In this document: positions 1-64,000 of the stretch, piece by piece | Layout of the letters: each line of letters starts with the position of its first letter | How positions within the stretch are numbered: the first letter of the stretch is position 1 | Assembly (NCBI GenBank): GCA_016196225.1 | Contig: JACPXZ010000025.1 | Coordinates: 1 to 64,000, forward strand | Direction: 5' to 3' | Length of the DNA stretch: 64,000 bases | From: Candidatus Peregrinibacteria bacterium | GTDB lineage: Bacteria; Patescibacteriota; Gracilibacteria; Peribacterales; Peribacteraceae | The notes under the pieces: generated by a model | Database searches by the model: none | Told to the model about the DNA's origin: nothing | What the model saw: only the letters and a program-made list of their open reading frames with translations | Made by a program: the position numbers and the translations under genes

Positions 1-957
1 CTTAAACCCATGAATTGTCCGCACCATCACCAGATTTTTGCATCGCGTCCGCGAAGTTATCGAGATCTTCCCATGAGATTGGCGGAGTACGGACACTGCT
101 ACCGGTATGAGGGGAGCGGAGCGCTGTTTGGTTTGATGCGTGTCCGATCACTCTCCATGAATGACGCTCATATCTACTGTACGGAGGATCAATTCGAACG
201 CGAATTTCTTCAGGTGATTGATCTCTACACGAAATATTTTGAAATCTTTGGGGTTGAAAAGTATGTGATGCGTTTTTCGCTTCATGATCCACGGGAACTT
301 GGGAAGAAGTATGTGAATGCACCGGAGCTTTGGATCAAGACGGAAGAAATGGTTCGATCGGCACTGAAGAAGAAGCAGGTAACATATACCGAAGCACCAA
401 ACGAAGCCGCGTTCTATGGTCCTAAGATTGACGTGGAGATCTGGTCGGCAATCGGGCGGGAATTCACGCTTGCGACCAATCAGGTTGATTTTGATGTGCC
501 GGGCAAGGTGGGGCTAACGTACGTTGCTCCCGATGGATCGGCCAAGACGCCTCTCTGTATTCACCGTGCTCCGCTTGGAACGCACGAACGGACAATCGGT
601 TTTTTGATCGAACACTTTGCCGGACACTTTCCGTTGTGGCTGGCGCCTGTGCAGGTTGCGGTTTGTCCGGTTGCGGAGATCCATGAAGAATATGGTCGAG
701 AGGTTTTTGAGGAACTCAAAAAAAATCATATTCGTGTGGAGTACTTTAGTCCGTCCGATTCACTCGGTAAGCGTATTCGGGAAGGGGAGTCGCAGCGTAT
801 TCCGTACCTTTTAGTTCTTGGTGATAAAGAAAAAGACTCTCAGAGTGTTGCGGTACGGAATGTCGAGAGCAAGGAGCAAAGGGTCATACCGCTTAAAGAG
901 TTTATCGAGAAAACGGTGAAGGATATTGAGGAAAGGAGGCTCAAGAGGAGTTTTTAG
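1..957 (+). CDS. thrS: threonyl-tRNA synthetase, C-terminal part (5' truncated by window edge)
   Basis: Frame is open from base 1 (LKPMNCPHHHQIF...); class II motif and C-terminal anticodon-binding domain typical of ThrRS. Confidence 0.96.
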   Translation, partial: LKPMNCPHHHQIFASRPRSYRDLPMRLAEYGHCYRYEGSGALFGLMRVRSLSMNDAHIYCTEDQFEREFLQVIDLYTKYFEIFGVEKYVMRFSLHDPRELGKKYVNAPELWIKTEEMVRSALKKKQVTYTEAPNEAAFYGPKIDVEIWSAIGREFTLATNQVDFDVPGKVGLTYVAPDGSAKTPLCIHRAPLGTHERTIGFLIEHFAGHFPLWLAPVQVAVCPVAEIHEEYGREVFEELKKNHIRVEYFSPSDSLGKRIREGESQRIPYLLVLGDKEKDSQSVAVRNVESKEQRVIPLKEFIEKTVKDIEERRLKRSF

Positions 958-970
958 GTATACTAGCGGC

Positions 971-1894
971 ATGATCGAAGTCCTAGAATTTGGCCCTCTC
1001 ATGATATGGACACACCTGATGTTTCTCTTGCTTGGGGTATGGCTCTCGACGGAGTTTTGTTTTCGCCTGGCGGAAGGATCTCATTTATCCCTTCATCATT
1101 TTCAACAACATGGTCGATGGTATGTCTGTGCTTTTATTCTCGGTGGACGGGGCATTGCCATTCTTGCGGATTATCGAGTATATCTTCGCGATCTTCTTCG
1201 TATTTTTATCTTCTGGGATGGGAACTTTAGTTTTCTTGGTGGAGTGATTGGTGTTGGTATTGTGCTCTTCGTTGTTACGCGCGAACACCGATCCACATTT
1301 TTACAGTGGTTGGATGTTTTGGTGCCATCAGCGGCGCTTGGGATTGGATTCGACTGGCTCGGAAAACTTGCCGCCGGCCAGGCGTACGGCAAGCCGACGG
1401 ATATGCCATGGGGAGTGATCTATGATTCGATGAGTGTGCGATACACGGTCCCGGTACATCCGGTACAACTCTATTATGTTCTTTTTTTTCTTCTCCTTAC
1501 TTTTGTATTGTTGGTTGTACGTAAATACGCTCGTCGCGCCGGAACCGAGACGCTGGTGGGCGTCATATCCGCTGCAGCCGCCGTCCTTGTTTTTGAAAAC
1601 TTCCGGGGAGATTTTGGAATTCTGGTTTTTGCAGTACTCACGGATTTTTTGATACTCTTGTTTCTCTTTAGTAGTGCGGGTTTCTTGATCCCACGAGTGA
1701 AGAACATGTCGTCGATGGTTCTTTTGGGATGGGGTGGAGGGGCAATATTGGTGGTTGGCCTTTATCTTGCGGTACGAGGAATTGTCCCCGTACCGACCGT
1801 CGAATTACGCATGTCGCAGTTCCTTGCGGTGTTATCGCTCCTTGCCACCGTTGTGTACGTTATCGTCCACCGGGTTCAGCATCCCCATGTTTGA
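971..1894 (+). CDS. lgt: prolipoprotein diacylglyceryl transferase-like membrane protein (divergent)
   Basis: Multi-TM; WDGNFSFLGGVIG and GKPTDMPWGVIYDSMSVRYTVPVHPVQLYYVL resemble Lgt signatures, but catalytic positions differ. Confidence 0.7.
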   Translation: MIEVLEFGPLMIWTHLMFLLLGVWLSTEFCFRLAEGSHLSLHHFQQHGRWYVCAFILGGRGIAILADYRVYLRDLLRIFIFWDGNFSFLGGVIGVGIVLFVVTREHRSTFLQWLDVLVPSAALGIGFDWLGKLAAGQAYGKPTDMPWGVIYDSMSVRYTVPVHPVQLYYVLFFLLLTFVLLVVRKYARRAGTETLVGVISAAAAVLVFENFRGDFGILVFAVLTDFLILLFLFSSAGFLIPRVKNMSSMVLLGWGGGAILVVGLYLAVRGIVPVPTVELRMSQFLAVLSLLATVVYVIVHRVQHPHV

Positions 1895-1908
1895 ATTGAT
1901 CTTTTTAG

Positions 1909-2307
1909 TTGTTGTATACTTCGATCGTGCTTGCTCAAATATTACCTTTGCTCCAAACCACTATCCTCGCTTTTTTTTCAGAGGATCCCGTTTTTCGGTT
2001 GATGCAGGGAGGATTGCTCCTCATCGGACTTGTTGATGTTTTTCTGTTATTTTGGACTCTGCGGGATGCCCTTATGCGATCCCAGTCGCTTCTGTTCCAA
2101 ATGTGCGCGCTTGTGATGGTTTTTGCGCTGCCGTTTGCCGGATTTCTTTTGTATCTTCTTATTCGTCCGTCATCAACGTTGCGAGAACGATCGATTGTGC
2201 AAATGGTGGAGCAGGTTCTCGAAACATATCAAAAGAACATGTTGCAGTCACAGAAGAAGGGGGCGCATGCACAAAAGAAAACCGCTTCGGTCATTTCTTC
2301 CTCCTAA
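1909..2307 (+). CDS. small membrane protein, unknown function
   Basis: ORF with predicted TM helices and a charged C-terminus, in tandem with neighbours. Confidence 0.55.
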   Translation: MLYTSIVLAQILPLLQTTILAFFSEDPVFRLMQGGLLLIGLVDVFLLFWTLRDALMRSQSLLFQMCALVMVFALPFAGFLLYLLIRPSSTLRERSIVQMVEQVLETYQKNMLQSQKKGAHAQKKTASVISSS

Positions 2308-2311
2308 TCCG

Positions 2312-2719
2312 ATGGATATTTTTGTGTATTTATTTTGGCCGAATCCCGGAAATGCGTTTTATTCGAGTCCGAAAGTTATCGCCATCCTAACATTTTGTGC
2401 GATACTCGTGGTCGGGTCTTTTGTGATCCGGTGGTGGCGGCATCATGAACACATTGCCCGTCGTCGGTTGCTCAGTCGATCGTGGCCTATGGCCTCTCTT
2501 TGGTTTGGATTATCAGGATTGGTTCTTATTGTTGCACGCGTAGAGCAGATTCAGTTTGTCGCGATGCGACTGTGGTGGGTGATATGGGGGGTGGCGATTG
2601 TGCTCTATATGTGGTTTCAGGTGAAGAACTGGCATCTAAAGTATTACGAAGTTCTTCCGCAGGAACGACAGCGCAACCCGATGGAAAAATATCTTCCTCG
2701 ACGAAAGCCCCGTCGGTAG
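2312..2719 (+). CDS. small membrane protein, unknown function
   Basis: In-frame ATG at 2312 (MDIFVYLFWPNPGNAF...), several TM helices, downstream of a similar small membrane ORF. Confidence 0.6.
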   Translation: MDIFVYLFWPNPGNAFYSSPKVIAILTFCAILVVGSFVIRWWRHHEHIARRRLLSRSWPMASLWFGLSGLVLIVARVEQIQFVAMRLWWVIWGVAIVLYMWFQVKNWHLKYYEVLPQERQRNPMEKYLPRRKPRR

Positions 2720-2734
2720 TATCCTATACTTGCT

Positions 2735-3643
2735 ATGCGTCGGACGGTTACTTATAAAGAGATCACATGGCATGACGATCCGGATCCGCAGGAGAAACCG
2801 CTGCGCGTGTTACAGGAACAGTACGGGTTCCACGAGTTGGACATCGAGGATGTGCTCAGTATGCACGAGCGGCCCAAGATCGAAGAATATCCTGATTATC
2901 TTTTCCTCGTATTCCATGTGCCGTATCTCAAGTCCGGGCGTATCCTCAAAGAAGAGGTAAATGTGTTCCTCGGATCGAGTTATGTGGCGAGTTTTCATCA
3001 AGGCAAGATCGCCGCACTTGATCGGTTATGGCATAGTCTCAATGAATCGGAGACCGCGCGTAAAGAATACATGGAACGCGGGACCGGATTTTTACTCTAT
3101 GAGATTATGTACGTCCTCTTCCAGGAGGGATTTTCCATGCTTGATGAGATCACGACGCATTTGCGGCGGATTGAGACCGCATTGTTTGAAAGTGAGGATC
3201 AGGTCGATCTTTTACGGGATATCCTTACGTTGCATCGCAATATTATTACCATGCGCAGTGTGCTCTTTCCCCAGAGAACATTGATTGCACTTCTTGAGCA
3301 TAAGAATAAAAAGTTCATTCCGGACGAATTGGAACTCTACTTCGACGATATTTTGGATGCCATTGAACGCCAATGGTCGTTTTTGGAGACATCGAAGGAA
3401 ATGAGCGAGGTCCTTGAGCAAACACACAAAACATGGTTGGCACATAGAACGAATGCCGTTATGCGGATCCTCACGGTCTTCTCGGTGACGCTCCTCCCTC
3501 TCAATGTGGTGACAGGAATCTATGGGATGAATGTGGGACTTCCGCTCCAGGAGCATCCATCTATGTTTTTCCTTCTTTCTACTGTTTTGTGTCTCATGAT
3601 GGGGGGATCTCTGTGGTACTTCTGGCGAAAGCGATGGTTATAA
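2735..3643 (+). CDS. corA: CorA-like divalent cation transporter
   Basis: C-terminal TM pair with the GMN motif (GIYGMNVGLP). Confidence 0.92.
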   Translation: MRRTVTYKEITWHDDPDPQEKPLRVLQEQYGFHELDIEDVLSMHERPKIEEYPDYLFLVFHVPYLKSGRILKEEVNVFLGSSYVASFHQGKIAALDRLWHSLNESETARKEYMERGTGFLLYEIMYVLFQEGFSMLDEITTHLRRIETALFESEDQVDLLRDILTLHRNIITMRSVLFPQRTLIALLEHKNKKFIPDELELYFDDILDAIERQWSFLETSKEMSEVLEQTHKTWLAHRTNAVMRILTVFSVTLLPLNVVTGIYGMNVGLPLQEHPSMFFLLSTVLCLMMGGSLWYFWRKRWL

Positions 3644-3698
3644 GATTTGTTCAGAGGGTTTGACATATTCTCACCCATAAAGGAAAATAAACTGTCCT

Positions 3699-4562
3699 AT
3701 GCCCCTCAAGCATTCGACGGAGACGCTTCTGATCGTGGTCCTTGGTATCCTGTTTTTCATCACGGGCGCGATATTGGATATTTTGCCGTCGCTCCCGGAG
3801 GGAACGGTGCTGTGGGGGGTGGCATGGGCCGGGAGTGTTGCCTATCCGCTTCTTTTATATCCTGTTCTCAAAGAACGGCGTGCAGATTATCCTTTTCGCG
3901 TTTTGCATTTTGTCCCAATGGGCATGCTTCTCCTGTGGTTGATACTGGAGATCGCATCATTTTACCGTCCGGAAGTTACCTTTGCGGTTTTGTGGTATAC
4001 GTGGGGATGGTCAGCCGGGGTTGTCACCATCGGTTTTGCAGCGCTTATCGGTTTTTCGTGGCATGTGCTTCGGCAACGGACTCTGCGTGTCGCGGTTCTT
4101 ACATTACTCTTTATATCATTCGTGACGTTGGGTGCCATGGGAGAATTTGTACCAGTGCGTTCCTCTGTACTGGGGGTATTCTCGGAGGTGGCGCTCCTTG
4201 CCAATGTTCTTAAGCTTTCTCCTCTCGTTGAGGATGAGGCGATGAATGAAAAGAATCTCATTGCGTCTGATGACTACGAAGAAGAAGCATGGCGGATGAG
4301 ACTCCGACGAATGGAGCGACGGGAGGATCGCATTATCGTCGCATCGAGCAGTCGCAGCACCGAGCCTCCGCTTGTGCGTGAACCGCAGAAGAATGTTCTC
4401 ATCACTCGTGATACGCCGGTGGAATACGGTGATAAAGCAGAACCGCCGCCGAATCTCACATCATCTGGGATGATGGGGGGAATGGATATCTTGGGGGTCA
4501 TGATGATTGCGGGATATTGTGGAATGGTGCATCGGAGAATGAAGAGAGTTTGTAGTTTGTAG
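3699..4562 (+). CDS. multi-TM membrane protein, unknown function
   Basis: N-terminal TM helices, charged C-terminal tail; stop codon lies inside a 7-bp tandem repeat. Confidence 0.65.
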   Translation: MPLKHSTETLLIVVLGILFFITGAILDILPSLPEGTVLWGVAWAGSVAYPLLLYPVLKERRADYPFRVLHFVPMGMLLLWLILEIASFYRPEVTFAVLWYTWGWSAGVVTIGFAALIGFSWHVLRQRTLRVAVLTLLFISFVTLGAMGEFVPVRSSVLGVFSEVALLANVLKLSPLVEDEAMNEKNLIASDDYEEEAWRMRLRRMERREDRIIVASSSRSTEPPLVREPQKNVLITRDTPVEYGDKAEPPPNLTSSGMMGGMDILGVMMIAGYCGMVHRRMKRVCSL

Positions 4563-4574
4563 TTTGTAGTGTGT
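4547..4574. repeat. heptamer tandem repeat (AGTTTGT)x4, last unit with one mismatch
   Basis: agtttgt agtttgt agtttgt agtgtgt read directly. Confidence 0.9.
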
Positions 4575-4586
4575 AGGATAATGGGG

Positions 4587-5852
4587 ATGGCAAATATCTC
4601 GATTCTCCATGCCCGCCAAATCCTCGACTCCCGCGGGAACCCGACGGTGGAGGTTGAATGCACCCTTGATGACGGGTCGTTTGGGCGTGCAGCGGTCCCG
4701 TCGGGTGCGTCGACTGGTACCCATGAGGCGATGGAACTACGGGATGGGGATAAGAAAAATTATCTCGGGAAGTCTGTACAAAAGGCGGTGGCCAATGTAA
4801 ATGGGGTCATATTCAAAAGATTAAAAGGTGAGTCTGTGACGGATCAGCGAACCATCGATCAGGTCTTGATCGATCTCGATGGAACTTTAAACAAAGGGAG
4901 ACTCGGGGCAAATGCGATCCTTGGGGTCTCGATGGCAGTGGCCCGAGCGCGTGCGGGGAGTGAGGAGCGGCCCCTGTGGCAGTCTCTGGCACAGCAATTT
5001 GAAGTTGAACGTATTGGCTTGCTCCCTGTGCCACAGATGAATGTTGTCAATGGCGGGAAGCATGCAGATTCGGGATTATCTTTTCAGGAATGCATGATTG
5101 TACCGATCGGGTTCGATCGATTTAGCGATGCACTCCGTGCGGGGGTAGAGACCTTCCATACACTCAAAACACTTCTTAAAGATGCCGGGCATATTACGGC
5201 GGTGGGGGATGAAGGGGGATTCGCGCCAAGGGTAAAAGATAGTCGAGAAGCATTCGGTTGGTTACTTGCAGCGATCGAAAAAGCGGGATACATGGGGAAA
5301 ATAAAAATAGCGATCGACGCAGCCGCATCTGAATTTTGTAAGGATGGGAAGTATGCCGTGGATGATCGGATGTTCTCGGCGAGTGAACTTATCGATTACT
5401 ATGCAGAATTAACTGATGGATATTCCATTATTTCCATCGAAGACAGTCACAGCGAAGAGGATTGGGATGGGTTTGTTGGCATGAATAAAAAACTTGGAGG
5501 TAGGTTGCAGCTTGTTGGGGATGACTTACTGGTCACGAATACCGAGCGGATCAAGAAGGGGATTACACAAAAGGCAGGGAATGCGGTACTGATCAAGTTG
5601 AATCAAATCGGGACTGTCTCAGAAACCGTCGATGCGGTAAAACTCGCACAAAAAAGCGGATGGAAGACCATCATCAGTCATCGGAGCGGCGAAACCGAGG
5701 ATACCTTCATCGCGCATCTTGCTGTTGGGTTGAATGCGGGACAAATCAAAACTGGCGCCCCTTCGCGCACCGATCGCATTTGCAAATACAATCAATTGTT
5801 GCGCATTGAAGAGCAATTGGGGAAGAAGGCCAAATATGAGTCTCCGTTTTAG
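4587..5852 (+). CDS. eno: enolase
   Basis: [24 protein letters not shown]..., SHRSGETED and GAPSRTDR motifs. Confidence 0.98.
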
Positions 5853-5895
5853 CGATGTGGCTTGCCGGCCGTAGCTCGCGTAAGCGAGCGAAGGC

Positions 5896-5971
5896 TGGTC
5901 GGGGTGGAGAGACTCGAACTCTCGGCTTCCAGACCCCCAGCCTGGCGGTCTACCAACTGACCTACACCCCG
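5896..5971 (-). tRNA. tRNA-Pro(GGG), CCA encoded
   Basis: Reverse complement CGGGGTGTAGGTCAGTTGGTAGACCGCCAGGCTGGGGGTCTGGAAGCCGAGAGTTCGAGTCTCTCCACCCCGACCA folds as cloverleaf; anticodon GGG. Confidence 0.95.
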
Positions 5972-6044
5972 TAACTGCAGTATACATCGCCTCTTGCTCA
6001 AGTTCTGCGGGTGTGCTTTGATGGAGTCTTTTCTGTGAAGAGTA

Positions 6045-6073
6045 TTGCAATTATATTAAAAATGTTATATAAT
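6045..6073 (+). promoter_or_regulatory. sigma70-type promoter for the DHH gene
   Basis: TTGCAA - 17 bp - TATAAT, 24 bp upstream of the ATG at 6098. Confidence 0.75.
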
Positions 6074-6097
6074 GATAAGTTCATATTTGGATCTCTT

Positions 6098-7390
6098 ATG
6101 ACCCTCTCACAACCCGACATTTCCGCAGCAGCCAAAGCAATTGAGGAGCATCACCGCATCCTGATCACTCCGCATGCAAACGTGGATCCGGATGGTTTGT
6201 CAAGTGCGTTGGCGCTTTATCATATGCTCAGGGCATTGGGGAAAGATGCAACGGTGATCTGCCCGGACACTCTGCCGGAGTCCCTTAATTTTCTCCCGGG
6301 TTTTGCGGCACTCGAAGAGGGGGTGAAAGAATCGGAAAATTTTGTCGTCACGATCAATCTGGAGGATGGGATCGAAGTCGATAAGCTCCGTTATACAGTG
6401 GAAGATAACAAGGTGAACATCATCGTGGTGCCCCGCAAGGGGCGGATAAAACCGTCACAGGTTCAACTGGGAGCAGGGGAGCGCCCGTATGATCTGATTA
6501 TCGTGATCGATACGGCAGATCTCACTCTCTTGGGATCACTCTATACCGATCATATTGATCTCTTCTCGGAGGTCCCGATTCTTAATATCGATCATCACAT
6601 CAGTAATACTCGCTTTGGTCAGATTCAACTGATTGATCCCACGGCGGCGTCTGCAACGGAAGTGCTCTATCAATGGTTTATGCAGATCCCTTTTTATAAG
6701 GAACAGATCACACCGGATCTCGCCACCCTTCTCCTCACGGGGCTCATCACCGATACGCGGAGCTTTCAGAATCCGAATACCACGCCGCGCTCGCTCGAAG
6801 TCGCGGCCGATCTCCTCGATCGCGGGGCGCGTCAGCAGGAAATCATTCAGCATATTTATAAAACGAAGCCTCTTTCGACATTACGTATCTGGGGACGGGC
6901 ATTGAACCATCTCCAAATTGATGCGGAGGCAGGAGTGGTGTGGTCCGCAATATCCGAGGAGGATCTCACGGAGATGGGGGCTGATCCGAAGGAGACGAGC
7001 GGAATCCTGGATGAACTGATCTCGACCATCCCCGGAGCGCATATCTATATTCTCTTTACCGAAGTCGCTGAAAAGAATCTTAAAGCAAGTGCCCGCTCGA
7101 GCGCGGAAGTTGATATCAGTCAGCTCGCGGGGAAGCTTTTTGGGGGCGGAGGACATGCGCGGGCGGCAGGATTCAAACGATCCGGATACTCTAACTTTCA
7201 ATTGGAAGTGCTGGAGTGTGTACAGAGGATCAAAGAGGCATTGAAAAAAGAAGAGGTTTCCGAGAATTTGGAAATCCCAATCACCAATCACCAATCACCA
7301 AATAAATCCCAAATCCCAAATCCCAAACCTGCTCAACCTACAAAACCTTCCGGTCCCATTGATATCATCAAAGAGCTTGGTTCGAGTTAA
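6098..7390 (+). CDS. DHH/DHHA1 family phosphoesterase (nanoRNase/pAp phosphatase-like)
   Basis: HANVDPDGLSSALAL, DTAD, NIDHHISN and GGGGHARAAGF motifs. Confidence 0.9.
   Translation: MTLSQPDISAAAKAIEEHHRILITPHANVDPDGLSSALALYHMLRALGKDATVICPDTLPESLNFLPGFAALEEGVKESENFVVTINLEDGIEVDKLRYTVEDNKVNIIVVPRKGRIKPSQVQLGAGERPYDLIIVIDTADLTLLGSLYTDHIDLFSEVPILNIDHHISNTRFGQIQLIDPTAASATEVLYQWFMQIPFYKEQITPDLATLLLTGLITDTRSFQNPNTTPRSLEVAADLLDRGARQQEIIQHIYKTKPLSTLRIWGRALNHLQIDAEAGVVWSAISEEDLTEMGADPKETSGILDELISTIPGAHIYILFTEVAEKNLKASARSSAEVDISQLAGKLFGGGGHARAAGFKRSGYSNFQLEVLECVQRIKEALKKEEVSENLEIPITNHQSPNKSQIPNPKPAQPTKPSGPIDIIKELGSS
7272..7324. repeat. heptamer tandem repeats (CAATCAC)x3 and (AAATCCC)x3 in the DHH gene 3' end
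   Basis: CAATCAC at 7278-7298; AAATCCC at 7304-7324. Confidence 0.9.
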
Positions 7391-7392
7391 GG

Positions 7393-7429
7393 TACCCCTC
7401 CCTTTGGGAGGGGATTAAGGGGAGGGGGT
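7393..7429 (+). repeat. three-armed G/C-biased palindromic element, copy a1
   Basis: tacccctccctttgggaggggattaaggggagggggt. Confidence 0.8.
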
Positions 7430-7456
7430 AGGGGCACATGTAAATTTTGATACGAG

Positions 7457-7492
7457 CCCCCCCTCCTTTATCCTCCCCCGTCGGGGGAGGTA
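7457..7492 (-). repeat. three-armed palindromic element, copy a2 (inverted relative to a1)
   Basis: ccccccctcctttatcctcccccgtcgggggaggta. Confidence 0.8.
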
Positions 7493-7555
7493 TCCTGCTA
7501 GGCTTCTTTTCGGAGAAATATCTGATATGCTGGAATCGGCTTTTCAATAAGCATT

Positions 7556-9766
7556 ATGCGCCTTGTACAAGTCGCGAAAGCATTGGGTATGAGTGGACAG
7601 GATCTGCGACATGAGCTCGGACTCGTCGATTTTGGCGTTAAGCCATCCGACCGGGAAATCCCTGACAATCTTGCACAGGGGGTCGCGCGATATCTTGCGC
7701 GCAAACATAAGCTGACCGTGGATTTTTCGATTTTTGGAGGAGAGGGGATTGGAGAGTCCCCTACAGTTTCTACGGATCATGTAAAGGAAGCTCCTTCTTC
7801 GGAGAGACCATCGGAGGCGGCGCCGGCAAAAGAAATCCATATTCTCCGTAAACTCACGCTCGATGATGTCCCGCGTTCCAGGATTGCTCCGTCACCCAAA
7901 CCGAAAGCGAAGCTGAGCAAGGAGGAACAAGAGGAACTCTTACGGGAAAAGCGTGCTCAAACCCTTCTTGCCAAAAAGCAGGCCGAAAACATTCCTCAAG
8001 AGCAGATCAAAAAAAAGGAAGGATCAGTGATTCTTCCTGTCCAGATTACCGTGAAGGAATTTTCGGAGAAGGCCGGCGTCCAGATCCCTTTGGTAATTCA
8101 GGTTCTCATGAAGAACGGGATCATGGCGACGGTAAACCAGTCCATCGATTATGACACCGCAGCGATTATCGCAGCGGATCTTGGGGTGACCGTGGAGCGT
8201 GAGGAAAGCGGTGTTAAAGTGGAGGATATTTTTAGCCGCAATCTTGAGGAACTCATCAAGGACGATGCGGAAAATCTGACCGAACGTTCTCCGATTGTCG
8301 TGGTGATGGGGCATGTGGACCATGGAAAAACCGCTATTCTGGATGCGATCCGGGAGACTGATGTGGTGAAGGGGGAAGCAGGGGGGATCACGCAGCATAT
8401 CGGGGCATATCAGGTGGAACATGATGGGAAGCGCATCACGTTTTTGGATACTCCGGGACACGAAGCCTTTACGGCGATGCGGGCCCGTGGAGCGCAAGTG
8501 ACGGATATCGCGGTGATTGTGGTATCGGCGGAGGAGGGGGTTAAGGCGACGACGATTGAGGCGATCAATCATGCAAAGGATGCGGAGGTGCCGATCATTG
8601 TGGCGATCAATAAGATCGATAAGCCCAATGCGGATATTGATCGGGTAAAGGGAGAGATTGCGTCCCAAGGACTACAACCGGAAGAATGGGGAGGAAAAAC
8701 TCCGGTAGTCCTCTGTTCGGCACTCACCAAACAGGGAATCAAGGATCTCCTTGATCATATTTTGCTTGTTGCAGAACTGCATGGGTTTAAGGCCAATCCT
8801 AACCGTCGTGCGATTGCAACGGTGATCGAGAGTCATTTGGATGCATCCATGGGGGCGCTGGCAACTGTGATCGTGAATACGGGGACGCTGCGTGTCGGGG
8901 ATGCCTTTGTCTGTGGCGGGACGGCGGGGAAGATCCGTGCCATGATGGATGCGCGAGGGGGGAGATTGGATAGTGTCCTTCCTTCCGGTGCGGTACGCGT
9001 GTCGGGCTTTCAGGGGATTCCCGACGTGGGTGATATTTTGCAGGTACTGTCATCTGAGCGCGAAGCAAAAGAACTTCTCAAAGAGTTGGTGGAACGTCGT
9101 CAAAGCCAAAAGAAGCGGAGTTTCATTGATCTGGTGTCGAGATTGTCAGAAGGGAAGGTCCTCCAATTAAAAGTTGTTCTCAAAGCGGATACATTTGGAT
9201 CACTGGAGGCAATCCGGATGGCGCTCGAGCGTCAGGCGACGAGTGAGACCAGCGCCAAGGTGATTCACAGCGCGCTCGGGGCGGTATCCGAGAGTGATGT
9301 GATGATGGCCGCCGCGAGTGATGGGGTGGTGATTGCATTCAATGTTCCTGTCCCGACGGGTGTCCGTGAGACGGCGGATCACGAAGGGGTTTCGATCCGA
9401 GAGTACGATATCATCTATAAACTCCTGGAAGAGGTGGGAGAATTGTTGCAGGGTCTGCTGGAGCCGGAGGAACTCGATCGCGTCGTTGGACATCTGGACG
9501 TAAAAGGAGTGTTTTATTCGCATAAGAACGAGCAGGTTGTCGGGGGTAAAGTTCTCGATGGACTTATCAAGCGCGTTCTCTTTAAGGTGATGCGAGAAGG
9601 GAAGGAAGTGGGGACCGGGCGGATCACCTCTCTCAAGCATGTGGAGAAGGATATTAAAGAAGCCAAAGAGGGATCAGAGTGCGGGATGCGTGTTGAGACC
9701 AATACTCCCATTATTATCGGGGATACATTGGAGGTTTTTGCGAAGGAGTTTAAGAAGAAGAAATAG
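7556..9766 (+). CDS. infB: translation initiation factor IF-2
   Basis: [39 protein letters not shown]-domain motifs. Confidence 0.98.
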
Positions 9767-9768
9767 TA

Positions 9769-9808
9769 TTCCCTCTCCCAATGGGGAGAGGGCCAGGGAG
9801 AGGGGGTC
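9769..9808 (+). repeat. three-armed palindromic element, copy b
   Basis: ttccctctcccaatggggagagggccagggagagggggtc. Confidence 0.88.
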
Positions 9809-9839
9809 CTTATGCATTTGCGTACGCAATGCTTTTTTC

Positions 9840-9865
9840 CACCTTTTTCCGGCGAAAAAGGTGGA
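9840..9865. other. perfect 11-bp-stem hairpin in convergent intergenic region
   Basis: CCACCTTTTTC-CGGC-GAAAAAGGTGG. Confidence 0.75.
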
Positions 9866-10046
9866 GCCAAAACGCCGGCGCGCCAGAGCTGACTCCGCCC
9901 GGCCATGTGCCGACTCGTCGAATCCTCCAGGGATTCGGATTCGCCTCGTCGGCGCGCTAAAGCGCGGCATGGCCTTCCCCTTCACCCCCTGTGGCGCGCC
10001 AACCCCTCCGTTAAGTAAGCTGTGAAAAACAATATAAAAAACAGAT

Positions 10047-10112
10047 ACATGTCACCCTGAGGTGCGACGAACGCAGTGAGGAGCCTCGAAGGGGCATAAA
10101 ACGAATATTCCT
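10047..10112. repeat. 66-bp dispersed repeat, inverted relative to 28781-28846
   Basis: acatgtcaccctgaggtgcgacgaacgcagtgaggagcctcgaagggGcataaaaCgaatattcct; reverse complement at 28781-28846 with 2 differences. Confidence 0.93.
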
Positions 10113-11432
10113 CTATGCCACATTCGGTGGTAGTTGTGGCTGTGGGGGTTGCTGCGGTTGAACTTGTCGCCATGTGCCGGTCTCGATAGAACTAAGAGCG
10201 AGTTCTCGGGCATCGCGGTTGCTGCGAAGTGCCGACAAATTCTCGGTGAGCCGGAGAAATTCCTCTGGATTCTCGATAATCATGCGATAGAGCGCGCGGT
10301 CGGTTTGGTTGAGCGTTGCGGGATCAATATTTCCTTCGGGCGTTCGTCCGATTTGGCCACTGGCAAGACTTTCGAAGAGATCGCGTTTGATCTGGTCGGT
10401 GAGTCGCGGGGTGTCGGTTGCACTCCGTCCGGTGAGAAAACGGGCGGTGCGTCCGGGGTGGGCAGCGACAAATGCTTGTAATGCTCGATTATTTCCCTGT
10501 ATGACCTGTTCACCAACAATGCGCCAGGCACCGCCTCGGATGTCGTACCGGTCGACAAGGTCTTGAACGAGCGCGCGGGTTCGATTCGCGGTATCGAGAG
10601 AACGTTGCTCGGCGGGCTTGAGGAATCCGGGGTTCGCGGCGAAGAATGCCCCACCGGCCATGAGGAGCGTCGCCGTAGGCGAGCTTTTGTTGCGGAGACT
10701 GATGACGCCATTGATGATCGCGCCGACACTCAATGCAAGAAATACCGCGAGACGACCGAATTTTCCCATTGCCTGATCCACTTGGCTTCGTGGTCGGAGC
10801 CACTGCTGCATATTGTTGACATCAAGCGTGGTGGAATACGCGATGATTTTCTGTTTGAGATTTTCCAAAAATTGCTGCTGCTCGGGAGTTGTTTGTCCTT
10901 TGAGGCTCTCAAGATAATCAATGTCATCTTTCACCTTAGGTGCATCGATAATGCAGCCGATGTTGGTGTTCCCGGTCATCGCTTGCGTAATGAGACCGGA
11001 TTGCTCGGAGACACGTCGCAGGTACGTTTGTGGAGGAAAGGTAATGTTGGTAAGTTTACCATTGCCGTCACGGATGGGTTCTGGAGGAGTCGCGCCGAGA
11101 CAATCGAGGATTTGATTCATCCGGGTGTTACTGAGAGGACCGGAAAGTTGTGTGCGCATCTGTTGAACTTCTGGCTGGAGGGCAGTGTGCTGCGCACGTG
11201 CGAGATCAAAGATCGCATGTTGGTAATGCTGGCGTCGTTCTCCGACATACTCCTCAAGTGTTTTCACGCGTTGCTGATCAGACATACTCTGTACTTGGTT
11301 TAGCGTTTGCTGATCACTCTGAATATTCACGGTATTGCTAAGATTATTCAGTTGTGGACCGAATTGCTGCTGAATCCTCAGCATTTCCGGGGGTTGAATG
11401 CCGGGGCGGTTGGATGGAGTATTGGAAGCCAT
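10113..11432 (-). CDS. hypothetical protein with one or two TM segments, next to VirB6/TrbL-like gene
   Basis: 439-aa ORF, Gln-rich N-terminus, hydrophobic segment LAVFLALSVGAIINGVISL. Confidence 0.7.
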   Translation of the reverse strand: MASNTPSNRPGIQPPEMLRIQQQFGPQLNNLSNTVNIQSDQQTLNQVQSMSDQQRVKTLEEYVGERRQHYQHAIFDLARAQHTALQPEVQQMRTQLSGPLSNTRMNQILDCLGATPPEPIRDGNGKLTNITFPPQTYLRRVSEQSGLITQAMTGNTNIGCIIDAPKVKDDIDYLESLKGQTTPEQQQFLENLKQKIIAYSTTLDVNNMQQWLRPRSQVDQAMGKFGRLAVFLALSVGAIINGVISLRNKSSPTATLLMAGGAFFAANPGFLKPAEQRSLDTANRTRALVQDLVDRYDIRGGAWRIVGEQVIQGNNRALQAFVAAHPGRTARFLTGRSATDTPRLTDQIKRDLFESLASGQIGRTPEGNIDPATLNQTDRALYRMIIENPEEFLRLTENLSALRSNRDARELALSSIETGTWRQVQPQQPPQPQLPPNVA

Positions 11433-11456
11433 GAAAATAGTGGTGTGTATGGAAGG

Positions 11457-13328
11457 TTATGGTGCGCCTCCTGCCGGTCTGGGGGGAGGAGGGGGTTTAT
11501 TGATATTGTCTGCAATTTGCCCGATTGTGGCGTCGGTAAGACCGATGGTATCCTTCTTGGTCTGACTCAATGCATTAGTGGTACTTAAGCCGTGGAGAAA
11601 ATTAGCAACATTTGTTTTATCAACGTTCGTTTTTCCTGCGATATTAATACGATCAATGGCTTCTTTGATCTTGTTATCTCTATTCGCTCCCGTATCTTTA
11701 ACCGCTGCCGCAAGGTCTTTCACAGCAGCTCCCATGTTGTTGACCGCTGAATTGTCCGTTTCTAGATGTGCAGCGCTCTCTCGAACCCTTTTCTCTTCGG
11801 GGGGTGTTCCACGTGCACGATCACCCATCCCCTTGATTGCCTCCCCCAAATTTCTACTGTTGTCGATGGCGCCTTCCCATGCTTTTGGCGAAGCCATCTT
11901 CATGGCGCCGAGTAGTGATGGGGAAGTCTTAGAACCGGGAATGAGAGGAATCGATGAGGCGGGGATCTTCCACGCGAGGCGACCAACAGTCTTCCCCGCA
12001 TCGGCGATTTGTCCCGATATGCCTCCGACGATCGGTGTCCCTTTGAGGACGCTGAACACGCCGATCCAGAGGACGAGTTGGGCCATGAGGAACCAAATGA
12101 GATCGTAGAGATTAGATACCATGGGCAAGCCGAGTTTTATATTCTTCAATAAATCTGCTCCCGTCCCTTGGGCACCGCCGGCACATTGCAGTTGCGCGCC
12201 GGCCTGGATGAGGATAAACCCGACGGCGAGAGGGATCGCGACGAGCGCGGGGAGAAAGGCGAATTTGAGGAAGGTGTCCCAGATGGCCTTGGGCCCCTCG
12301 CCGCCGATAAATTTTTGGACCTTGTCTCCGCCGATAAAGGCAAGGAAAGCAAACGGCATAAAGGCGATCGTGATCCAGAGCACGGGGATACGGACGAACA
12401 TCGCCATCGTTATGGCTGCCAACGGGAAGACGAGAGAGAATGCGATGACAACGATAAGTCCCATTTTTATGAGTAAAACCAGCTGATCGGCAAATTGATT
12501 GGGGCCGGGAAAGGTAATCGGAACATTTGCCATTTGTTGCAATGCGGCATGGTTGATAATGAGACCGTTAATGATCGATGCGTGTCCGGCCGTCTGACTA
12601 AAGTTTATGGGCCCTTTTTTATAGCAGATCAGATTTTGGCCGATACATTCCCATCCGACGACAGATGGGAGGAGGGGGGTAGCGGTGGGGTAGGAAAGAC
12701 AAGGGTCCGGTGGCGGAGTGCTTGAAGTGCAATCCTTGACAAAGAAGTCCATATTGGTAATCCCCTCATAGGGAATCGAAGTGGGGACGCCGCCGATACT
12801 TTTGCAAAATTGAGGATTGGTTCCGAGCAGCATCGCGGGGATGTCATAGACGGCGGCTGTAAGAACATTGGCGACATCGAGGATCACGCGGGGGAAGAAC
12901 CACGAAAAGTTGACAAGGATCACCGCCAAGACAAACTTCCCAAGATATTCTTTGATGAATTCTTTTTTCGCGGTAATGACCATGTAGACGGCAACACCGG
13001 CGAGAACAAAGGCGAAAATGACATTCATGATATCCCGCGAGAGTTGCCAAATGTTGTTGAGTGATGTTTCAAGGTTACTCGTTCCTGCTCCTGATCTTGC
13101 CATATCGAAGATGAAGGTAGGATCGAGAAAGACCGTGAGGAGACTGAAGAAGACAAAGGAAAGCGTTGTTGCCATCATAATGAGGAATCCCATGGCTGAG
13201 GTAGCATCGTTTCCAAGCCCGCTCAACATATCCCCGAAGGGATTGGCGGCGTGCGCAGTCTCGATAAAGAGAATGCTTATGAATGTGACTGTGCTGCAAT
13301 GCAGGAGGAATTTATATTTTTGTGACAT
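11457..13328 (-). CDS. VirB6/TrbL-like multi-TM protein (type IV secretion-like)
   Basis: Signal-like N-terminus MSQKYKFLLHCSTVTFISILFIETAHAANPFGDML and many TM helices; family call is by pattern only. Confidence 0.65.
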   Translation of the reverse strand: MSQKYKFLLHCSTVTFISILFIETAHAANPFGDMLSGLGNDATSAMGFLIMMATTLSFVFFSLLTVFLDPTFIFDMARSGAGTSNLETSLNNIWQLSRDIMNVIFAFVLAGVAVYMVITAKKEFIKEYLGKFVLAVILVNFSWFFPRVILDVANVLTAAVYDIPAMLLGTNPQFCKSIGGVPTSIPYEGITNMDFFVKDCTSSTPPPDPCLSYPTATPLLPSVVGWECIGQNLICYKKGPINFSQTAGHASIINGLIINHAALQQMANVPITFPGPNQFADQLVLLIKMGLIVVIAFSLVFPLAAITMAMFVRIPVLWITIAFMPFAFLAFIGGDKVQKFIGGEGPKAIWDTFLKFAFLPALVAIPLAVGFILIQAGAQLQCAGGAQGTGADLLKNIKLGLPMVSNLYDLIWFLMAQLVLWIGVFSVLKGTPIVGGISGQIADAGKTVGRLAWKIPASSIPLIPGSKTSPSLLGAMKMASPKAWEGAIDNSRNLGEAIKGMGDRARGTPPEEKRVRESAAHLETDNSAVNNMGAAVKDLAAAVKDTGANRDNKIKEAIDRINIAGKTNVDKTNVANFLHGLSTTNALSQTKKDTIGLTDATIGQIADNINKPPPPPRPAGGAP

Positions 13329-13368
13329 TCGTATAAGTATAGCAGAATTTGGGGGGGAGGAGTAGTCA

Positions 13369-13407
13369 GATCCCCTCTCCCTAACCCCCTCTCCGATGGG
13401 GAGGGAA
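13369..13407 (-). repeat. three-armed palindromic element, copy c
   Basis: Reverse complement ttccctccccatcggagagggggttagggagaggggatc. Confidence 0.85.
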
Positions 13408-13635
13408 AATCCGCTTCCTCTTGCGGAATAACATTGTACCACAAATGCCGATCAGATGTGAGTAGAAATTGTGATCATGGGAATGATCATTCTATATAAA
13501 ATATACGGTTTATTATTGATTTTAGGCCAAAATATATGTACAAAATTTGTATTCTCATGTATGAATAACTTTCTTGCACTTTGTATTCACTCATGACTAC
13601 TGTTTGTATACATGACTTTTTTCCTCTTTTTTTGA

Positions 13636-14226
13636 ATGGCTCCGGTCGTCATCCTTAAGGCGCTCTTTAGTTCACAAACACGGGTCAAACTTCTTTCAAC
13701 GTTCCTCCTCCATCCGGAGGAAGAATATTTTATCCGTGAATTGACACGACTCTTAAGTGAACAAATCAATTCGATCCGTCGGGAGCTCGAAAACTTAAGA
13801 CGGGTCGGTCTGGTAAAGGCGCGTCACAAAATGCGCAAAAAGTATTACCGGATCAATCCGGAGTTTTTGTTGTACAAAGATTTGCAGAGTCTGTTCTCCA
13901 AGGTGGTGCAGGGAGAGAGCCCCCTCATCACCAGCCTTAAAAATATTCCCGGGATGCAGATGCTGCTCCTTGCGGGGACGTTTTGCGGGACCGAGAGTAA
14001 AGTGGATATTCTTGCGGTCGGCAATGTCCGGAAGGAAATGCTCGAAGGGGTTCTTGCGCAGGATCCTTCCATGAAGCATGTAAAGTATTCGATTTTTTCG
14101 ACCGCGGATTTTTTGTATCGCGTGAGTCTCCGTGATCGTTTTGTCATGGAGATCCTCAATGACCCCCGACACTTGATTGTTCTCAATACTATTGTGCAAG
14201 AGATTGAATCGGCAAGAGAACGATAG
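13636..14226 (+). CDS. winged-helix transcriptional regulator
   Basis: N-terminal wHTH (ALFSSQTRVKLLSTFLLHPEEEYFIRELTRLLSEQINSIRRELENLRRVGLVKARH) plus C-terminal sensor-like domain. Confidence 0.8.
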   Translation: MAPVVILKALFSSQTRVKLLSTFLLHPEEEYFIRELTRLLSEQINSIRRELENLRRVGLVKARHKMRKKYYRINPEFLLYKDLQSLFSKVVQGESPLITSLKNIPGMQMLLLAGTFCGTESKVDILAVGNVRKEMLEGVLAQDPSMKHVKYSIFSTADFLYRVSLRDRFVMEILNDPRHLIVLNTIVQEIESARER

Positions 14227-14240
14227 TACTGTGAGTAGTC

Positions 14241-14660
14241 ATGTCGACTGAGATTCTCCTTGCGCGGATGGGACTCTCCCTTGCGTGCGGGATGGTCATC
14301 GGATGGGATCGGGAACGCAAACACAAACCGGCAGGGGTCCGTACCATTACCTTGGTTTGTATGGGGTCAACGTTGATGATGCTGACGGCCCTATTACTCA
14401 CACACGAAGCGGAGGGCGCTTCGTCGGATGTGATCCGCATGTTGCAGGGGATTGTAACCGGAATTGGATTTTTAGGAGCGGGGACGGTGATTCAGCTTGA
14501 AGACCGGGTACAGGGACTGACAACCGCAGCGGCAATCTGGATTACCGGAGCGATCGGAGCGGCGGTGGGAGCGGGATATTATGCTTTGGCAATGATGGGT
14601 ACTCTCCTTGCGCTGGCCATTATTTCGCTCAATATAAAGAACGGTTTTCCTCATCCATAA
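14241..14660 (+). CDS. MgtC/SapB family membrane protein
   Basis: LACGMVIGWDRERKHKPAGVRTITLVCMGSTLMM and GIVTGIGFLGAGTVI. Confidence 0.92.
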   Translation: MSTEILLARMGLSLACGMVIGWDRERKHKPAGVRTITLVCMGSTLMMLTALLLTHEAEGASSDVIRMLQGIVTGIGFLGAGTVIQLEDRVQGLTTAAAIWITGAIGAAVGAGYYALAMMGTLLALAIISLNIKNGFPHP

Positions 14661-14696
14661 GTTAAAGATGTCCTTTTTTAACCAAGGGTAAGTTCG

Positions 14697-14724
14697 TTGA
14701 CACGAGGCGTTTTTACTCTATCCT
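14697..14724 (+). promoter_or_regulatory. putative sigma70-type promoter upstream of rplS
   Basis: TTGACA - 16 bp - TATCCT. Confidence 0.5.
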
Positions 14725-14747
14725 AAAGCCCTCAAGTGACATCCACC

Positions 14748-15188
14748 ATGATCCATGAGCAGGCGAAGCGATTTGTGCGGCAAGTGCCCGACATTCGTCC
14801 GGGGTATACCGTGCGTGTCCATGAAGTGGTACAGGAAGGGGGTAAAGAACGTATTCAGATCTTTGAGGGGTTGGTGATTACCATGCATAAGGGACACTGC
14901 CTAACGGATCGGAGTATGACGATTCGTCGCATTGTCTCGGGTGTTGGTATCGAGAAAATTGTCCCTTTACACTCACCGCTCATCACAAAGATCGATGTCA
15001 AGAAAGTCGCACAAGTGCGTCGGGCAAAGCTGACGTTCCTTCGGGGGAGGCAGGGGAAATCCGCCCGTCTTAATGAGCGGTTTACAACATCGGATGAGTT
15101 TAATGTGGCGGTTTCAGCCCCAGCGAAGGAGGTCGATAAAGCGAATGAAGCTACAAGTCCCGAAGAGAACCCTTTGGGTCTAAACTAG
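14748..15188 (+). CDS. rplS: 50S ribosomal protein L19
   Basis: RPGYTVRVHEVVQEGGKERIQIFEGLVI...SGVGIEKIVPLHSPLI. Confidence 0.94.
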   Translation: MIHEQAKRFVRQVPDIRPGYTVRVHEVVQEGGKERIQIFEGLVITMHKGHCLTDRSMTIRRIVSGVGIEKIVPLHSPLITKIDVKKVAQVRRAKLTFLRGRQGKSARLNERFTTSDEFNVAVSAPAKEVDKANEATSPEENPLGLN

Positions 15189-15192
15189 CGAG

Positions 15193-16230
15193 GTGCGATA
15201 TCTTCTTATTGGGAATTACGGCGTCGGTAACCTCGGTGATGAGGCTCTCCGGGGGTATTTTTTGGATGCTTTTCCAGCGGCGCCCTGTAGTGATGCGAAA
15301 GCATCTACTACTGGGGAAGTGGAGTGGGTGGTGGTGTCGACAGATGTTCCTCGGTTGCCGTTGGGAGCGCGATCATTCTTTGGAACACCGTGGTGGAAGA
15401 CCGTACGGGCATATGTGAAATCGGATGGTATTGTCTTTGGTGGTGGATCACTTTTTACGGACAGCGAATCGATAAAAGCCCCGCTTCTTTGGTGGTGGCA
15501 TGCGGTGGTTGCATGGGTCTTCAGGAAACCAATTTTTTTGGCTTTTCAGGGAGTGGGACCCTTCCGAACAACATTGGGAGAGTGGCTCACGCGATGGGTA
15601 GTGCAGCATGCAACATTTGTTTCTGTTCGTGATCGTGCTTCATTCGACCGAGTACGACAATGGCGGAGCGATATTGTCCTTACATTCGATCCTGTTCTGA
15701 TTTCCCTTTCCTCGGCAGAGTACCCCCCCCATTGGGGAGGGATGAAGGGGGGGGGTGGAGATTTGTTTGACCCCCTCTCCCTATCCCTCTCCCCTAGGGA
15801 GAGGGAAATGTTAGTTGTCATCCCCCGTTCGAATTCAGGTGCCGTATTTATCGATCGAGCTCTGGCCATTTACAACCAACAATCGTTTGATCATGTTTTG
15901 ATTCTCTCTCTCCAGCCGAATTGCTCTTGCGAAAAAGCAGTCTGTAAAAAAATTCAGGAACACATTCCTCCTGCTCAAATTCTCTCTGTCCATTCTCTGA
16001 GTGAATTTTCTCACATCATGGTATCCGCCTCTTTTATCCTTTCGCAGCGCTATCATGGAGCACTCGCAGCGCTGGCCCTGGGGGTTCCTTTTGAAACGAT
16101 GGCGCAGGCGGAAGGGGACAAACTGTCCATGCTCAAGAATACCTCAAAAGAAGAGGCTCTAAAACTTGTGCAGGACGGTGAACATGCACTACGTTTAGTT
16201 CTCCTTCGCAGAGCTTCGCAGAATATATGA
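15193..16230 (+). CDS. polysaccharide pyruvyl transferase family protein (GTG start)
   Basis: GNYGVGNLGDEALR, GGGSLFTD, S.RYHGALAALALGVPF motifs; carries an in-frame repeat insertion. Confidence 0.85.
   Translation: MRYLLIGNYGVGNLGDEALRGYFLDAFPAAPCSDAKASTTGEVEWVVVSTDVPRLPLGARSFFGTPWWKTVRAYVKSDGIVFGGGSLFTDSESIKAPLLWWWHAVVAWVFRKPIFLAFQGVGPFRTTLGEWLTRWVVQHATFVSVRDRASFDRVRQWRSDIVLTFDPVLISLSSAEYPPHWGGMKGGGGDLFDPLSLSLSPREREMLVVIPRSNSGAVFIDRALAIYNQQSFDHVLILSLQPNCSCEKAVCKKIQEHIPPAQILSVHSLSEFSHIMVSASFILSQRYHGALAALALGVPFETMAQAEGDKLSMLKNTSKEEALKLVQDGEHALRLVLLRRASQNI
15722..15756 (+). repeat. three-armed palindromic element, copy d1, inside CDS
   Basis: acccccccccattggggagggatgaagggggggggt-type sequence. 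Confidence 0.7.
15769..15807 (-). repeat. three-armed palindromic element, copy d2, inside CDS
   Basis: gaccccctctccctatccctctcccctagggagagggaa. Confidence 0.88.
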
Positions 16231-18041
16231 ATATACGAAATTTTTGCATTATTGCCCATATTGACCATGGCAAGTCCACTCTTGCGGATCGGATGATGGA
16301 GAAGACGGAGACACTCGCGCAGCGGGAACTCAAGGAACAGCATCTCGATACCATGGATTTGGAGCGGGAGCGGGGGATCACGATCAAACTGACACCGGTG
16401 CGGATGCACTGGCAAGGGGTGACGTTAAATCTTATTGATACTCCCGGTCATACGGATTTTCGGTATGAAGTGAGCCGCAGTTTGGCTGCGGTGGAAGGGG
16501 CGATTCTTCTTGTGGATGCTTCGCAGGGGATCCAGGCACAGACATTGGCAGTACTGTATATGGCGATGGAACATTCTCTTACCATCATTCCTGTTCTCAA
16601 TAAAATCGATCTTCCAGCGGCGGATCCGGAGCGGGTGAGTCGGGATGTAGTCAAGCTCTTAAATTGCAAACAAGAAGATATTCTTTTGATTTCCGCCAAA
16701 GAGGGGAAGGGGATCGAGGAGGTTCTTGATGCTGTTGTGGCAAGAATTCCTGCACCCGCGTGTCATGCTGAGCGTAGTCGAAGCATGGCTCTCATCTTTG
16801 ATGCCCTTATGGATACCTATCGTGGGGCTGTTGCGTATGTGCGCATGGTGGAAGGGGAGTTTGCGAAGGGGGACCGCATTCACCTTATCGGGACCCACAC
16901 ATCATTGGAGATTCAGGACACCGGACACTTCAGCCCCAAATATATTTCGGATCCAAAGCTCACCGAAGGACAAATCGGATACATTGTGACCGGCGCAAAA
17001 GACGTTTTGCAGGTGCGTACGGGCGATACGATTGCCTCGTCAGGCGATCTCCCCCCGCTCCCAGGATATAAACATGTCCAACCGATGGTCTTTGCTGGGC
17101 TTTATCCAACGGATGCGGATGATTATCCGCAGTTACGAGAATCTCTTGAACGATTGTCGCTCAATGATGCCGCAATTGTTTTCGAAACGGAACGGAATGC
17201 GGCACTCGGTAACGGATTTCGGTGTGGTTTTTTGGGGCTGCTCCATATGGATATCGTGCAGGAGCGACTGGAACGGGAATACGATTGTGATCTCATCATC
17301 ACGGCGCCGAGTGTTCTTTATGAAGTACAATTGCAGGCCAAGAATCCCGGAGAAGTCGTGCGTACGAGTCTGCTCAAAGAAAATGAACCCGATACTGCGT
17401 GTATCAGTAACCCGGCGGATTTTCCGGATCCGACATATATTAAGGAGATACGCGAGCCATGGGTCACATTAGAGATTGTCTGTCGGAGTGACGACATCGG
17501 TCCCATTATGCAGATGGTCCAGAGTCGGCGCGGGGTTTACGAGGGGCTCGAGTATTTGGAGGGGGAGCGAGCGGTTCTTCATTTCGAAGTGCCATTACAG
17601 GGGATCGTGCTGGATTTTTTCGATCAGATGAAGTCTTTAAGTTCCGGTTATGCATCGATGAGCTACGAGCCATTGGGATATCGGTCAGGAGATTTGGTGA
17701 AACTTCAGATCCTTCTTCTTGGTGAACCCACGGAAGCCTTAAGTACGATTGTTCATCGATCGGAAGGACATGCGGTGGGTTCTCTGGTTTGTAAAAGACT
17801 GAAAGATGTTTTACCAAAACAGCAGTTTCAGATACCGATACAAGCCGCGATTGGAGCGAAGATCGTTGCCCGCGAAACGCTTCCCGCTCTCCGTAAAGAT
17901 GTGACAGGGTATTTGTACGGAGGAGATGTCTCGCGCAAAAAAAAGCTTCTCGAAAAGCAGAAGAAAGGCAAAAAGCGCATGAAGCAGTTTGGGAAGGTGA
18001 TGCTCACGCAGGAGGCTTTTTTAAGTGTGCTTAAGCGGTAG
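16227..18041 (+). CDS. lepA: elongation factor 4
   Basis: NFCIIAHIDHGKSTLADRMMEKT, DTPGHTDF, NKIDLPAADPE motifs; full-length LepA. Confidence 0.98.
   Translation: MNIRNFCIIAHIDHGKSTLADRMMEKTETLAQRELKEQHLDTMDLERERGITIKLTPVRMHWQGVTLNLIDTPGHTDFRYEVSRSLAAVEGAILLVDASQGIQAQTLAVLYMAMEHSLTIIPVLNKIDLPAADPERVSRDVVKLLNCKQEDILLISAKEGKGIEEVLDAVVARIPAPACHAERSRSMALIFDALMDTYRGAVAYVRMVEGEFAKGDRIHLIGTHTSLEIQDTGHFSPKYISDPKLTEGQIGYIVTGAKDVLQVRTGDTIASSGDLPPLPGYKHVQPMVFAGLYPTDADDYPQLRESLERLSLNDAAIVFETERNAALGNGFRCGFLGLLHMDIVQERLEREYDCDLIITAPSVLYEVQLQAKNPGEVVRTSLLKENEPDTACISNPADFPDPTYIKEIREPWVTLEIVCRSDDIGPIMQMVQSRRGVYEGLEYLEGERAVLHFEVPLQGIVLDFFDQMKSLSSGYASMSYEPLGYRSGDLVKLQILLLGEPTEALSTIVHRSEGHAVGSLVCKRLKDVLPKQQFQIPIQAAIGAKIVARETLPALRKDVTGYLYGGDVSRKKKLLEKQKKGKKRMKQFGKVMLTQEAFLSVLKR
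16761..16787. repeat. palindromic mini-repeat inside lepA
   Basis: tgtcatgctgagcgtagtcgaagcatg encodes CHAERSRSM in frame. Confidence 0.88.
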
Positions 18042-18678
18042 CCCTATTTTTTAAAAACGGCTCAAAAATCGCATGGAGCATGTGCATGGCGAGAGCCTGC
18101 GAGCGTTCAAACGGGACTTTTATGCCACGGGATTGAAGATACCCTTCGAGGATAAAGGCGGTCAGTTGCAGAACAGTCCCATCCATATTCTTTTCGTCCA
18201 GGAGGATGGCGGAGAGGATGACCTTTCCGTCAATGGAAAGGACAAGTTGAATGCGGGTTAGCCATTGGATCAGGATCCGGTTGGTCTCGCTATCCAACCG
18301 GGTTTTTTTGGTTAGGATGATACTTTCTTCGACTGTTTTTTCCGCACTGCGCTCGCCTTCTTCGGCAAGATATTCCTGAACGCGTCGCAGACATTCTTCG
18401 TTAATGAGAGAGAGGAGGGCGAGGAGAAATACGGATGGACAGTTGCGAGAACAAAGCCGCGCGATAAGGGTAGAGAGATGCTTGCGCTGGTCGTCCGTGA
18501 GGAATTGGACGATGGCTCCGGCGATACCGGTGTCGCGTTTTTTTGATCGCTTCTCTTCTTTTCGGATCTGTGCAATGGCAGCGCTTGCGCCGGAAAAGCG
18601 TTGGCGCGCTTCTTCGCTTAATTCTTCCGATGCTCCTCCGGGTCCTTCGCTTACGTTAAAAGATTCCGGATCAGACAT
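18031..18678 (-). CDS. hypothetical protein
   Basis: 215-aa ORF, convergent with lepA (11-bp 3' overlap). Confidence 0.6.
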   Translation of the reverse strand: MSDPESFNVSEGPGGASEELSEEARQRFSGASAAIAQIRKEEKRSKKRDTGIAGAIVQFLTDDQRKHLSTLIARLCSRNCPSVFLLALLSLINEECLRRVQEYLAEEGERSAEKTVEESIILTKKTRLDSETNRILIQWLTRIQLVLSIDGKVILSAILLDEKNMDGTVLQLTAFILEGYLQSRGIKVPFERSQALAMHMLHAIFEPFLKNRATA

Positions 18679-18696
18679 ACAGGGAGCAGCGTACTC

Positions 18697-18972
18697 TTAT
18701 TTTTCTACGGATACCACCGTGTGACGCTCCCGGTTTCCGTTGAACTTGGCCACGCGTTTGGTACAGAATTTTACAATACCATCGAGGGATGCATGGATGG
18801 TCCAATCGCTTCCGAGATGAGTGCCTTGCCCGGGACGAAACCAGAATCCCTTTTGGCGAATGAGCACTTCTCCCGCACGGACCGGATGTCCCCCAAAACA
18901 CTTCACGCCCCGGCGTTTTGCATTGCTATCTCTGCCGTTTTGGGTCGATCCCCCTGCTTTTTTATGAGCCAT
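18697..18972 (-). CDS. rpmA: 50S ribosomal protein L27
   Basis: [28 protein letters not shown]...[12 protein letters not shown]. Confidence 0.96.
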
Positions 18973-19011
18973 AGTGCCCGGCATTATAGCCGGGAAATTC
19001 CAAATTCCAAG

Positions 19012-19088
<77 letters not shown>

Positions 19089-19104
19089 GGCTGATCCTAC
19101 CGTA

Positions 19105-19572
19105 TTAAAGGGATCTCCTCAACTCCTCTATCTTCTCACGGTGAAAAAGGAAGAGCTTCCAATGTTCGATTATCGGCATTTGGCGAAGGGTTTCCTGATA
19201 GGTGGCTTCTTGAGTCTCGCGAGTAAGAGCGGGGTCAGGAGGAGAGAGAAAAGGTTTGGATGGGGTTTTATTGATAAGAAGAACGCGTTCTCCCGGATTC
19301 ACAAGTCCCAGGTTTTCTTTGGCGTGTTTATCTTTGTATTGATCGGAACGATAGTATTCGAGGTTGCGGTATCCCACCGTAATACTGTCGGAAATTTTTT
19401 GATTTTGTTCTTCCATATCTTTGAGTGTTTGTTCGAAGATAATGTTGCGGTATACGGATTGTGCGAGGCCGAAGGCCATAATAGCGACCACGGTTAATCC
19501 TCCTACAATAGTAAGGCGTTTGCTGATGGGTTCGAGTGTGTGGTAGGGCAAGGCAAGTAGGCTGGTAGGCAA
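19105..19572 (-). CDS. DivIC/FtsB-like septum formation protein
   Basis: TM plus coiled coil plus KENLGLVNPGERVLLI signature. Confidence 0.75.
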   Translation of the reverse strand: MPTSLLALPYHTLEPISKRLTIVGGLTVVAIMAFGLAQSVYRNIIFEQTLKDMEEQNQKISDSITVGYRNLEYYRSDQYKDKHAKENLGLVNPGERVLLINKTPSKPFLSPPDPALTRETQEATYQETLRQMPIIEHWKLFLFHREKIEELRRSL

Positions 19573-19602
19573 GTAGGCTGGTAGTAGAATAGAGCCTCTG
19601 TT

Positions 19603-20907
19603 ATGAAAATCTACTGCTCAGGGATCGGCGGCATCGGATTGAGCGCATATGCAGCTCTTCAAGAATCAGCGGGACATGCGGTCTCCGGCAGCGACCGATT
19701 ATCGAGTATCGTGACCGAGGATCTGATAAAACAGGGAATTCCTGTTTTTTGTAAACAGGATGGATCGCATGTTCCCGAAGACGCGGATCTGTTTGTATAT
19801 TCGCAGGCCGTCCCTCCCGATGCCCCCGAACGGCTTTGTGCGCGAGAGCAGGGGATCCGATCGATGAGTTACTTCGAAGCATTGGGAGAATTGAGCAAAG
19901 AGTATCGAACCGTTATTGCGGTTTGCGGTTCTCATGGAAAGTCTTCGACAACGGCGATGACGGGAGTGATGATGGCCGATACGGGGAAGAACCCGACCGT
20001 TATCGTAGGCACGCGGGTACCGCAATTTGATGGGAGGAACTGGCGTCGGGGAACAAAAGATTTTTTGCTCGTGGAAGCGTGTGAATATCGCAGTTCGTTC
20101 CTCAATTTTCAGCCGCATATCGTGCTTATGACGAATGGAGACTGGGATCATGTTGATGTATTCCCATCGCAAAAAGAGTACGAAGAGGCGTATGTGAGAT
20201 TTTTACAACAAATTCCTGCCGACGGAATGCTCATCACCCATGGCAGCGATCCAACGTGCAATCGGGTGGGAACAGAGGCCGGATGTCACATCGTTGATGC
20301 GGATCAGAAACCAAAGATCGCTCTGCAGGTCCCCGGTGATCATATGAAAGAAAATGCACAGCTCGTTTTGGCACTGGCACGATACTTTGGGATCCCCGAT
20401 GCACAGGTCGAGCGGTCACTCAAGAACTATCGTGGTTGCTGGCGTCGGATGGAACTGAAGGGATATCTTCAAAAAGCGGAAAACCGTATTCCGGTGATAG
20501 ATGATTATGCCCATCATCCCGCCGAGATTCGTGCCACGTTACGCGCACTCAAAGGGGCATATTCGAGCCGGCGTCTCGTTTGCATTTTTCAGCCGCACAT
20601 GCACAATCGAACGTGGACATTTTATCATGAGTTTTGTAGCGCGTTTGGAGATGCCGACGTATTGGTGCTAACGGACGTCTACGATGCGCGAACTCACGTG
20701 GAAAAAGAGCGGATTGATATCCAGAAATTTGCGCGGGATATCGGGGCAACGTATAGCGGCGATCTTAAAGCAACCGAGAAGTACGTGCGATCTATCGCTG
20801 CAGGAGGCGATATTCTTGTTTGTATGGGTGCAGGAGATATTACAAATCTTGCCCTTTGTATATCTCAAGAATTTTCGAAAGAATCTTTGCCATCTCCGCG
20901 CGGTTAA
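19603..20907 (+). CDS. murC: UDP-N-acetylmuramate--L-alanine ligase
   Basis: GIGGIGLSAYA, CGSHGKSSTTAM, DDYAHHPAEIRATL motifs. Confidence 0.96.
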   Translation: MKIYCSGIGGIGLSAYAALQESAGHAVSGSDRLSSIVTEDLIKQGIPVFCKQDGSHVPEDADLFVYSQAVPPDAPERLCAREQGIRSMSYFEALGELSKEYRTVIAVCGSHGKSSTTAMTGVMMADTGKNPTVIVGTRVPQFDGRNWRRGTKDFLLVEACEYRSSFLNFQPHIVLMTNGDWDHVDVFPSQKEYEEAYVRFLQQIPADGMLITHGSDPTCNRVGTEAGCHIVDADQKPKIALQVPGDHMKENAQLVLALARYFGIPDAQVERSLKNYRGCWRRMELKGYLQKAENRIPVIDDYAHHPAEIRATLRALKGAYSSRRLVCIFQPHMHNRTWTFYHEFCSAFGDADVLVLTDVYDARTHVEKERIDIQKFARDIGATYSGDLKATEKYVRSIAAGGDILVCMGAGDITNLALCISQEFSKESLPSPRG

Positions 20908-22111
20908 CAGGATCTTGCGGACCGAAGGTTCGCAGAGGCATACCAAACTCGTCGGTGTGGCCGCTCACGATTTCGTCATGGGCAGCGGTTTCGATGGCTC
21001 CCGCGTAGGGGGTACGGGGCTGGACATCTTCGAACACATCACCTTTTTGCCACCGGAGAGGGATATCAAGGGTTTGAAGGAGGGTGACCAGCACTTCTCC
21101 GCGAGTAGCCGGACGGCCGGGGTCGATATCCGTATCAATGAAGATCGTCCATCCGAGTTGTTCTGCGGAAGCAACATATGGAGAAAACCACTGATCCCGC
21201 GCTCGTGAATTGAGCGGACGGCGACTTGTGGAGGGCTCAATGGAAGCGATCTTGTGGGCAATTTTGGCAAGTTCTGCAATCGTCACAAAATTTCCCGGGC
21301 CGTAGTTCCCTGTAAGATTGCCATCGAGGTCTCGGTAGCCGGACATAATCCCAAGTCTCGCAACGGTATAGACCGAGTACGCAAACCATGTGATTTGCGG
21401 GACGTCATTGAAGACGAGAGCGGTGCCTTCTTCACTGGTAACGGTAACGTGCGTTTCGCCGCCACTCTGTTCTTTTTGTTGCTTCTCGCGGACACGATCT
21501 GCTTCGTCGCAAGCGAAAGTTACTGAGAGAGAAATACGGCTGTCTTGTTGGAGGAGGAGGGATTTTCGTGGAGGAGTGACGCATCCTTTAATACTTTTAA
21601 ACTGAACGGAGTACTGCCCTTCCGGCATGTCCGAATACGAAACGGGAGTTAAACCTGAATACGATGTATCATTGGGACCGGAAAGATCGAATTCGACATC
21701 AGAAGGATCGCTGTGTACAGCGACAATGCCAGTGCGGGTAAACGTATATTCAATGGTGGCACGCATCGATTCTCCTTGTTCTAAAGAAAAGGAAGCTTGC
21801 GGCCGATCATTGGTCTCAGGAAGGTCACCATCCTTTTCGAGAAGAATTTTGGCGATGGCGCCGTCAGGTGGTTTGGCGATGATGGTAAACATTCCCGGTG
21901 CGACGTTGGCGAGATTGCGCAGCGGTTGGGAACTCTTTTCCCGTGTATTGTTGGGATGGATAAGAGTCCATTCTCCGTATATGTCGCGCGGACTCTTTTG
22001 TTCAATAATGATCGTGGTGAGTGTTGCGGCACCGTGAAGGGTTTCGCCCGAATCTGCAGAGGCCGGTGTGTTGAGAGCAAGAAAGATGATGCAAAAAAGG
22101 AGGCGATTCAT
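20840..22111 (-). CDS. exported protein with C-terminal SLH domains
   Basis: Signal peptide MNRLLFCIIFLALNTPASA; SLH-like repeats ending DPVNRAEMAKILSKILEIYK. Confidence 0.82.
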   Translation of the reverse strand: MNRLLFCIIFLALNTPASADSGETLHGAATLTTIIIEQKSPRDIYGEWTLIHPNNTREKSSQPLRNLANVAPGMFTIIAKPPDGAIAKILLEKDGDLPETNDRPQASFSLEQGESMRATIEYTFTRTGIVAVHSDPSDVEFDLSGPNDTSYSGLTPVSYSDMPEGQYSVQFKSIKGCVTPPRKSLLLQQDSRISLSVTFACDEADRVREKQQKEQSGGETHVTVTSEEGTALVFNDVPQITWFAYSVYTVARLGIMSGYRDLDGNLTGNYGPGNFVTIAELAKIAHKIASIEPSTSRRPLNSRARDQWFSPYVASAEQLGWTIFIDTDIDPGRPATRGEVLVTLLQTLDIPLRWQKGDVFEDVQPRTPYAGAIETAAHDEIVSGHTDEFGMPLRTFGPQDPVNRAEMAKILSKILEIYKGQDL

Positions 22112-22257
22112 TGTGCTCTAGTGTATCACTGTTCCTTTTGAACCGCCAAAGGCCCCGATCTTGCGATTGGGGCTTTGGCTTAACCCTTCCCTCTTATGTA
22201 AAGTTTTCAACCGTTGATACTACATGCCGTTCTTCACACTACGATATGTACGGTGAT

Positions 22258-22281
22258 ATAAAAGCAAGGATTTGCTTTTAT
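22258..22281 (-). terminator. hairpin downstream of purL (10-bp stem, 4-nt loop, U-rich on the minus strand)
   Basis: ATAAAAGCAA-GGAT-TTGCTTTTAT. Confidence 0.6.
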
Positions 22282-22303
22282 GTCAAATATTGTCTTTACT
22301 TTC

Positions 22304-24421
22304 TTATTTCACTGCAAAAAATCCTTCTGTAATGCCCTTTTTCCATTGTTGATGAAGGACGGGAAGAGGGAATGAAAGGGGGGATTGAGAACCGGTTTTC
22401 ACGATGAATAGGGGATCCTCGAGAGTGTGTCCAATGGAGAGAATACCGGGATATACAATGGGAGAGGCGGTTTCGATGAGGATGCCCGATGATGAGACAA
22501 GAAGATCGTTATCCACATGAACGCTCAAACCGATTGTTCCTCCGTATCCGCGTTTTGGAGTTGTCATTTCTAAGAGTGCCATCAGGAGTCCGTTGGTGAC
22601 GACATGAGCGGAAAGAATCTGGGGTAAAATCGTTGAAAATAGAGAAGAAATTTTCTCGAGATGATCCAAATGGACGATCGCAATATGTGAATTATGTTTT
22701 TTAAAATTCATGGAGATGGCATGATGTGCATTGGGTAAAATACCAATGCAACATACGGTGGCGGTTGGAGGGATAGAAACACCATCATCTGCGCAGTTAT
22801 AAAGGGATACGTTGCCGGAGATGAATGGAATCTTAAGCTCATGTGCCGCATCGCATAATCCACGTACGCCTTCCTGCAATTGCCAGAGCTGATCGGGTAC
22901 TTCGGGATTGCCGAAGTTTAGACAGTCGGTGAGCGCACGGGGCGTCGCTCCAACGGCAATGATTTTTTGTAAAGCCTGTGAAGCGGCTTTACGTCCCTGT
23001 TGGTATGGATCGTGATCCAGTGGTCCGGCGCAAGCGAGGGCGACACCGGTCCAATCGTTTTCATCCTGTAGCGGAGCGATCACAGCGGCATCGGCCTCGC
23101 CGGGTTCGAAAATTGTGTTTCCAATAACATTTTTATCGAAGTGAATAAAGAGGGGTTCTTTACTGCAGTTGTTGGGATCGTCGAGAGTGTGCATGAACTG
23201 TTTTTCGAGGGATATATCATGGTGAGAAGAATTTTTTTCGGGGTGACATGCTGGCCGTTCCTTTTCACCGTATTCAATACCGCACGTAATATCCATGGAC
23301 TTCGCCTTGCACACCGTTTCACCCTTATAGGTGAGATGATAAATCCCATCATCGGTTACTTTTCCAATCACGGATGCGCGTGCATTCTCTGCCATGAGGG
23401 GGAGTTCCCATGTTTCATTAAAATGTCGAAGAATATGGGATGTGAGATCCGGGTGACAGATGACGCACATGCGTTCCTGTGTTTCGGCACAGGCGATGAC
23501 TTCGGGGGGGAGATCCGGATAGGCGGTATGAATACGAGTGAGCTCAATCTCCGCTCCCAACCCCTCCGCAGCAACCTGCTCTACCGTTGCGCAGACGATA
23601 CCTCCCGCGCCCAAATCTTTGCAGCTTATCTTGTGGATATATTTTTCATTCTGTAACCATTCGAAGAGTTCATAGAATGCAGCCATCATGTGTCGCTCGA
23701 GGAAGGGATTGGGTTCCTGGACGGCACTGCGATTTGCCTTTTTTTCCGTATTGAGCAGTGACACCGATGCAAACGTAGCTCCACCAAATCCACTCCGGTC
23801 CGTGGCTTTACCAACCAGAATGATGTCATATCCAATGCGGCCTGCCTCTTTAGGTGTGAAGCTCGAAACGATGTGGTCTTCGCGAACAAGACCGATCGCC
23901 ACCGCATTCACAAGACAGTTTTTATCGTAATGTTTATCGAAGAGGGTGCTCCCTCCAAGATTGGGGACTCCAATGGGGTTGCCATACCCGCCGATGCCGC
24001 GGACGATGTCGCGAATAATGGTACGGGATTCTTCGCTCTTGCCATCGCCAAAACGGAGCATATCGAGGCAACCGATGACGCGCCCTCCCATGCAGAGGAC
24101 ATCACGAACGACGCCGCCAATTCCGGTGGCAGCGCCTTCGTACGGGACGATCTGAGACGGGTGATTGTGGGACTCGTGGGAGATAATGAGTCCCCATCGT
24201 TTTCCTTTCGGCGCATCGGTGATGGCGACGATGCCGCTGTCTTGTCCCGGACCGAGGATTGTCTGAGGGCTCGCGGTCGGCAGGGTTTTTAGAAATCTTT
24301 TGGATGATTTGTAACTGCAATGCTCGCTCCATTGAATGGCGAAAATCGTCTCTTCGGTTGTCGTGGGGTCTCGATCCAGTATGGCACAGATCCGTCGGCG
24401 TTCTTCCTGATCCAGTTTCAT
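22304..24421 (-). CDS. purL: phosphoribosylformylglycinamidine synthase subunit PurL
   Basis: IQWSEHCSYKSSKRFLKTLP, ISHESHNHPSQIVPYEGAATGIGGVVRD. Confidence 0.96.
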   Translation of the reverse strand: MKLDQEERRRICAILDRDPTTTEETIFAIQWSEHCSYKSSKRFLKTLPTASPQTILGPGQDSGIVAITDAPKGKRWGLIISHESHNHPSQIVPYEGAATGIGGVVRDVLCMGGRVIGCLDMLRFGDGKSEESRTIIRDIVRGIGGYGNPIGVPNLGGSTLFDKHYDKNCLVNAVAIGLVREDHIVSSFTPKEAGRIGYDIILVGKATDRSGFGGATFASVSLLNTEKKANRSAVQEPNPFLERHMMAAFYELFEWLQNEKYIHKISCKDLGAGGIVCATVEQVAAEGLGAEIELTRIHTAYPDLPPEVIACAETQERMCVICHPDLTSHILRHFNETWELPLMAENARASVIGKVTDDGIYHLTYKGETVCKAKSMDITCGIEYGEKERPACHPEKNSSHHDISLEKQFMHTLDDPNNCSKEPLFIHFDKNVIGNTIFEPGEADAAVIAPLQDENDWTGVALACAGPLDHDPYQQGRKAASQALQKIIAVGATPRALTDCLNFGNPEVPDQLWQLQEGVRGLCDAAHELKIPFISGNVSLYNCADDGVSIPPTATVCCIGILPNAHHAISMNFKKHNSHIAIVHLDHLEKISSLFSTILPQILSAHVVTNGLLMALLEMTTPKRGYGGTIGLSVHVDNDLLVSSSGILIETASPIVYPGILSIGHTLEDPLFIVKTGSQSPLSFPLPVLHQQWKKGITEGFFAVK

Positions 24422-24449
24422 ATTGAAATTATACGGTATCCTGTATTCA

Positions 24450-25745
24450 ATGCGACTTGTCTCTGTTCTGTCCCACCATCGAATTCTCGGAAGTGCGGCT
24501 ATTTTGGGCATCACGCAATTGGGAGCCTCGATTGCAGGGCTTCTGCGTGATCGGCTTCTCGCGCAAACCTTCCCCGATCTTGCGGTTGTCGATGCTTATA
24601 TCGCCGCCTTCCGCCCGAGTGACCTTATCTTCCAGGTTCTGGTGATGTCGGCCATTGGTATGATTCTGGTTCCACTCCTTGCCCGAGAAGAACATCGCCG
24701 TGGTCGCGAAGGAGTAGCCAATCTTCTCGGTGCCTCCATGGGACTGGGTTGTCTTATTTTTGGACTCGTAGCCCTTCTGCTGACACTCGTTCTCCCTATG
24801 CTTGTACCATGGCTCGTCAATTTTCAAGGAGAACAGTTGGCATGGTATATCAATTTTGCGCGTATTGTGCTTATTTCGAATCTTCTTATGGTGATTGGAA
24901 ATACTATTGGACAGGAACTCATCCACATCGAGCGGTATTGGGTATATGGCCTTACACCCATCGTTTATTCTTTGGGGACGATTGGAGGGACGCTCTTCCT
25001 GACTCCGGTGATCGGCCCGTACGGCCCTATTGCCGGTACGGTAGCAGGATCGTTGATCTACGCGCTCTGGCGATTACTTGCTGTTCGATGGGCGGGTATT
25101 CCTCTCCGCGTGAGACTCTGGCATCCGGCAATAGCCGACATGGGGTGGATGGCGATCCCACGCATGATTGCACTTGGTACTTTGCATATCCGTCTGCTCG
25201 TTCTCGATACCCTTGCCTCTTCGCTCCCGACCGGAGCAATCACCATCAATGCCTATGCCCGCAACGTTCAATCTGTCATTGTCGGTGCCATTGGTATTGC
25301 GCTCGCACAGGCAATTTTTTCTCCCATGTGCCGGGCGGCCGCAGAAGGGAACGAAAGAAAATTTCAGAACTTTATTCGGCGAGGATCTTTTTTCATGCTC
25401 CTCCTCACGATCCCCAGCGCGCTGATCCTCTTCCTCATCCCCGACCTTGTCGCATGGATTGTGAACCTCCAACACAAAGCTCCCCTGTTCTCTGTTGTTC
25501 TCATGCTCTACGCATTCAGTATTCCTATTGAGAGTCTGAGTTATCTCTTCATCCGTGCATTCTTTGCTTTGCATAATACGCGCCTCCCCGCTATCGCTCA
25601 CAGCGCAAATGCGATCGTTGCGATTGCGCTTTCGTGGTCGCTGCTCGGAGTATATGGTCTCCCCGCCATTCCGATCGGTTTCATCGCCGGCCACGTGGTA
25701 CAGCTGGTCATTCTTTGGTGGAATGTTCCGAGGCGCATATCTTAG
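24450..25745 (+). CDS. murJ: lipid II flippase MurJ/MviN
   Basis: MviN fold: LGITQLGASIAGLLRDRLLAQTFPDLAVVDAYIAAFRPSDLIFQVLV; many TM helices. Confidence 0.92.
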   Translation: MRLVSVLSHHRILGSAAILGITQLGASIAGLLRDRLLAQTFPDLAVVDAYIAAFRPSDLIFQVLVMSAIGMILVPLLAREEHRRGREGVANLLGASMGLGCLIFGLVALLLTLVLPMLVPWLVNFQGEQLAWYINFARIVLISNLLMVIGNTIGQELIHIERYWVYGLTPIVYSLGTIGGTLFLTPVIGPYGPIAGTVAGSLIYALWRLLAVRWAGIPLRVRLWHPAIADMGWMAIPRMIALGTLHIRLLVLDTLASSLPTGAITINAYARNVQSVIVGAIGIALAQAIFSPMCRAAAEGNERKFQNFIRRGSFFMLLLTIPSALILFLIPDLVAWIVNLQHKAPLFSVVLMLYAFSIPIESLSYLFIRAFFALHNTRLPAIAHSANAIVAIALSWSLLGVYGLPAIPIGFIAGHVVQLVILWWNVPRRIS

Positions 25746-26008
25746 AGAATCGTAAATCCCGTGCATCCCTCTCCGGAGGCTTCCTGCACATCGATCTTAT
25801 CGACGCGTGCTGCTCGCGGCCCGCGGATACACAAGTGTTCTAGTTGTTGAAGGGATTCGGAAGTCCCCTCGGCGTGGATTTCGACTGACCCATCGGGGCA
25901 ATTGCGCACCCACCCCGTGATTCTGAGAGGAAGGGCATGTTCCTGTACATATGCACGGAAAAACACCCCCTGAACTTTGCCAGTGATCATAATACGTTGA
26001 GCAGGCAT
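25742..26008 (-). CDS. acyP: acylphosphatase
   Basis: GKVQGVFFRAYVQ...ITGWVRNCPDGSVEIHAEG. Confidence 0.96.
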   Translation of the reverse strand: MPAQRIMITGKVQGVFFRAYVQEHALPLRITGWVRNCPDGSVEIHAEGTSESLQQLEHLCIRGPRAARVDKIDVQEASGEGCTGFTIL

Positions 26009-26553
26009 TACTTTTTCTTCACCTGTGTGAAATCCAACTCGACAGGAGTCTCTCGATCAAAAATGATCACCAGGACTGTGAGTTTCCCCTTATTGATATC
26101 AACACTGTTCACGCTCCCCTCGTAGTTTTTGAATGGTCCGTCGATAATGATAACAAGGTTGCCCACTTGGAAGTCACTCTTAAATTTGGTGGCTTGTTCG
26201 CCGACCCGGCGTTCGATGATGCCGTATTCTTCCGGAGTGACGGGCACAGGAATATTTCCGGAGCCCACAAAGCCAGTGACATTGGGGGTATTGCGGACGA
26301 GATACCAGGATTCGTCGCTGACGATCATATCCACAAGAACGTAACCGGGAAAAAGTTTGCGCTCTTCCTCCGTCGGTTCTCCTTTTTTGAAGACGAGCTG
26401 TTTTTCCTTGGGAACACGGACATCAAGAATAAAATCTTGCATATTAAAGGATTCCGCTCGTTGCTTGATAGCGGCAGCGACGCTGTCTTCGTAACCGGAG
26501 TAGGTGTGGATGACGTACCAGTTGCGTCCTGCTGTGGGATCCTGTTTTACCAT
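26008..26553 (-). CDS. nusG: transcription termination/antitermination protein NusG
   Basis: NWYVIHTYSGYEDSVAAAIKQR, FPGYVLVDM, GFVGSGNIPVPV, KOW domain. Confidence 0.97.
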   Translation of the reverse strand: MVKQDPTAGRNWYVIHTYSGYEDSVAAAIKQRAESFNMQDFILDVRVPKEKQLVFKKGEPTEEERKLFPGYVLVDMIVSDESWYLVRNTPNVTGFVGSGNIPVPVTPEEYGIIERRVGEQATKFKSDFQVGNLVIIIDGPFKNYEGSVNSVDINKGKLTVLVIIFDRETPVELDFTQVKKK

Positions 26554-26580
26554 GTGAGGGCTAAGGAATGTGGAGAAAAA

Positions 26581-26775
26581 CTAAAATCGAAGAGAGAGGA
26601 GACCCCTGATGAGCTCTGCAAGAAGAAAGTCGATAACGCCAAAAACGGCGGAAGCCGCAAATGTAAAAAGGAGGACAATCCCCGAAAGACGAATCGATTG
26701 TTGGCGTGTGGGCCAACGCACGTGTCGAAGTTCCTCGAGAGATTCATTCAGATACGCAGAGATTTGGTTGAACAT
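26581..26775 (-). CDS. secE: preprotein translocase subunit SecE
   Basis: Short single-TM protein; ESLEELRHVRWPTRQQ; adjacent to nusG. Confidence 0.93.
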   Translation of the reverse strand: MFNQISAYLNESLEELRHVRWPTRQQSIRLSGIVLLFTFAASAVFGVIDFLLAELIRGLLSLRF

Positions 26776-26870
26776 AGAACGCTTCTTAAAAAAGCCCTTG
26801 CGGGGCAGACGTCAAGATACCGAGAATCATGAGAGGATGCAAGAGAAAATTGATAGTATTCTTCCCCTTG

Positions 26871-27497
26871 TTAAAACGTATATTCCGGTGTTTCCAGTGC
26901 ATGGATTTTGGTGACGGGCAAAGCGACAAACCAGACACGTCCTTTGATATCCTTGTTTGGAACAAAGGGGAGAGGAGAGGAGTCTAAAGACGTAAAACTG
27001 CGTGAGTCGAGACTGCCTTGGCGATTGTCTCCAAGGAGGAAGTAATGGTCCTCCGGGACAAGGTAGATGATCTCGGACGTATTGCCGCTACCCGGAGGAT
27101 GTCGAAATGTTTTCCCATGATTTTTGGGATCAAGATACGGCTCATCCAGTGGAAATTCTTCATTGTTGTATCCACGGATAAAGACCATTCCATCACGAAT
27201 GACGATCTCGTCACCGGGGAGACCGATGACCCGTTTAACATAATATTTTTTGCGGTCACTGGGTGGATGGAAGACGACAGTGTCTCCACGGCGAGGCTGA
27301 CCGATAAAGTAAGCGAGTTTGTTGATAATGATGTATTCGTTGTCCTCGAGTGTCGTGGACATGGAACCTCCTTCCACCTGGAAAGGAGAAATGAGAAAGG
27401 TGCGAATCCCCGCGACGACGATAATGATGACGGCGACATTAAAGAGGACATCGAAGACATGGAACCAGATGCCGGATCGGTTTTTGAGGAAACTCAT
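26871..27497 (-). CDS. lepB: signal peptidase I
   Basis: GGSMSTTLEDNEYIIINKL, YVKRVIGLPGDEI, GDNRQGSLDSR motifs. Confidence 0.95.
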   Translation of the reverse strand: MSFLKNRSGIWFHVFDVLFNVAVIIIVVAGIRTFLISPFQVEGGSMSTTLEDNEYIIINKLAYFIGQPRRGDTVVFHPPSDRKKYYVKRVIGLPGDEIVIRDGMVFIRGYNNEEFPLDEPYLDPKNHGKTFRHPPGSGNTSEIIYLVPEDHYFLLGDNRQGSLDSRSFTSLDSSPLPFVPNKDIKGRVWFVALPVTKIHALETPEYTF

Positions 27498-27547
27498 GGG
27501 AGCATTATGTCATGGTGAGCAGGGCGAATCCATGACATAATGCTCCC
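27498..27547. promoter_or_regulatory. perfect 18-bp inverted repeat between divergent lepB and PH-domain genes
   Basis: GGGAGCATTATGTCATGG - 14 nt - CCATGACATAATGCTCCC. Confidence 0.85.
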
Positions 27548-28181
27548 TGTGCTTGATCAGTTTCTTTTCCGGGCCCATCTTGATGATGAAGAGGAGATCC
27601 GTGCCATTATTCATAAACATTGGCTATTGGGCGTCAGAGCGCTCTTCTGGCCGACAGTTTCTTTTTTTGCGTCGTGGGCCATCCTTTATTATGTGCCGTT
27701 TAGGATGATGTTTTACATTATTGCTCTCTGGGGAATGATTTCCCTTGTGTGGTGGCTGCGGAATTTTTTCGATTATTACCTTGATGCATGGATTATTACC
27801 GATCAGGGGGTACTTGATCTTGAGTGGCATGGATGGTTTCATCGTCAAGTGACGCGTATTCTCTACAGCGATATCCAGGGGGTAAGTTATGAAGTGCAGG
27901 GAGTACTGGGAACACTGATGAATTTCGGATTAGTGAGTATTGAGAAAATTTCGACGGATGCCATAGTCGAAATGGATGCCGTAAAGCATCCTAAAGTGAT
28001 TACGCGGATAATTTTGAAAAATATGGAAGAGTATCTGCATGGCAAAAACCTGAAGGATGCCCGTCATGTGCAAGAACTACTTGCGGAGGTCATTGCAAAT
28101 CAGGTGCAATTAGAGGATGCGGAGAATCGCCTGGATGAGGAGGAAGAAGAGGAAGAGGTATTACAAAATGAGGATTCATGA
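27540..28181 (+). CDS. PH-domain (bPH2-like) membrane protein
   Basis: Two TM helices followed by YLDAWIITDQGVLDLEWHGWFHRQVTRILYSDIQGVSYE. Confidence 0.75.
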   Translation: MLPVLDQFLFRAHLDDEEEIRAIIHKHWLLGVRALFWPTVSFFASWAILYYVPFRMMFYIIALWGMISLVWWLRNFFDYYLDAWIITDQGVLDLEWHGWFHRQVTRILYSDIQGVSYEVQGVLGTLMNFGLVSIEKISTDAIVEMDAVKHPKVITRIILKNMEEYLHGKNLKDARHVQELLAEVIANQVQLEDAENRLDEEEEEEEVLQNEDS

Positions 28182-28720
28182 TGAACCCCTCGCTCATCAT
28201 CGTCGGTCTGGGAAATCCGGGGAAGGCGTATGAATCGACGCGGCATAATATGGGATTTAGGGCAGTTGAATATTTAGTCAAAGAACTTGGAGAAGGGAAG
28301 TGGGCCTTTAAACAAAAGTTTAATGCTGATATTTGTGAAGCACGGATAGTGACGATTCCGATTCTTCTGGTAAAACCCAGAACATTTATGAATCTTTCGG
28401 GGGAGTCTGTTCAGAAGATTCTCAATTTTTACAAGGTGGATGTCGATCATATTCTTGTCATCAGTGACGACATCGATCTTCCGTTGGGAGAGGTTCGTTA
28501 TCGGAAAAACGGGGGTCCGGGAACTCACAATGGGATGAAATCCATTGTGGATACTCTTGGAGAGACATTCCCGCGAATTCGCATTGGGCTTGGAGATCCT
28601 CCGCACGGCGCAGATTTGTCGGCGTGGGTGCTCAGTCAATGTACGGAGGAGGAGGATAAAAAGTTACGGGAGGCGTTCACAAAGATCCCCGATATATTGA
28701 AGGAGTATGTGGGACTATAA
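28178..28720 (+). CDS. pth: peptidyl-tRNA hydrolase
   Basis: IVGLGNPGKAYESTRHNMGFRAV, KPRTFMNLSGESV, GGPGTHNGMKSI. Confidence 0.97.
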   Translation: MMNPSLIIVGLGNPGKAYESTRHNMGFRAVEYLVKELGEGKWAFKQKFNADICEARIVTIPILLVKPRTFMNLSGESVQKILNFYKVDVDHILVISDDIDLPLGEVRYRKNGGPGTHNGMKSIVDTLGETFPRIRIGLGDPPHGADLSAWVLSQCTEEEDKKLREAFTKIPDILKEYVGL

Positions 28721-28732
28721 AGGAAGATTCAT

Positions 28733-28843
28733 TGTCATGCTGAGGTGCGAGGCTTCAGCCGAGCCTCGAAGCATCATGAAAGGAATATTCATTTTATGAC
28801 CCTTCGAGGCTCCTCACTGCGTTCGTCGCACCTCAGGGTGACA
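28733..28843. repeat. 111-bp imperfect palindrome containing one copy of the 66-bp dispersed repeat
   Basis: TGTCATGCTGAGGTGCGAGG... centre GAATATTC ...GTCGCACCTCAGGGTGACA. Confidence 0.9.
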
Positions 28844-30665
28844 TGTTTTGTATGTTGTCAGGAAGAACCTGCTGACGGGAATTTTCCAGCATATGGAAAT
28901 CGCGTGTCAGGATATGCGGGCCAGAAGTCCCCGCATGGGTGAGGTTGGCGATGACGAACTGATCGGGGACATGCGACAGGATACCGACGGTGTACTGCAT
29001 GGTATGAGTGGTGAGGGGGGTGAGAGCATCGATTTGCCACAGGATATGACGTGGGCCAATGAGTCCACCTTGAGCATTTTTTATGCAAACCGCAGTGGGA
29101 TTGAGCATTTCGACAACATCGATATCTTGCATAGCTGCTTCAAAGCGATTTGAGATTTCTATCTCATAGGTTATGGTTCCTCGTTCGCTCCCCGTACAAA
29201 ATTGTAATGTCCATCGATCCAAATCGATCATGGGTTTTGCGGATGCAAGCGTGCTGTATATCCATCCATTGCCATCCCAAACCCAATTGCCACTTCTATC
29301 CGGAGGAAGGATTTTGGCAGCGGTAGAAGTTTTGTCGGTCGATTCTTTTTGAGACTTGTCATCGTCTCCTCCTCCATCACCGGATGTCCCACCGCCGGTT
29401 CCTCCTCCAAAGAATCCGCCACCGCCCGTTGTTCCTCCTGTTCCACCACCGGTTGTCCCGCCACCGCTCCCCCCAATACCTCCTCCTGTTCCACCACCGG
29501 TTCCCCCACTCGTTCCACCACCGGCTCCCCCCGTGGATCCTCCACCGGTTGATCTGCTGTCTTTGATTGGACACGGAAAGATAACGTCAAGAGGGAGGTC
29601 GCATACATGCAAGGGGTCTCGGTATGAGCCATTGTACGTTGCCCATCCTTGACCACCGCTTCCACCGGAGGATCCGAAACCGGGGTACCCACCGGAGTTC
29701 CCACCGTTATTTTTTTTATCCGTTGTATTGTTACCTCCGAGTGGGAGATGAGACGATTGGGGCAATGGGATAGTCGTGGTTGGTTGACATGCGACAGAAG
29801 TCCGTGCCGTATTGGTACGATAAACGCCGTAGGAGTTTTGACTCCCGCTATAGACCTGTGCGCGCCATTCGAGAGAGGCAGGACAGGAGAAAGCCGAAGC
29901 AATGGGCATAATAAACGTAAGGACGCGGGATTCACCGGATCGGAGGGTGAAGTTGGTGCATGTGATCATGCTTCCGCTTATCTGGCAAAAACGGGGAATA
30001 TCCTGGACAGTGAGACCGGACGGGAGCGACATCAGCATGGTGACGAACGCAGCATTGTCGGTGCCGGCATTGGTGACGATTGCGCTTAAAGTCACCGTAT
30101 CACCGGTGATAATCGTTTGAGGGGCCGTCAGATTGATCTGAAGATCCACTCCCTGTCGGTACGATCGATTGGGCGGGTCATAACAGCTGATGCGCGTCGA
30201 GAGAGCAGGACTGATGTTATCACCGGCGAATGTATCCGATGATCCGGCACTTACGCGTGCGGAGCTGGTGATCGTCCGGGGACAAAAGGCGCTATTCGTT
30301 TGGATAAGACGATCAGTGGTGAAGTTGAGCGGAATCGACTGTGAGCCAGGCTGAACAAGGTCATACGTGCAAATGATTTCATTGATGTATTGCTTGCATG
30401 TACTGTGGGAAAAACGGTCGCGCCATCGGATTCCATCCGGGATTGCATACGTCACCTGCACGTTCCGGGCGTAGCCGGATCCGTCATTGGTGAGGATGAT
30501 GGTATAGGTGAAGTCATCGCCGGACTGTACGTCGGTCGGACCAAGGAGGTTTGCTGCAACATATCCACCACCATTGAACCCCGGCGGATATCGAAGTGCC
30601 TCTGCGTTTTGGGGAGTGCAGAGGATAATCAAAACAGCACCGATCAGGAGAAAAGGATGCTTCAT
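28833..30665 (-). CDS. exported DUF11-type repeat protein with Gly/Thr/Ser-rich linker
   Basis: Signal peptide; DUF11-like YTIILTNDGSGYARNVQVTYAIPDGI; low-complexity SGGGSTGGAGGG...; stop codon falls within a dispersed repeat. Confidence 0.8.
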   Translation of the reverse strand: MKHPFLLIGAVLIILCTPQNAEALRYPPGFNGGGYVAANLLGPTDVQSGDDFTYTIILTNDGSGYARNVQVTYAIPDGIRWRDRFSHSTCKQYINEIICTYDLVQPGSQSIPLNFTTDRLIQTNSAFCPRTITSSARVSAGSSDTFAGDNISPALSTRISCYDPPNRSYRQGVDLQINLTAPQTIITGDTVTLSAIVTNAGTDNAAFVTMLMSLPSGLTVQDIPRFCQISGSMITCTNFTLRSGESRVLTFIMPIASAFSCPASLEWRAQVYSGSQNSYGVYRTNTARTSVACQPTTTIPLPQSSHLPLGGNNTTDKKNNGGNSGGYPGFGSSGGSGGQGWATYNGSYRDPLHVCDLPLDVIFPCPIKDSRSTGGGSTGGAGGGTSGGTGGGTGGGIGGSGGGTTGGGTGGTTGGGGFFGGGTGGGTSGDGGGDDDKSQKESTDKTSTAAKILPPDRSGNWVWDGNGWIYSTLASAKPMIDLDRWTLQFCTGSERGTITYEIEISNRFEAAMQDIDVVEMLNPTAVCIKNAQGGLIGPRHILWQIDALTPLTTHTMQYTVGILSHVPDQFVIANLTHAGTSGPHILTRDFHMLENSRQQVLPDNIQNMSP

Positions 30666-30905
30666 AAAGAGGATGAGTACTATGCATTATTTATTGAAAT
30701 ATGTCAAGTATTCTAGACATGCTATTCAATGAAGAATTCTTGGGAGAATTAGCTACAATGAACATCCTCACGTTATTGAGTAGAATCTTTTTTTATCTAA
30801 TGATTAGGTGTCGGTCGATCAACTTTCAGCGAACAAAGGGGAGGTATTGGATTATGTATGAGAATCCGAAGAGAGGGTTCTGGTAAGATTGTGATGCTTG
30901 GGGAG

Positions 30906-30925
30906 CCTGCCTGCCGGCAGGCAGG
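30906..30925. repeat. perfect 20-bp palindrome
   Basis: CCTGCCTGCCGGCAGGCAGG. Confidence 0.92.
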
Positions 30926-31007
30926 TAGCCCCCGCAGTAGACACTTCGTATCACTGCAGGGCAAGTAAGTGGTTGTGGATTAAAGATCTGATAAACTTTG
31001 TGGTGCT

Positions 31008-31082
31008 TGGGGAGTAGCCAAGTGGTACGGCAGCGGACTTTGGATCCGCCATGCGGGGGTTCGAATCCCTCCTCCCCAGCCA
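31008..31082 (+). tRNA. tRNA-Gln(TTG), CCA encoded
   Basis: TGGGGAGTAGCCAAGTGGTACGGCAGCGGACTTTGGATCCGCCATGCGGGGGTTCGAATCCCTCCTCCCCAGCCA. Confidence 0.96.
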
Positions 31083-31125
31083 TTCTGCTTCGCAAGCTTC
31101 GCAGAATTGGCTATGATCGCCCGCT

Positions 31126-31362
31126 ATGTTTCACGTATATCTTCTCCGGAGCATCAAAAATCCAGAAATGACCTACGTTGGATTCACAACGAAGGATATT
31201 CGCGAACGCATGGAGGAACACAATCGTGGCCTCACAAAAACGACTGCGCCGCATATTCCATGGTCGATCGAAACGGTTGTTTCGTTTCGAGATTTGAAAA
31301 AGGCGCAGGAGTTTGAACAGTATTTACACGTCGTTCGCGAACGACGTGGCCAGCCACACTAA
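31126..31362 (+). CDS. GIY-YIG endonuclease family protein, C-terminus replaced by palindrome-encoded residues
   Basis: FHVYLLRSIKNPEMTYVGFTTKDIRERMEEHNRG; ends HVVRERRGQPH. Confidence 0.85.
   Translation: MFHVYLLRSIKNPEMTYVGFTTKDIRERMEEHNRGLTKTTAPHIPWSIETVVSFRDLKKAQEFEQYLHVVRERRGQPH
31327..31348. repeat. perfect 22-bp palindrome, second copy at 59182-59203
   Basis: CACGTCGTTCGCGAACGACGTG. Confidence 0.95.
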
Positions 31363-31368
31363 GCGTGG

Positions 31369-32046
31369 TTATTTCTCCTCATCCTCATCCTTTGCCGGCG
31401 CGAAGGTGGCATCCACAACGATCCCGTCAGGGAGGGATTCGACACCGACCGAGTACTCTTCTCCGTTTTTAATGTTTTTAACGAGTTCCAGAATCATCTC
31501 CGGCGCAAGAATCATTCTGCCCCTTCCGAATCCAAAACATGTTCCTTCTCCCACGAGCTCTTGTGTGGGTTCTTCACCTGGCTTTTCAGATTCTTTGGTG
31601 ATGACCTCTTGCTCGCCTATGATAACGGGTAGACCGAGACAACTGAGCGATGCGCGGAATGTACCATCGATGATGAGATATTTTCCATCTTTGCTAACGC
31701 AGAGAGTCACTGTACGTTCCGTGACGACCTCCTCATCATCCACTATTTTAGTGTCTTTGACGAGGATCGAGGACGGGGAACCGAGAGGGATTTTTCCTTT
31801 TCGTTCCCATAAATACGGCACTTCTTCTGCCTCCTTTTCCTTTTTTTCAGGGCTCGATGCATTACTGTTTTGAGCCGCTGCTGGAGGGGGGGCGCTATTT
31901 TTGGGAGGCGCGACAGGCGCAGGAGGAACGCAACCCGAGAGAACGGCCAATGCGAGTGCTCTTTTTATAACACTTGATACGACTCCAGGTTTTACGAGTG
32001 GATATACAGGTTTTGAAACTTCAGGAATATTTTCTAATGCAGGCAT
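31369..32046 (-). CDS. hypothetical Pro/Ala-rich protein, possible lipoprotein
   Basis: 225-aa ORF with ALALAVLSGCVPPAPVAPP lipobox-like sequence. Confidence 0.6.
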   Translation of the reverse strand: MPALENIPEVSKPVYPLVKPGVVSSVIKRALALAVLSGCVPPAPVAPPKNSAPPPAAAQNSNASSPEKKEKEAEEVPYLWERKGKIPLGSPSSILVKDTKIVDDEEVVTERTVTLCVSKDGKYLIIDGTFRASLSCLGLPVIIGEQEVITKESEKPGEEPTQELVGEGTCFGFGRGRMILAPEMILELVKNIKNGEEYSVGVESLPDGIVVDATFAPAKDEDEEK

Positions 32047-32131
32047 ACGTGGGATTCTCCTCTTTCAAAAATGGGATTGCAAGAGCTACATTTTGCTTGC
32101 AATAGAGCCGTTCTTCCCTACACTCCCCTTC

Positions 32132-32446
32132 GTGTTTGCTGTCGTTAATATTGCCGGCTTTCAGGAAAAGGTACAGAAAGGGGACAAACTGAAGGTTCCT
32201 TTATTGCAAGGGGAGCCGGGGACGAACCTCACGTTTGCAGACGTTCTTCTCCTTTGCAAAGAGGGGAATGAAGTGGTGATCGGGACGCCGACGGTTAAAG
32301 GCGCGAGTGTGGAAGTCGCGATTCGAAAACATGGAAAAACGGATAAGGTTCTTGTCTATAAAATGCACCGCCGCAAGCGCTACCGGAGGACCCGCGGACA
32401 TCGGCAAACGTTTACGGAGATTGAGGTGACGGGGATCAACGCGTAG
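32132..32446 (+). CDS. rplU: 50S ribosomal protein L21 (GTG start)
   Basis: FAVVNIAGFQEKVQKGDKLKVPLL...IGTPTVKGASVEVAIRKHGKTDKVLVYKMHRRKRYRRTRGHRQTFTEIEV. Confidence 0.92.
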   Translation: MFAVVNIAGFQEKVQKGDKLKVPLLQGEPGTNLTFADVLLLCKEGNEVVIGTPTVKGASVEVAIRKHGKTDKVLVYKMHRRKRYRRTRGHRQTFTEIEVTGINA

Positions 32447-33485
32447 AACGGAGTTCTTGGAAGAGTTTTAATATCACGCCCATATTCTGCATGCAGGCAA
32501 TGGTTTCGGCATACCGTTCGTGTATGTGAAATAAATGATGAAGGTAACTCTTGGTGTGTGTTCGACTTAATGGTGATGGCGAATCGGGATCAATGGGGGA
32601 GTGATCGTCCCGGTATTCTTGTTTGATAATCCGGATCGTTGAACCATCAGAGAGATGGAGTGTCCCGTGCCGCGCTTCGCGCATGGGGAGAACGCAATCG
32701 AACATGTCGATGCCTTTTGCGATGCAGTGTTTCAGTTGCGATAATCGGCCGACACCCATGAGGTAACGGGGGGCTGCGGTCGGCAATAGAGGAGTGATGC
32801 ATTCAAGGACGCCATACATCTCCGTTTCGGATTCGCCGACAGCCAGCCCACCGATTGCGTATCCATCGAATCCGATGGCCATAAGCTCCTCTGTACATTT
32901 TTCGCGCAGGTCCCTTTCAAGTCCCCCTTGGACAATACCAAAGAGGAGATTTTTATTCGATAACTTTTTTTGCCATTCCTTGCACTCCTTTGCCCATCGA
33001 AGCGTCCGATCCACTGCTTCGATCAATCGCTTGCGAGGGGCGGTGGAGGGGGGACAGTCGTCAAAACACATAATGATATCGGACCCTAATGTATGTTGAA
33101 TCTTCATTGCTTCTTCGGGACCCAGGAAGAGCGGTGCCCCATCGATGTGGGACTGGAAGTGCACACCATGCGGTTCGATCCGCAACCGGTGCCGGAGAGA
33201 AAAGACTTGGAATCCTCCCGAATCCGTGAGGATGGGTTTATCCCAGCCGATGAATGAATGCAGTCCTCCTGCATCTCGAACGATGTTTTCGCCCGGTCGA
33301 AGATGAAGGTGATAGGTATTGCAGAGGAGAATCTGCGCTCCAAGCTGATGAAGATCATTTAAGGTGATTCCTCGCATCGCGCCACCTGTTGCGACCGGCA
33401 GGAAAAAGGGCGTTTGGATATCGCCATGAGCAGTATGGAGTGTCCCATGTCTTGAAGACGATGGTATGGCATGCAATGTAAACAT
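32436..33485 (-). CDS. tgt: queuine tRNA-ribosyltransferase-like protein lacking zinc-site cysteines
   Basis: FFLPVATGGAMRGIT, LTDSGGFQVFSL, GGLAVGES, RYLMGVG; DPDSPSPLSRTHTKSYLHHL in place of DPxCxCxxC. Confidence 0.93.
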   Translation of the reverse strand: MFTLHAIPSSSRHGTLHTAHGDIQTPFFLPVATGGAMRGITLNDLHQLGAQILLCNTYHLHLRPGENIVRDAGGLHSFIGWDKPILTDSGGFQVFSLRHRLRIEPHGVHFQSHIDGAPLFLGPEEAMKIQHTLGSDIIMCFDDCPPSTAPRKRLIEAVDRTLRWAKECKEWQKKLSNKNLLFGIVQGGLERDLREKCTEELMAIGFDGYAIGGLAVGESETEMYGVLECITPLLPTAAPRYLMGVGRLSQLKHCIAKGIDMFDCVLPMREARHGTLHLSDGSTIRIIKQEYRDDHSPIDPDSPSPLSRTHTKSYLHHLFHIHERYAETIACMQNMGVILKLFQELRSTR

Positions 33486-33525
33486 TGTTGAACAGGGGAT
33501 TTTAACTTGCAGAAGCAGTGTAATT

Positions 33526-34011
33526 ATGAACAAATCACTTGTACAGATTGGGGGCGTAACCCATACTGTCCTATGTTTTACCCTTTTCCTCCATTTTCCT
33601 ATGACGGTGTCTTGTTGCTCACTCCCCAAGGATGCAAAGGGAGTTTCTACGTGGGTGCTGCGCAGTACCTTCGGTTTGGCTCTGGTTTTTATCGGAGTCA
33701 AACATTTAATGATGGTGGATTCGTTCGCCGGTTTTGTTGCGCAGGATCTTGGTGTCCTCTCGCCACTCGGTGAACTCTGGGCATATGTGTATTCCATTCT
33801 TCTTGTGGTTGGCGGCGTTCTTTTTGTGTTGGATATTCATCGGGACAAAGCGGCATGGGCTGCAGGAGTGGCACTCGGATCTATTGTTGTCGGTATGCTC
33901 CTAAAGCCGTTGCTTGGAGGAGTAGAACTCGGCTCCGTGATGCCGGCAGTCCACAATACATGGATTTGGTTACTGGTGTACGGATATATCGTTTGCTGCA
34001 ACAGTAAATAG
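33526..34011 (+). CDS. multi-TM membrane protein, unknown function (DoxX-like)
   Basis: Four hydrophobic segments; STWVLRSTFGLALVFIGVKHLMMVDSF. Confidence 0.6.
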   Translation: MNKSLVQIGGVTHTVLCFTLFLHFPMTVSCCSLPKDAKGVSTWVLRSTFGLALVFIGVKHLMMVDSFAGFVAQDLGVLSPLGELWAYVYSILLVVGGVLFVLDIHRDKAAWAAGVALGSIVVGMLLKPLLGGVELGSVMPAVHNTWIWLLVYGYIVCCNSK

Positions 34012-34027
34012 AGTTGTTTTTCAATGC

Positions 34028-34066
34028 TTCCCTCCCCCTTGAGGGGAGGGTCCGGGAGAGGGGGTC
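34028..34066 (+). repeat. three-armed palindromic element, copy e
   Basis: ttccctcccccttgaggggagggtccgggagagggggtc. Confidence 0.88.
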
Positions 34067-34184
34067 AAAGAATATTTGCCCCTCTTTTTTACCCGCGCAC
34101 CAGTCGCTTCGCTCCGATGCGGGGTTACGCCAATAGGAGATATGTTGGTTCCTGTAAGGAGTTCTCACGGGATGTTTCAGGGCT

Positions 34185-34778
34185 TCACTTCTTAATAATC
34201 CGATCAATCAACCCATAATCAAGGGCTTCCTTTGCAGTCATGAATTTGTCACGCTCGGTGTCTCGTTCGATATCGGAGAGTTTTTTGCCCGTGTGTTTTG
34301 CGAGGAGGGTATTTAAAAGTCCTTTGGTCTTGATGATGTGATCAGCATGGATGGCAATATCCGTAGCCTGTCCTTCTGCTCCCCCCAATGGCTGGTGAAT
34401 CATGATTTCGGCATGTTCAAGTGCAAAGCGTTTACCTTTGGCGCCTCCCATGAGGATGACGGCCGCGCCGCTGGCGGCCATGCCGAGACAAACCGTCGAA
34501 ATATCCGGCTGTACATGCTGCATGGTATCGTACATGGCGAGAGTGGAACTTACTTGTCCTCCGGGAGAGTTGACGTAGAGGGTGATGTCCTTTTTTGGGT
34601 CTTCTTTTTCGAGGAAGAGGAGCTGTGCGATAATGGAATTAGAAACGTCGTCATTGATCGCGGTTCCGAGAAAAACAATGCGTTCTTCGAGAAGTCTGGA
34701 GTAAATGTCATAGACGCGTTCACCAAATTGAGTTTTCTCGATGACGGTCGGAATGATAAAGTTTTTGATGGGAGCCAT
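34185..34778 (-). CDS. clpP: ATP-dependent Clp protease proteolytic subunit
   Basis: [62 protein letters not shown]. Confidence 0.96.
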
Positions 34779-34849
34779 ACCGATAGTATACCGTTTTTTC
34801 CGGGGGCTCGATACTGGCACGTATCTTAAAAATATTTCACAATGGATGT

Positions 34850-35674
34850 ATGTCGAAGAAACTTATTGTTATCCTTGGGCCAACCGCATCAGGGAAGACC
34901 GAGTTTTCGATAAATATTGCAAGGCTATTAAATAATTCCCTCCCCCTTGGGGGGAGGGTTAGAGAGAGGGGGTCTAAAAAATTCAATATCGAAATCATTA
35001 ACGCTGATTCTCGCCAGTTATACAAATACATGGATATCGGGACGGCGAAAATTTCGACGAAGGAGATGCAAGGAGTTCCGCATCATCTTTTTTCGGTTCT
35101 TGGTCCCAAGGAAAAAGTGACCGTTGGGTGGTACAAAGAGAAGGCGGAACGGGTGATTGAGGATGTTCTTGCTCGTGGCAATATTCCCATCCTTGTCGGC
35201 GGTTCCATGTTATATATCAGCGCGATCACGGATGGCTATGTGTTCACGGGGAAGGGGGGCAAAAGGGCGACTCCCGTTCCATATGATCTTTACATGATCG
35301 GCATGGATATTCCACGACCGCTCCTCTATCGCCGAATCAATGAACGGACAAAAACACTTTTAGAATCCGGATGGATTGGAGAGGTACAAAGACTCTTGGG
35401 GATGGGATATACCGTGAACGATCCCGGGCTTAAGAGTCACGGGTATCGTGAAATCGCTGATGCGATTTTAAATCATCAATCACCCGTCACACAATTACCG
35501 ATAATCTCCGCCAAAATACGACAGTACGCCAAACGGCAGATGACCTGGTGGCGACATGACGAGCGGATCCGATGGATTAATCCTGTTGGTCTTCCTCGAT
35601 CTCTTCCTGAAGATCTGCGAGCTTTTTGTGAGTCTTCTCTTCGACGCGGACATACTCATTCACCGGTTCCATAA
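34850..35674 (+). CDS. miaA: tRNA dimethylallyltransferase
   Basis: [39 protein letters not shown]; in-frame repeat insertion [14 protein letters not shown]. Confidence 0.94.
34936..34974 (+). repeat. three-armed palindromic element, copy f, inside miaA
   Basis: ttccctcccccttggggggagggttagagagagggggtc. Confidence 0.9.
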
Positions 35675-35715
35675 CAGAGTCGGGATTGTGGTTGGACATA
35701 AGGAGAAAGGAATGA

Positions 35716-36108
35716 TTAGAACTTGAATACATCATGATGCTCCTCAAGGCGTTCCTTCATCTGGAGAAGCGTCGCGAGCATATTTTCGTACTGGGGACAC
35801 TCATTAGGGGTTTGCTTGGAGCGGAAGTATTCCTCGATCTTGCGGACAAGATCGACCATGTTGACCAGGGCCAAATCGACCTTGCCTTGGAGAGCCTCGG
35901 GTAATTTTTCGTAGATGTCTTTATTAAGGAATGAATCCGGGACATATGGATCAATTTTCTTTTCATCAATGAGTTTGATCAAGTCATGGAGGAACTTTTC
36001 TAATGTTGGATCCATTGTTCCTGTAAGGGGAGTCCCCGCGTGCTGTTGTTGTTCAAGGGGAAGATCCTGCGCCTTTGCAACTTTTTGTGCGAAAGAGTCG
36101 GCAATCAT
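35716..36108 (-). CDS. hypothetical protein
   Basis: MIADSFAQKVAKAQDLPLEQQQ...; 4-bp overlap with the upstream minus-strand gene. Confidence 0.6.
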   Translation of the reverse strand: MIADSFAQKVAKAQDLPLEQQQHAGTPLTGTMDPTLEKFLHDLIKLIDEKKIDPYVPDSFLNKDIYEKLPEALQGKVDLALVNMVDLVRKIEEYFRSKQTPNECPQYENMLATLLQMKERLEEHHDVFKF

Positions 36109-36497
36109 AGTGTCGGAGCGTACAAGAGAAGAAGAATCCCGATGATCGTTGCGGCAAGGCCGCCGATAAAAGGTATGCTGCTTTTGGCAAGCATCGCTGT
36201 GCGTGCATCTCGTGGGAGGTCGGGATACCAACAGTAGAGAAGTCCTTTAAGGGCGCCCATCCAGGCAAAGAGTTTGACGAGGCCATGCATTTTTGTGGGG
36301 AGGGGACCAAGATCTGGATTTTCCAGAAGGACGAAAAAACAGAGGATCAAAAAGAGAGCGCCAATCGTGCGCATCCAGAGATCATCTTTGAGTGCCTTTT
36401 GCATCCAATGCACGGTTTTTTGGGGGGAAAGCAGCATGGGGAGACCAAAGAGGAGCTCAAGAATGCCCATGATGTATGCGAATGTGGAAAGGGTCAT
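36105..36497 (-). CDS. small membrane protein, unknown function
   Basis: MTLSTFAYIMGILELLFGLPMLLS..., 3-4 TM segments. Confidence 0.65.
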   Translation of the reverse strand: MTLSTFAYIMGILELLFGLPMLLSPQKTVHWMQKALKDDLWMRTIGALFLILCFFVLLENPDLGPLPTKMHGLVKLFAWMGALKGLLYCWYPDLPRDARTAMLAKSSIPFIGGLAATIIGILLLLYAPTL

Positions 36498-36517
36498 AGG
36501 TCCATTATACTTGGGGT

Positions 36518-38500
36518 GTGCCAGATTTGAAAATGCCACTTGCGCAGGTGCTCCGTACGACACAGAAGTACCTTGATGCACTCCGGGAGATTGGTATTAC
36601 GACGGTGGAAGATTTATTGCTGTATCTTCCGCGCACTCATGAGGATTTGAGTACGATGAGTACGCTCCAGAGCGCCCCTTTGAATGAAAAAATAACCGTA
36701 CGAGGGAGGGTTTGTCATCTTAAGAGAGTGTTTACAAGGGGACGTAAACAACTGATTCGGGCGATTTTTATCGACGGTGACGATAATCGTGCGGAAGTCA
36801 TCTGGTTTAACCAACCGCATATCATGCGTATGCTCAAGGAAGGCGATGAGGTCGCTCTGACGGGTAAAATCATAGAAAAAGGATCTGTATTACAAATAGT
36901 GAGTCCGCAGTTTGAAAAAGGGGGAGATCGCCCTCTTATTCATGCCGGTCGCCTGGTCCCGATCTACCCAGAGCATGATGTTATGAGCACAAAATGGTTA
37001 CGGGAAAAGATGATGCTCGTTAAATTTGCGATCGACGTATTGCCGGAGACGTTGCCGGAGGAGGTTGTCCGTGAGGAAGCCATACTCTCGCGTAGAGATG
37101 CGATCCGAACGCTCCATTTTCCTGAGGATCCCGCAGAGGTCGAGCGCGCGCGGGATCGCGTCGCATTTGAGGCAATGTATCGGATTCAGGAGAGTGCTCT
37201 TCTCAAAAAGAAGGAGTGGCAAGCTTCGGTACAAGATCGTCTGAAGATCCCCATGGATACGGATCTTGTGAAGAAGTTTTTTTCGTCCTTGAAGTTTGTA
37301 CCGACCAATGCGCAAAAAATTGCGATGTACGAAATTTTGAAGGATATGGAAAGCGGACGACCCATGTCGCGATTGCTCGAAGGAGATGTCGGATCGGGTA
37401 AGACGCTCGTCGCAACTGTCGTATTGGCGAATGTCATTAAACACGGCGGACAATGTGCATTCATGGTGCCTACCGAAGTGCTTGCCAAACAACATGCGGA
37501 AACCATCACAAAACTTCTGCTTACCGTCTATGATTCACCAATGAGCGTTGCTCTGCTCACGGGTTCTGTTCCGGAATCGGAAGTGCGGAGGATAAAGTTG
37601 GGATTGGGTAATGGGACGATTGATCTGGTGATCGGAACACATGCGCTGATTGAAGACGACGTTCGGTTTAAAAATTTGTGTTTTGTGGTGATTGACGAAC
37701 AACACCGATTTGGCGTCGTGCAAAGAGAATGTCTTACTGCAAAAGGCACTCCGCATGTGCTCCATATGACGGCGACGCCTATCCCACGAACACTCGCACT
37801 TACGGCATACGGACATCACGATCTCTCCGTCCTTACCGAAAAACCGCTCGATCGTCCGTTGATTCATACCAAAGTCGTAAAACCGCGCGATCGAAAAAAG
37901 GTAGAGTTATTTATTGATCGAGAAATTGAAAAGGGAAGGCAAGTGTTTGTGATTTGTCCTCTTATTGAACATAAGGATGATCGTAAATCCGTTGAAGAAG
38001 AATTTACGCGTTTACAGAATGTTTTTCCTCATCGGCGTATTGCGATGCTTCATGGAAGGATGGCATCACGAGAAAAGGAGGACGTCATGCGGATGTTCAA
38101 AGAATGCAAAAGCGATCTCCTGGTATCCACATCGGTCATCGAGGTGGGGATTGATATTCCCAATGCGTCGATTATGCTTATCGAAGGAGCAGAACGATTT
38201 GGATTATCGCAGTTACATCAATTTCGGGGACGGGTTGGGAGAGGGGTTCATGCAAGTTATTGTTTTTTATGCGGGTCTCGATCCGAAAAGGCGGGATCAA
38301 TACGCCTGAAGGCGATGGAAGAATGTAACGATGGATTTAAATTAGCGGAGATTGATCTCAAGTTGCGGGGGCCGGGGGAGCTTTATGGGGTCCGACAAAG
38401 CGGGGTACCGGAAGGTGCGCTAATTCATTTGTTGAACCCAGAACTTGTCGTGCGTGCGCGGCGGGCGGCAGAAAAATACTTGTTTTTCTGCGGGCGATAA
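36518..38500 (+). CDS. recG: ATP-dependent DNA helicase RecG
   Basis: RLLEGDVGSGKTLVA, VIDEQHRFGVVQR, MTATPIPRTLALT, QFRGRVGRG; stop codon lies inside a foldback element. Confidence 0.97.
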   Translation: MPDLKMPLAQVLRTTQKYLDALREIGITTVEDLLLYLPRTHEDLSTMSTLQSAPLNEKITVRGRVCHLKRVFTRGRKQLIRAIFIDGDDNRAEVIWFNQPHIMRMLKEGDEVALTGKIIEKGSVLQIVSPQFEKGGDRPLIHAGRLVPIYPEHDVMSTKWLREKMMLVKFAIDVLPETLPEEVVREEAILSRRDAIRTLHFPEDPAEVERARDRVAFEAMYRIQESALLKKKEWQASVQDRLKIPMDTDLVKKFFSSLKFVPTNAQKIAMYEILKDMESGRPMSRLLEGDVGSGKTLVATVVLANVIKHGGQCAFMVPTEVLAKQHAETITKLLLTVYDSPMSVALLTGSVPESEVRRIKLGLGNGTIDLVIGTHALIEDDVRFKNLCFVVIDEQHRFGVVQRECLTAKGTPHVLHMTATPIPRTLALTAYGHHDLSVLTEKPLDRPLIHTKVVKPRDRKKVELFIDREIEKGRQVFVICPLIEHKDDRKSVEEEFTRLQNVFPHRRIAMLHGRMASREKEDVMRMFKECKSDLLVSTSVIEVGIDIPNASIMLIEGAERFGLSQLHQFRGRVGRGVHASYCFLCGSRSEKAGSIRLKAMEECNDGFKLAEIDLKLRGPGELYGVRQSGVPEGALIHLLNPELVVRARRAAEKYLFFCGR

Positions 38501-38561
38501 GGGAATACGAGCATTCCTGGAGGCTGAATTTTCCGCAGAAAAAACAAAGTATTTTTCTGCC
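38467..38561. repeat. long foldback element A with conserved 39-nt core (recG 3' end)
   Basis: Arms ggcagaaaaatacttgtttttctgcgg / ccgcagaaaaaacaaagtatttttctgcc; core gcgataagggaatacgagcattcctggaggctgaatttt. Confidence 0.9.
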
Positions 38562-38612
38562 CTTTAAAAAATCCTTGTTATCTGCATGAGGATTGCTAGA
38601 CTACCTTGCGAT

Positions 38613-39314
38613 ATGGCAGACGACGCGTCTCCAAAGGATTCCAAAGCTGCGCCACCTCCACGTCCGGGCGATCCGGTACCGGAGGGTGGTCTTGATCCAA
38701 CGCAGGTTTTTGCGTCGCCTCCACCCCCGCCCCCCGGAGCGCGGAGCGCGCAGGGGGGGCCGCCGCAAGATGACGCCGCTGCCGGTTCAGGGCAAGGGGG
38801 TGCGGGGCAGGTCGCCGGACCTCCACAGGATGCCGGGCCACCTCCGCCTCCGGCCGGTCCGTTAGCGTCCGATGAAGAGCTTAAAGCGAAGGGATATGAC
38901 GATGAGGATATTCGGGTTCTCAAAGAAGTGGGGGACTATCGTTTTGGTGGGGTTGTCGGCACGTTGACCAACGACAATATCGTTGTTCCTCTCCATGCCG
39001 ATACCACATTCGACGAGCAGGGGTTTTTGAAACTTCTTCGGGGAAGTATTTCGCTGACTCGCGATGAAAAGTGGCGCATCATTCAGGCGGTCCCTAAACT
39101 TTCACAATTCCAGGTAGATGAGCTGCAAAAGATTCTTGAGGAGGAGAGGCATAAATTTGGGGAACTTTCCCCCAAACATTTATCGCAACTCAAACGCCTG
39201 GAAGGAAAGCATGCGGAGGATTGGCGTGATCTTCAGTCAATGCATGTTCAACAGCAGGTTAAAAGTGAGGAGAAGGAGAAGGCGGAGGCAATACGGAAAA
39301 AGCTCGGTCTCTAG
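38613..39314 (+). CDS. hypothetical protein with Pro-rich N-terminus
   Basis: MADDASPKDSKAAPPPRPG... followed by charged helical C-terminus. Confidence 0.65.
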   Translation: MADDASPKDSKAAPPPRPGDPVPEGGLDPTQVFASPPPPPPGARSAQGGPPQDDAAAGSGQGGAGQVAGPPQDAGPPPPPAGPLASDEELKAKGYDDEDIRVLKEVGDYRFGGVVGTLTNDNIVVPLHADTTFDEQGFLKLLRGSISLTRDEKWRIIQAVPKLSQFQVDELQKILEEERHKFGELSPKHLSQLKRLEGKHAEDWRDLQSMHVQQQVKSEEKEKAEAIRKKLGL

Positions 39315-39820
39315 ATATTCACCGCAAACCACGCTGTTCCGAGTACCCATAGACATGTTAGTACCATCCCTTTAAAGATCCCGCCATGGAGTGTTTTATG
39401 GAGAGAAGAAAACATGAGAAAAATAAAAACGCCGAAGGCGGATACAAGAACAGTCGTGGAGGATGCAAGGCCGGCAATAAGTTCGGAGCGAAAGGGGATA
39501 ATGCCACGATATTGATAGGTACCAATGGCAAAGATGAGTCCGTACCAGACGAGTAACCAACCGGCATAGAGGCGGAGGGTATCGATAAGGGGGAGGTAGG
39601 GGGGCAATGGATGGGCTGGAGGTAAAGGATGTTCGGGAGGTTCGTCGATGACAAAAGCCTTTTTGATGTGTTGCTCTTTCATCGTTGCTTCGTGAATTTC
39701 TTCGACAAAGAGCGCCTTGGTTTTAAGGAGATCGCGTGCATGCTGCAGACTCAAGGCATCGATGGTTCCTTCTTTTTGAAGATTTTTGTTATCGCGTGCG
39801 CGATAGAAGAATAATGGCAT
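39311..39820 (-). CDS. membrane protein, unknown function
   Basis: 170-aa ORF with 3 TM helices in the C-terminal half. Confidence 0.65.
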   Translation of the reverse strand: MPLFFYRARDNKNLQKEGTIDALSLQHARDLLKTKALFVEEIHEATMKEQHIKKAFVIDEPPEHPLPPAHPLPPYLPLIDTLRLYAGWLLVWYGLIFAIGTYQYRGIIPFRSELIAGLASSTTVLVSAFGVFIFLMFSSLHKTLHGGIFKGMVLTCLWVLGTAWFAVNI

Positions 39821-39832
39821 GGAGGAAGTATA

Positions 39833-40813
39833 TCAGTTCCCTTCGTACGGATTAATATGTTCAATCATATACCGAACTGCGGGCTCGAGAGCGCTGCCTG
39901 CACGGATTTCAAAATGCCGGTCACCGGACCACGGACGCAAGCCGACGATGGCAGAGCCTTGTACTTGAACATTCGTCGTTTCCTGATTTTCCAAAAAGAG
40001 ATCGCCCGGGAGGAGGTTGATAGAGATGTGGCCGTCACCGAGATTGAGAACGGGAGAATTGCCGACTTCAACATGCCAGAGGGTGCTTGTTGTTGTCCCA
40101 AAGGATTTGTACCACCAGTTGCGATGGACGGGGATGCAGAAACCGATGTGAGAAGAACAATATTCCTGTGTCCAGTGTTCGGCAGAGAAGTTTTCTTTGG
40201 CCATTGCTTCGATGACTTCTGTAAGTTGTTCCGTCCATTCGGCAGGCTCCCGTTCGGCAGGCTCAGGGCCTACGGCAAGATCCTCGGTAGACTCCGTCGG
40301 TTGTGTGGGTTCTGTGGGGATAGGTTGGATAGGTTTTTCAGGTTCAGCAGGTTTTTCTTCGGCGGTGCCCTGTACCGAGCTTTGCTCTGGTACTGGGGAC
40401 TCTTCCTGCGGTGGGAGGATTAACTTGGTTTTTTCGACGCGCATGATGATCCCGTTGGCTTCGACAGTGGGACGGGTAGAGCCGGAGACTTCCACTTCTT
40501 CGCCGACATATCCATTCAAATCGACGTTTTCACTTTCCAGAAGTAAAAATCGTCTGTCCGAGAGGAGCAGGCGATGAGATCCTTGCATGTAAATGCTGAT
40601 GCCTGCAGGTTGAACAATCCCGCGGTAGGTGACGTTGTGGGTCTCGCGCTCTTGAATAGCTTCACTAGCTGCATTGGCTTCGTTAGGGGAGGAATCTTCT
40701 GATTCTGCTGTTTGACTTGCAGTCGAAGAAGATACTTGCGAAGGAGGACCGACCCGAACGGCGCAGGCAGTGAGTGTAAGGAAGCCAATGATGATGGGGA
40801 ACAGTCGGATCAT
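39833..40813 (-). CDS. putative lipoprotein
   Basis: MIRLFPIIIGFLTLTACAVRVG lipobox; Pro/Glu/Thr-rich linker. Confidence 0.75.
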   Translation of the reverse strand: MIRLFPIIIGFLTLTACAVRVGPPSQVSSSTASQTAESEDSSPNEANAASEAIQERETHNVTYRGIVQPAGISIYMQGSHRLLLSDRRFLLLESENVDLNGYVGEEVEVSGSTRPTVEANGIIMRVEKTKLILPPQEESPVPEQSSVQGTAEEKPAEPEKPIQPIPTEPTQPTESTEDLAVGPEPAEREPAEWTEQLTEVIEAMAKENFSAEHWTQEYCSSHIGFCIPVHRNWWYKSFGTTTSTLWHVEVGNSPVLNLGDGHISINLLPGDLFLENQETTNVQVQGSAIVGLRPWSGDRHFEIRAGSALEPAVRYMIEHINPYEGN

Positions 40814-40856
40814 TTCGGAGCGAAAGTATAATATCTTTTGAGCGTGTAATAACATT

Positions 40857-42119
40857 TTATAATTTTTTGTCAATTTGATCAGAGCGGGGGATGATTGTTG
40901 TTGGATTCTCGATAAACTCGCCGTGCTCAATCTTGCCTAGTGCAACGATTTTTATATACGAAACTCGAAGGAGTCGTTGATCGGGAGGGAATGCATCATC
41001 GGGGATGCCTTCTGGTCGAAAGGGATCACGGGATAGTTGATCGGCCTCCGGGAGGAGAGCCCAATCGGGAATTTCATGGTACGAATCCAGTTCATTTAAA
41101 ACATAGTAGGGTCCCTGGATACGGCGAATTTCTTCGTCAACCAAATCGCCCCAAAATACTTTTTCTCCCAGATAGTTAAAGAGAGAAGCATTATGGAAGA
41201 TGTGAGGACCGTGGTGACAATTCCCCTCCAGTGGAAGGGAATCCTTTGTTGGCGGTTCTCCAATAGTGTCCTTAAAGTAGAAATTATCGGTGGGGAGGAG
41301 TCGCACGATGGGGGAATCGGGTGCCCCTACAGAAACCACCTTGGCAACTTCCTGCGAGAGGTCGCTGTGCCACTGCGCCCCGAATTCTTTTTGGAATGAT
41401 ACCGCGATGATGTGGAGAGCATCCGATGGGGTAAGACATTCATATCCTTTCAATGTTACTTGTGTTTCGTGTGCCCATTGAATGATAGAAGCAGCAGGAA
41501 CATTTTTCTCGAGGAGGGATATGAGACTCTGGAGGAGTTTTTTTCCTTCGATGGATTGATGGGGTTCTTGTTGTCCAAGCACAGCGACAACATCTGTAAG
41601 GATTGAGAGGAGTGTTTGATGTGCCTCAATATTCTCTTCAGTTTGGCGTTCCTCGTCTGTGGGGGTTTTGTGGAGATACGTGGTGCGGAGGGAGAGGCCA
41701 AACCGGTAGAGAACATTCATATGAGGCTGCTGGATATCGGCATCCTCCAAGATTTCCCGTCCAGCCAGTGCCTGAGGAGAGGCGCGTGCGTCCCGTGCCT
41801 GGATGGATAGCCTGCTCCAGTTTTTTGTGCAGTATTCATCGGCGAATGTACTGATACGCTGACAGAGCGCATCGAATTCTTCCGGGGAGAGGGGGACATC
41901 TTGTCCCCAATCGATATCGGGAAGTTGGGACAGAAGAGCGTCCGAAAAAGATCGGCGTGTCTGGAAAAGAGCCTGAAGGAGATTAGCGTCGGCTCTGTTG
42001 CTATATTCGCAGCCATCCGGTGTACTCTCAATCGTAAGGTATGTATTAAGCAATCTGTCGACATTGGTGATGATTTGTCGTGGAGTAACGGGGCCAGTGT
42101 GGTATTCAACATGCGGCAT
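40857..42119 (-). CDS. hypothetical protein
   Basis: MPHVEYHTGPVTPRQIITNVDRLLNTYL...; long soluble ORF, no recognised family. Confidence 0.65.
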   Translation of the reverse strand: MPHVEYHTGPVTPRQIITNVDRLLNTYLTIESTPDGCEYSNRADANLLQALFQTRRSFSDALLSQLPDIDWGQDVPLSPEEFDALCQRISTFADEYCTKNWSRLSIQARDARASPQALAGREILEDADIQQPHMNVLYRFGLSLRTTYLHKTPTDEERQTEENIEAHQTLLSILTDVVAVLGQQEPHQSIEGKKLLQSLISLLEKNVPAASIIQWAHETQVTLKGYECLTPSDALHIIAVSFQKEFGAQWHSDLSQEVAKVVSVGAPDSPIVRLLPTDNFYFKDTIGEPPTKDSLPLEGNCHHGPHIFHNASLFNYLGEKVFWGDLVDEEIRRIQGPYYVLNELDSYHEIPDWALLPEADQLSRDPFRPEGIPDDAFPPDQRLLRVSYIKIVALGKIEHGEFIENPTTIIPRSDQIDKKL

Positions 42120-42168
42120 ATCGTTTAAGCCGCGGCATACTAATACTGCACTCCAAGAATGCAACCCA

Positions 42169-43413
42169 TTAAGAGGGTTTTTTATCGGGTTTGCGATCGC
42201 TTCTTACGGGGATCAGTGCAAGTGATCCTAAGATGATAAAAACGGTTACTGCAAGGATAGCCCATCGGTAGCGGTCACTGCCTATCGGTTCGTAGTAGGT
42301 GACCACAAATCCCCACACCATCGGTCCGACGAATGACGATGCCCGTTCTGCCAGTCCAAAATACGCAAAAGCCAGATTGTGTTTGCCATGCGGGGCAAGG
42401 TAAGACATCACCGAGCGCGATACCGTCCAGCTGGCCCCAAACCAAAATCCCATGAGGGTTGTGGCGATAACAAAGATCGGAAAACTGGTGATGAATGCGA
42501 GGATCGGAAGCAGGATAATCCAACCCGTCAGAAGAATAAAAAGTGTTCTCTTGTGGCCCGCGCGATCGGCAATGTAACCCGATATGGTTCCTCCGGCGGC
42601 GCACGTAAGGAGAATGACGAGGAGCAGATATGTTTTGATCGTATCCGGAATGTGCCAAACCCGTTCAAGAAAAATAGGAAAGTTGTCGGATACGGTAAGG
42701 ATGGCATCGTTGAATAGAAAATATGATGCAAAAAACAGAGTGAGCGTCGGCAGAGCGATTAATGCCCGTGTTGCCGTCCAAACATTTTTAATTTCTCTGT
42801 ACAACGAAAGACCCGTGTTTTTTTTCATGGGTTCTTGAAAACCGAACAACATGGGTAGTGCCAGGAGACAGAAAATAATCACGGATGGCAGTAATGTTTC
42901 GGCACGTGGATTTGCTCCAAAAAAATGCAAGGAGCCATTGGCAAAGGGGAGTGCGATCACCAATCCCACAAATTGTCCCAGATAATTTGCGGTGATCCCC
43001 AGTCCGGATACGAGTCCTCTCTGAGAGGGTTTTGAGATATCATTGATCAATGGCGTATAGAAGGTGAAGGAAAGGAGGTACGAGTAGAGTCCCACGGTAA
43101 AAAAGAGTAATGCACTCCATTTGTTTCCATTTACTGCTTGTAGCGCGCAGAGTCCGTAGAATAAAACAGTACTTGCTGTGGCATATCGTAGTCCTGTAAT
43201 GCGTCGTAAACGTGTATCGAGGATGGCGCCACTCAGCGGTACGGTGAGGAGCAATAAAAATGCGCAGACGGTAAATGTCAGATTAAAGTAAAAGTCAGGT
43301 ACGTTGCTATCGACGACGATCCATTGTGCAAAATAAAGAAAAAATACAATATCAACGATTGAATTTGCGAAGTCGTAGAGGACCCAGAGGATCACGTTTT
43401 TTCTTGTTTGCAT
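42169..43413 (-). CDS. MFS transporter, UMF1/Atg22-like
   Basis: VLYDFANSIVDIVFFLYFAQWIV; 12-TM pattern; GYIADRAGHKRTL. Confidence 0.85.
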   Translation of the reverse strand: MQTRKNVILWVLYDFANSIVDIVFFLYFAQWIVVDSNVPDFYFNLTFTVCAFLLLLTVPLSGAILDTRLRRITGLRYATASTVLFYGLCALQAVNGNKWSALLFFTVGLYSYLLSFTFYTPLINDISKPSQRGLVSGLGITANYLGQFVGLVIALPFANGSLHFFGANPRAETLLPSVIIFCLLALPMLFGFQEPMKKNTGLSLYREIKNVWTATRALIALPTLTLFFASYFLFNDAILTVSDNFPIFLERVWHIPDTIKTYLLLVILLTCAAGGTISGYIADRAGHKRTLFILLTGWIILLPILAFITSFPIFVIATTLMGFWFGASWTVSRSVMSYLAPHGKHNLAFAYFGLAERASSFVGPMVWGFVVTYYEPIGSDRYRWAILAVTVFIILGSLALIPVRSDRKPDKKPS

Positions 43414-43484
43414 TAAGGATACTGTATCAGGTTCGTGCGAACTCGTAACAGGGGCGATATTTTCTGTTATAGTTTAAATACTTT

Positions 43485-43575
43485 GGAAGGGTGGCCGAGT
43501 GGTTGAAGGCGACAGTCTTGAAAACTGTTAGGCCCCCAAAGGGTCTCGTGGGTTCGAATCCCACCCCTTCCGCCA
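43485..43575 (+). tRNA. tRNA-Ser(TGA), CCA encoded
   Basis: GGAAGGGTGGCCGAGTGGTTGAAGGCGACAGTCTTGAAAACTGTTAGGCCCCCAAAGGGTCTCGTGGGTTCGAATCCCACCCCTTCCGCCA. Confidence 0.96.
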
Positions 43576-43602
43576 TAGTTGAATTCGAGTCGAAGACGAG
43601 CG

Positions 43603-43677
43603 TGCTTCGACTGTGCTCAGCACAGGCTCCGCGCGAAGTCTGAGACCGAAGATCCTGTGTCCTGAGCGAGCCGAAGG
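43603..43677. repeat. imperfect inverted repeat next to tRNA-Ser(TGA)
   Basis: tgcttcgactgtgctcagcacagg ... tcctgtgtcctgagcgagccgaaggg. Confidence 0.75.
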
Positions 43678-43678
43678 G

Positions 43679-45976
43679 CTACACATCTGCGAGCTTCTTT
43701 TTAATGTCCTCACTTTTTGGGAATTTACCAGGGGGACAACTGCGGGAGGCGAAGATTTCGCGTAAATGTTCAAGGTATCCCTTTTGATGGAGAAGATGCT
43801 GAATGTATGGGAGGGCAGATTCGCGGAAACGCGAATGTTGCACATGATGAGCAAGTTCGTAGAGAGCAGAGACGAAGGCATCTTCGCCGCCGGAGACTTC
43901 CACTGTGAGTTCATCTTTAACGGAATCGACAATGGACTCTGTATCGATTCCTGCCATGATCATGAGATCAGTTCCTTTTGCCGATGGGAAGTAATGGCAG
44001 AGTCCCAATCGCCGGAGAGAGCAGGGGAGGGCAAAATCGGCGATGATATCCGCGATTTGTGAGGAGAGTCCTCCTTCGATGTTGTGATCTTCGACGACAA
44101 TGAGATGGCGGGTCTCGAGTGCTGCTTTGATGATTGCAGATGCATCAATGGGACGGACTTGGGCAATATTCAAAACGCGAATCGATTTTTTAAAAGAATC
44201 TGCGGCGGCGACTGCCGCATGCACGGTGATTCCTGTTGCAATAATTGTTGCGCTGTCTTCGTTCGTTCCTTTCCCGCGAATTATGTCCGCTGTGCCATCG
44301 AAAACATAGTCTGTGTCATAAAAAGCGTTACCGGCAGCATTTTTTAATTGTTCATGGCCTGAGCGTCCCGTAAAGACATAGACGGATTCGCGGCCGTCGG
44401 AGATGAGCTCAAATGCTTTTTCGGCCATAGCTGCTGCTTGATTGCTATCGGCAGGGGACCAGATACGCGTGTGACGAAAAGGAATATTCAAGTAGTTTTG
44501 TTCCTGATGGGTTTCGCCGTCTTCGCCGACGTTCACGCCGCTATGGGTACAGTCATATATCACACCGCAGCGGGTGTGGCCGCAGTTGATGTCGATGAGG
44601 CGGGCATTGGCTCGGGCTTCGTTGGTGCCGAATGCGGCGAACGTATAGGTGACAGGGAGCAATCCGACTTGCCGCATCCCGGCGGCCATCATGAACATAT
44701 TGGCCTCGGCGACACCAACGTTGAGTACGCTGTTAGGGAATTCTTTTTGAACTTTATCAAATCCTCCCGAGCCCGCGAGATCGGCATGGAGGACAAAAAT
44801 ACGAGGATCACTTTTCATGAGATTTTTGATATGCACGGCACCAAAATCCTGCCGAGCGGCACCTTTTTCGAGGGTAACCGTTCTTTTGTATCCTTTGGGG
44901 AGACTCCAAGAGATGGCAAAATTTGTTTGTGTTGCTTGACCGGACTCGTATCGTGCTTTTTCCTTACTTCGATATGGTTCGTACTTCTTGATAATCTCAT
45001 CAAGAGGAGGGAGATCCTTCAACGCACGTTCTGCGATCTCGGACTTGAGAGGAGTCCCGTGAAAATTCTCCTTACCGGTATTGGATCCTTCTTCCATCAC
45101 CTTCACCCCATGCCCCATGGTGGTGTAGTAGCAGATAAACGTTGGACGAGAACCTCCTCTCCCAGAGGGGTGCGATTGAGGTGAGGGGGTCCGAGTTGCA
45201 CATTTTAAAGCAGCGACTACTTGTCCCGGATCATTCCCATCCTGTACCTCAATCACTTGCCATCCGGTGGCCTTGGCAATCGCGGCAAAGTCCGCGGCAA
45301 CGGTGTGACTTGGCATATCGCTTAATTGAATGTCATTGAAGTCGCCGTGGACGACGAGATTATTGAGCTTTAAATGTGCTGCGAGACGAAATGCTTCCTG
45401 GATTTGTCCCTCCTGACTGTCTCCATCGGCCATGAGGACGTCTACGAATCCCGGTTGCTTCAGATATTTGAGTCCCAGTGCAGCGCCGAGACCGTTACTT
45501 ACTCCTTTGCCTAGTGGGCCTGCCCCAAAGGGGATATCGCCGATACCGGCTTCGGCATGACCGGGAAGGCCTTGTGGAGTGCGAAAGGTATCGATGATCG
45601 CATGAGGGGATTTGAGTCTGAGATCACTACCTTCGCGTCCAAAGAGCCACTGGAGACCATACGCGAGCAGAGAGAGATGCCCCGCGCTCATGCGCAGTGG
45701 CTGATCAACGTGCGGATCACGGATCTTGCTTAAAAAATATGCAAAAGTGAAAGACGAGAGCGGGCCACCGGGATGGCCAGAGCTGTGCCTAGTCGGAGCC
45801 TGGATCGCCAGATGACACATGATCTTGTGTGCGAGATCATATGCATCACGTTCTTCTTTTGTAAGTTTTAGAGCATCATTGGGGCCGATCCAAATAGATT
45901 CGATTGTTGAGGAGGATTCGAGGATACGGTGGAGAGAAGCTGGCGCATTTTTCAGCGTTTTGGGATCGGGACGCAT
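43679..45976 (-). CDS. tkt: transketolase
   Basis: RHSSGHPGGPLSS, MADGDSQEGQIQEAFRLAAH, VGVAEANMFMMAAGM; in-frame repeat insertion TRTPSPQSHPSGRGGS. Confidence 0.95.
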   Translation of the reverse strand: MRPDPKTLKNAPASLHRILESSSTIESIWIGPNDALKLTKEERDAYDLAHKIMCHLAIQAPTRHSSGHPGGPLSSFTFAYFLSKIRDPHVDQPLRMSAGHLSLLAYGLQWLFGREGSDLRLKSPHAIIDTFRTPQGLPGHAEAGIGDIPFGAGPLGKGVSNGLGAALGLKYLKQPGFVDVLMADGDSQEGQIQEAFRLAAHLKLNNLVVHGDFNDIQLSDMPSHTVAADFAAIAKATGWQVIEVQDGNDPGQVVAALKCATRTPSPQSHPSGRGGSRPTFICYYTTMGHGVKVMEEGSNTGKENFHGTPLKSEIAERALKDLPPLDEIIKKYEPYRSKEKARYESGQATQTNFAISWSLPKGYKRTVTLEKGAARQDFGAVHIKNLMKSDPRIFVLHADLAGSGGFDKVQKEFPNSVLNVGVAEANMFMMAAGMRQVGLLPVTYTFAAFGTNEARANARLIDINCGHTRCGVIYDCTHSGVNVGEDGETHQEQNYLNIPFRHTRIWSPADSNQAAAMAEKAFELISDGRESVYVFTGRSGHEQLKNAAGNAFYDTDYVFDGTADIIRGKGTNEDSATIIATGITVHAAVAAADSFKKSIRVLNIAQVRPIDASAIIKAALETRHLIVVEDHNIEGGLSSQIADIIADFALPCSLRRLGLCHYFPSAKGTDLMIMAGIDTESIVDSVKDELTVEVSGGEDAFVSALYELAHHVQHSRFRESALPYIQHLLHQKGYLEHLREIFASRSCPPGKFPKSEDIKKKLADV
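45151..45191 (+). repeat. three-armed palindromic element, copy g, inside tkt (antisense to tkt)
   Basis: aacctcctctcccagaggggtgcgattgaggtgagggggtc. Confidence 0.8.
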
Positions 45977-45985
45977 GGCAGTAGT

Positions 45986-46867
45986 TTAGGAGAAAAACTC
46001 CTTGAATAACAACACAGGTTTTTTCTTTCGTTGCAGTAGTTCTTCCTGTGTTGTCCACACAAAGAACAGGAGAACCCAGAGGACTCCTTGGCTGGTGACG
46101 GAATTGGTCCATGTCCAAACATGGAGTATCCAAATCACGAGTAGTACCGCTCCCGCGCTCAGTCGCCATCGAGTGAGGAGCATGAGGGTACAAAGGAGTT
46201 GAAACCAGAATGAGGCGGTCCAGAGGAAGGTCCCCCATGTGGTTTCGCTGATCCCGAGGACAAATGCTTTCCATCCGGGGCTAAAGGACATCACATCGGC
46301 GGCCAAGTGTTCGCGTTGCCACAGGACATTGCTCAACCACGGATCTCCGGGGAGAAGACGATTATAGAGTTGAAGGAGAGCAAGACCGGTTAGGAGGAGG
46401 GTAAAACATGCCCAAATCTTCCGGTTCCACTGCCGGTTATCGTTTGGAGCAAGGAGATAAAAGAGGACAATCCAAAGAGAGATCCCGACAAATTCGTTAA
46501 ATCCCCGATGGTGCAAGACACCCATGAAGATCCCGAGTTGCATGAAGAGGAGAATTGCCGCAGCCGGTCGTCGCCAGAGATGAACGACGAGGAGAGCTCC
46601 GGGAATCATCTGAAAGAAAATCGTGAAAGCTTCGAGAGGTTTGGGGTGAGCTTGTCCCCAACGCATAAACTCGGCGTACCATGCGGGCGGCCATCCGTTA
46701 TCGAGCCAGAACTGGAAGTGTCCGGTCAGTGACTGATCACCGACAATAAAATAATTGAAGAACTTAAAGAGTCCGGAACCGACAAAGAAGAGTCCCACAA
46801 AAACCTGTGCAAGGCGGACCCAGCAGTCTTCCCGATGCCACCAATCATACATCCATGTCATCCATGT
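45986..46867 (-). CDS. DoxX/HTTM-like multi-TM protein, Trp-rich
   Basis: WVRLAQVFVGLFFVGSGLFKFFNYF; 7-8 TM segments; starts at one of the clustered Met codons MTWMTWMYDWW. Confidence 0.65.
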   Translation of the reverse strand, partial: TWMTWMYDWWHREDCWVRLAQVFVGLFFVGSGLFKFFNYFIVGDQSLTGHFQFWLDNGWPPAWYAEFMRWGQAHPKPLEAFTIFFQMIPGALLVVHLWRRPAAAILLFMQLGIFMGVLHHRGFNEFVGISLWIVLFYLLAPNDNRQWNRKIWACFTLLLTGLALLQLYNRLLPGDPWLSNVLWQREHLAADVMSFSPGWKAFVLGISETTWGTFLWTASFWFQLLCTLMLLTRWRLSAGAVLLVIWILHVWTWTNSVTSQGVLWVLLFFVWTTQEELLQRKKKPVLLFKEFFS

Positions 46868-47283
46868 CATATCGGTCGATTGGGTTGAATAAACCAATTG
46901 ATTGGACCGATTGCTTCACAAACATTCCGTTTGTCCGCAAGGAATTTTTGACGGAGGTAAGGATAGATCGAAGCGACAATCCAGCCGTCCTTCCATACAC
47001 GACCACAATGACTCTGCGCCCAGGCGATGCAACTGGTTTCGTTATGCATGGGGGAATACCAGACGACGCGAGTGGTGGGTGCTTGCATGGTTTTTATGAG
47101 TACGCCGGGAGTGGGATTCGTAATATCCGGGACCGGCAGCGAAGCGGTGTAAGCGGTGCACCATCCGTCGGTGTACATCCCGCCCCATTGGGTGAAGTTC
47201 TGAAAACCAAAAACATGGGGAACGATGATGGTGGTGACGATGATGAAAGAAATGATTGCAAAAAAATTCCTCCAGTCGTACAT
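46867..47283 (-). CDS. small membrane-anchored or exported protein
   Basis: MYDWRNFFAIISFIIVTTIIVPHVFGFQNFTQWGGMYTDGWCTAYTASLP; cysteines at spaced positions. Confidence 0.6.
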   Translation of the reverse strand: MYDWRNFFAIISFIIVTTIIVPHVFGFQNFTQWGGMYTDGWCTAYTASLPVPDITNPTPGVLIKTMQAPTTRVVWYSPMHNETSCIAWAQSHCGRVWKDGWIVASIYPYLRQKFLADKRNVCEAIGPINWFIQPNRPI

Positions 47284-47330
47284 GGGATACAGGATACAAT
47301 GATTTTTATTAAATTCGAATTGACCAATTA

Positions 47331-49115
47331 CTACTTCACATGGACCACTCCTGTTGCCCACGGACTTAAGTGATCGTGAAAGGTCCAATCACCGGGTTCG
47401 GTAAACGTGAACGAGAAGGTTTGGCTCCGTTGCAACGGGCGCTTGGCATCGAAGACGGGAAGGAGTTCGTGGGTTGGGTGCACATCCGAGGCCGGCCAAA
47501 AGAGTTCTTCCGTTTCATTAATCCAGGTCACGGTTTCGCCTGCACTGATAGTCACTTTGGTGGGATCGAAGGACTGTCCGGTGAGACGAATAAGGACAGT
47601 GCCGATGAGAGCACGAGAAGAGGTTTGGGCGGAAGCGGCCGAAGGTCCTGAGCCTGCCGAATGGGATGATGCGGGGGGAGGCATGGATGGTCCGAGGGAG
47701 GGGAGTTCCAGTGGTGGGGGGGGCGTGTTTGAAAAGAAACGCAGTGGCCACGAAATGATGGCGACGAGCTTGGATAGCACTCCCGGTTTTTGTGTGGCGG
47801 CCTCGATAGCCTTTGCCTTCGCATGAACAATTTGTTCGGATTCGTCGATCGCGGCACAGGTATCCTGGAATTCTTTTGGAATAAATTGTTCGCATAGTGA
47901 ACCTATCTCTGGTTGAGGCCGTCCATGGTAATGCCATTCATTGCTGATCTTTTGATAACATGCTCGCCGATAATCTTCTTCGATCATTGAACAGAAGTCA
48001 GTCGCATTCTGAAACTGATTGTAGTTCATGGCATTGCCGATGGCGGCCATGTAACAAACGGGGAGGGTGCTTAAGGGGAATGATTGGCAGATCTTCACTG
48101 CGGTATTCATCGAAAAGGGGCCTACAAACGCATCGTCGCTCCGCGCGTTCACGATCACGGTCTGCCAGCCGGGGTTTGTGACAAATTGGGCAAGGCTCAA
48201 GATGCAGGATGGGAGGACGGACGGGTTCGCTTTAAGGCATTCTTTAGCGGCAGCGGTAATGTCGTTGCTGTGAACTTTCATAAGATTTGCCGCCTGACTC
48301 TCGTAGCATTGCCACTGATAGGTGAGGGGGATGCGACTGCAGGGGGCGAGGGGGTCATCGTCGAAAAACACACCCTCTCGTTCCAGACCCGACTGAACGG
48401 CATTGATATTTTCCATAAAGACTCCCTGCCAACACCCCTGAGCGGCTTGTTCGTGGGAGAGTGTGTCGCAGAACCGGATCGATGCGAAGGGGTCGTTTTT
48501 CATGGCCATCATGATGCCGTGACCAACCCCGTGATAGCAGTAAAATCGACTGCGCCAGCGGGGTTCAGTGGTGATCCCTTCGCAGATTTCCTCGGCGATA
48601 TCTTTTGGGGTCTTCTCCTCAGCGGTTCCAAGCGCTTGTTCAAAGTAGCCATGCTGACAGGCATAGAGGTAATCAACGGGACATTCTATAAATGCGTTTC
48701 CGTTAATGCTGTGTACTTTGGCATGGGTGCGTCCAATGATATGACCGAGTTCGTGACCGTCGGTATTCAGTCCAAAACGTGGACTTTCCATAAGAAGATC
48801 GTCGAGTGTTCGTATCCCGATAACGGGTCCTTCTTTCAGGGTTGCATGAATAATCAATGCCTGGACGCAGTCGTAACTTGGCGTGCAAAGCAGAGCAAAA
48901 CAATTGTTGCGTTCGATGGGTGTAGAGAGAGTTAAACAGCTCTGAATGGAGGCGGAAAGTGAGGGAAGAGTGACAGGAACCTTTCGAACAATATCGAGTT
49001 GGATATCGGGATGGTCCTCCCCAGCATGCGCCAAGAGGGTTACGGGGAGAAGTAGGGCGATGAGCAGTACTTGAGTCACAGGAGCACAGTACTGAAGGGG
49101 TATGGGGATTTGCAA
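47331..49115 (-). CDS. exported Cys/His-rich protein with C-terminal cupredoxin-like domain
   Basis: Signal peptide; CQHGYFEQAL, CYHGVGHGIMMA, CWQGVFMEN; C-terminal SFDPTKVTISAGETVTWIN...FHDHLSPWATGVVHVK. Confidence 0.78.
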   Translation of the reverse strand: MQIPIPLQYCAPVTQVLLIALLLPVTLLAHAGEDHPDIQLDIVRKVPVTLPSLSASIQSCLTLSTPIERNNCFALLCTPSYDCVQALIIHATLKEGPVIGIRTLDDLLMESPRFGLNTDGHELGHIIGRTHAKVHSINGNAFIECPVDYLYACQHGYFEQALGTAEEKTPKDIAEEICEGITTEPRWRSRFYCYHGVGHGIMMAMKNDPFASIRFCDTLSHEQAAQGCWQGVFMENINAVQSGLEREGVFFDDDPLAPCSRIPLTYQWQCYESQAANLMKVHSNDITAAAKECLKANPSVLPSCILSLAQFVTNPGWQTVIVNARSDDAFVGPFSMNTAVKICQSFPLSTLPVCYMAAIGNAMNYNQFQNATDFCSMIEEDYRRACYQKISNEWHYHGRPQPEIGSLCEQFIPKEFQDTCAAIDESEQIVHAKAKAIEAATQKPGVLSKLVAIISWPLRFFSNTPPPPLELPSLGPSMPPPASSHSAGSGPSAASAQTSSRALIGTVLIRLTGQSFDPTKVTISAGETVTWINETEELFWPASDVHPTHELLPVFDAKRPLQRSQTFSFTFTEPGDWTFHDHLSPWATGVVHVK

Positions 49116-49198
49116 GATTGATTATTTTATGGTTTGGCGGATGGTCTGATAGTGGGATTCTGTGTTTCTCTTTGCTATAATAGAATGGATACATACCT

Positions 49199-49840
49199 AT
49201 GAAGCTTTTTCTTGATACTGCCAACGTTGAGCATGTCGCCGAAGTGGCTGCGTGGGGCGTGCTCGATGGGGTGACGACTAATCCATCGCTGGTAGCGAAA
49301 GAAGGCCATGATTTCAAAGAGACCGTATTAAACATGTGTAAGCTCGTTCCGTGTGTCTCCGCGCAAGTTACGGCAACCGAAAGCGCAGGGATGAAAAAGC
49401 AGGCGGATGAATACTCGGGTTGGCACAAACATGTCGTGGTGAAGGTCCCGATGACGACGGAGGGATTAAAGACGCTCAAGTACTGTCGGAGTGCGGGGAT
49501 TAAGACGAATACGACGCTCGTATTTTCTGCGGCTCAGGCAATTCTCGCAGCCAAAGCAGGGGCGAATATCATTTCTCCGTTTATCGGACGTCTCGATGAT
49601 GTGGGAGAGGATGGGATGGGGCTTATCAAAGAGATTATGGAGATCTGGAGCCATTACCATTTTGATACCGAAGTGCTGGTTGCGTCCACCCGGCATCCGC
49701 GGCATATCGTCGATGCGGCTGCGCTGGGGGCACATATTTGTACGATTCCTTATGATGTTTTTACCAAACTTTCCAAACATCCATTAACGGATATCGGACT
49801 CAAGAAGTTTTTGGATGATTGGGAGAAGGTAAAGAAGTAA
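49199..49840 (+). CDS. tal: transaldolase (small FSA/TalC type)
   Basis: MKLFLDTANVEHVAEVAAWGVLDGVTTNPSLVAKEG...VKVPMTTEGLKTLK. Confidence 0.96.
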   Translation: MKLFLDTANVEHVAEVAAWGVLDGVTTNPSLVAKEGHDFKETVLNMCKLVPCVSAQVTATESAGMKKQADEYSGWHKHVVVKVPMTTEGLKTLKYCRSAGIKTNTTLVFSAAQAILAAKAGANIISPFIGRLDDVGEDGMGLIKEIMEIWSHYHFDTEVLVASTRHPRHIVDAAALGAHICTIPYDVFTKLSKHPLTDIGLKKFLDDWEKVKK

Positions 49841-49842
49841 TT

Positions 49843-51252
49843 ATGGAACACTCGATCGGTGTCATCGGCTTGGGGGTTATGGGTTCTGCACTGGCCCGCA
49901 ATGCTGCACGCAACGGGGCATTTACCGTGGTGTATAACCGTACGACATCGAAGGTTGATGAATTTATGGAAAGCTGCGGCAAGGAGGGGACGATCGTTGG
50001 TCGAAAGAGTTACGAAGAGTTTGTTGCGGAACTCCCGACCCCGCGCGCGATCGTGATCATGGTTGAAGCAGGGTCTGCGGTCGATGCGGTGATGACCGAT
50101 CTTCTCCCACTCCTCCAAAAAAGGGACATCCTTATCGATGGGGGGAATAGTCATTACCGTGACACGCAGCGTCGGGAAAAGGAATGTGCCGAGCACGGGG
50201 TCCGATATTTGGGGATGGGCGTGAGTGGGGGGGAGAAGGGGGCTCTTGAGGGACCGAGTATGATGCTCGGCGGAGATGCTGCCGCGTATAAAGAAATCGA
50301 ACCTCTATTACAAAAAATGGCTGCTGATGATGGTGTGAATGGGAAATGTGTGGCCTATCTTGGGACGGGCGGCGTCGGGCACTTTGTGAAGATGGCGCAT
50401 AACGGGATCGAGTACGCGCTTATGCAGATCATTGCGGAGGGATATGATTATCTGAAAATATTAGGGAAATTTACCAACGTACAACTTGCGGAGACATTCG
50501 AAGCCTGGAATGGAACGGAGGAAATGAAAGGGTTTTTGATCGAGATTACGGGAACGATTTTCCGCAAAAAAGATGACAGTGGGAAGTCCGACTTGATCGA
50601 TTTTATTGCCGATCGGGCAAAAACCAAGGGGACAGGACGATGGACGGTCGAAGCGGCGCTCTCATACGGAGTCCCTGCCCCAACTATCGCAGCGGGACTG
50701 CAGGCGCGGATACTTTCAGGTGGAGAATTACATGCGAGACTTCAAGGAAAACTCCCAGAGCATCTCGATACATCTGAGCCAGTGGCACCGCCTCTCAAAA
50801 CGAGGTCATATATGCGGTCCGCATGCGAACTCTCGATGATCCTCGCGTATCTGCAGGGATTCGAACTTTTGCGGGTGGCGAGTATCGAGGAAAAATGGAA
50901 TTTGAACTTGAGTGAAGTTGCACGGATCTGGCGGGGCGGGTGCATCATCCGGTCGGCGATGCTCGCAAAGTTTCAGGAGATGTTTGCGTCACGTGATCCA
51001 TGGACGAGTGCGGGGTGGCAGGTGCTCAAGTCCCGTTTTGAAGGGGAACGGCAATTTGATTGGCGGCACATTGTGGACCTGGCCACCAGCCGCGGAGTTC
51101 CGGCGCCCGCGATTACTTCCGCACTTGCATACTACGACGCGCTTCGCAAAGAACGTCTCCCGCAAAATCTGACGCAGGCGCAGCGGGATTTTTTCGGGGC
51201 ACACCTGTACGAACGCATGGATAAAAAAGGAGAGTTCCATACGGAGTGGTGA
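49843..51252 (+). CDS. gnd: 6-phosphogluconate dehydrogenase
   Basis: IGVIGLGVMGSALARNAARNG, DGGNSHYRDTQRRE, GVSGGEKGALEGPSMM, VKMAHNGIEYALMQ. Confidence 0.97.
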   Translation: MEHSIGVIGLGVMGSALARNAARNGAFTVVYNRTTSKVDEFMESCGKEGTIVGRKSYEEFVAELPTPRAIVIMVEAGSAVDAVMTDLLPLLQKRDILIDGGNSHYRDTQRREKECAEHGVRYLGMGVSGGEKGALEGPSMMLGGDAAAYKEIEPLLQKMAADDGVNGKCVAYLGTGGVGHFVKMAHNGIEYALMQIIAEGYDYLKILGKFTNVQLAETFEAWNGTEEMKGFLIEITGTIFRKKDDSGKSDLIDFIADRAKTKGTGRWTVEAALSYGVPAPTIAAGLQARILSGGELHARLQGKLPEHLDTSEPVAPPLKTRSYMRSACELSMILAYLQGFELLRVASIEEKWNLNLSEVARIWRGGCIIRSAMLAKFQEMFASRDPWTSAGWQVLKSRFEGERQFDWRHIVDLATSRGVPAPAITSALAYYDALRKERLPQNLTQAQRDFFGAHLYERMDKKGEFHTEW

Positions 51253-53747
51253 CATCGTATACTGAACAGGTGGATGGTTTGAACGAAACAGATATTCAGC
51301 GGTTACGTTCGCAGTATGGATTTAACGAACTCCCGGAGAAGCAGCGATCACTCTTCGCGCTCTTCCTCCGGCAGTTCTGTGACATTCTTGTTTATATTCT
51401 TTTGGGCGCGCTCGCACTGTCGGTCTTGATGCCATTTGTCGAATCAGAACCGATAACGATACGGAGTTTTTTGGATGCGGGAGTTATTTTGACAATTTTG
51501 ATTCTCAATGCGTGTTTGGGGTTTACACAGGATTACAAAGCGGAACAAGCAATTGCACTTCTCAAAAAACTTACCGCATCTCGCTGCACCGTGCGTCGCG
51601 GTGGGGAGATCAGGATCATCCCATCACGGGAAATTCTTCCGGGAGATCTCGTGTTTATCGAGACGGGAGACCGGATATCGGCAGATGGACACCTTCAACA
51701 GGAATCGCATCTTGAGATGAACGAATCGAGTCTGACTGGAGAAAGTATTCCCAGCGAAAAAACCGTCGATCCAACCGCGCGCGATCTTCCCATTGCCGAA
51801 CAAAAAAACATGGTCTTTGCTGGGACATTTGTCACGCGCGGGTCGGGGGAGTACAGGGTGAGTGCTATCGGGACTGAAACACAGATTGGGAAGATCGCAC
51901 AGATGGTTGCAGAAACTGAAGAACCCGAAACCCCATTGGAAGTTCGATTGAGGAGGTTGAGTCTTCTGATTGGTAAGGTGGTGTTGGGATTATGTGGATT
52001 GGTGATCGGGGCGGGGGTCCTGCACGGATTTTCGTTTTTGGAGATTCTTTTGGTCGGTGTAAGCCTTGCGGTATCGGCGGTTCCGGAAGGGCTGCCGGCG
52101 GTCGTGACCGTGTGTATGGCGATCGGCGTACGGCGGATGGCGCGTAAACATGCATTGGTACGCCGGCTTGAGGCACTGGAGGCATTGGGGAACGTGACGG
52201 TGATTTGTGCGGATAAGACCGGGACAATGACGCAGAACCGGATGAAGGTGGTAGAAACGTTTGTCATTACAAAAGATGAAAACAATTTTCTTACATTAAT
52301 TGCGGCGTCGTGCAATCGGGCGCAGTTGCCGGATATAGGGGATCCAACGGAGATTGGACTTTTGGAATATGCCAAAGATAAAGGCCTGGAACGTTTGAAC
52401 ATTGATCAGGAAATAGTGCCGTTTACATCGGAAGAAAAGTATATGAAGACGCGGCACCGTTCGACGGGGCTCACGGCAAGTGGTGAACAGATATTTTTGA
52501 AAGGAGCACCGGAGAAAATTCTTTCGTTGGCAGTAAGCAGTAAGCAGGAGGCCGAAAGCATTTTTCAAAAAAATGAGGAAATGGCGAGGAAGGGTCTGCG
52601 GGTGCTTGCGTTTGCAATCGAAGAACAGGGAAAGATTCGCATTATCGGTCTCATCGGGATGGAAGATCCTCCGAGAGAGGGGGTGAAGGAAGCTATTGCA
52701 CAAGCCGAGCGAGCGGGTATCCGAACACTGATGATCACAGGGGACCACAGAGATACCGCTCGTGCCATAGCCTTGCAAGTAGGTTTAAAGGGAGAAGCTC
52801 TGCAAGGAGTGGATTTGGATACATTCGACGATGCAGAATTATGTTTACGTGTGAAGAATATATCGATCTTTGCTCGCGTTTCTCCGATGCATAAAATGAA
52901 AATTCTCAAGGCCCTCCAGTGCGAAGGACATGTTGTGGCCATGACGGGAGATGGTGTGAATGATGCACCGGCCCTGAAGAGTGCGCACGTCGGGATCGCG
53001 ATGGGGGCCAGCGGGACGGACATAGCGCGCGAGGCCGCAAGTATTGTACTCTCGGATGATCACTATGCGACGATTGTGGCGGCGGTACAGGAAGGACGCC
53101 GGATCTACGATAATATTCGGAAGTTTGTGCTGTTTCTTCTGCGGTCGAACTTCGATGAAATCCTATTCATTATGGCCACGATCGTTGTTGGCATGCCTCT
53201 TCCTTATTTGCCGCTCCATATCCTATGGATTAATCTTATGACGGATGGCCTCCCGGCGTTGGCACTTGGACTAGAAAAAGCAGAGCCGGATATCATGGAT
53301 CGACCTCCGCGCAAGCCATCGGAAGATATTTTGACGGGGCAGTGGTGGTTACTCATCATGGCGGTTCTCTTAAGTTTTTCGGTTGCTATGGGTTTATATA
53401 CATGGGAACTGCGTCGCGGAATCGCCATAGAACAAGCGCGCGCGGCGGTTCTGACACTTGCGGTGTTCTTCGAGTTGTTCATGGCTTTTTCTGTGCGCAG
53501 CAGTAAGCCGATTTTTTCGGTGGGATTCTTTAGTAATCGCTGGTTGCTGGGTGCGGTAGCCGTTCCCTTTGCTCTCCAATTGTTGCTTATTTTTACACCC
53601 TTGCGTGATGTATTTCATCTGGCTCCGATAACACTCCTGGAGTGGGGGATGGTATTTATCCTTGCTACTTCGGGTTTTGTCTTGTTTGAACTCTTGAAAG
53701 TCATTCCATTTAAGCGATCATATATTCATGACGGATCGAGTACATAA
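51246..53747 (+). CDS. P-type cation-transporting ATPase (Ca2+-ATPase-like, GTG start)
   Basis: ESSLTGES, CADKTGTMTQNRM, MTGDGVNDAPALKSAHVGIAMG. Confidence 0.96.
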   Translation: MVTSYTEQVDGLNETDIQRLRSQYGFNELPEKQRSLFALFLRQFCDILVYILLGALALSVLMPFVESEPITIRSFLDAGVILTILILNACLGFTQDYKAEQAIALLKKLTASRCTVRRGGEIRIIPSREILPGDLVFIETGDRISADGHLQQESHLEMNESSLTGESIPSEKTVDPTARDLPIAEQKNMVFAGTFVTRGSGEYRVSAIGTETQIGKIAQMVAETEEPETPLEVRLRRLSLLIGKVVLGLCGLVIGAGVLHGFSFLEILLVGVSLAVSAVPEGLPAVVTVCMAIGVRRMARKHALVRRLEALEALGNVTVICADKTGTMTQNRMKVVETFVITKDENNFLTLIAASCNRAQLPDIGDPTEIGLLEYAKDKGLERLNIDQEIVPFTSEEKYMKTRHRSTGLTASGEQIFLKGAPEKILSLAVSSKQEAESIFQKNEEMARKGLRVLAFAIEEQGKIRIIGLIGMEDPPREGVKEAIAQAERAGIRTLMITGDHRDTARAIALQVGLKGEALQGVDLDTFDDAELCLRVKNISIFARVSPMHKMKILKALQCEGHVVAMTGDGVNDAPALKSAHVGIAMGASGTDIAREAASIVLSDDHYATIVAAVQEGRRIYDNIRKFVLFLLRSNFDEILFIMATIVVGMPLPYLPLHILWINLMTDGLPALALGLEKAEPDIMDRPPRKPSEDILTGQWWLLIMAVLLSFSVAMGLYTWELRRGIAIEQARAAVLTLAVFFELFMAFSVRSSKPIFSVGFFSNRWLLGAVAVPFALQLLLIFTPLRDVFHLAPITLLEWGMVFILATSGFVLFELLKVIPFKRSYIHDGSST
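52530..52547. repeat. heptamer repeat (GCAGTAA)x2.6 within P-type ATPase
   Basis: gcagtaagcagtaagcag. Confidence 0.85.
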
Positions 53748-54855
53748 CATACGCGTCCTCTCGCTTGTGGGGCTGCCGTTTATTGCGGGGCTGATCGCAA
53801 TCGTCTTTTTGTGGGGCCGTTATGTTTTTTGGACAGATATTGTGCTGATGTTTGGGGGATATGTTCTTACCACAATGGGGGTTTGTATTGGATACCATAG
53901 GATGCTTACTCATAAAGGATTTGAGGCGCCTGCATGGTTACGGTGGATTCTTCTCACCTTAGGAGCCATGGCACCGGAGGCCCCTCCGGACATTTGGGCG
54001 GCGACGCATATTGTGCATCACGCGCACTCAGACGAAGAAGGAGATCCGCATAGTCCGATCGAAGGATTTTGGCATGCGCATATCGGATGGCTTTTCAAAC
54101 AGAATAATTTTGCAGATCCCAAAGAGGTGGCGCCGCATCTTCTCGAAGATCCGGTGGTCGTTTGGGTGAGTAAGTGGACGCAGGTATTGATTTTTCTGTC
54201 CTTCCTGATCCCGTTTGTTATTGGAGGATGGACGGGACTCATCTGGGGAGGAGGCGTAAGAGCGTTCCTGACGACGCATGTGACATGGAGCGTGAATTCC
54301 ATCTGTCACCTGTTTGGCAAGCGTCCGTATAACACAACTGATGGAAGCCGTAATAACTGGTTGATTGGACTCCTCGGGTTTGGTGAGGGGTGGCACAACA
54401 ACCATCACGCGTTCCCGGAGAATGCGTTCCATGGAATGCATTGGTGGCAAGTGGACCTGTCGGGTTGGACTATTCGTATCTGGGAGTTATTGGGGATTGT
54501 CCGTAATGTCCGGCGTGTGACGCCGCAGGCCCTTGCATCCTTTGCGACGTACGCAGAGCATCGGGAAGCGAGCATTGCAGAAATGAAGACAGCGCTTGGT
54601 GCGGCGATTGTCCATGCGGAGGAAGAAGCGTGTGCGATATTTGCGCGGACGATTGAGCAATCGGTGTCGTCGTTCGATAAAGATCAATGTCGGGAAGTGT
54701 ACGAAGCATACCTCCGGCAATTATGGAGTATTCGACAATCGGTCGAACAATCGACTCGTCTCAAAAAGAAACGACTCATGGCATATTTTCAGGAGGTGCA
54801 GAAGGGTGCAGGGAGGGTAAAAGAGGTGATGCAGCGGAAATTGGTGCGGTCGTAG
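53728..54855 (+). CDS. acyl-CoA/fatty acid desaturase family protein
   Basis: GYHRMLTHK, HIVHHAHSD, GEGWHNNHHAFPENAFHG histidine boxes. Confidence 0.95.
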   Translation: MTDRVHNIRVLSLVGLPFIAGLIAIVFLWGRYVFWTDIVLMFGGYVLTTMGVCIGYHRMLTHKGFEAPAWLRWILLTLGAMAPEAPPDIWAATHIVHHAHSDEEGDPHSPIEGFWHAHIGWLFKQNNFADPKEVAPHLLEDPVVVWVSKWTQVLIFLSFLIPFVIGGWTGLIWGGGVRAFLTTHVTWSVNSICHLFGKRPYNTTDGSRNNWLIGLLGFGEGWHNNHHAFPENAFHGMHWWQVDLSGWTIRIWELLGIVRNVRRVTPQALASFATYAEHREASIAEMKTALGAAIVHAEEEACAIFARTIEQSVSSFDKDQCREVYEAYLRQLWSIRQSVEQSTRLKKKRLMAYFQEVQKGAGRVKEVMQRKLVRS

Positions 54856-54875
54856 TGGGGAAAGAAGCGAGGCGC

Positions 54876-54952
54876 GGTGCTTTTTTTGCTTTTGGGCGAT
54901 AAGGGAATATGGGCATACGTTGTGGCTGCTTTTCCAAAAGCAAAAAAGCACC
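54876..54952. repeat. long foldback element B with conserved 38-nt core (between desaturase and subtilase)
   Basis: Arms ggtgctttttttgcttttgg / ccaaaagcaaaaaagcacc; core gcgataagggaatatgggcatacgttgtggctgctttt. Confidence 0.9.
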
Positions 54953-54989
54953 ACTTAGCTTCTCGTTGTTCCGGTATAATCTTTTCCAC

Positions 54990-57251
54990 ATGTATTACCG
55001 TTCATTTTTTGTACTTCTGGCATTCGTGTTGCCAATAACGACCCATGCCAATACCTTCACTCCACCTCTTTGGAAGGAGAATCAGGAGGTTACCGCAGTC
55101 GGGAGTGACTTGGAAGGAGATGTTCCGGTCGAGCGATTACTATGCTTTGCTCCCGACTCGTTCCCTGATGATCTCAAATGTTTTCGTCCGGATAGTCCGA
55201 GTATCAAGCAATGGATAAAGGGAACTGTTCGCTTTGTGCCGGCAGCAAATACGCCGCCGAGCGGTATCTTAAAAATTTTCATATCAGTCAACGAGGAGGC
55301 GTGCATTGACCAGGGGGCGGGAGGGAAGTATTGCGATAAAGTGAAAAAACAAAAGGAATTGAATTTTGGTCCATACAAAGCGCATCCCTATATTGTGGAA
55401 CTTGTGGAGAAGGAATCGGGGATCCGGTCATCCACCCTTGTTCGCGGAAAAACCTATGAGATCCGGGGGGTTCGTTTTGGGGATGAGATTCAGGATATTT
55501 ATGTGGGAGGTCGAAAAATTCCTCGCAGTTCCATCCTGGAGTGGTCGTACAAATCCGTGACGTTTCGCGCATCGGAAGATTTTCCGGATGGAGAGAATAT
55601 TCAGGTGAATAATGGCGTTGCCCGAAGCAATGCCTATCCGATCACCATTATAGATAACGTATCGGACGATCCTTTTTCACATTTACAATTGCATCTCTTG
55701 TTTCATAAGGTGATTGATGCGTGGAAAGTCTCGAAGGGGGAGGGGGTAGTCGTTGCGATTATTGATTCCGGTATCGATACGAATCATCGGGAGTTTGCCG
55801 GACGCATTTGGGAGAACGCCAGAGAGATACGGGGGAATCAAAAAGACGATGATGGAAATGGGTACGTCGATGATATCAATGGATGGAATTTTGTATCGGA
55901 TTCTGCAGAGCTGACTCCGCTCTCTCAGCACGGAACGGCCGTTGCAGGCGTCGTGGGAGCCGCGGCAAATAACACCATCGGCGTTGCCGGTATTGCACCG
56001 GACGCCGTTCTTATGTCACTGATTGTCAGTGGCCCGGATGGTCGGATTAAAGGAGAGGCCGTCTCTAAAGCGATTCGATATGCGGTCGATCATGGGGCCA
56101 ATATTATCAATTTGAGCATGGGGGGACCGGGGTTTACTACGGATTTTACGTCCGCGTTTACGGCGGATATTCGATATGCGGCAAGTCACAATGTTCTTAC
56201 CGTCATTGCCGCCGGGAATGGAGATATTGCCGGACAGAGTATCGGCGATGCCCATGGAGTGAATCTGGACCAAAATCCCAAGTCCCCGGTCTGTAATCGT
56301 GATGATCCGCGATGGTCTATCGGAGTAGCGGCGTTGAATCCGACTGGACTCAAGTCGTCCTTCTCGGATTTTGGGTCGGATTGTATCGATCTTGCGGCCA
56401 TTGGAGAGAATGTGGTGACCACAACATTCTATGCCGATAACCCAGATCGGGTGGAGTATGTATCTGCCAACGGGACATCATTTGCGGCGCCGATGGTGTC
56501 GGGAATCGCAGCACTGGTTTGGTCCATGAATCCCAAACTTGCAGCATGGCAGGTGCGCGATATTCTTATTTCCAGTGGAGATCGTCTGCCGGATGCAACA
56601 ATCGGGCGCAAAGTAAACGCGGTGGCCGCGGTGGACCGCGCGAAGAAGACACAGCCGCAGGAACCGTTAAAGATTTCGTCCTTCGAGACGCCTCCAGCCG
56701 TCGCTCCACGAGCTATGGCCGGCAAGCAGGATGACACTGTTATTTTTCCCGATGTCTCTGCGGATTATCCCCATGCTCCTGCGATTGCTTGGGCAAAAGA
56801 ATCGGGTGTCGTACAGGGATATCCGGATGGGTATTTTCGTCCAAGGCGGAGTGTGAATCGGGCGGAATTTTTGAAGATCCTGATGGAAAGTCAGGGGATT
56901 GATGTTTCAAACGAGATCGATTCAACGGGTTTTCCGGATATCGATGAGTCGGCATGGTATGCCCCGTATCTCCGATATGCCAAGCGCATGGGGATCATTG
57001 AAGGATATCCGGATGGATTCTTCCGCCCGGACCAAACGGTAAACGCGGCCGAGGCGCTGAAGATGGCATATCGCACGCTTGGAATCGAAACGATCGATAC
57101 GGGAGGGGAGTGGTATCAACGCTATCGCGTCCACGCGGAATATAACGATGTTCTTTTTGATACGGAGATGCGGATGGATCTTGGAATGGCACGGGAAGAT
57201 ACAGTGTGGGTGATGTGGAGGTTAATTACGGATGTTCTGATTCGACAGTGA
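54990..57251 (+). CDS. subtilisin-like (S8) serine protease with IPT/TIG-like and SLH domains
   Basis: Signal peptide; AIIDSGIDTNH, HGTAVAGVV, NGTSFAAPMVSG; SLH repeats VVQGYPDGYFRPRRSVNRAEFLK and IIEGYPDGFFRPDQTVNAAEALK. Confidence 0.95.
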   Translation: MYYRSFFVLLAFVLPITTHANTFTPPLWKENQEVTAVGSDLEGDVPVERLLCFAPDSFPDDLKCFRPDSPSIKQWIKGTVRFVPAANTPPSGILKIFISVNEEACIDQGAGGKYCDKVKKQKELNFGPYKAHPYIVELVEKESGIRSSTLVRGKTYEIRGVRFGDEIQDIYVGGRKIPRSSILEWSYKSVTFRASEDFPDGENIQVNNGVARSNAYPITIIDNVSDDPFSHLQLHLLFHKVIDAWKVSKGEGVVVAIIDSGIDTNHREFAGRIWENAREIRGNQKDDDGNGYVDDINGWNFVSDSAELTPLSQHGTAVAGVVGAAANNTIGVAGIAPDAVLMSLIVSGPDGRIKGEAVSKAIRYAVDHGANIINLSMGGPGFTTDFTSAFTADIRYAASHNVLTVIAAGNGDIAGQSIGDAHGVNLDQNPKSPVCNRDDPRWSIGVAALNPTGLKSSFSDFGSDCIDLAAIGENVVTTTFYADNPDRVEYVSANGTSFAAPMVSGIAALVWSMNPKLAAWQVRDILISSGDRLPDATIGRKVNAVAAVDRAKKTQPQEPLKISSFETPPAVAPRAMAGKQDDTVIFPDVSADYPHAPAIAWAKESGVVQGYPDGYFRPRRSVNRAEFLKILMESQGIDVSNEIDSTGFPDIDESAWYAPYLRYAKRMGIIEGYPDGFFRPDQTVNAAEALKMAYRTLGIETIDTGGEWYQRYRVHAEYNDVLFDTEMRMDLGMAREDTVWVMWRLITDVLIRQ

Positions 57252-57304
57252 AAAACATTACTTGTCATCCTGCTTGCCGGCCAAAGCCTTGGCGACGGCT
57301 GGAG

Positions 57305-57736
57305 GTGCGAGTGAGTGAGTGGCTTCTAGGGATTTTTTTCTTGATAGGATGTGTCCCCTCAGAATTTGATACAGGAGCTGTACAGGTTCTTGCAGTGGTT
57401 GATGGGGATACCATCATTACAACCATTGGAACAGTTCGTCTGATAGGGATTGATACACCGGAAAAAGGGGAATGTGGCTATCAGGAGGCCACGGAGAAGT
57501 TGACCGCATTGGTGGATGGAAAAGATGTAAACCTTGTCCCCGATTCTCTGAATCAAGACCGGGATAAATACGGACGATACCTCCGATATGTGGAGAGTGA
57601 TGGTCGCGATGTAGGAGAAGTGTTACTAAAGGAGAACTACGCAGATCTCTATCCGTGGTTTCCGGCTGAGAGATTAGAACAGTATCGTTCAATAATAAAA
57701 AAGGCGCCTCGTGGGCGCCTTGTGGGGTGCGATTAG
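57305..57736 (+). CDS. thermonuclease (SNase-like) lipoprotein or exported protein
   Basis: VLAVVDGDTIITTIGTVRLIGIDTPEKGECGYQEA...DKYGRYLRYV; likely GTG start (57305 or 57311). Confidence 0.82.
   Translation: MRVSEWLLGIFFLIGCVPSEFDTGAVQVLAVVDGDTIITTIGTVRLIGIDTPEKGECGYQEATEKLTALVDGKDVNLVPDSLNQDRDKYGRYLRYVESDGRDVGEVLLKENYADLYPWFPAERLEQYRSIIKKAPRGRLVGCD
57693..57722 (-). terminator. Rho-independent terminator for minus-strand gene, inside the SNase 3' end
   Basis: Minus strand AAGGCGCC-CACGA-GGCGCCTT followed by TTTTATTATT. Confidence 0.85.
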
Positions 57737-58455
57737 GAGTTGCTCTCCGGAGCCGGCGGTGCGTAGCGTGCACGGATGCGTTCAAGACGCTGCTCATGAC
57801 TCATATCCTGCTCTGTAGCACGTGCTCGAGTATGACGAGGAGAATGGGGGAAGAGGGGATACATACGCCGGTTTTCATAGATGCGTTGCTGTCTCTTGTG
57901 GATCCGGTCGACACGTTTTTCTGAGCGCTCCCTTATGCGTTTGGTAGCAGCAGACGGGAGTGCTGCAGGGACCGGTTTCTTTGTCAGATGTCCACAGGAG
58001 CAAGAACAAGGATCGTTTGCAGTCTTGAGGCATCGTTCCGTTTCCCGTCGTGTATTTACTTCTTGTTTAAGAATGCGACGACTTTTGCGCGGGGTATTCA
58101 TGTGACTTAAGAGGAGAGTGCGTCGGACTTCTGCTTGGTTTTGTGCAATAATTTTTAGATCCTGGGTCATGCGTGACTTTATCCGCTCAAGAGCCGTTTG
58201 ATTTCGCTCCGTCTGCATTCGGGTTCGTGTGGAGTTGAGGATACGCAGATGATCCTGAAGCAGGCGATGCAGCATGGCATTATTTTTGTTGCGCTCCATC
58301 TGCTCAATAATGCGTAGCCTCCCAGTAGAAACGGTGGAAAGTGTCGCGACCAGCACTGGGAGTTCCGGAGCAGTGGGCGCAGGCGCGGCCTCAGCAAAAG
58401 GGAGAGAGGTGATAGGGAAGACCGTAGCCAGGAATAATGCGATGATTCTCCTCAT
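57733..58455 (-). CDS. exported basic protein, unknown function
   Basis: Signal peptide MRRIIALFLATVFPITSLPFAEA; Arg-rich; CSCSCGHL cluster. Confidence 0.7.
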   Translation of the reverse strand: MRRIIALFLATVFPITSLPFAEAAPAPTAPELPVLVATLSTVSTGRLRIIEQMERNKNNAMLHRLLQDHLRILNSTRTRMQTERNQTALERIKSRMTQDLKIIAQNQAEVRRTLLLSHMNTPRKSRRILKQEVNTRRETERCLKTANDPCSCSCGHLTKKPVPAALPSAATKRIRERSEKRVDRIHKRQQRIYENRRMYPLFPHSPRHTRARATEQDMSHEQRLERIRARYAPPAPESNS

Positions 58456-58500
58456 ATAGAAAAAGGGGGTAAGAGAAGAGAGTGGGATAAATTACCTATA

Positions 58501-58518
58501 ATTGACAATATTGTCAAT
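58501..58518. promoter_or_regulatory. perfect 18-bp palindrome upstream of the 57733-58455 gene
   Basis: ATTGACAATATTGTCAAT. Confidence 0.6.
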
Positions 58519-58568
58519 ATATATCTATATATCAATATTATTATGTTTATTCTCTTATTTAAGCCACT

Positions 58569-59144
58569 TTAAGATACCGCTGATAAAAACTCCTCCCGTA
58601 TTTTTTCTGCTCTTTGGATGTGTTCCAGGACAAATACGACTCTTTTCTCAAGGGGAAGGGGGGGGACACGGATAGGGTCATATCCCATGGATCGATAGGC
58701 TTCTTCAATCTCACGGTCGATTTTTGCCGCCATGCCCGAATCTTCTATACGTATATGATCGCGAACAAAGGGTAGAGGATCAAAAAGGAATATCTCTCTA
58801 TACCGTCGTTTTTTGCACTCTTCGAAGATGGGATCGGTTTTTACGCCGTGCATAGCGCAGTACGGGACCATATCGAGAAGACCGACATCGAGGACCATGG
58901 TCTCATTCGGATCGAGGGTTCGTTCGCGCAGAATTTGGAGATCCACGACCGCACATTGAAAGATCTGCGGTTGTCCGCGGATCTCATGGAGCGTCTTTCC
59001 TTTGGCCATCTCGAGCTCGGCATGCGCACGAGGAACTTCAGGGATAATACGAAGTCCCTCAAGGAAGAGACGGTGAACGACTGTGGTTTTACCTGAGGAG
59101 GGCGATCCTGCAACAACGTACCATTGGGTTTGGATGGGGGGCAT
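58569..59144 (-). CDS. P-loop kinase/ATPase (AAA_28/NadR-like)
   Basis: YVVAGSPSSGKTTVVHRLFLEG Walker A; LDVGLLDMVPYC. Confidence 0.75.
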   Translation of the reverse strand: MPPIQTQWYVVAGSPSSGKTTVVHRLFLEGLRIIPEVPRAHAELEMAKGKTLHEIRGQPQIFQCAVVDLQILRERTLDPNETMVLDVGLLDMVPYCAMHGVKTDPIFEECKKRRYREIFLFDPLPFVRDHIRIEDSGMAAKIDREIEEAYRSMGYDPIRVPPLPLEKRVVFVLEHIQRAEKIREEFLSAVS

Positions 59145-59180
59145 GGGACCAGAAGGGTAACATAATCCATGGTGGCAGAG

Positions 59181-59204
59181 CCACGTCGTTCGCGAACGAC
59201 GTGG
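59181..59204. repeat. perfect 24-bp palindrome overlapping the CCA end of tRNA-Ser(GCT)
   Basis: CCACGTCGTTCGCGAACGACGTGG. Confidence 0.95.
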
Positions 59205-59295
59205 CGGAGAGGGCGGGATTTGAACCCGCGATACGGGTTTAAGCCCGTATACCGCATTAGCAGTGCGGCGCTTTCGACCACTCAGCCACCTCTCC
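59202..59295 (-). tRNA. tRNA-Ser(GCT), CCA encoded
   Basis: GGAGAGGTGGCTGAGTGGTCGAAAGCGCCGCACTGCTAATGCGGTATACGGGCTTAAACCCGTATCGCGGGTTCAAATCCCGCCCTCTCCGCCA. Confidence 0.95.
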
Positions 59296-59367
59296 ATTTT
59301 TCCTTATAAAGAACGTACGCAAAGTATAGGAGATAGAGAGATATGTTCCAATTGAAAGCTTCTCATG

Positions 59368-60198
59368 TTAGGAGATACCCGAAAGAAGGATGACACCGGA
59401 AACGGCCATGGCGACGCCGGCTTTTTGGTGATTTTTTATTTTTTCGCGCGTGACAAGGAGGCCGAGGAGAACGGCAAGGGCGAGATAGCTTTCGCTGATG
59501 GCGGTCGCAACGGCAATGGGGATAAAAGTGGTGGCAAACGCAAACGCGATCCACGCGATATTATCGAGGAAACTTTGGCTCATGACAGGCCAGGGATGTT
59601 TGCACACATCCCGATAAAGATCGATGAGTGTATGGGTGATCAAGAGATATGTTCCGATAATGAGGGCGATACCGGTATGCGAAAACCAGATCGTAAGGAG
59701 TGGAGAAATTTCTCTGCTGGAAATACCTACGAGAAAGTTGGTGAGGCCCATGCCGATAGCCGCCAGTCCTGCAAGGATTGCCCCTTTTTCGAATATTCGT
59801 TTATGATAATGAAGGTGCGAATACTGAAGAGTGGTCGCAGAGGTGATGCCGATAAAAACGATCACAATGAGCAACCATTGGCTGGGGGATAGGGTTTCGT
59901 GTGCGAGACTGATGCTAAGGGCAACGGTGATAGGGAGCTCTAATCCGATAATGGGTTCTATAATGGCAATTTTGCCTGTCTTCAATGCCTCAAAATTAAA
60001 TAATGCGGAAACAATAACGACAAATGTCAGAAGTGACAGCAGGAGAAGATCCGGCATATCCAATAATAGGAGCTCTCTCCATACGAATGGAAAAAGAACA
60101 ATCGTACCGGTGATTGCAATACAAAAAAGTGCCTTGGTACTCCCAATCAAACGCACCGTGCGCTGGATGAAAAAATCACCCAGCCCCCAGGAGATCAT
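59368..60198 (-). CDS. EamA/DMT-type transporter
   Basis: About 10 TM helices; EPIIGLELPITVALSISLAHETLSPSQWLLIVIVFIGI. Confidence 0.8.
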   Translation of the reverse strand: MISWGLGDFFIQRTVRLIGSTKALFCIAITGTIVLFPFVWRELLLLDMPDLLLLSLLTFVVIVSALFNFEALKTGKIAIIEPIIGLELPITVALSISLAHETLSPSQWLLIVIVFIGITSATTLQYSHLHYHKRIFEKGAILAGLAAIGMGLTNFLVGISSREISPLLTIWFSHTGIALIIGTYLLITHTLIDLYRDVCKHPWPVMSQSFLDNIAWIAFAFATTFIPIAVATAISESYLALAVLLGLLVTREKIKNHQKAGVAMAVSGVILLSGIS

Positions 60199-60287
60199 AG
60201 CGACGAGCGCAAAAAGAATGCCGGGAGAATGTACATATGATAAATCGATATGAGCACTATAACGCAGTAGCGATCGTCCGGGATAGT

Positions 60288-60836
60288 CTACTGTGCCAGC
60301 GCCAACTCATTATTCCCTATTCCCTCACGGGTGGCGACGCGCAGATATTTTCCGCTCAAGAGATATGTGCGTTCGATCAGGTCAAACATATCTTCACTGA
60401 CAATAATGCAACCCATACTGCGGTAACGATTGTCACTGGCGAGATATTCATCGCCATAGGCATGCGTATGAATACCGTAGTGGGTGTAAATATCGCCGTT
60501 CTCATAGAGACGGATGAAGCGACCGCTCGGGCCATAGGTGATGCGATCTCCTTTGACATGATGAGACTTTGCAATCCAATCTTTTGCCGGTGTTGCCGCG
60601 TTATACGTGAGGCCGATGTAGTTCACCGTGCGGCGTTGTCCGGTGACAAGTTTAAAGGAAAGGTATTGTCCCGATGGATGCAGAAGGTATCCGATATTGT
60701 CTTTGGTATCGATAATGAGTTGATCGCCGATACTCGGTTGCCAAGCGGCGAGTGCCCGGGTGGCGGACAGATCTTCGGGAGAAGCCGAGAGGCTCAACAC
60801 AAAGCCAAGCAGGGAGATGGCAAGCTGCTGAATCAA
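60288..60836 (-). CDS. L,D-transpeptidase (YkuD) family protein
   Basis: IIDTKDNIGYLLHPSG ... HYGIHTHAYG ... SMGCIIVSEDMFDLI. Confidence 0.85.
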   Translation of the reverse strand: MIQQLAISLLGFVLSLSASPEDLSATRALAAWQPSIGDQLIIDTKDNIGYLLHPSGQYLSFKLVTGQRRTVNYIGLTYNAATPAKDWIAKSHHVKGDRITYGPSGRFIRLYENGDIYTHYGIHTHAYGDEYLASDNRYRSMGCIIVSEDMFDLIERTYLLSGKYLRVATREGIGNNELALAQ

Positions 60837-60907
60837 AGTAATACATTTTACATTCTTAATGGTTTACGTCAATGCTCTGCGATGTGAAATTCTGCGCTGA
60901 ATGGACA

Positions 60908-60947
60908 TTTTAAAAATGCCCTCCGTGTCGAACACGATACGGAGGGG
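60908..60947 (-). terminator. Rho-independent terminator downstream of the 60976-61395 gene
   Basis: Minus strand CCCTCCGTATCGTGTTCGACACGGAGGG followed by CATTTTTAAAA. Confidence 0.75.
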
Positions 60948-60975
60948 AAAAATGTTCCTTGCAGGGAGACCGGGT

Positions 60976-61395
60976 TCACCGCACGACTGAAAAGTGAATA
61001 TACAGCTCCGTAACCTCCGGGTTGGTGTCGTAGGTGGCTGCAATGACCCGCACGTTGTTGGAGCGCGCCCATTGCCGGATGCGATTATTCAATGCTTCCT
61101 TGAGAACGCCTCCAGTAATGAGGGGATTCCCATTGTCCGGGATGGGGATGGACGCATGGTAGAGGCCCGACGGAACATCCTTTTCCGGTGCAGAGATCAC
61201 GACGGTGCTCTCGAGTTCTCGGAAGTATCCGGCGCCCTCAAATCCCATAGGGGCATCCATGTTCCGAAGGATACTTGACCGATGTCCTATCCCGCGTGCG
61301 TACTTGATTGCGGGAATGAAGATCGCGAGACCGACAGCGATTATTATCGTGACGACAATAACATCTGCGCGACTGACTCCGTGACGCCTTTGCAT
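60976..61395 (-). CDS. membrane-anchored hypothetical protein (single N-terminal TM)
   Basis: MQRRHGVSRADVIVVTIIIAVGLAIFIPAIKYARG... Confidence 0.65.
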   Translation of the reverse strand: MQRRHGVSRADVIVVTIIIAVGLAIFIPAIKYARGIGHRSSILRNMDAPMGFEGAGYFRELESTVVISAPEKDVPSGLYHASIPIPDNGNPLITGGVLKEALNNRIRQWARSNNVRVIAATYDTNPEVTELYIHFSVVR

Positions 61396-61426
61396 GACTT
61401 GATCTCCTGTAAAGAGAAGGAACGGA

Positions 61427-61447
61427 TCCACGAGACCGTCTCGTGGA
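61427..61447. promoter_or_regulatory. perfect 21-bp palindrome (odd centre) upstream of rsmH
   Basis: TCCACGAGAC-C-GTCTCGTGGA. Confidence 0.6.
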
Positions 61448-61502
61448 GACTTCCATGATAGTACAACTTAAATTGATTATGTCAAATATGTACACTGTAT
61501 TA

Positions 61503-62351
61503 ATGCAGCACATTCCGGTTCTCTTAAAAGAGGTTGTTGATATTCTGAACCCGAGGGTCGGAGACCATGTTCTTGATTGCACGGTGGGACTCGGGGGACA
61601 TGCAAAAGCGTTTTTAGAAAACATTGGTTCAAAAGGGTTTTTAGTCGGGATCGATGCTGACGGTGAGAATCTGAAGATGGCGCGGGAGAATCTGAAGGAA
61701 GATAAGAATGTGAAATTGGTGCAGGGGAATTTTCGTGTCATGGTGAGCTCGACGCATGATACGTTTGACATCATCTTTGCGGATCTTGGTTTAAGTTCAC
61801 CGCACATTGATGATCCAACGAGGGGATTTACGTATCGGGAAGATGGACCGCTGGATTTACGGTTTGATCAAACAAAAGGACTGAGTGGCGCACAGTTGAT
61901 TGCGCAAATATCGGAGAAAGAACTTGCCGATGTTCTCTGGCAATATGGTGAGATCAAATCTAGCCGGCGACTTGCTTGCGCGATCAAGGAGCAAAATGTT
62001 CAATCCACCTTGGGTCTGAAAAAATGTGCAGAGGATATCGTTGGACGTTTTGCACGAAAACTCCTTCCACAAATCTTCCAAGCTCTCCGCATTGCAGTAA
62101 ACGACGAACTCGGCTCTCTGAATATTCTGTTACAACAGGGACCCTCTTTGCTAAACAGTGGGGGACGGATGGGGATTATCAGTTATCACTCGCTGGAGGA
62201 TCGTATGGTGAAACAATCTTTTCGTGCTCTTGATCCTTCCACATATCAAATCCTTACCAAAAAACCGATATGTCCGTCGGAGGAAGAAGTGAAGAACAAT
62301 CCCCGATCACGGAGTGCGAAGTTCCGTGTGATACAGCGTGTGTTAGAATGA
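61503..62351 (+). CDS. rsmH: 16S rRNA (cytosine1402-N4)-methyltransferase
   Basis: HIPVLLKEVVDIL, DCTVGLGGHAKAFLE, ADLGLSSPHIDDPTRGFTYREDGPLDLR. Confidence 0.97.
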   Translation: MQHIPVLLKEVVDILNPRVGDHVLDCTVGLGGHAKAFLENIGSKGFLVGIDADGENLKMARENLKEDKNVKLVQGNFRVMVSSTHDTFDIIFADLGLSSPHIDDPTRGFTYREDGPLDLRFDQTKGLSGAQLIAQISEKELADVLWQYGEIKSSRRLACAIKEQNVQSTLGLKKCAEDIVGRFARKLLPQIFQALRIAVNDELGSLNILLQQGPSLLNSGGRMGIISYHSLEDRMVKQSFRALDPSTYQILTKKPICPSEEEVKNNPRSRSAKFRVIQRVLE

Positions 62352-62355
62352 AATA

Positions 62356-62661
62356 GTGACTGATATCCCTCGCCGTACATCTCTTGGACGAATGGTTGAA
62401 CAGAGTACACTCCTTCTTCTTATCGTCATTGGCGTGCTTATCCTGGTTCTTGCATTTTTTATTTTGTTCCACCAGAACGCCAATGCGACGAAGGGATATC
62501 AATTACGCACGCTGGAGCGAGAGAGATCACAGCTTCTTCTCGAAGAAGAAGTACTCAAGATGGAAATTGCAGAGTCGCAAGCGTTGGAGCAACTTCAGCA
62601 AGACAAACGTATTCGCTTAATGGTCGCTCCGAGAGTGACGGAGTATGCCGAGGAACAATAA
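62356..62661 (+). CDS. FtsL-like cell division protein (GTG start)
   Basis: Single TM plus coiled coil immediately after rsmH. Confidence 0.7.
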   Translation: MTDIPRRTSLGRMVEQSTLLLLIVIGVLILVLAFFILFHQNANATKGYQLRTLERERSQLLLEEEVLKMEIAESQALEQLQQDKRIRLMVAPRVTEYAEEQ

Positions 62662-62683
62662 GGAAATTTTTTTGACGCTTCTT

Positions 62684-64000
62684 CTACGGTATTGCGCGGA
62701 CTTGAACGGTGCTGATCCCTCCGTCTTTGGAACGTACATCGGAGACAAGAATGCAGCGATCCCCCTTATGGAGAAGTTTTGCTTTTTTGATGATTGTCCA
62801 TGCGTTTTGCAGGGTAGATTCCGGATCTTTTTTAAAAGGAAGAAGAAGCGGATAAATTCCAAAAAAGAGACAGAGTTTGCGCTGCACCCGTGGAGTGTCT
62901 GTTAAAGCAATGATCGGGGTAGACGGACGGAATTTGCTGAGAGCCTCTGCAGTGCGGCCGCTTCGGGTAAAGACCACAATGGGGAGACCCAGAGACTCGG
63001 ACATGGAAGCAGCCGCTTCTGCACGTGCTTCACGTTCATCATGAACACCCTGAATACCACTATGTGCAAATCGGGCGAGATTCCGCTCGGTCTCCTCCAA
63101 AATATTGGCCATCGCTTCGACGGCACGAAGGGGAAATTTTCCATTTGCTGTTTCACCAGAAAGCATCGTGGCGTCCGCTTGTGTGACTGCTGCGTGGGCG
63201 ACATCGGTGATTTCGGCACGGGTGGGAATGGGATGTTCTCGCATGCTTTCCAGCATATGGGTTGCGACGATGACGGGTTTACCCGCATCTCCACAAAGAG
63301 ACACGATGGCATCCTGAACAGCGGGAATGCGTTCGTAGGGGATTTCTGCACCGAGATCGCCCCGCGCGACCATGACCCCATCGGCAGCACGAATGATTTC
63401 GTTAATATTTTGTACCGCCTGCGCTGTCTCGATCTTGGCAATGATCGAGAGAGAACCCTTTTTCTTTTGAATAAATCGCCGTACTTCTTCAATGTCATCA
63501 GCGGTTCGGATAAAAGAAAGGGCAACATAATCGATGTCCTGCTCTATGGCGAAGACAATGTCATCCCAGTCTTTTTGGGTGAGCGACGGCAAATGGACAT
63601 CTGCTCCGGGAAGATTGATATGACGTCGTGAACCAATGACCCCGTCTTCCCGTGCGCGCCCAACGACATCTTTGTTTTTTTCGATTCGAACGATGTCAAA
63701 GGAAAGCTCCCCGTTGTCGAGAAGAATCTTCTTGGTTGTGGCAACGTCTTTTGCAAATCCATCGTAATTGACATAAATACATGGAAGATTGTTTTTGCGG
63801 GGAGTGGGGGCGGACGAAAAGATAACCATTTGACCTTTATGAATATCCAAAGGGTCACGGACGTCTCCGGTGCGGATTGCGGCCCCCCGCGTATCAAAGA
63901 GGACTGCAGGAGGAATCGGATTCTTCGCAGCAATTTTGCGAACCAATGCAATGCGATGATCATGCTCTTTACGGGTACCATGCGAAAGATTGATGCGAAC
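62684..64000 (-). CDS. pyk: pyruvate kinase (5' part beyond window)
   Basis: VRINLSHGTRKEHDHRI reads through the window edge; DTRGAAIRTG, MVARGDLGAEIPYERIP, ATHMLESM. Confidence 0.96.
   Translation of the reverse strand, partial: VRINLSHGTRKEHDHRIALVRKIAAKNPIPPAVLFDTRGAAIRTGDVRDPLDIHKGQMVIFSSAPTPRKNNLPCIYVNYDGFAKDVATTKKILLDNGELSFDIVRIEKNKDVVGRAREDGVIGSRRHINLPGADVHLPSLTQKDWDDIVFAIEQDIDYVALSFIRTADDIEEVRRFIQKKKGSLSIIAKIETAQAVQNINEIIRAADGVMVARGDLGAEIPYERIPAVQDAIVSLCGDAGKPVIVATHMLESMREHPIPTRAEITDVAHAAVTQADATMLSGETANGKFPLRAVEAMANILEETERNLARFAHSGIQGVHDEREARAEAAASMSESLGLPIVVFTRSGRTAEALSKFRPSTPIIALTDTPRVQRKLCLFFGIYPLLLPFKKDPESTLQNAWTIIKKAKLLHKGDRCILVSDVRSKDGGISTVQVRAIP

Follow-up and report, generated by a model that had tools for sequence, protein, structure and literature searches.

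In-frame copies of boxC/PIT/TM repeats in conserved genes of a Candidatus Peregrinibacteria bacterium

The three-armed palindromes dispersed through the genome of this Candidatus Peregrinibacteria bacterium are not a new repeat but belong to the boxC/PIT/TM_ECO family, and some of them lie in frame inside conserved protein genes. We consider it probable (roughly three chances in four) that in this lineage they are non-autonomous, essentially selfish elements that inserted as units, in the manner of the Rickettsia palindromic elements (RPE). The boxC/PIT repeats have been known for decades, and to our knowledge no spreading route or function has been established for them. The window, i.e. the whole 64,000-nt stretch of DNA analyzed here, is contig C37 of a draft assembly of 1,085,031 bases in 38 contigs (97.7% completeness), in which small contigs may be contaminants.

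Family membership, copy number and arrangement

The repeat unit measures 39-42 nt, most commonly 39 nt, and consists of three arms, which read CCCTCTCCC / GGGAGAGGG / GGG[A/T]GAGGG in subfamily A, CCCCTCCC / GGGAGGGG / GGGGAGGG in subfamily B, and CCTCCCCC / GGGGGAGG / GGAGGGGG in subfamily C; an intermediate form beside these three is termed A'. The original prediction listed nine sites of a ~40-bp family in the window, and reading back the sequence located every one of them at the expected coordinates and on the expected strand. The nine copies and the open reading frames (ORFs) that host some of them are the following.

7392..7432, plus strand: TM copy, subfamily B, arms CCCCTCCC / GGGAGGGG / GGGGAGGGGG; left half of a facing pair
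7453..7493, minus strand: TM copy, subfamily C, CCTCCCCC / GGGGGAGG; right half of the facing pair, intergenic, upstream of infB
9769..9810, plus strand: TM copy, subfamily A, CCCTCTCCC / GGGAGAGGG / GGGAGAGGG; 2 nt past the infB stop
13367..13407, minus strand: TM copy, subfamily A variant; intergenic, upstream of minus-strand ORF 11457-13328
15193..16230, plus strand: csaB-like polysaccharide pyruvyl transferase ORF, host of an in-frame pair
15718..15760, plus strand: TM copy, degenerate; left half of a facing pair, open in frame with the csaB-like ORF and probably translated
15767..15807, minus strand: TM copy, subfamily A; right half of the pair, reads DPLSLSLSPRERE within the csaB-like ORF
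34028..34068, plus strand: TM copy, subfamily A'; intergenic
34787..35671, plus strand: miaA open frame (tRNA dimethylallyltransferase, TIGR00174), host of a copy
34936..34976, plus strand: TM copy, subfamily A'; in frame in miaA, 13 residues, after the P-loop helix and before the conserved segment that follows
43679..45976, minus strand: transketolase gene, host of a copy; Transketolase_N (53-312) covers the site, about residue 261
45151..45193, plus strand: TM copy, degenerate; antisense yet in frame within the transketolase gene

The consensus that had been quoted for the nine sites describes those at 9769 and 15769(-) and, with small changes, those at 13369(-), 34028 and 34936; it does not describe 7393, 7457(-) and 15722, which are related subfamilies with arms CCCCTCCC or CCTCCCCC. 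The copy at 7392..7432 starts 2 nt past the stop of a DHH-family ORF (6011-7390).

The TM_ECO repeat, earlier named boxC and PIT, has the pattern 5'-CCCTCNCCCN3-6GGGNGAGGGN3GGGNGAGGG[GTC-] (Holder et al. 2015, PMC4666352). The pattern tolerates at most one stem mismatch; 15769(-) and 9769(+) fit it exactly, subfamily A copies fit it genome-wide, and subfamilies B and C follow the same plan in different letters. Moreover, the covariance model R2, which was built only from this genome with the hairpin structure stated and which served all genome-wide work, recovers three E. coli K-12 copies (37.5-40.8 bits, E 1.5e-10 to 1.5e-11). This pattern fit and the cross-recognition of the K-12 copies place the element in the known family; Rfam holds no matching family.

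The repeats here share with boxC/PIT/TM_ECO their arm sequences and lengths, loop and linker lengths, both kinds of linker (TTA and CC-) and the terminal G. In both, copies form facing inverted pairs, vary patchily in number and have no mobility gene beside them. TM_ECO was counted at 3610 copies in 262 proteobacterial genomes, shows no promoter, terminator or transposase association, forms facing pairs in E. coli, and was described as always intergenic (PMC4666352). In contrast, the present host lies outside Proteobacteria, in a family of small genomes, three arm subfamilies with mirror covariation occur in one genome, the third arm is often GGGAGAGGG, and about a quarter of the copies lie in frame inside genes. 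A simple hexamer gene model placed 21 of 77 copies within predicted genes, 50 in intergenic positions and 6 at the edges of genes; "about a quarter" is approximate, because this model missed miaA, whose copy, like that in the transketolase gene, comes in addition to the 21. We treat an exclusively intergenic location as a trait of the E. coli set and not as part of the family definition.

A first model, R1, matched 9 of 9 sites in the window, seven of them with E-values no higher than 2e-9 and the two degenerate ones more weakly (15718-15760, E 3e-4; 45151-45193, E 3e-3). As the same seven copies had been used to build R1 (15722 and 45151 were omitted), their scores are partly circular and serve only as a consistency check; in addition, the first automatic alignment behind this model (A1) misplaced the arms. 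Independent support for the family comes from the exact core CCCTCTCCC-N2-12-GGGAGAGGG, which recurs in the rest of the genome and is found at 17 places in all, with 0 in a reversed control. R2 returned 104 matches genome-wide at E <= 0.01, with E-values down to 1e-16, and hand removal of opposite-strand hairpin echoes and addition of two weak window copies left about 86 places. As the weakest entries are doubtful and a short calibration yields rough E-values, we give the total as about 80 copies in the 1.085-Mb genome. Their arm spacing is conserved, in agreement with the original view of a dispersed, structured, non-autonomous repeat, and, as that view also held, no transposase lies beside the copies.

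The facing inverted pairs noted earlier are likewise borne out. Close pairs number 12, compared with about 1.3 expected at random, and 11 of these face each other (+/-), with GTC ends inward and a spacing of 49 to 128 nt, whereas relative G012 has pairs in the opposite arrangement, 67-78 nt apart. Copies are also nested within copies in two places (L133 and L140), in each case subfamily C inside subfamily A', and the nested pair of L133 is in frame in tsaE. Across the genera of the family, copy number is uneven, ranging from 0 to 81, and a match at E <= 1e-6 turned up in 30 of the 287 genomes that were sampled throughout the phylum; this patchy spread across the phylum appears to be new.

Other palindromes interrupt TM copies in five places (L005, L008, L009, L014 and L040). 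A second palindromic repeat, TTCGGCAGGCTCAGG(G/A)C, is present in the window at 40248-40276 and 47638-47666 and also in L008, L009, L127 and L131; it is sometimes inserted in the TM linker, including within rnhB. The window further contains a 66-nt inverted repeat pair, 97% complementary, at 10047-10112 and 28781-28846 (18.7 kb apart), which is probably another dispersed palindrome, since the copy at 28761-28812 is itself a hairpin (GAGCCTCGAAG...CTTCGAGGCTC). An identical 24-nt palindrome, CACGTCGTTCGCGAACGACGTG(GC), lies at 31327-31350 and 59180-59203, beside tRNA-Gln and tRNA-Ser genes.

In-frame copies and empty sites

At least 19 conserved genes carry in-frame copies, three of them within the window, namely the csaB-like, miaA and transketolase genes. 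The csaB-like gene runs in frame through the facing pair at 15718-15807, and it is exactly there that the alignments of relatives break; in a multiple alignment, 19 relatives are without the net insert of about 22 residues. Its absence from all 19 makes insertion far likelier than deletion, even though one alignment cannot separate the two. In miaA, the alignment to a solved MiaA ends at residue 46 and restarts at 63, flanking the copy at 34936, and the copy at 45151 falls in the first transketolase domain. Solved homologues or domain models placed further in-frame copies in leuS, ileS, purD, mnmA, rnhB, rpe, folP, sufS, an ABC ATPase, tsaE, ATP-citrate lyase, a glycosyltransferase, pckA, an alpha/beta hydrolase and two more glycosyltransferases. 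In the purD and rpe alignments, the insert consists of repeat-derived letters in a poorly matching stretch and not of a clean gap. A FemAB-like gene (L040) is an additional, less certain case beyond the 19.

Reciprocal empty sites were found in leuS. The copy in this genome (G000) follows ...YDLPVKEVV and that in the relative G008 follows ...RFVQRIWGLV; each of the two is without the other's copy, and the other aligned relatives are without either. G008 also carries copies in murB and in a glycosyltransferase. Empty sites, whose comparison in sister genomes had been named as a check on the element, are seen in relatives at the protein level in csaB and leuS. We infer from the open frames and the conserved flanks that the inserts would be translated.

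At two boxC loci of E. coli, tauD-hemB and hrpB-mrcB, no clean 39-nt empty site could be read, and no target duplication of the kind that, with terminal inverted repeats, marks a MITE; what separates the alleles is either the exchange of a longer segment or the reduction of the pair to one hairpin. Out-of-frame disruption of genes was also considered. Five of the most suspicious same-strand neighbor pairs were scanned for domains; wherever these were found (ligA, der, aroF-like, mfd and ftsH), the two ORFs were not parts of a single gene, and 3 of the 10 ORFs (one side of three pairs) had no domain.

In-frame copies of boxC/PIT/TM repeats in conserved genes appear to be new: in the literature covered, which excludes most subscription journals, we found no report of in-frame insertion for these repeats or for this lineage. 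In-frame repeat insertion as such is already known from the RPE, palindromic repeats that lie in frame in conserved protein genes and are tolerated and presumably neutral (PMC2229807). The present repeats have in common with the RPE this placement and the lack of a known transposase; the RPE, however, are 105-146 bp long, with terminal inverted repeats of about 12 bp and no triplex arm (PMC2229807), compared with the 39-42 nt of the TM unit. The likeness is one of behavior and not of membership, and we claim no relationship in sequence. The 39-nt unit corresponds to a whole number of codons and has several open frames among its six, features that would favor its survival in genes. Copies probably persist where the reading frame survives and the insert lies in a loop or linker that can tolerate it.

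Separately, some LeuS proteins of relatives contain other domains. Those of G010:C53 (L230/L071), G002:C37 (L073/L237) and G030:C8 (L098) have an in-frame Y1_Tnp domain (PF01797, IS200-like HUH transposase) where the editing (CP1) domain begins, close to LeuS residue 238. A serine-hydrolase domain occupies roughly this site in the LeuS of G036 (L232), and in G042 (L236) the LeuS frame is enlarged, with a NUDIX domain further on.

A resident RAYT as an unlikely mover

A REP/REPIN-type element moved in trans by a resident RAYT (TnpA_REP, a Y1 transposase) is an unlikely alternative to selfish insertion of the RPE kind. The repeats resemble REP/REPIN elements in being small structured palindromes (20-40 nt in REP/REPIN) that form doublets, with intragenic units in some REP families and no dedicated transposase for the CGTC families (PMC2817692, PMC3733652), and Y1_Tnp matches occur in this genome and in 14 of 24 relatives tested. 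They differ in having a third arm, in lacking the GTAG/CGTC tag and in showing no RAYT association: their ends read TT/TA/CA and GGTC/GGTA, with no unpaired GTAG or CGTC.

The RAYT/TnpA-like partner envisaged in the original prediction was sought by searching PF01797 in this genome and the 24 relatives and by inspecting 33 Y1 loci for flanking copies. Only 2 of the 33 have copies within about 1.5 kb, which is about the expectation from copy density, and none is flanked by a pair. Four relatives that are at least 98% complete (G012, G019, G027 and G028) carry 53, 58, 24 and 28 copies, respectively, and no Y1_Tnp, whereas G026, with six Y1 matches, has zero copies. Of the four PF01797 matches in this genome, two form a damaged pair whose contig also bears an IS630-like gene, the third is a fragment, and the fourth is an intact RAYT-like gene (L018, G000:C4:327-3641) with different REPs of its own. 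On the strength of this survey and of the copy-rich relatives free of Y1, we reject a RAYT as the general mover; since such relatives lack PF01797, a co-resident RAYT is unnecessary today, and a past or unrelated enzyme may have acted.

L018 has a REP of the GTAG type (TGTAGTCGCCCGATTTATCGGGCGACTACA) whose copies its reading frame crosses, so that the peptide LPDKSGDY recurs. The gene scores 71.3 bits with NCBIfam NF047646, under the cut-off of 80, and its 4.3-kb contig may be a contaminant.

The third arm and a possible route of spread

In the alignment of copies, pairing is complete (100%) in the hairpin columns and two of the pairs show compensatory changes; the linker and terminal GTC are conserved. 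The third arm does not merely duplicate the second arm but is its mirror, as an antiparallel purine strand has to be. With C-G.G, T-A.A and T-A.T as the allowed purine-motif triads (alignment A5), 171 of 176 cells are allowed, compared with 159 of 176 for the best register of the alternative hairpin. When the copies are scored one by one, the triplex is favored in 24 and the alternative hairpin in 2, and 37 score equally; the frequent arm GGGTGAGGG gives a mismatch in the alternative hairpin and is allowed in the triplex. By these scores, the third arm is better fitted by a predicted reverse-Hoogsteen (purine-motif) third strand than by a second hairpin, so that the original proposal of two mutually exclusive hairpins is the weaker reading and a switch to the alternative hairpin was rejected both per copy and on A5.

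Three-way covariation was found at columns 8/22/32 and 10/20/34, two positions that involve all three arms; because the copies share ancestry, it represents a few independent changes and not dozens. This covariation suggests that the third strand is either constrained or co-copied. Three subfamilies that covary across all three arms, as purine-motif triads would predict, appear to be new. In E. coli, in-vivo footprinting did not support a stable triplex (PMC4666352).

The poorer fit of the alternative hairpin also bears on a cis-regulatory role, in which the element would act in RNA or DNA as a terminator, mRNA 3'-end stabilizer or attenuator, with the third arm toggling two hairpins. Several copies start a few nucleotides past a stop codon (7392 and 9769), and on inspection the four G-runs with 3-nt loops could also make a quadruplex. 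Nevertheless, copies occur in both orientations, within genes and between convergent genes, and in E. coli neither promoter nor terminator activity was seen for PIT elements (earlier work summarized in PMC4666352); we regard such a role as even less likely than a resident RAYT. Low-complexity G/C-rich sequence of no common descent, despite the simple base usage (C/T on one side, G/A on the other), is refuted by the core counts (17 exact matches, none for the reversed control) and the genome-wide R2 search (E-values down to 1e-16), together with the fixed arm spacing, the conserved linker and terminal GTC, and the fully paired hairpin columns with their compensatory changes, which leave it a negligible chance.

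In the preferred reading, of selfish units inserted as wholes, the elements can fold as single strands: the C-rich arm pairs with a G-rich arm, and the third G-rich arm could fold back as an antiparallel purine-motif third strand. The mover is the least certain part: rather than a resident RAYT, we favor a possibly lost or trans-acting process on single-stranded DNA that would recognize the folded element, acting either while the DNA replicates or through a transposase that the genome does not carry today. A bolder version holds that the boxC/PIT/TM repeats are mobile protein-coding palindromes that entered housekeeping genes of this lineage in frame, on repeated and independent occasions, with no need for a resident Y1 transposase and perhaps by a process acting on the triplex-folded single strand; it is possible, with the odds somewhat against it.

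In summary, the boxC/PIT/TM repeat would work in this lineage like a Rickettsia palindromic element built on boxC sequence. The in-frame copies and the empty sites in relatives are direct evidence of gain at defined positions, and these protein-anchored sites are where insertion junctions should become readable once genomes of the same genus are compared. The covariation of three arms offers evidence from natural sequences for a constraint on the third strand, beyond the reach of in-vitro work alone. For annotation, the peptides PSPLPSPxGRGK, SLSxGERVRVRGS and PHPNPLPxGEG inside enzymes point to repeat-derived inserts.
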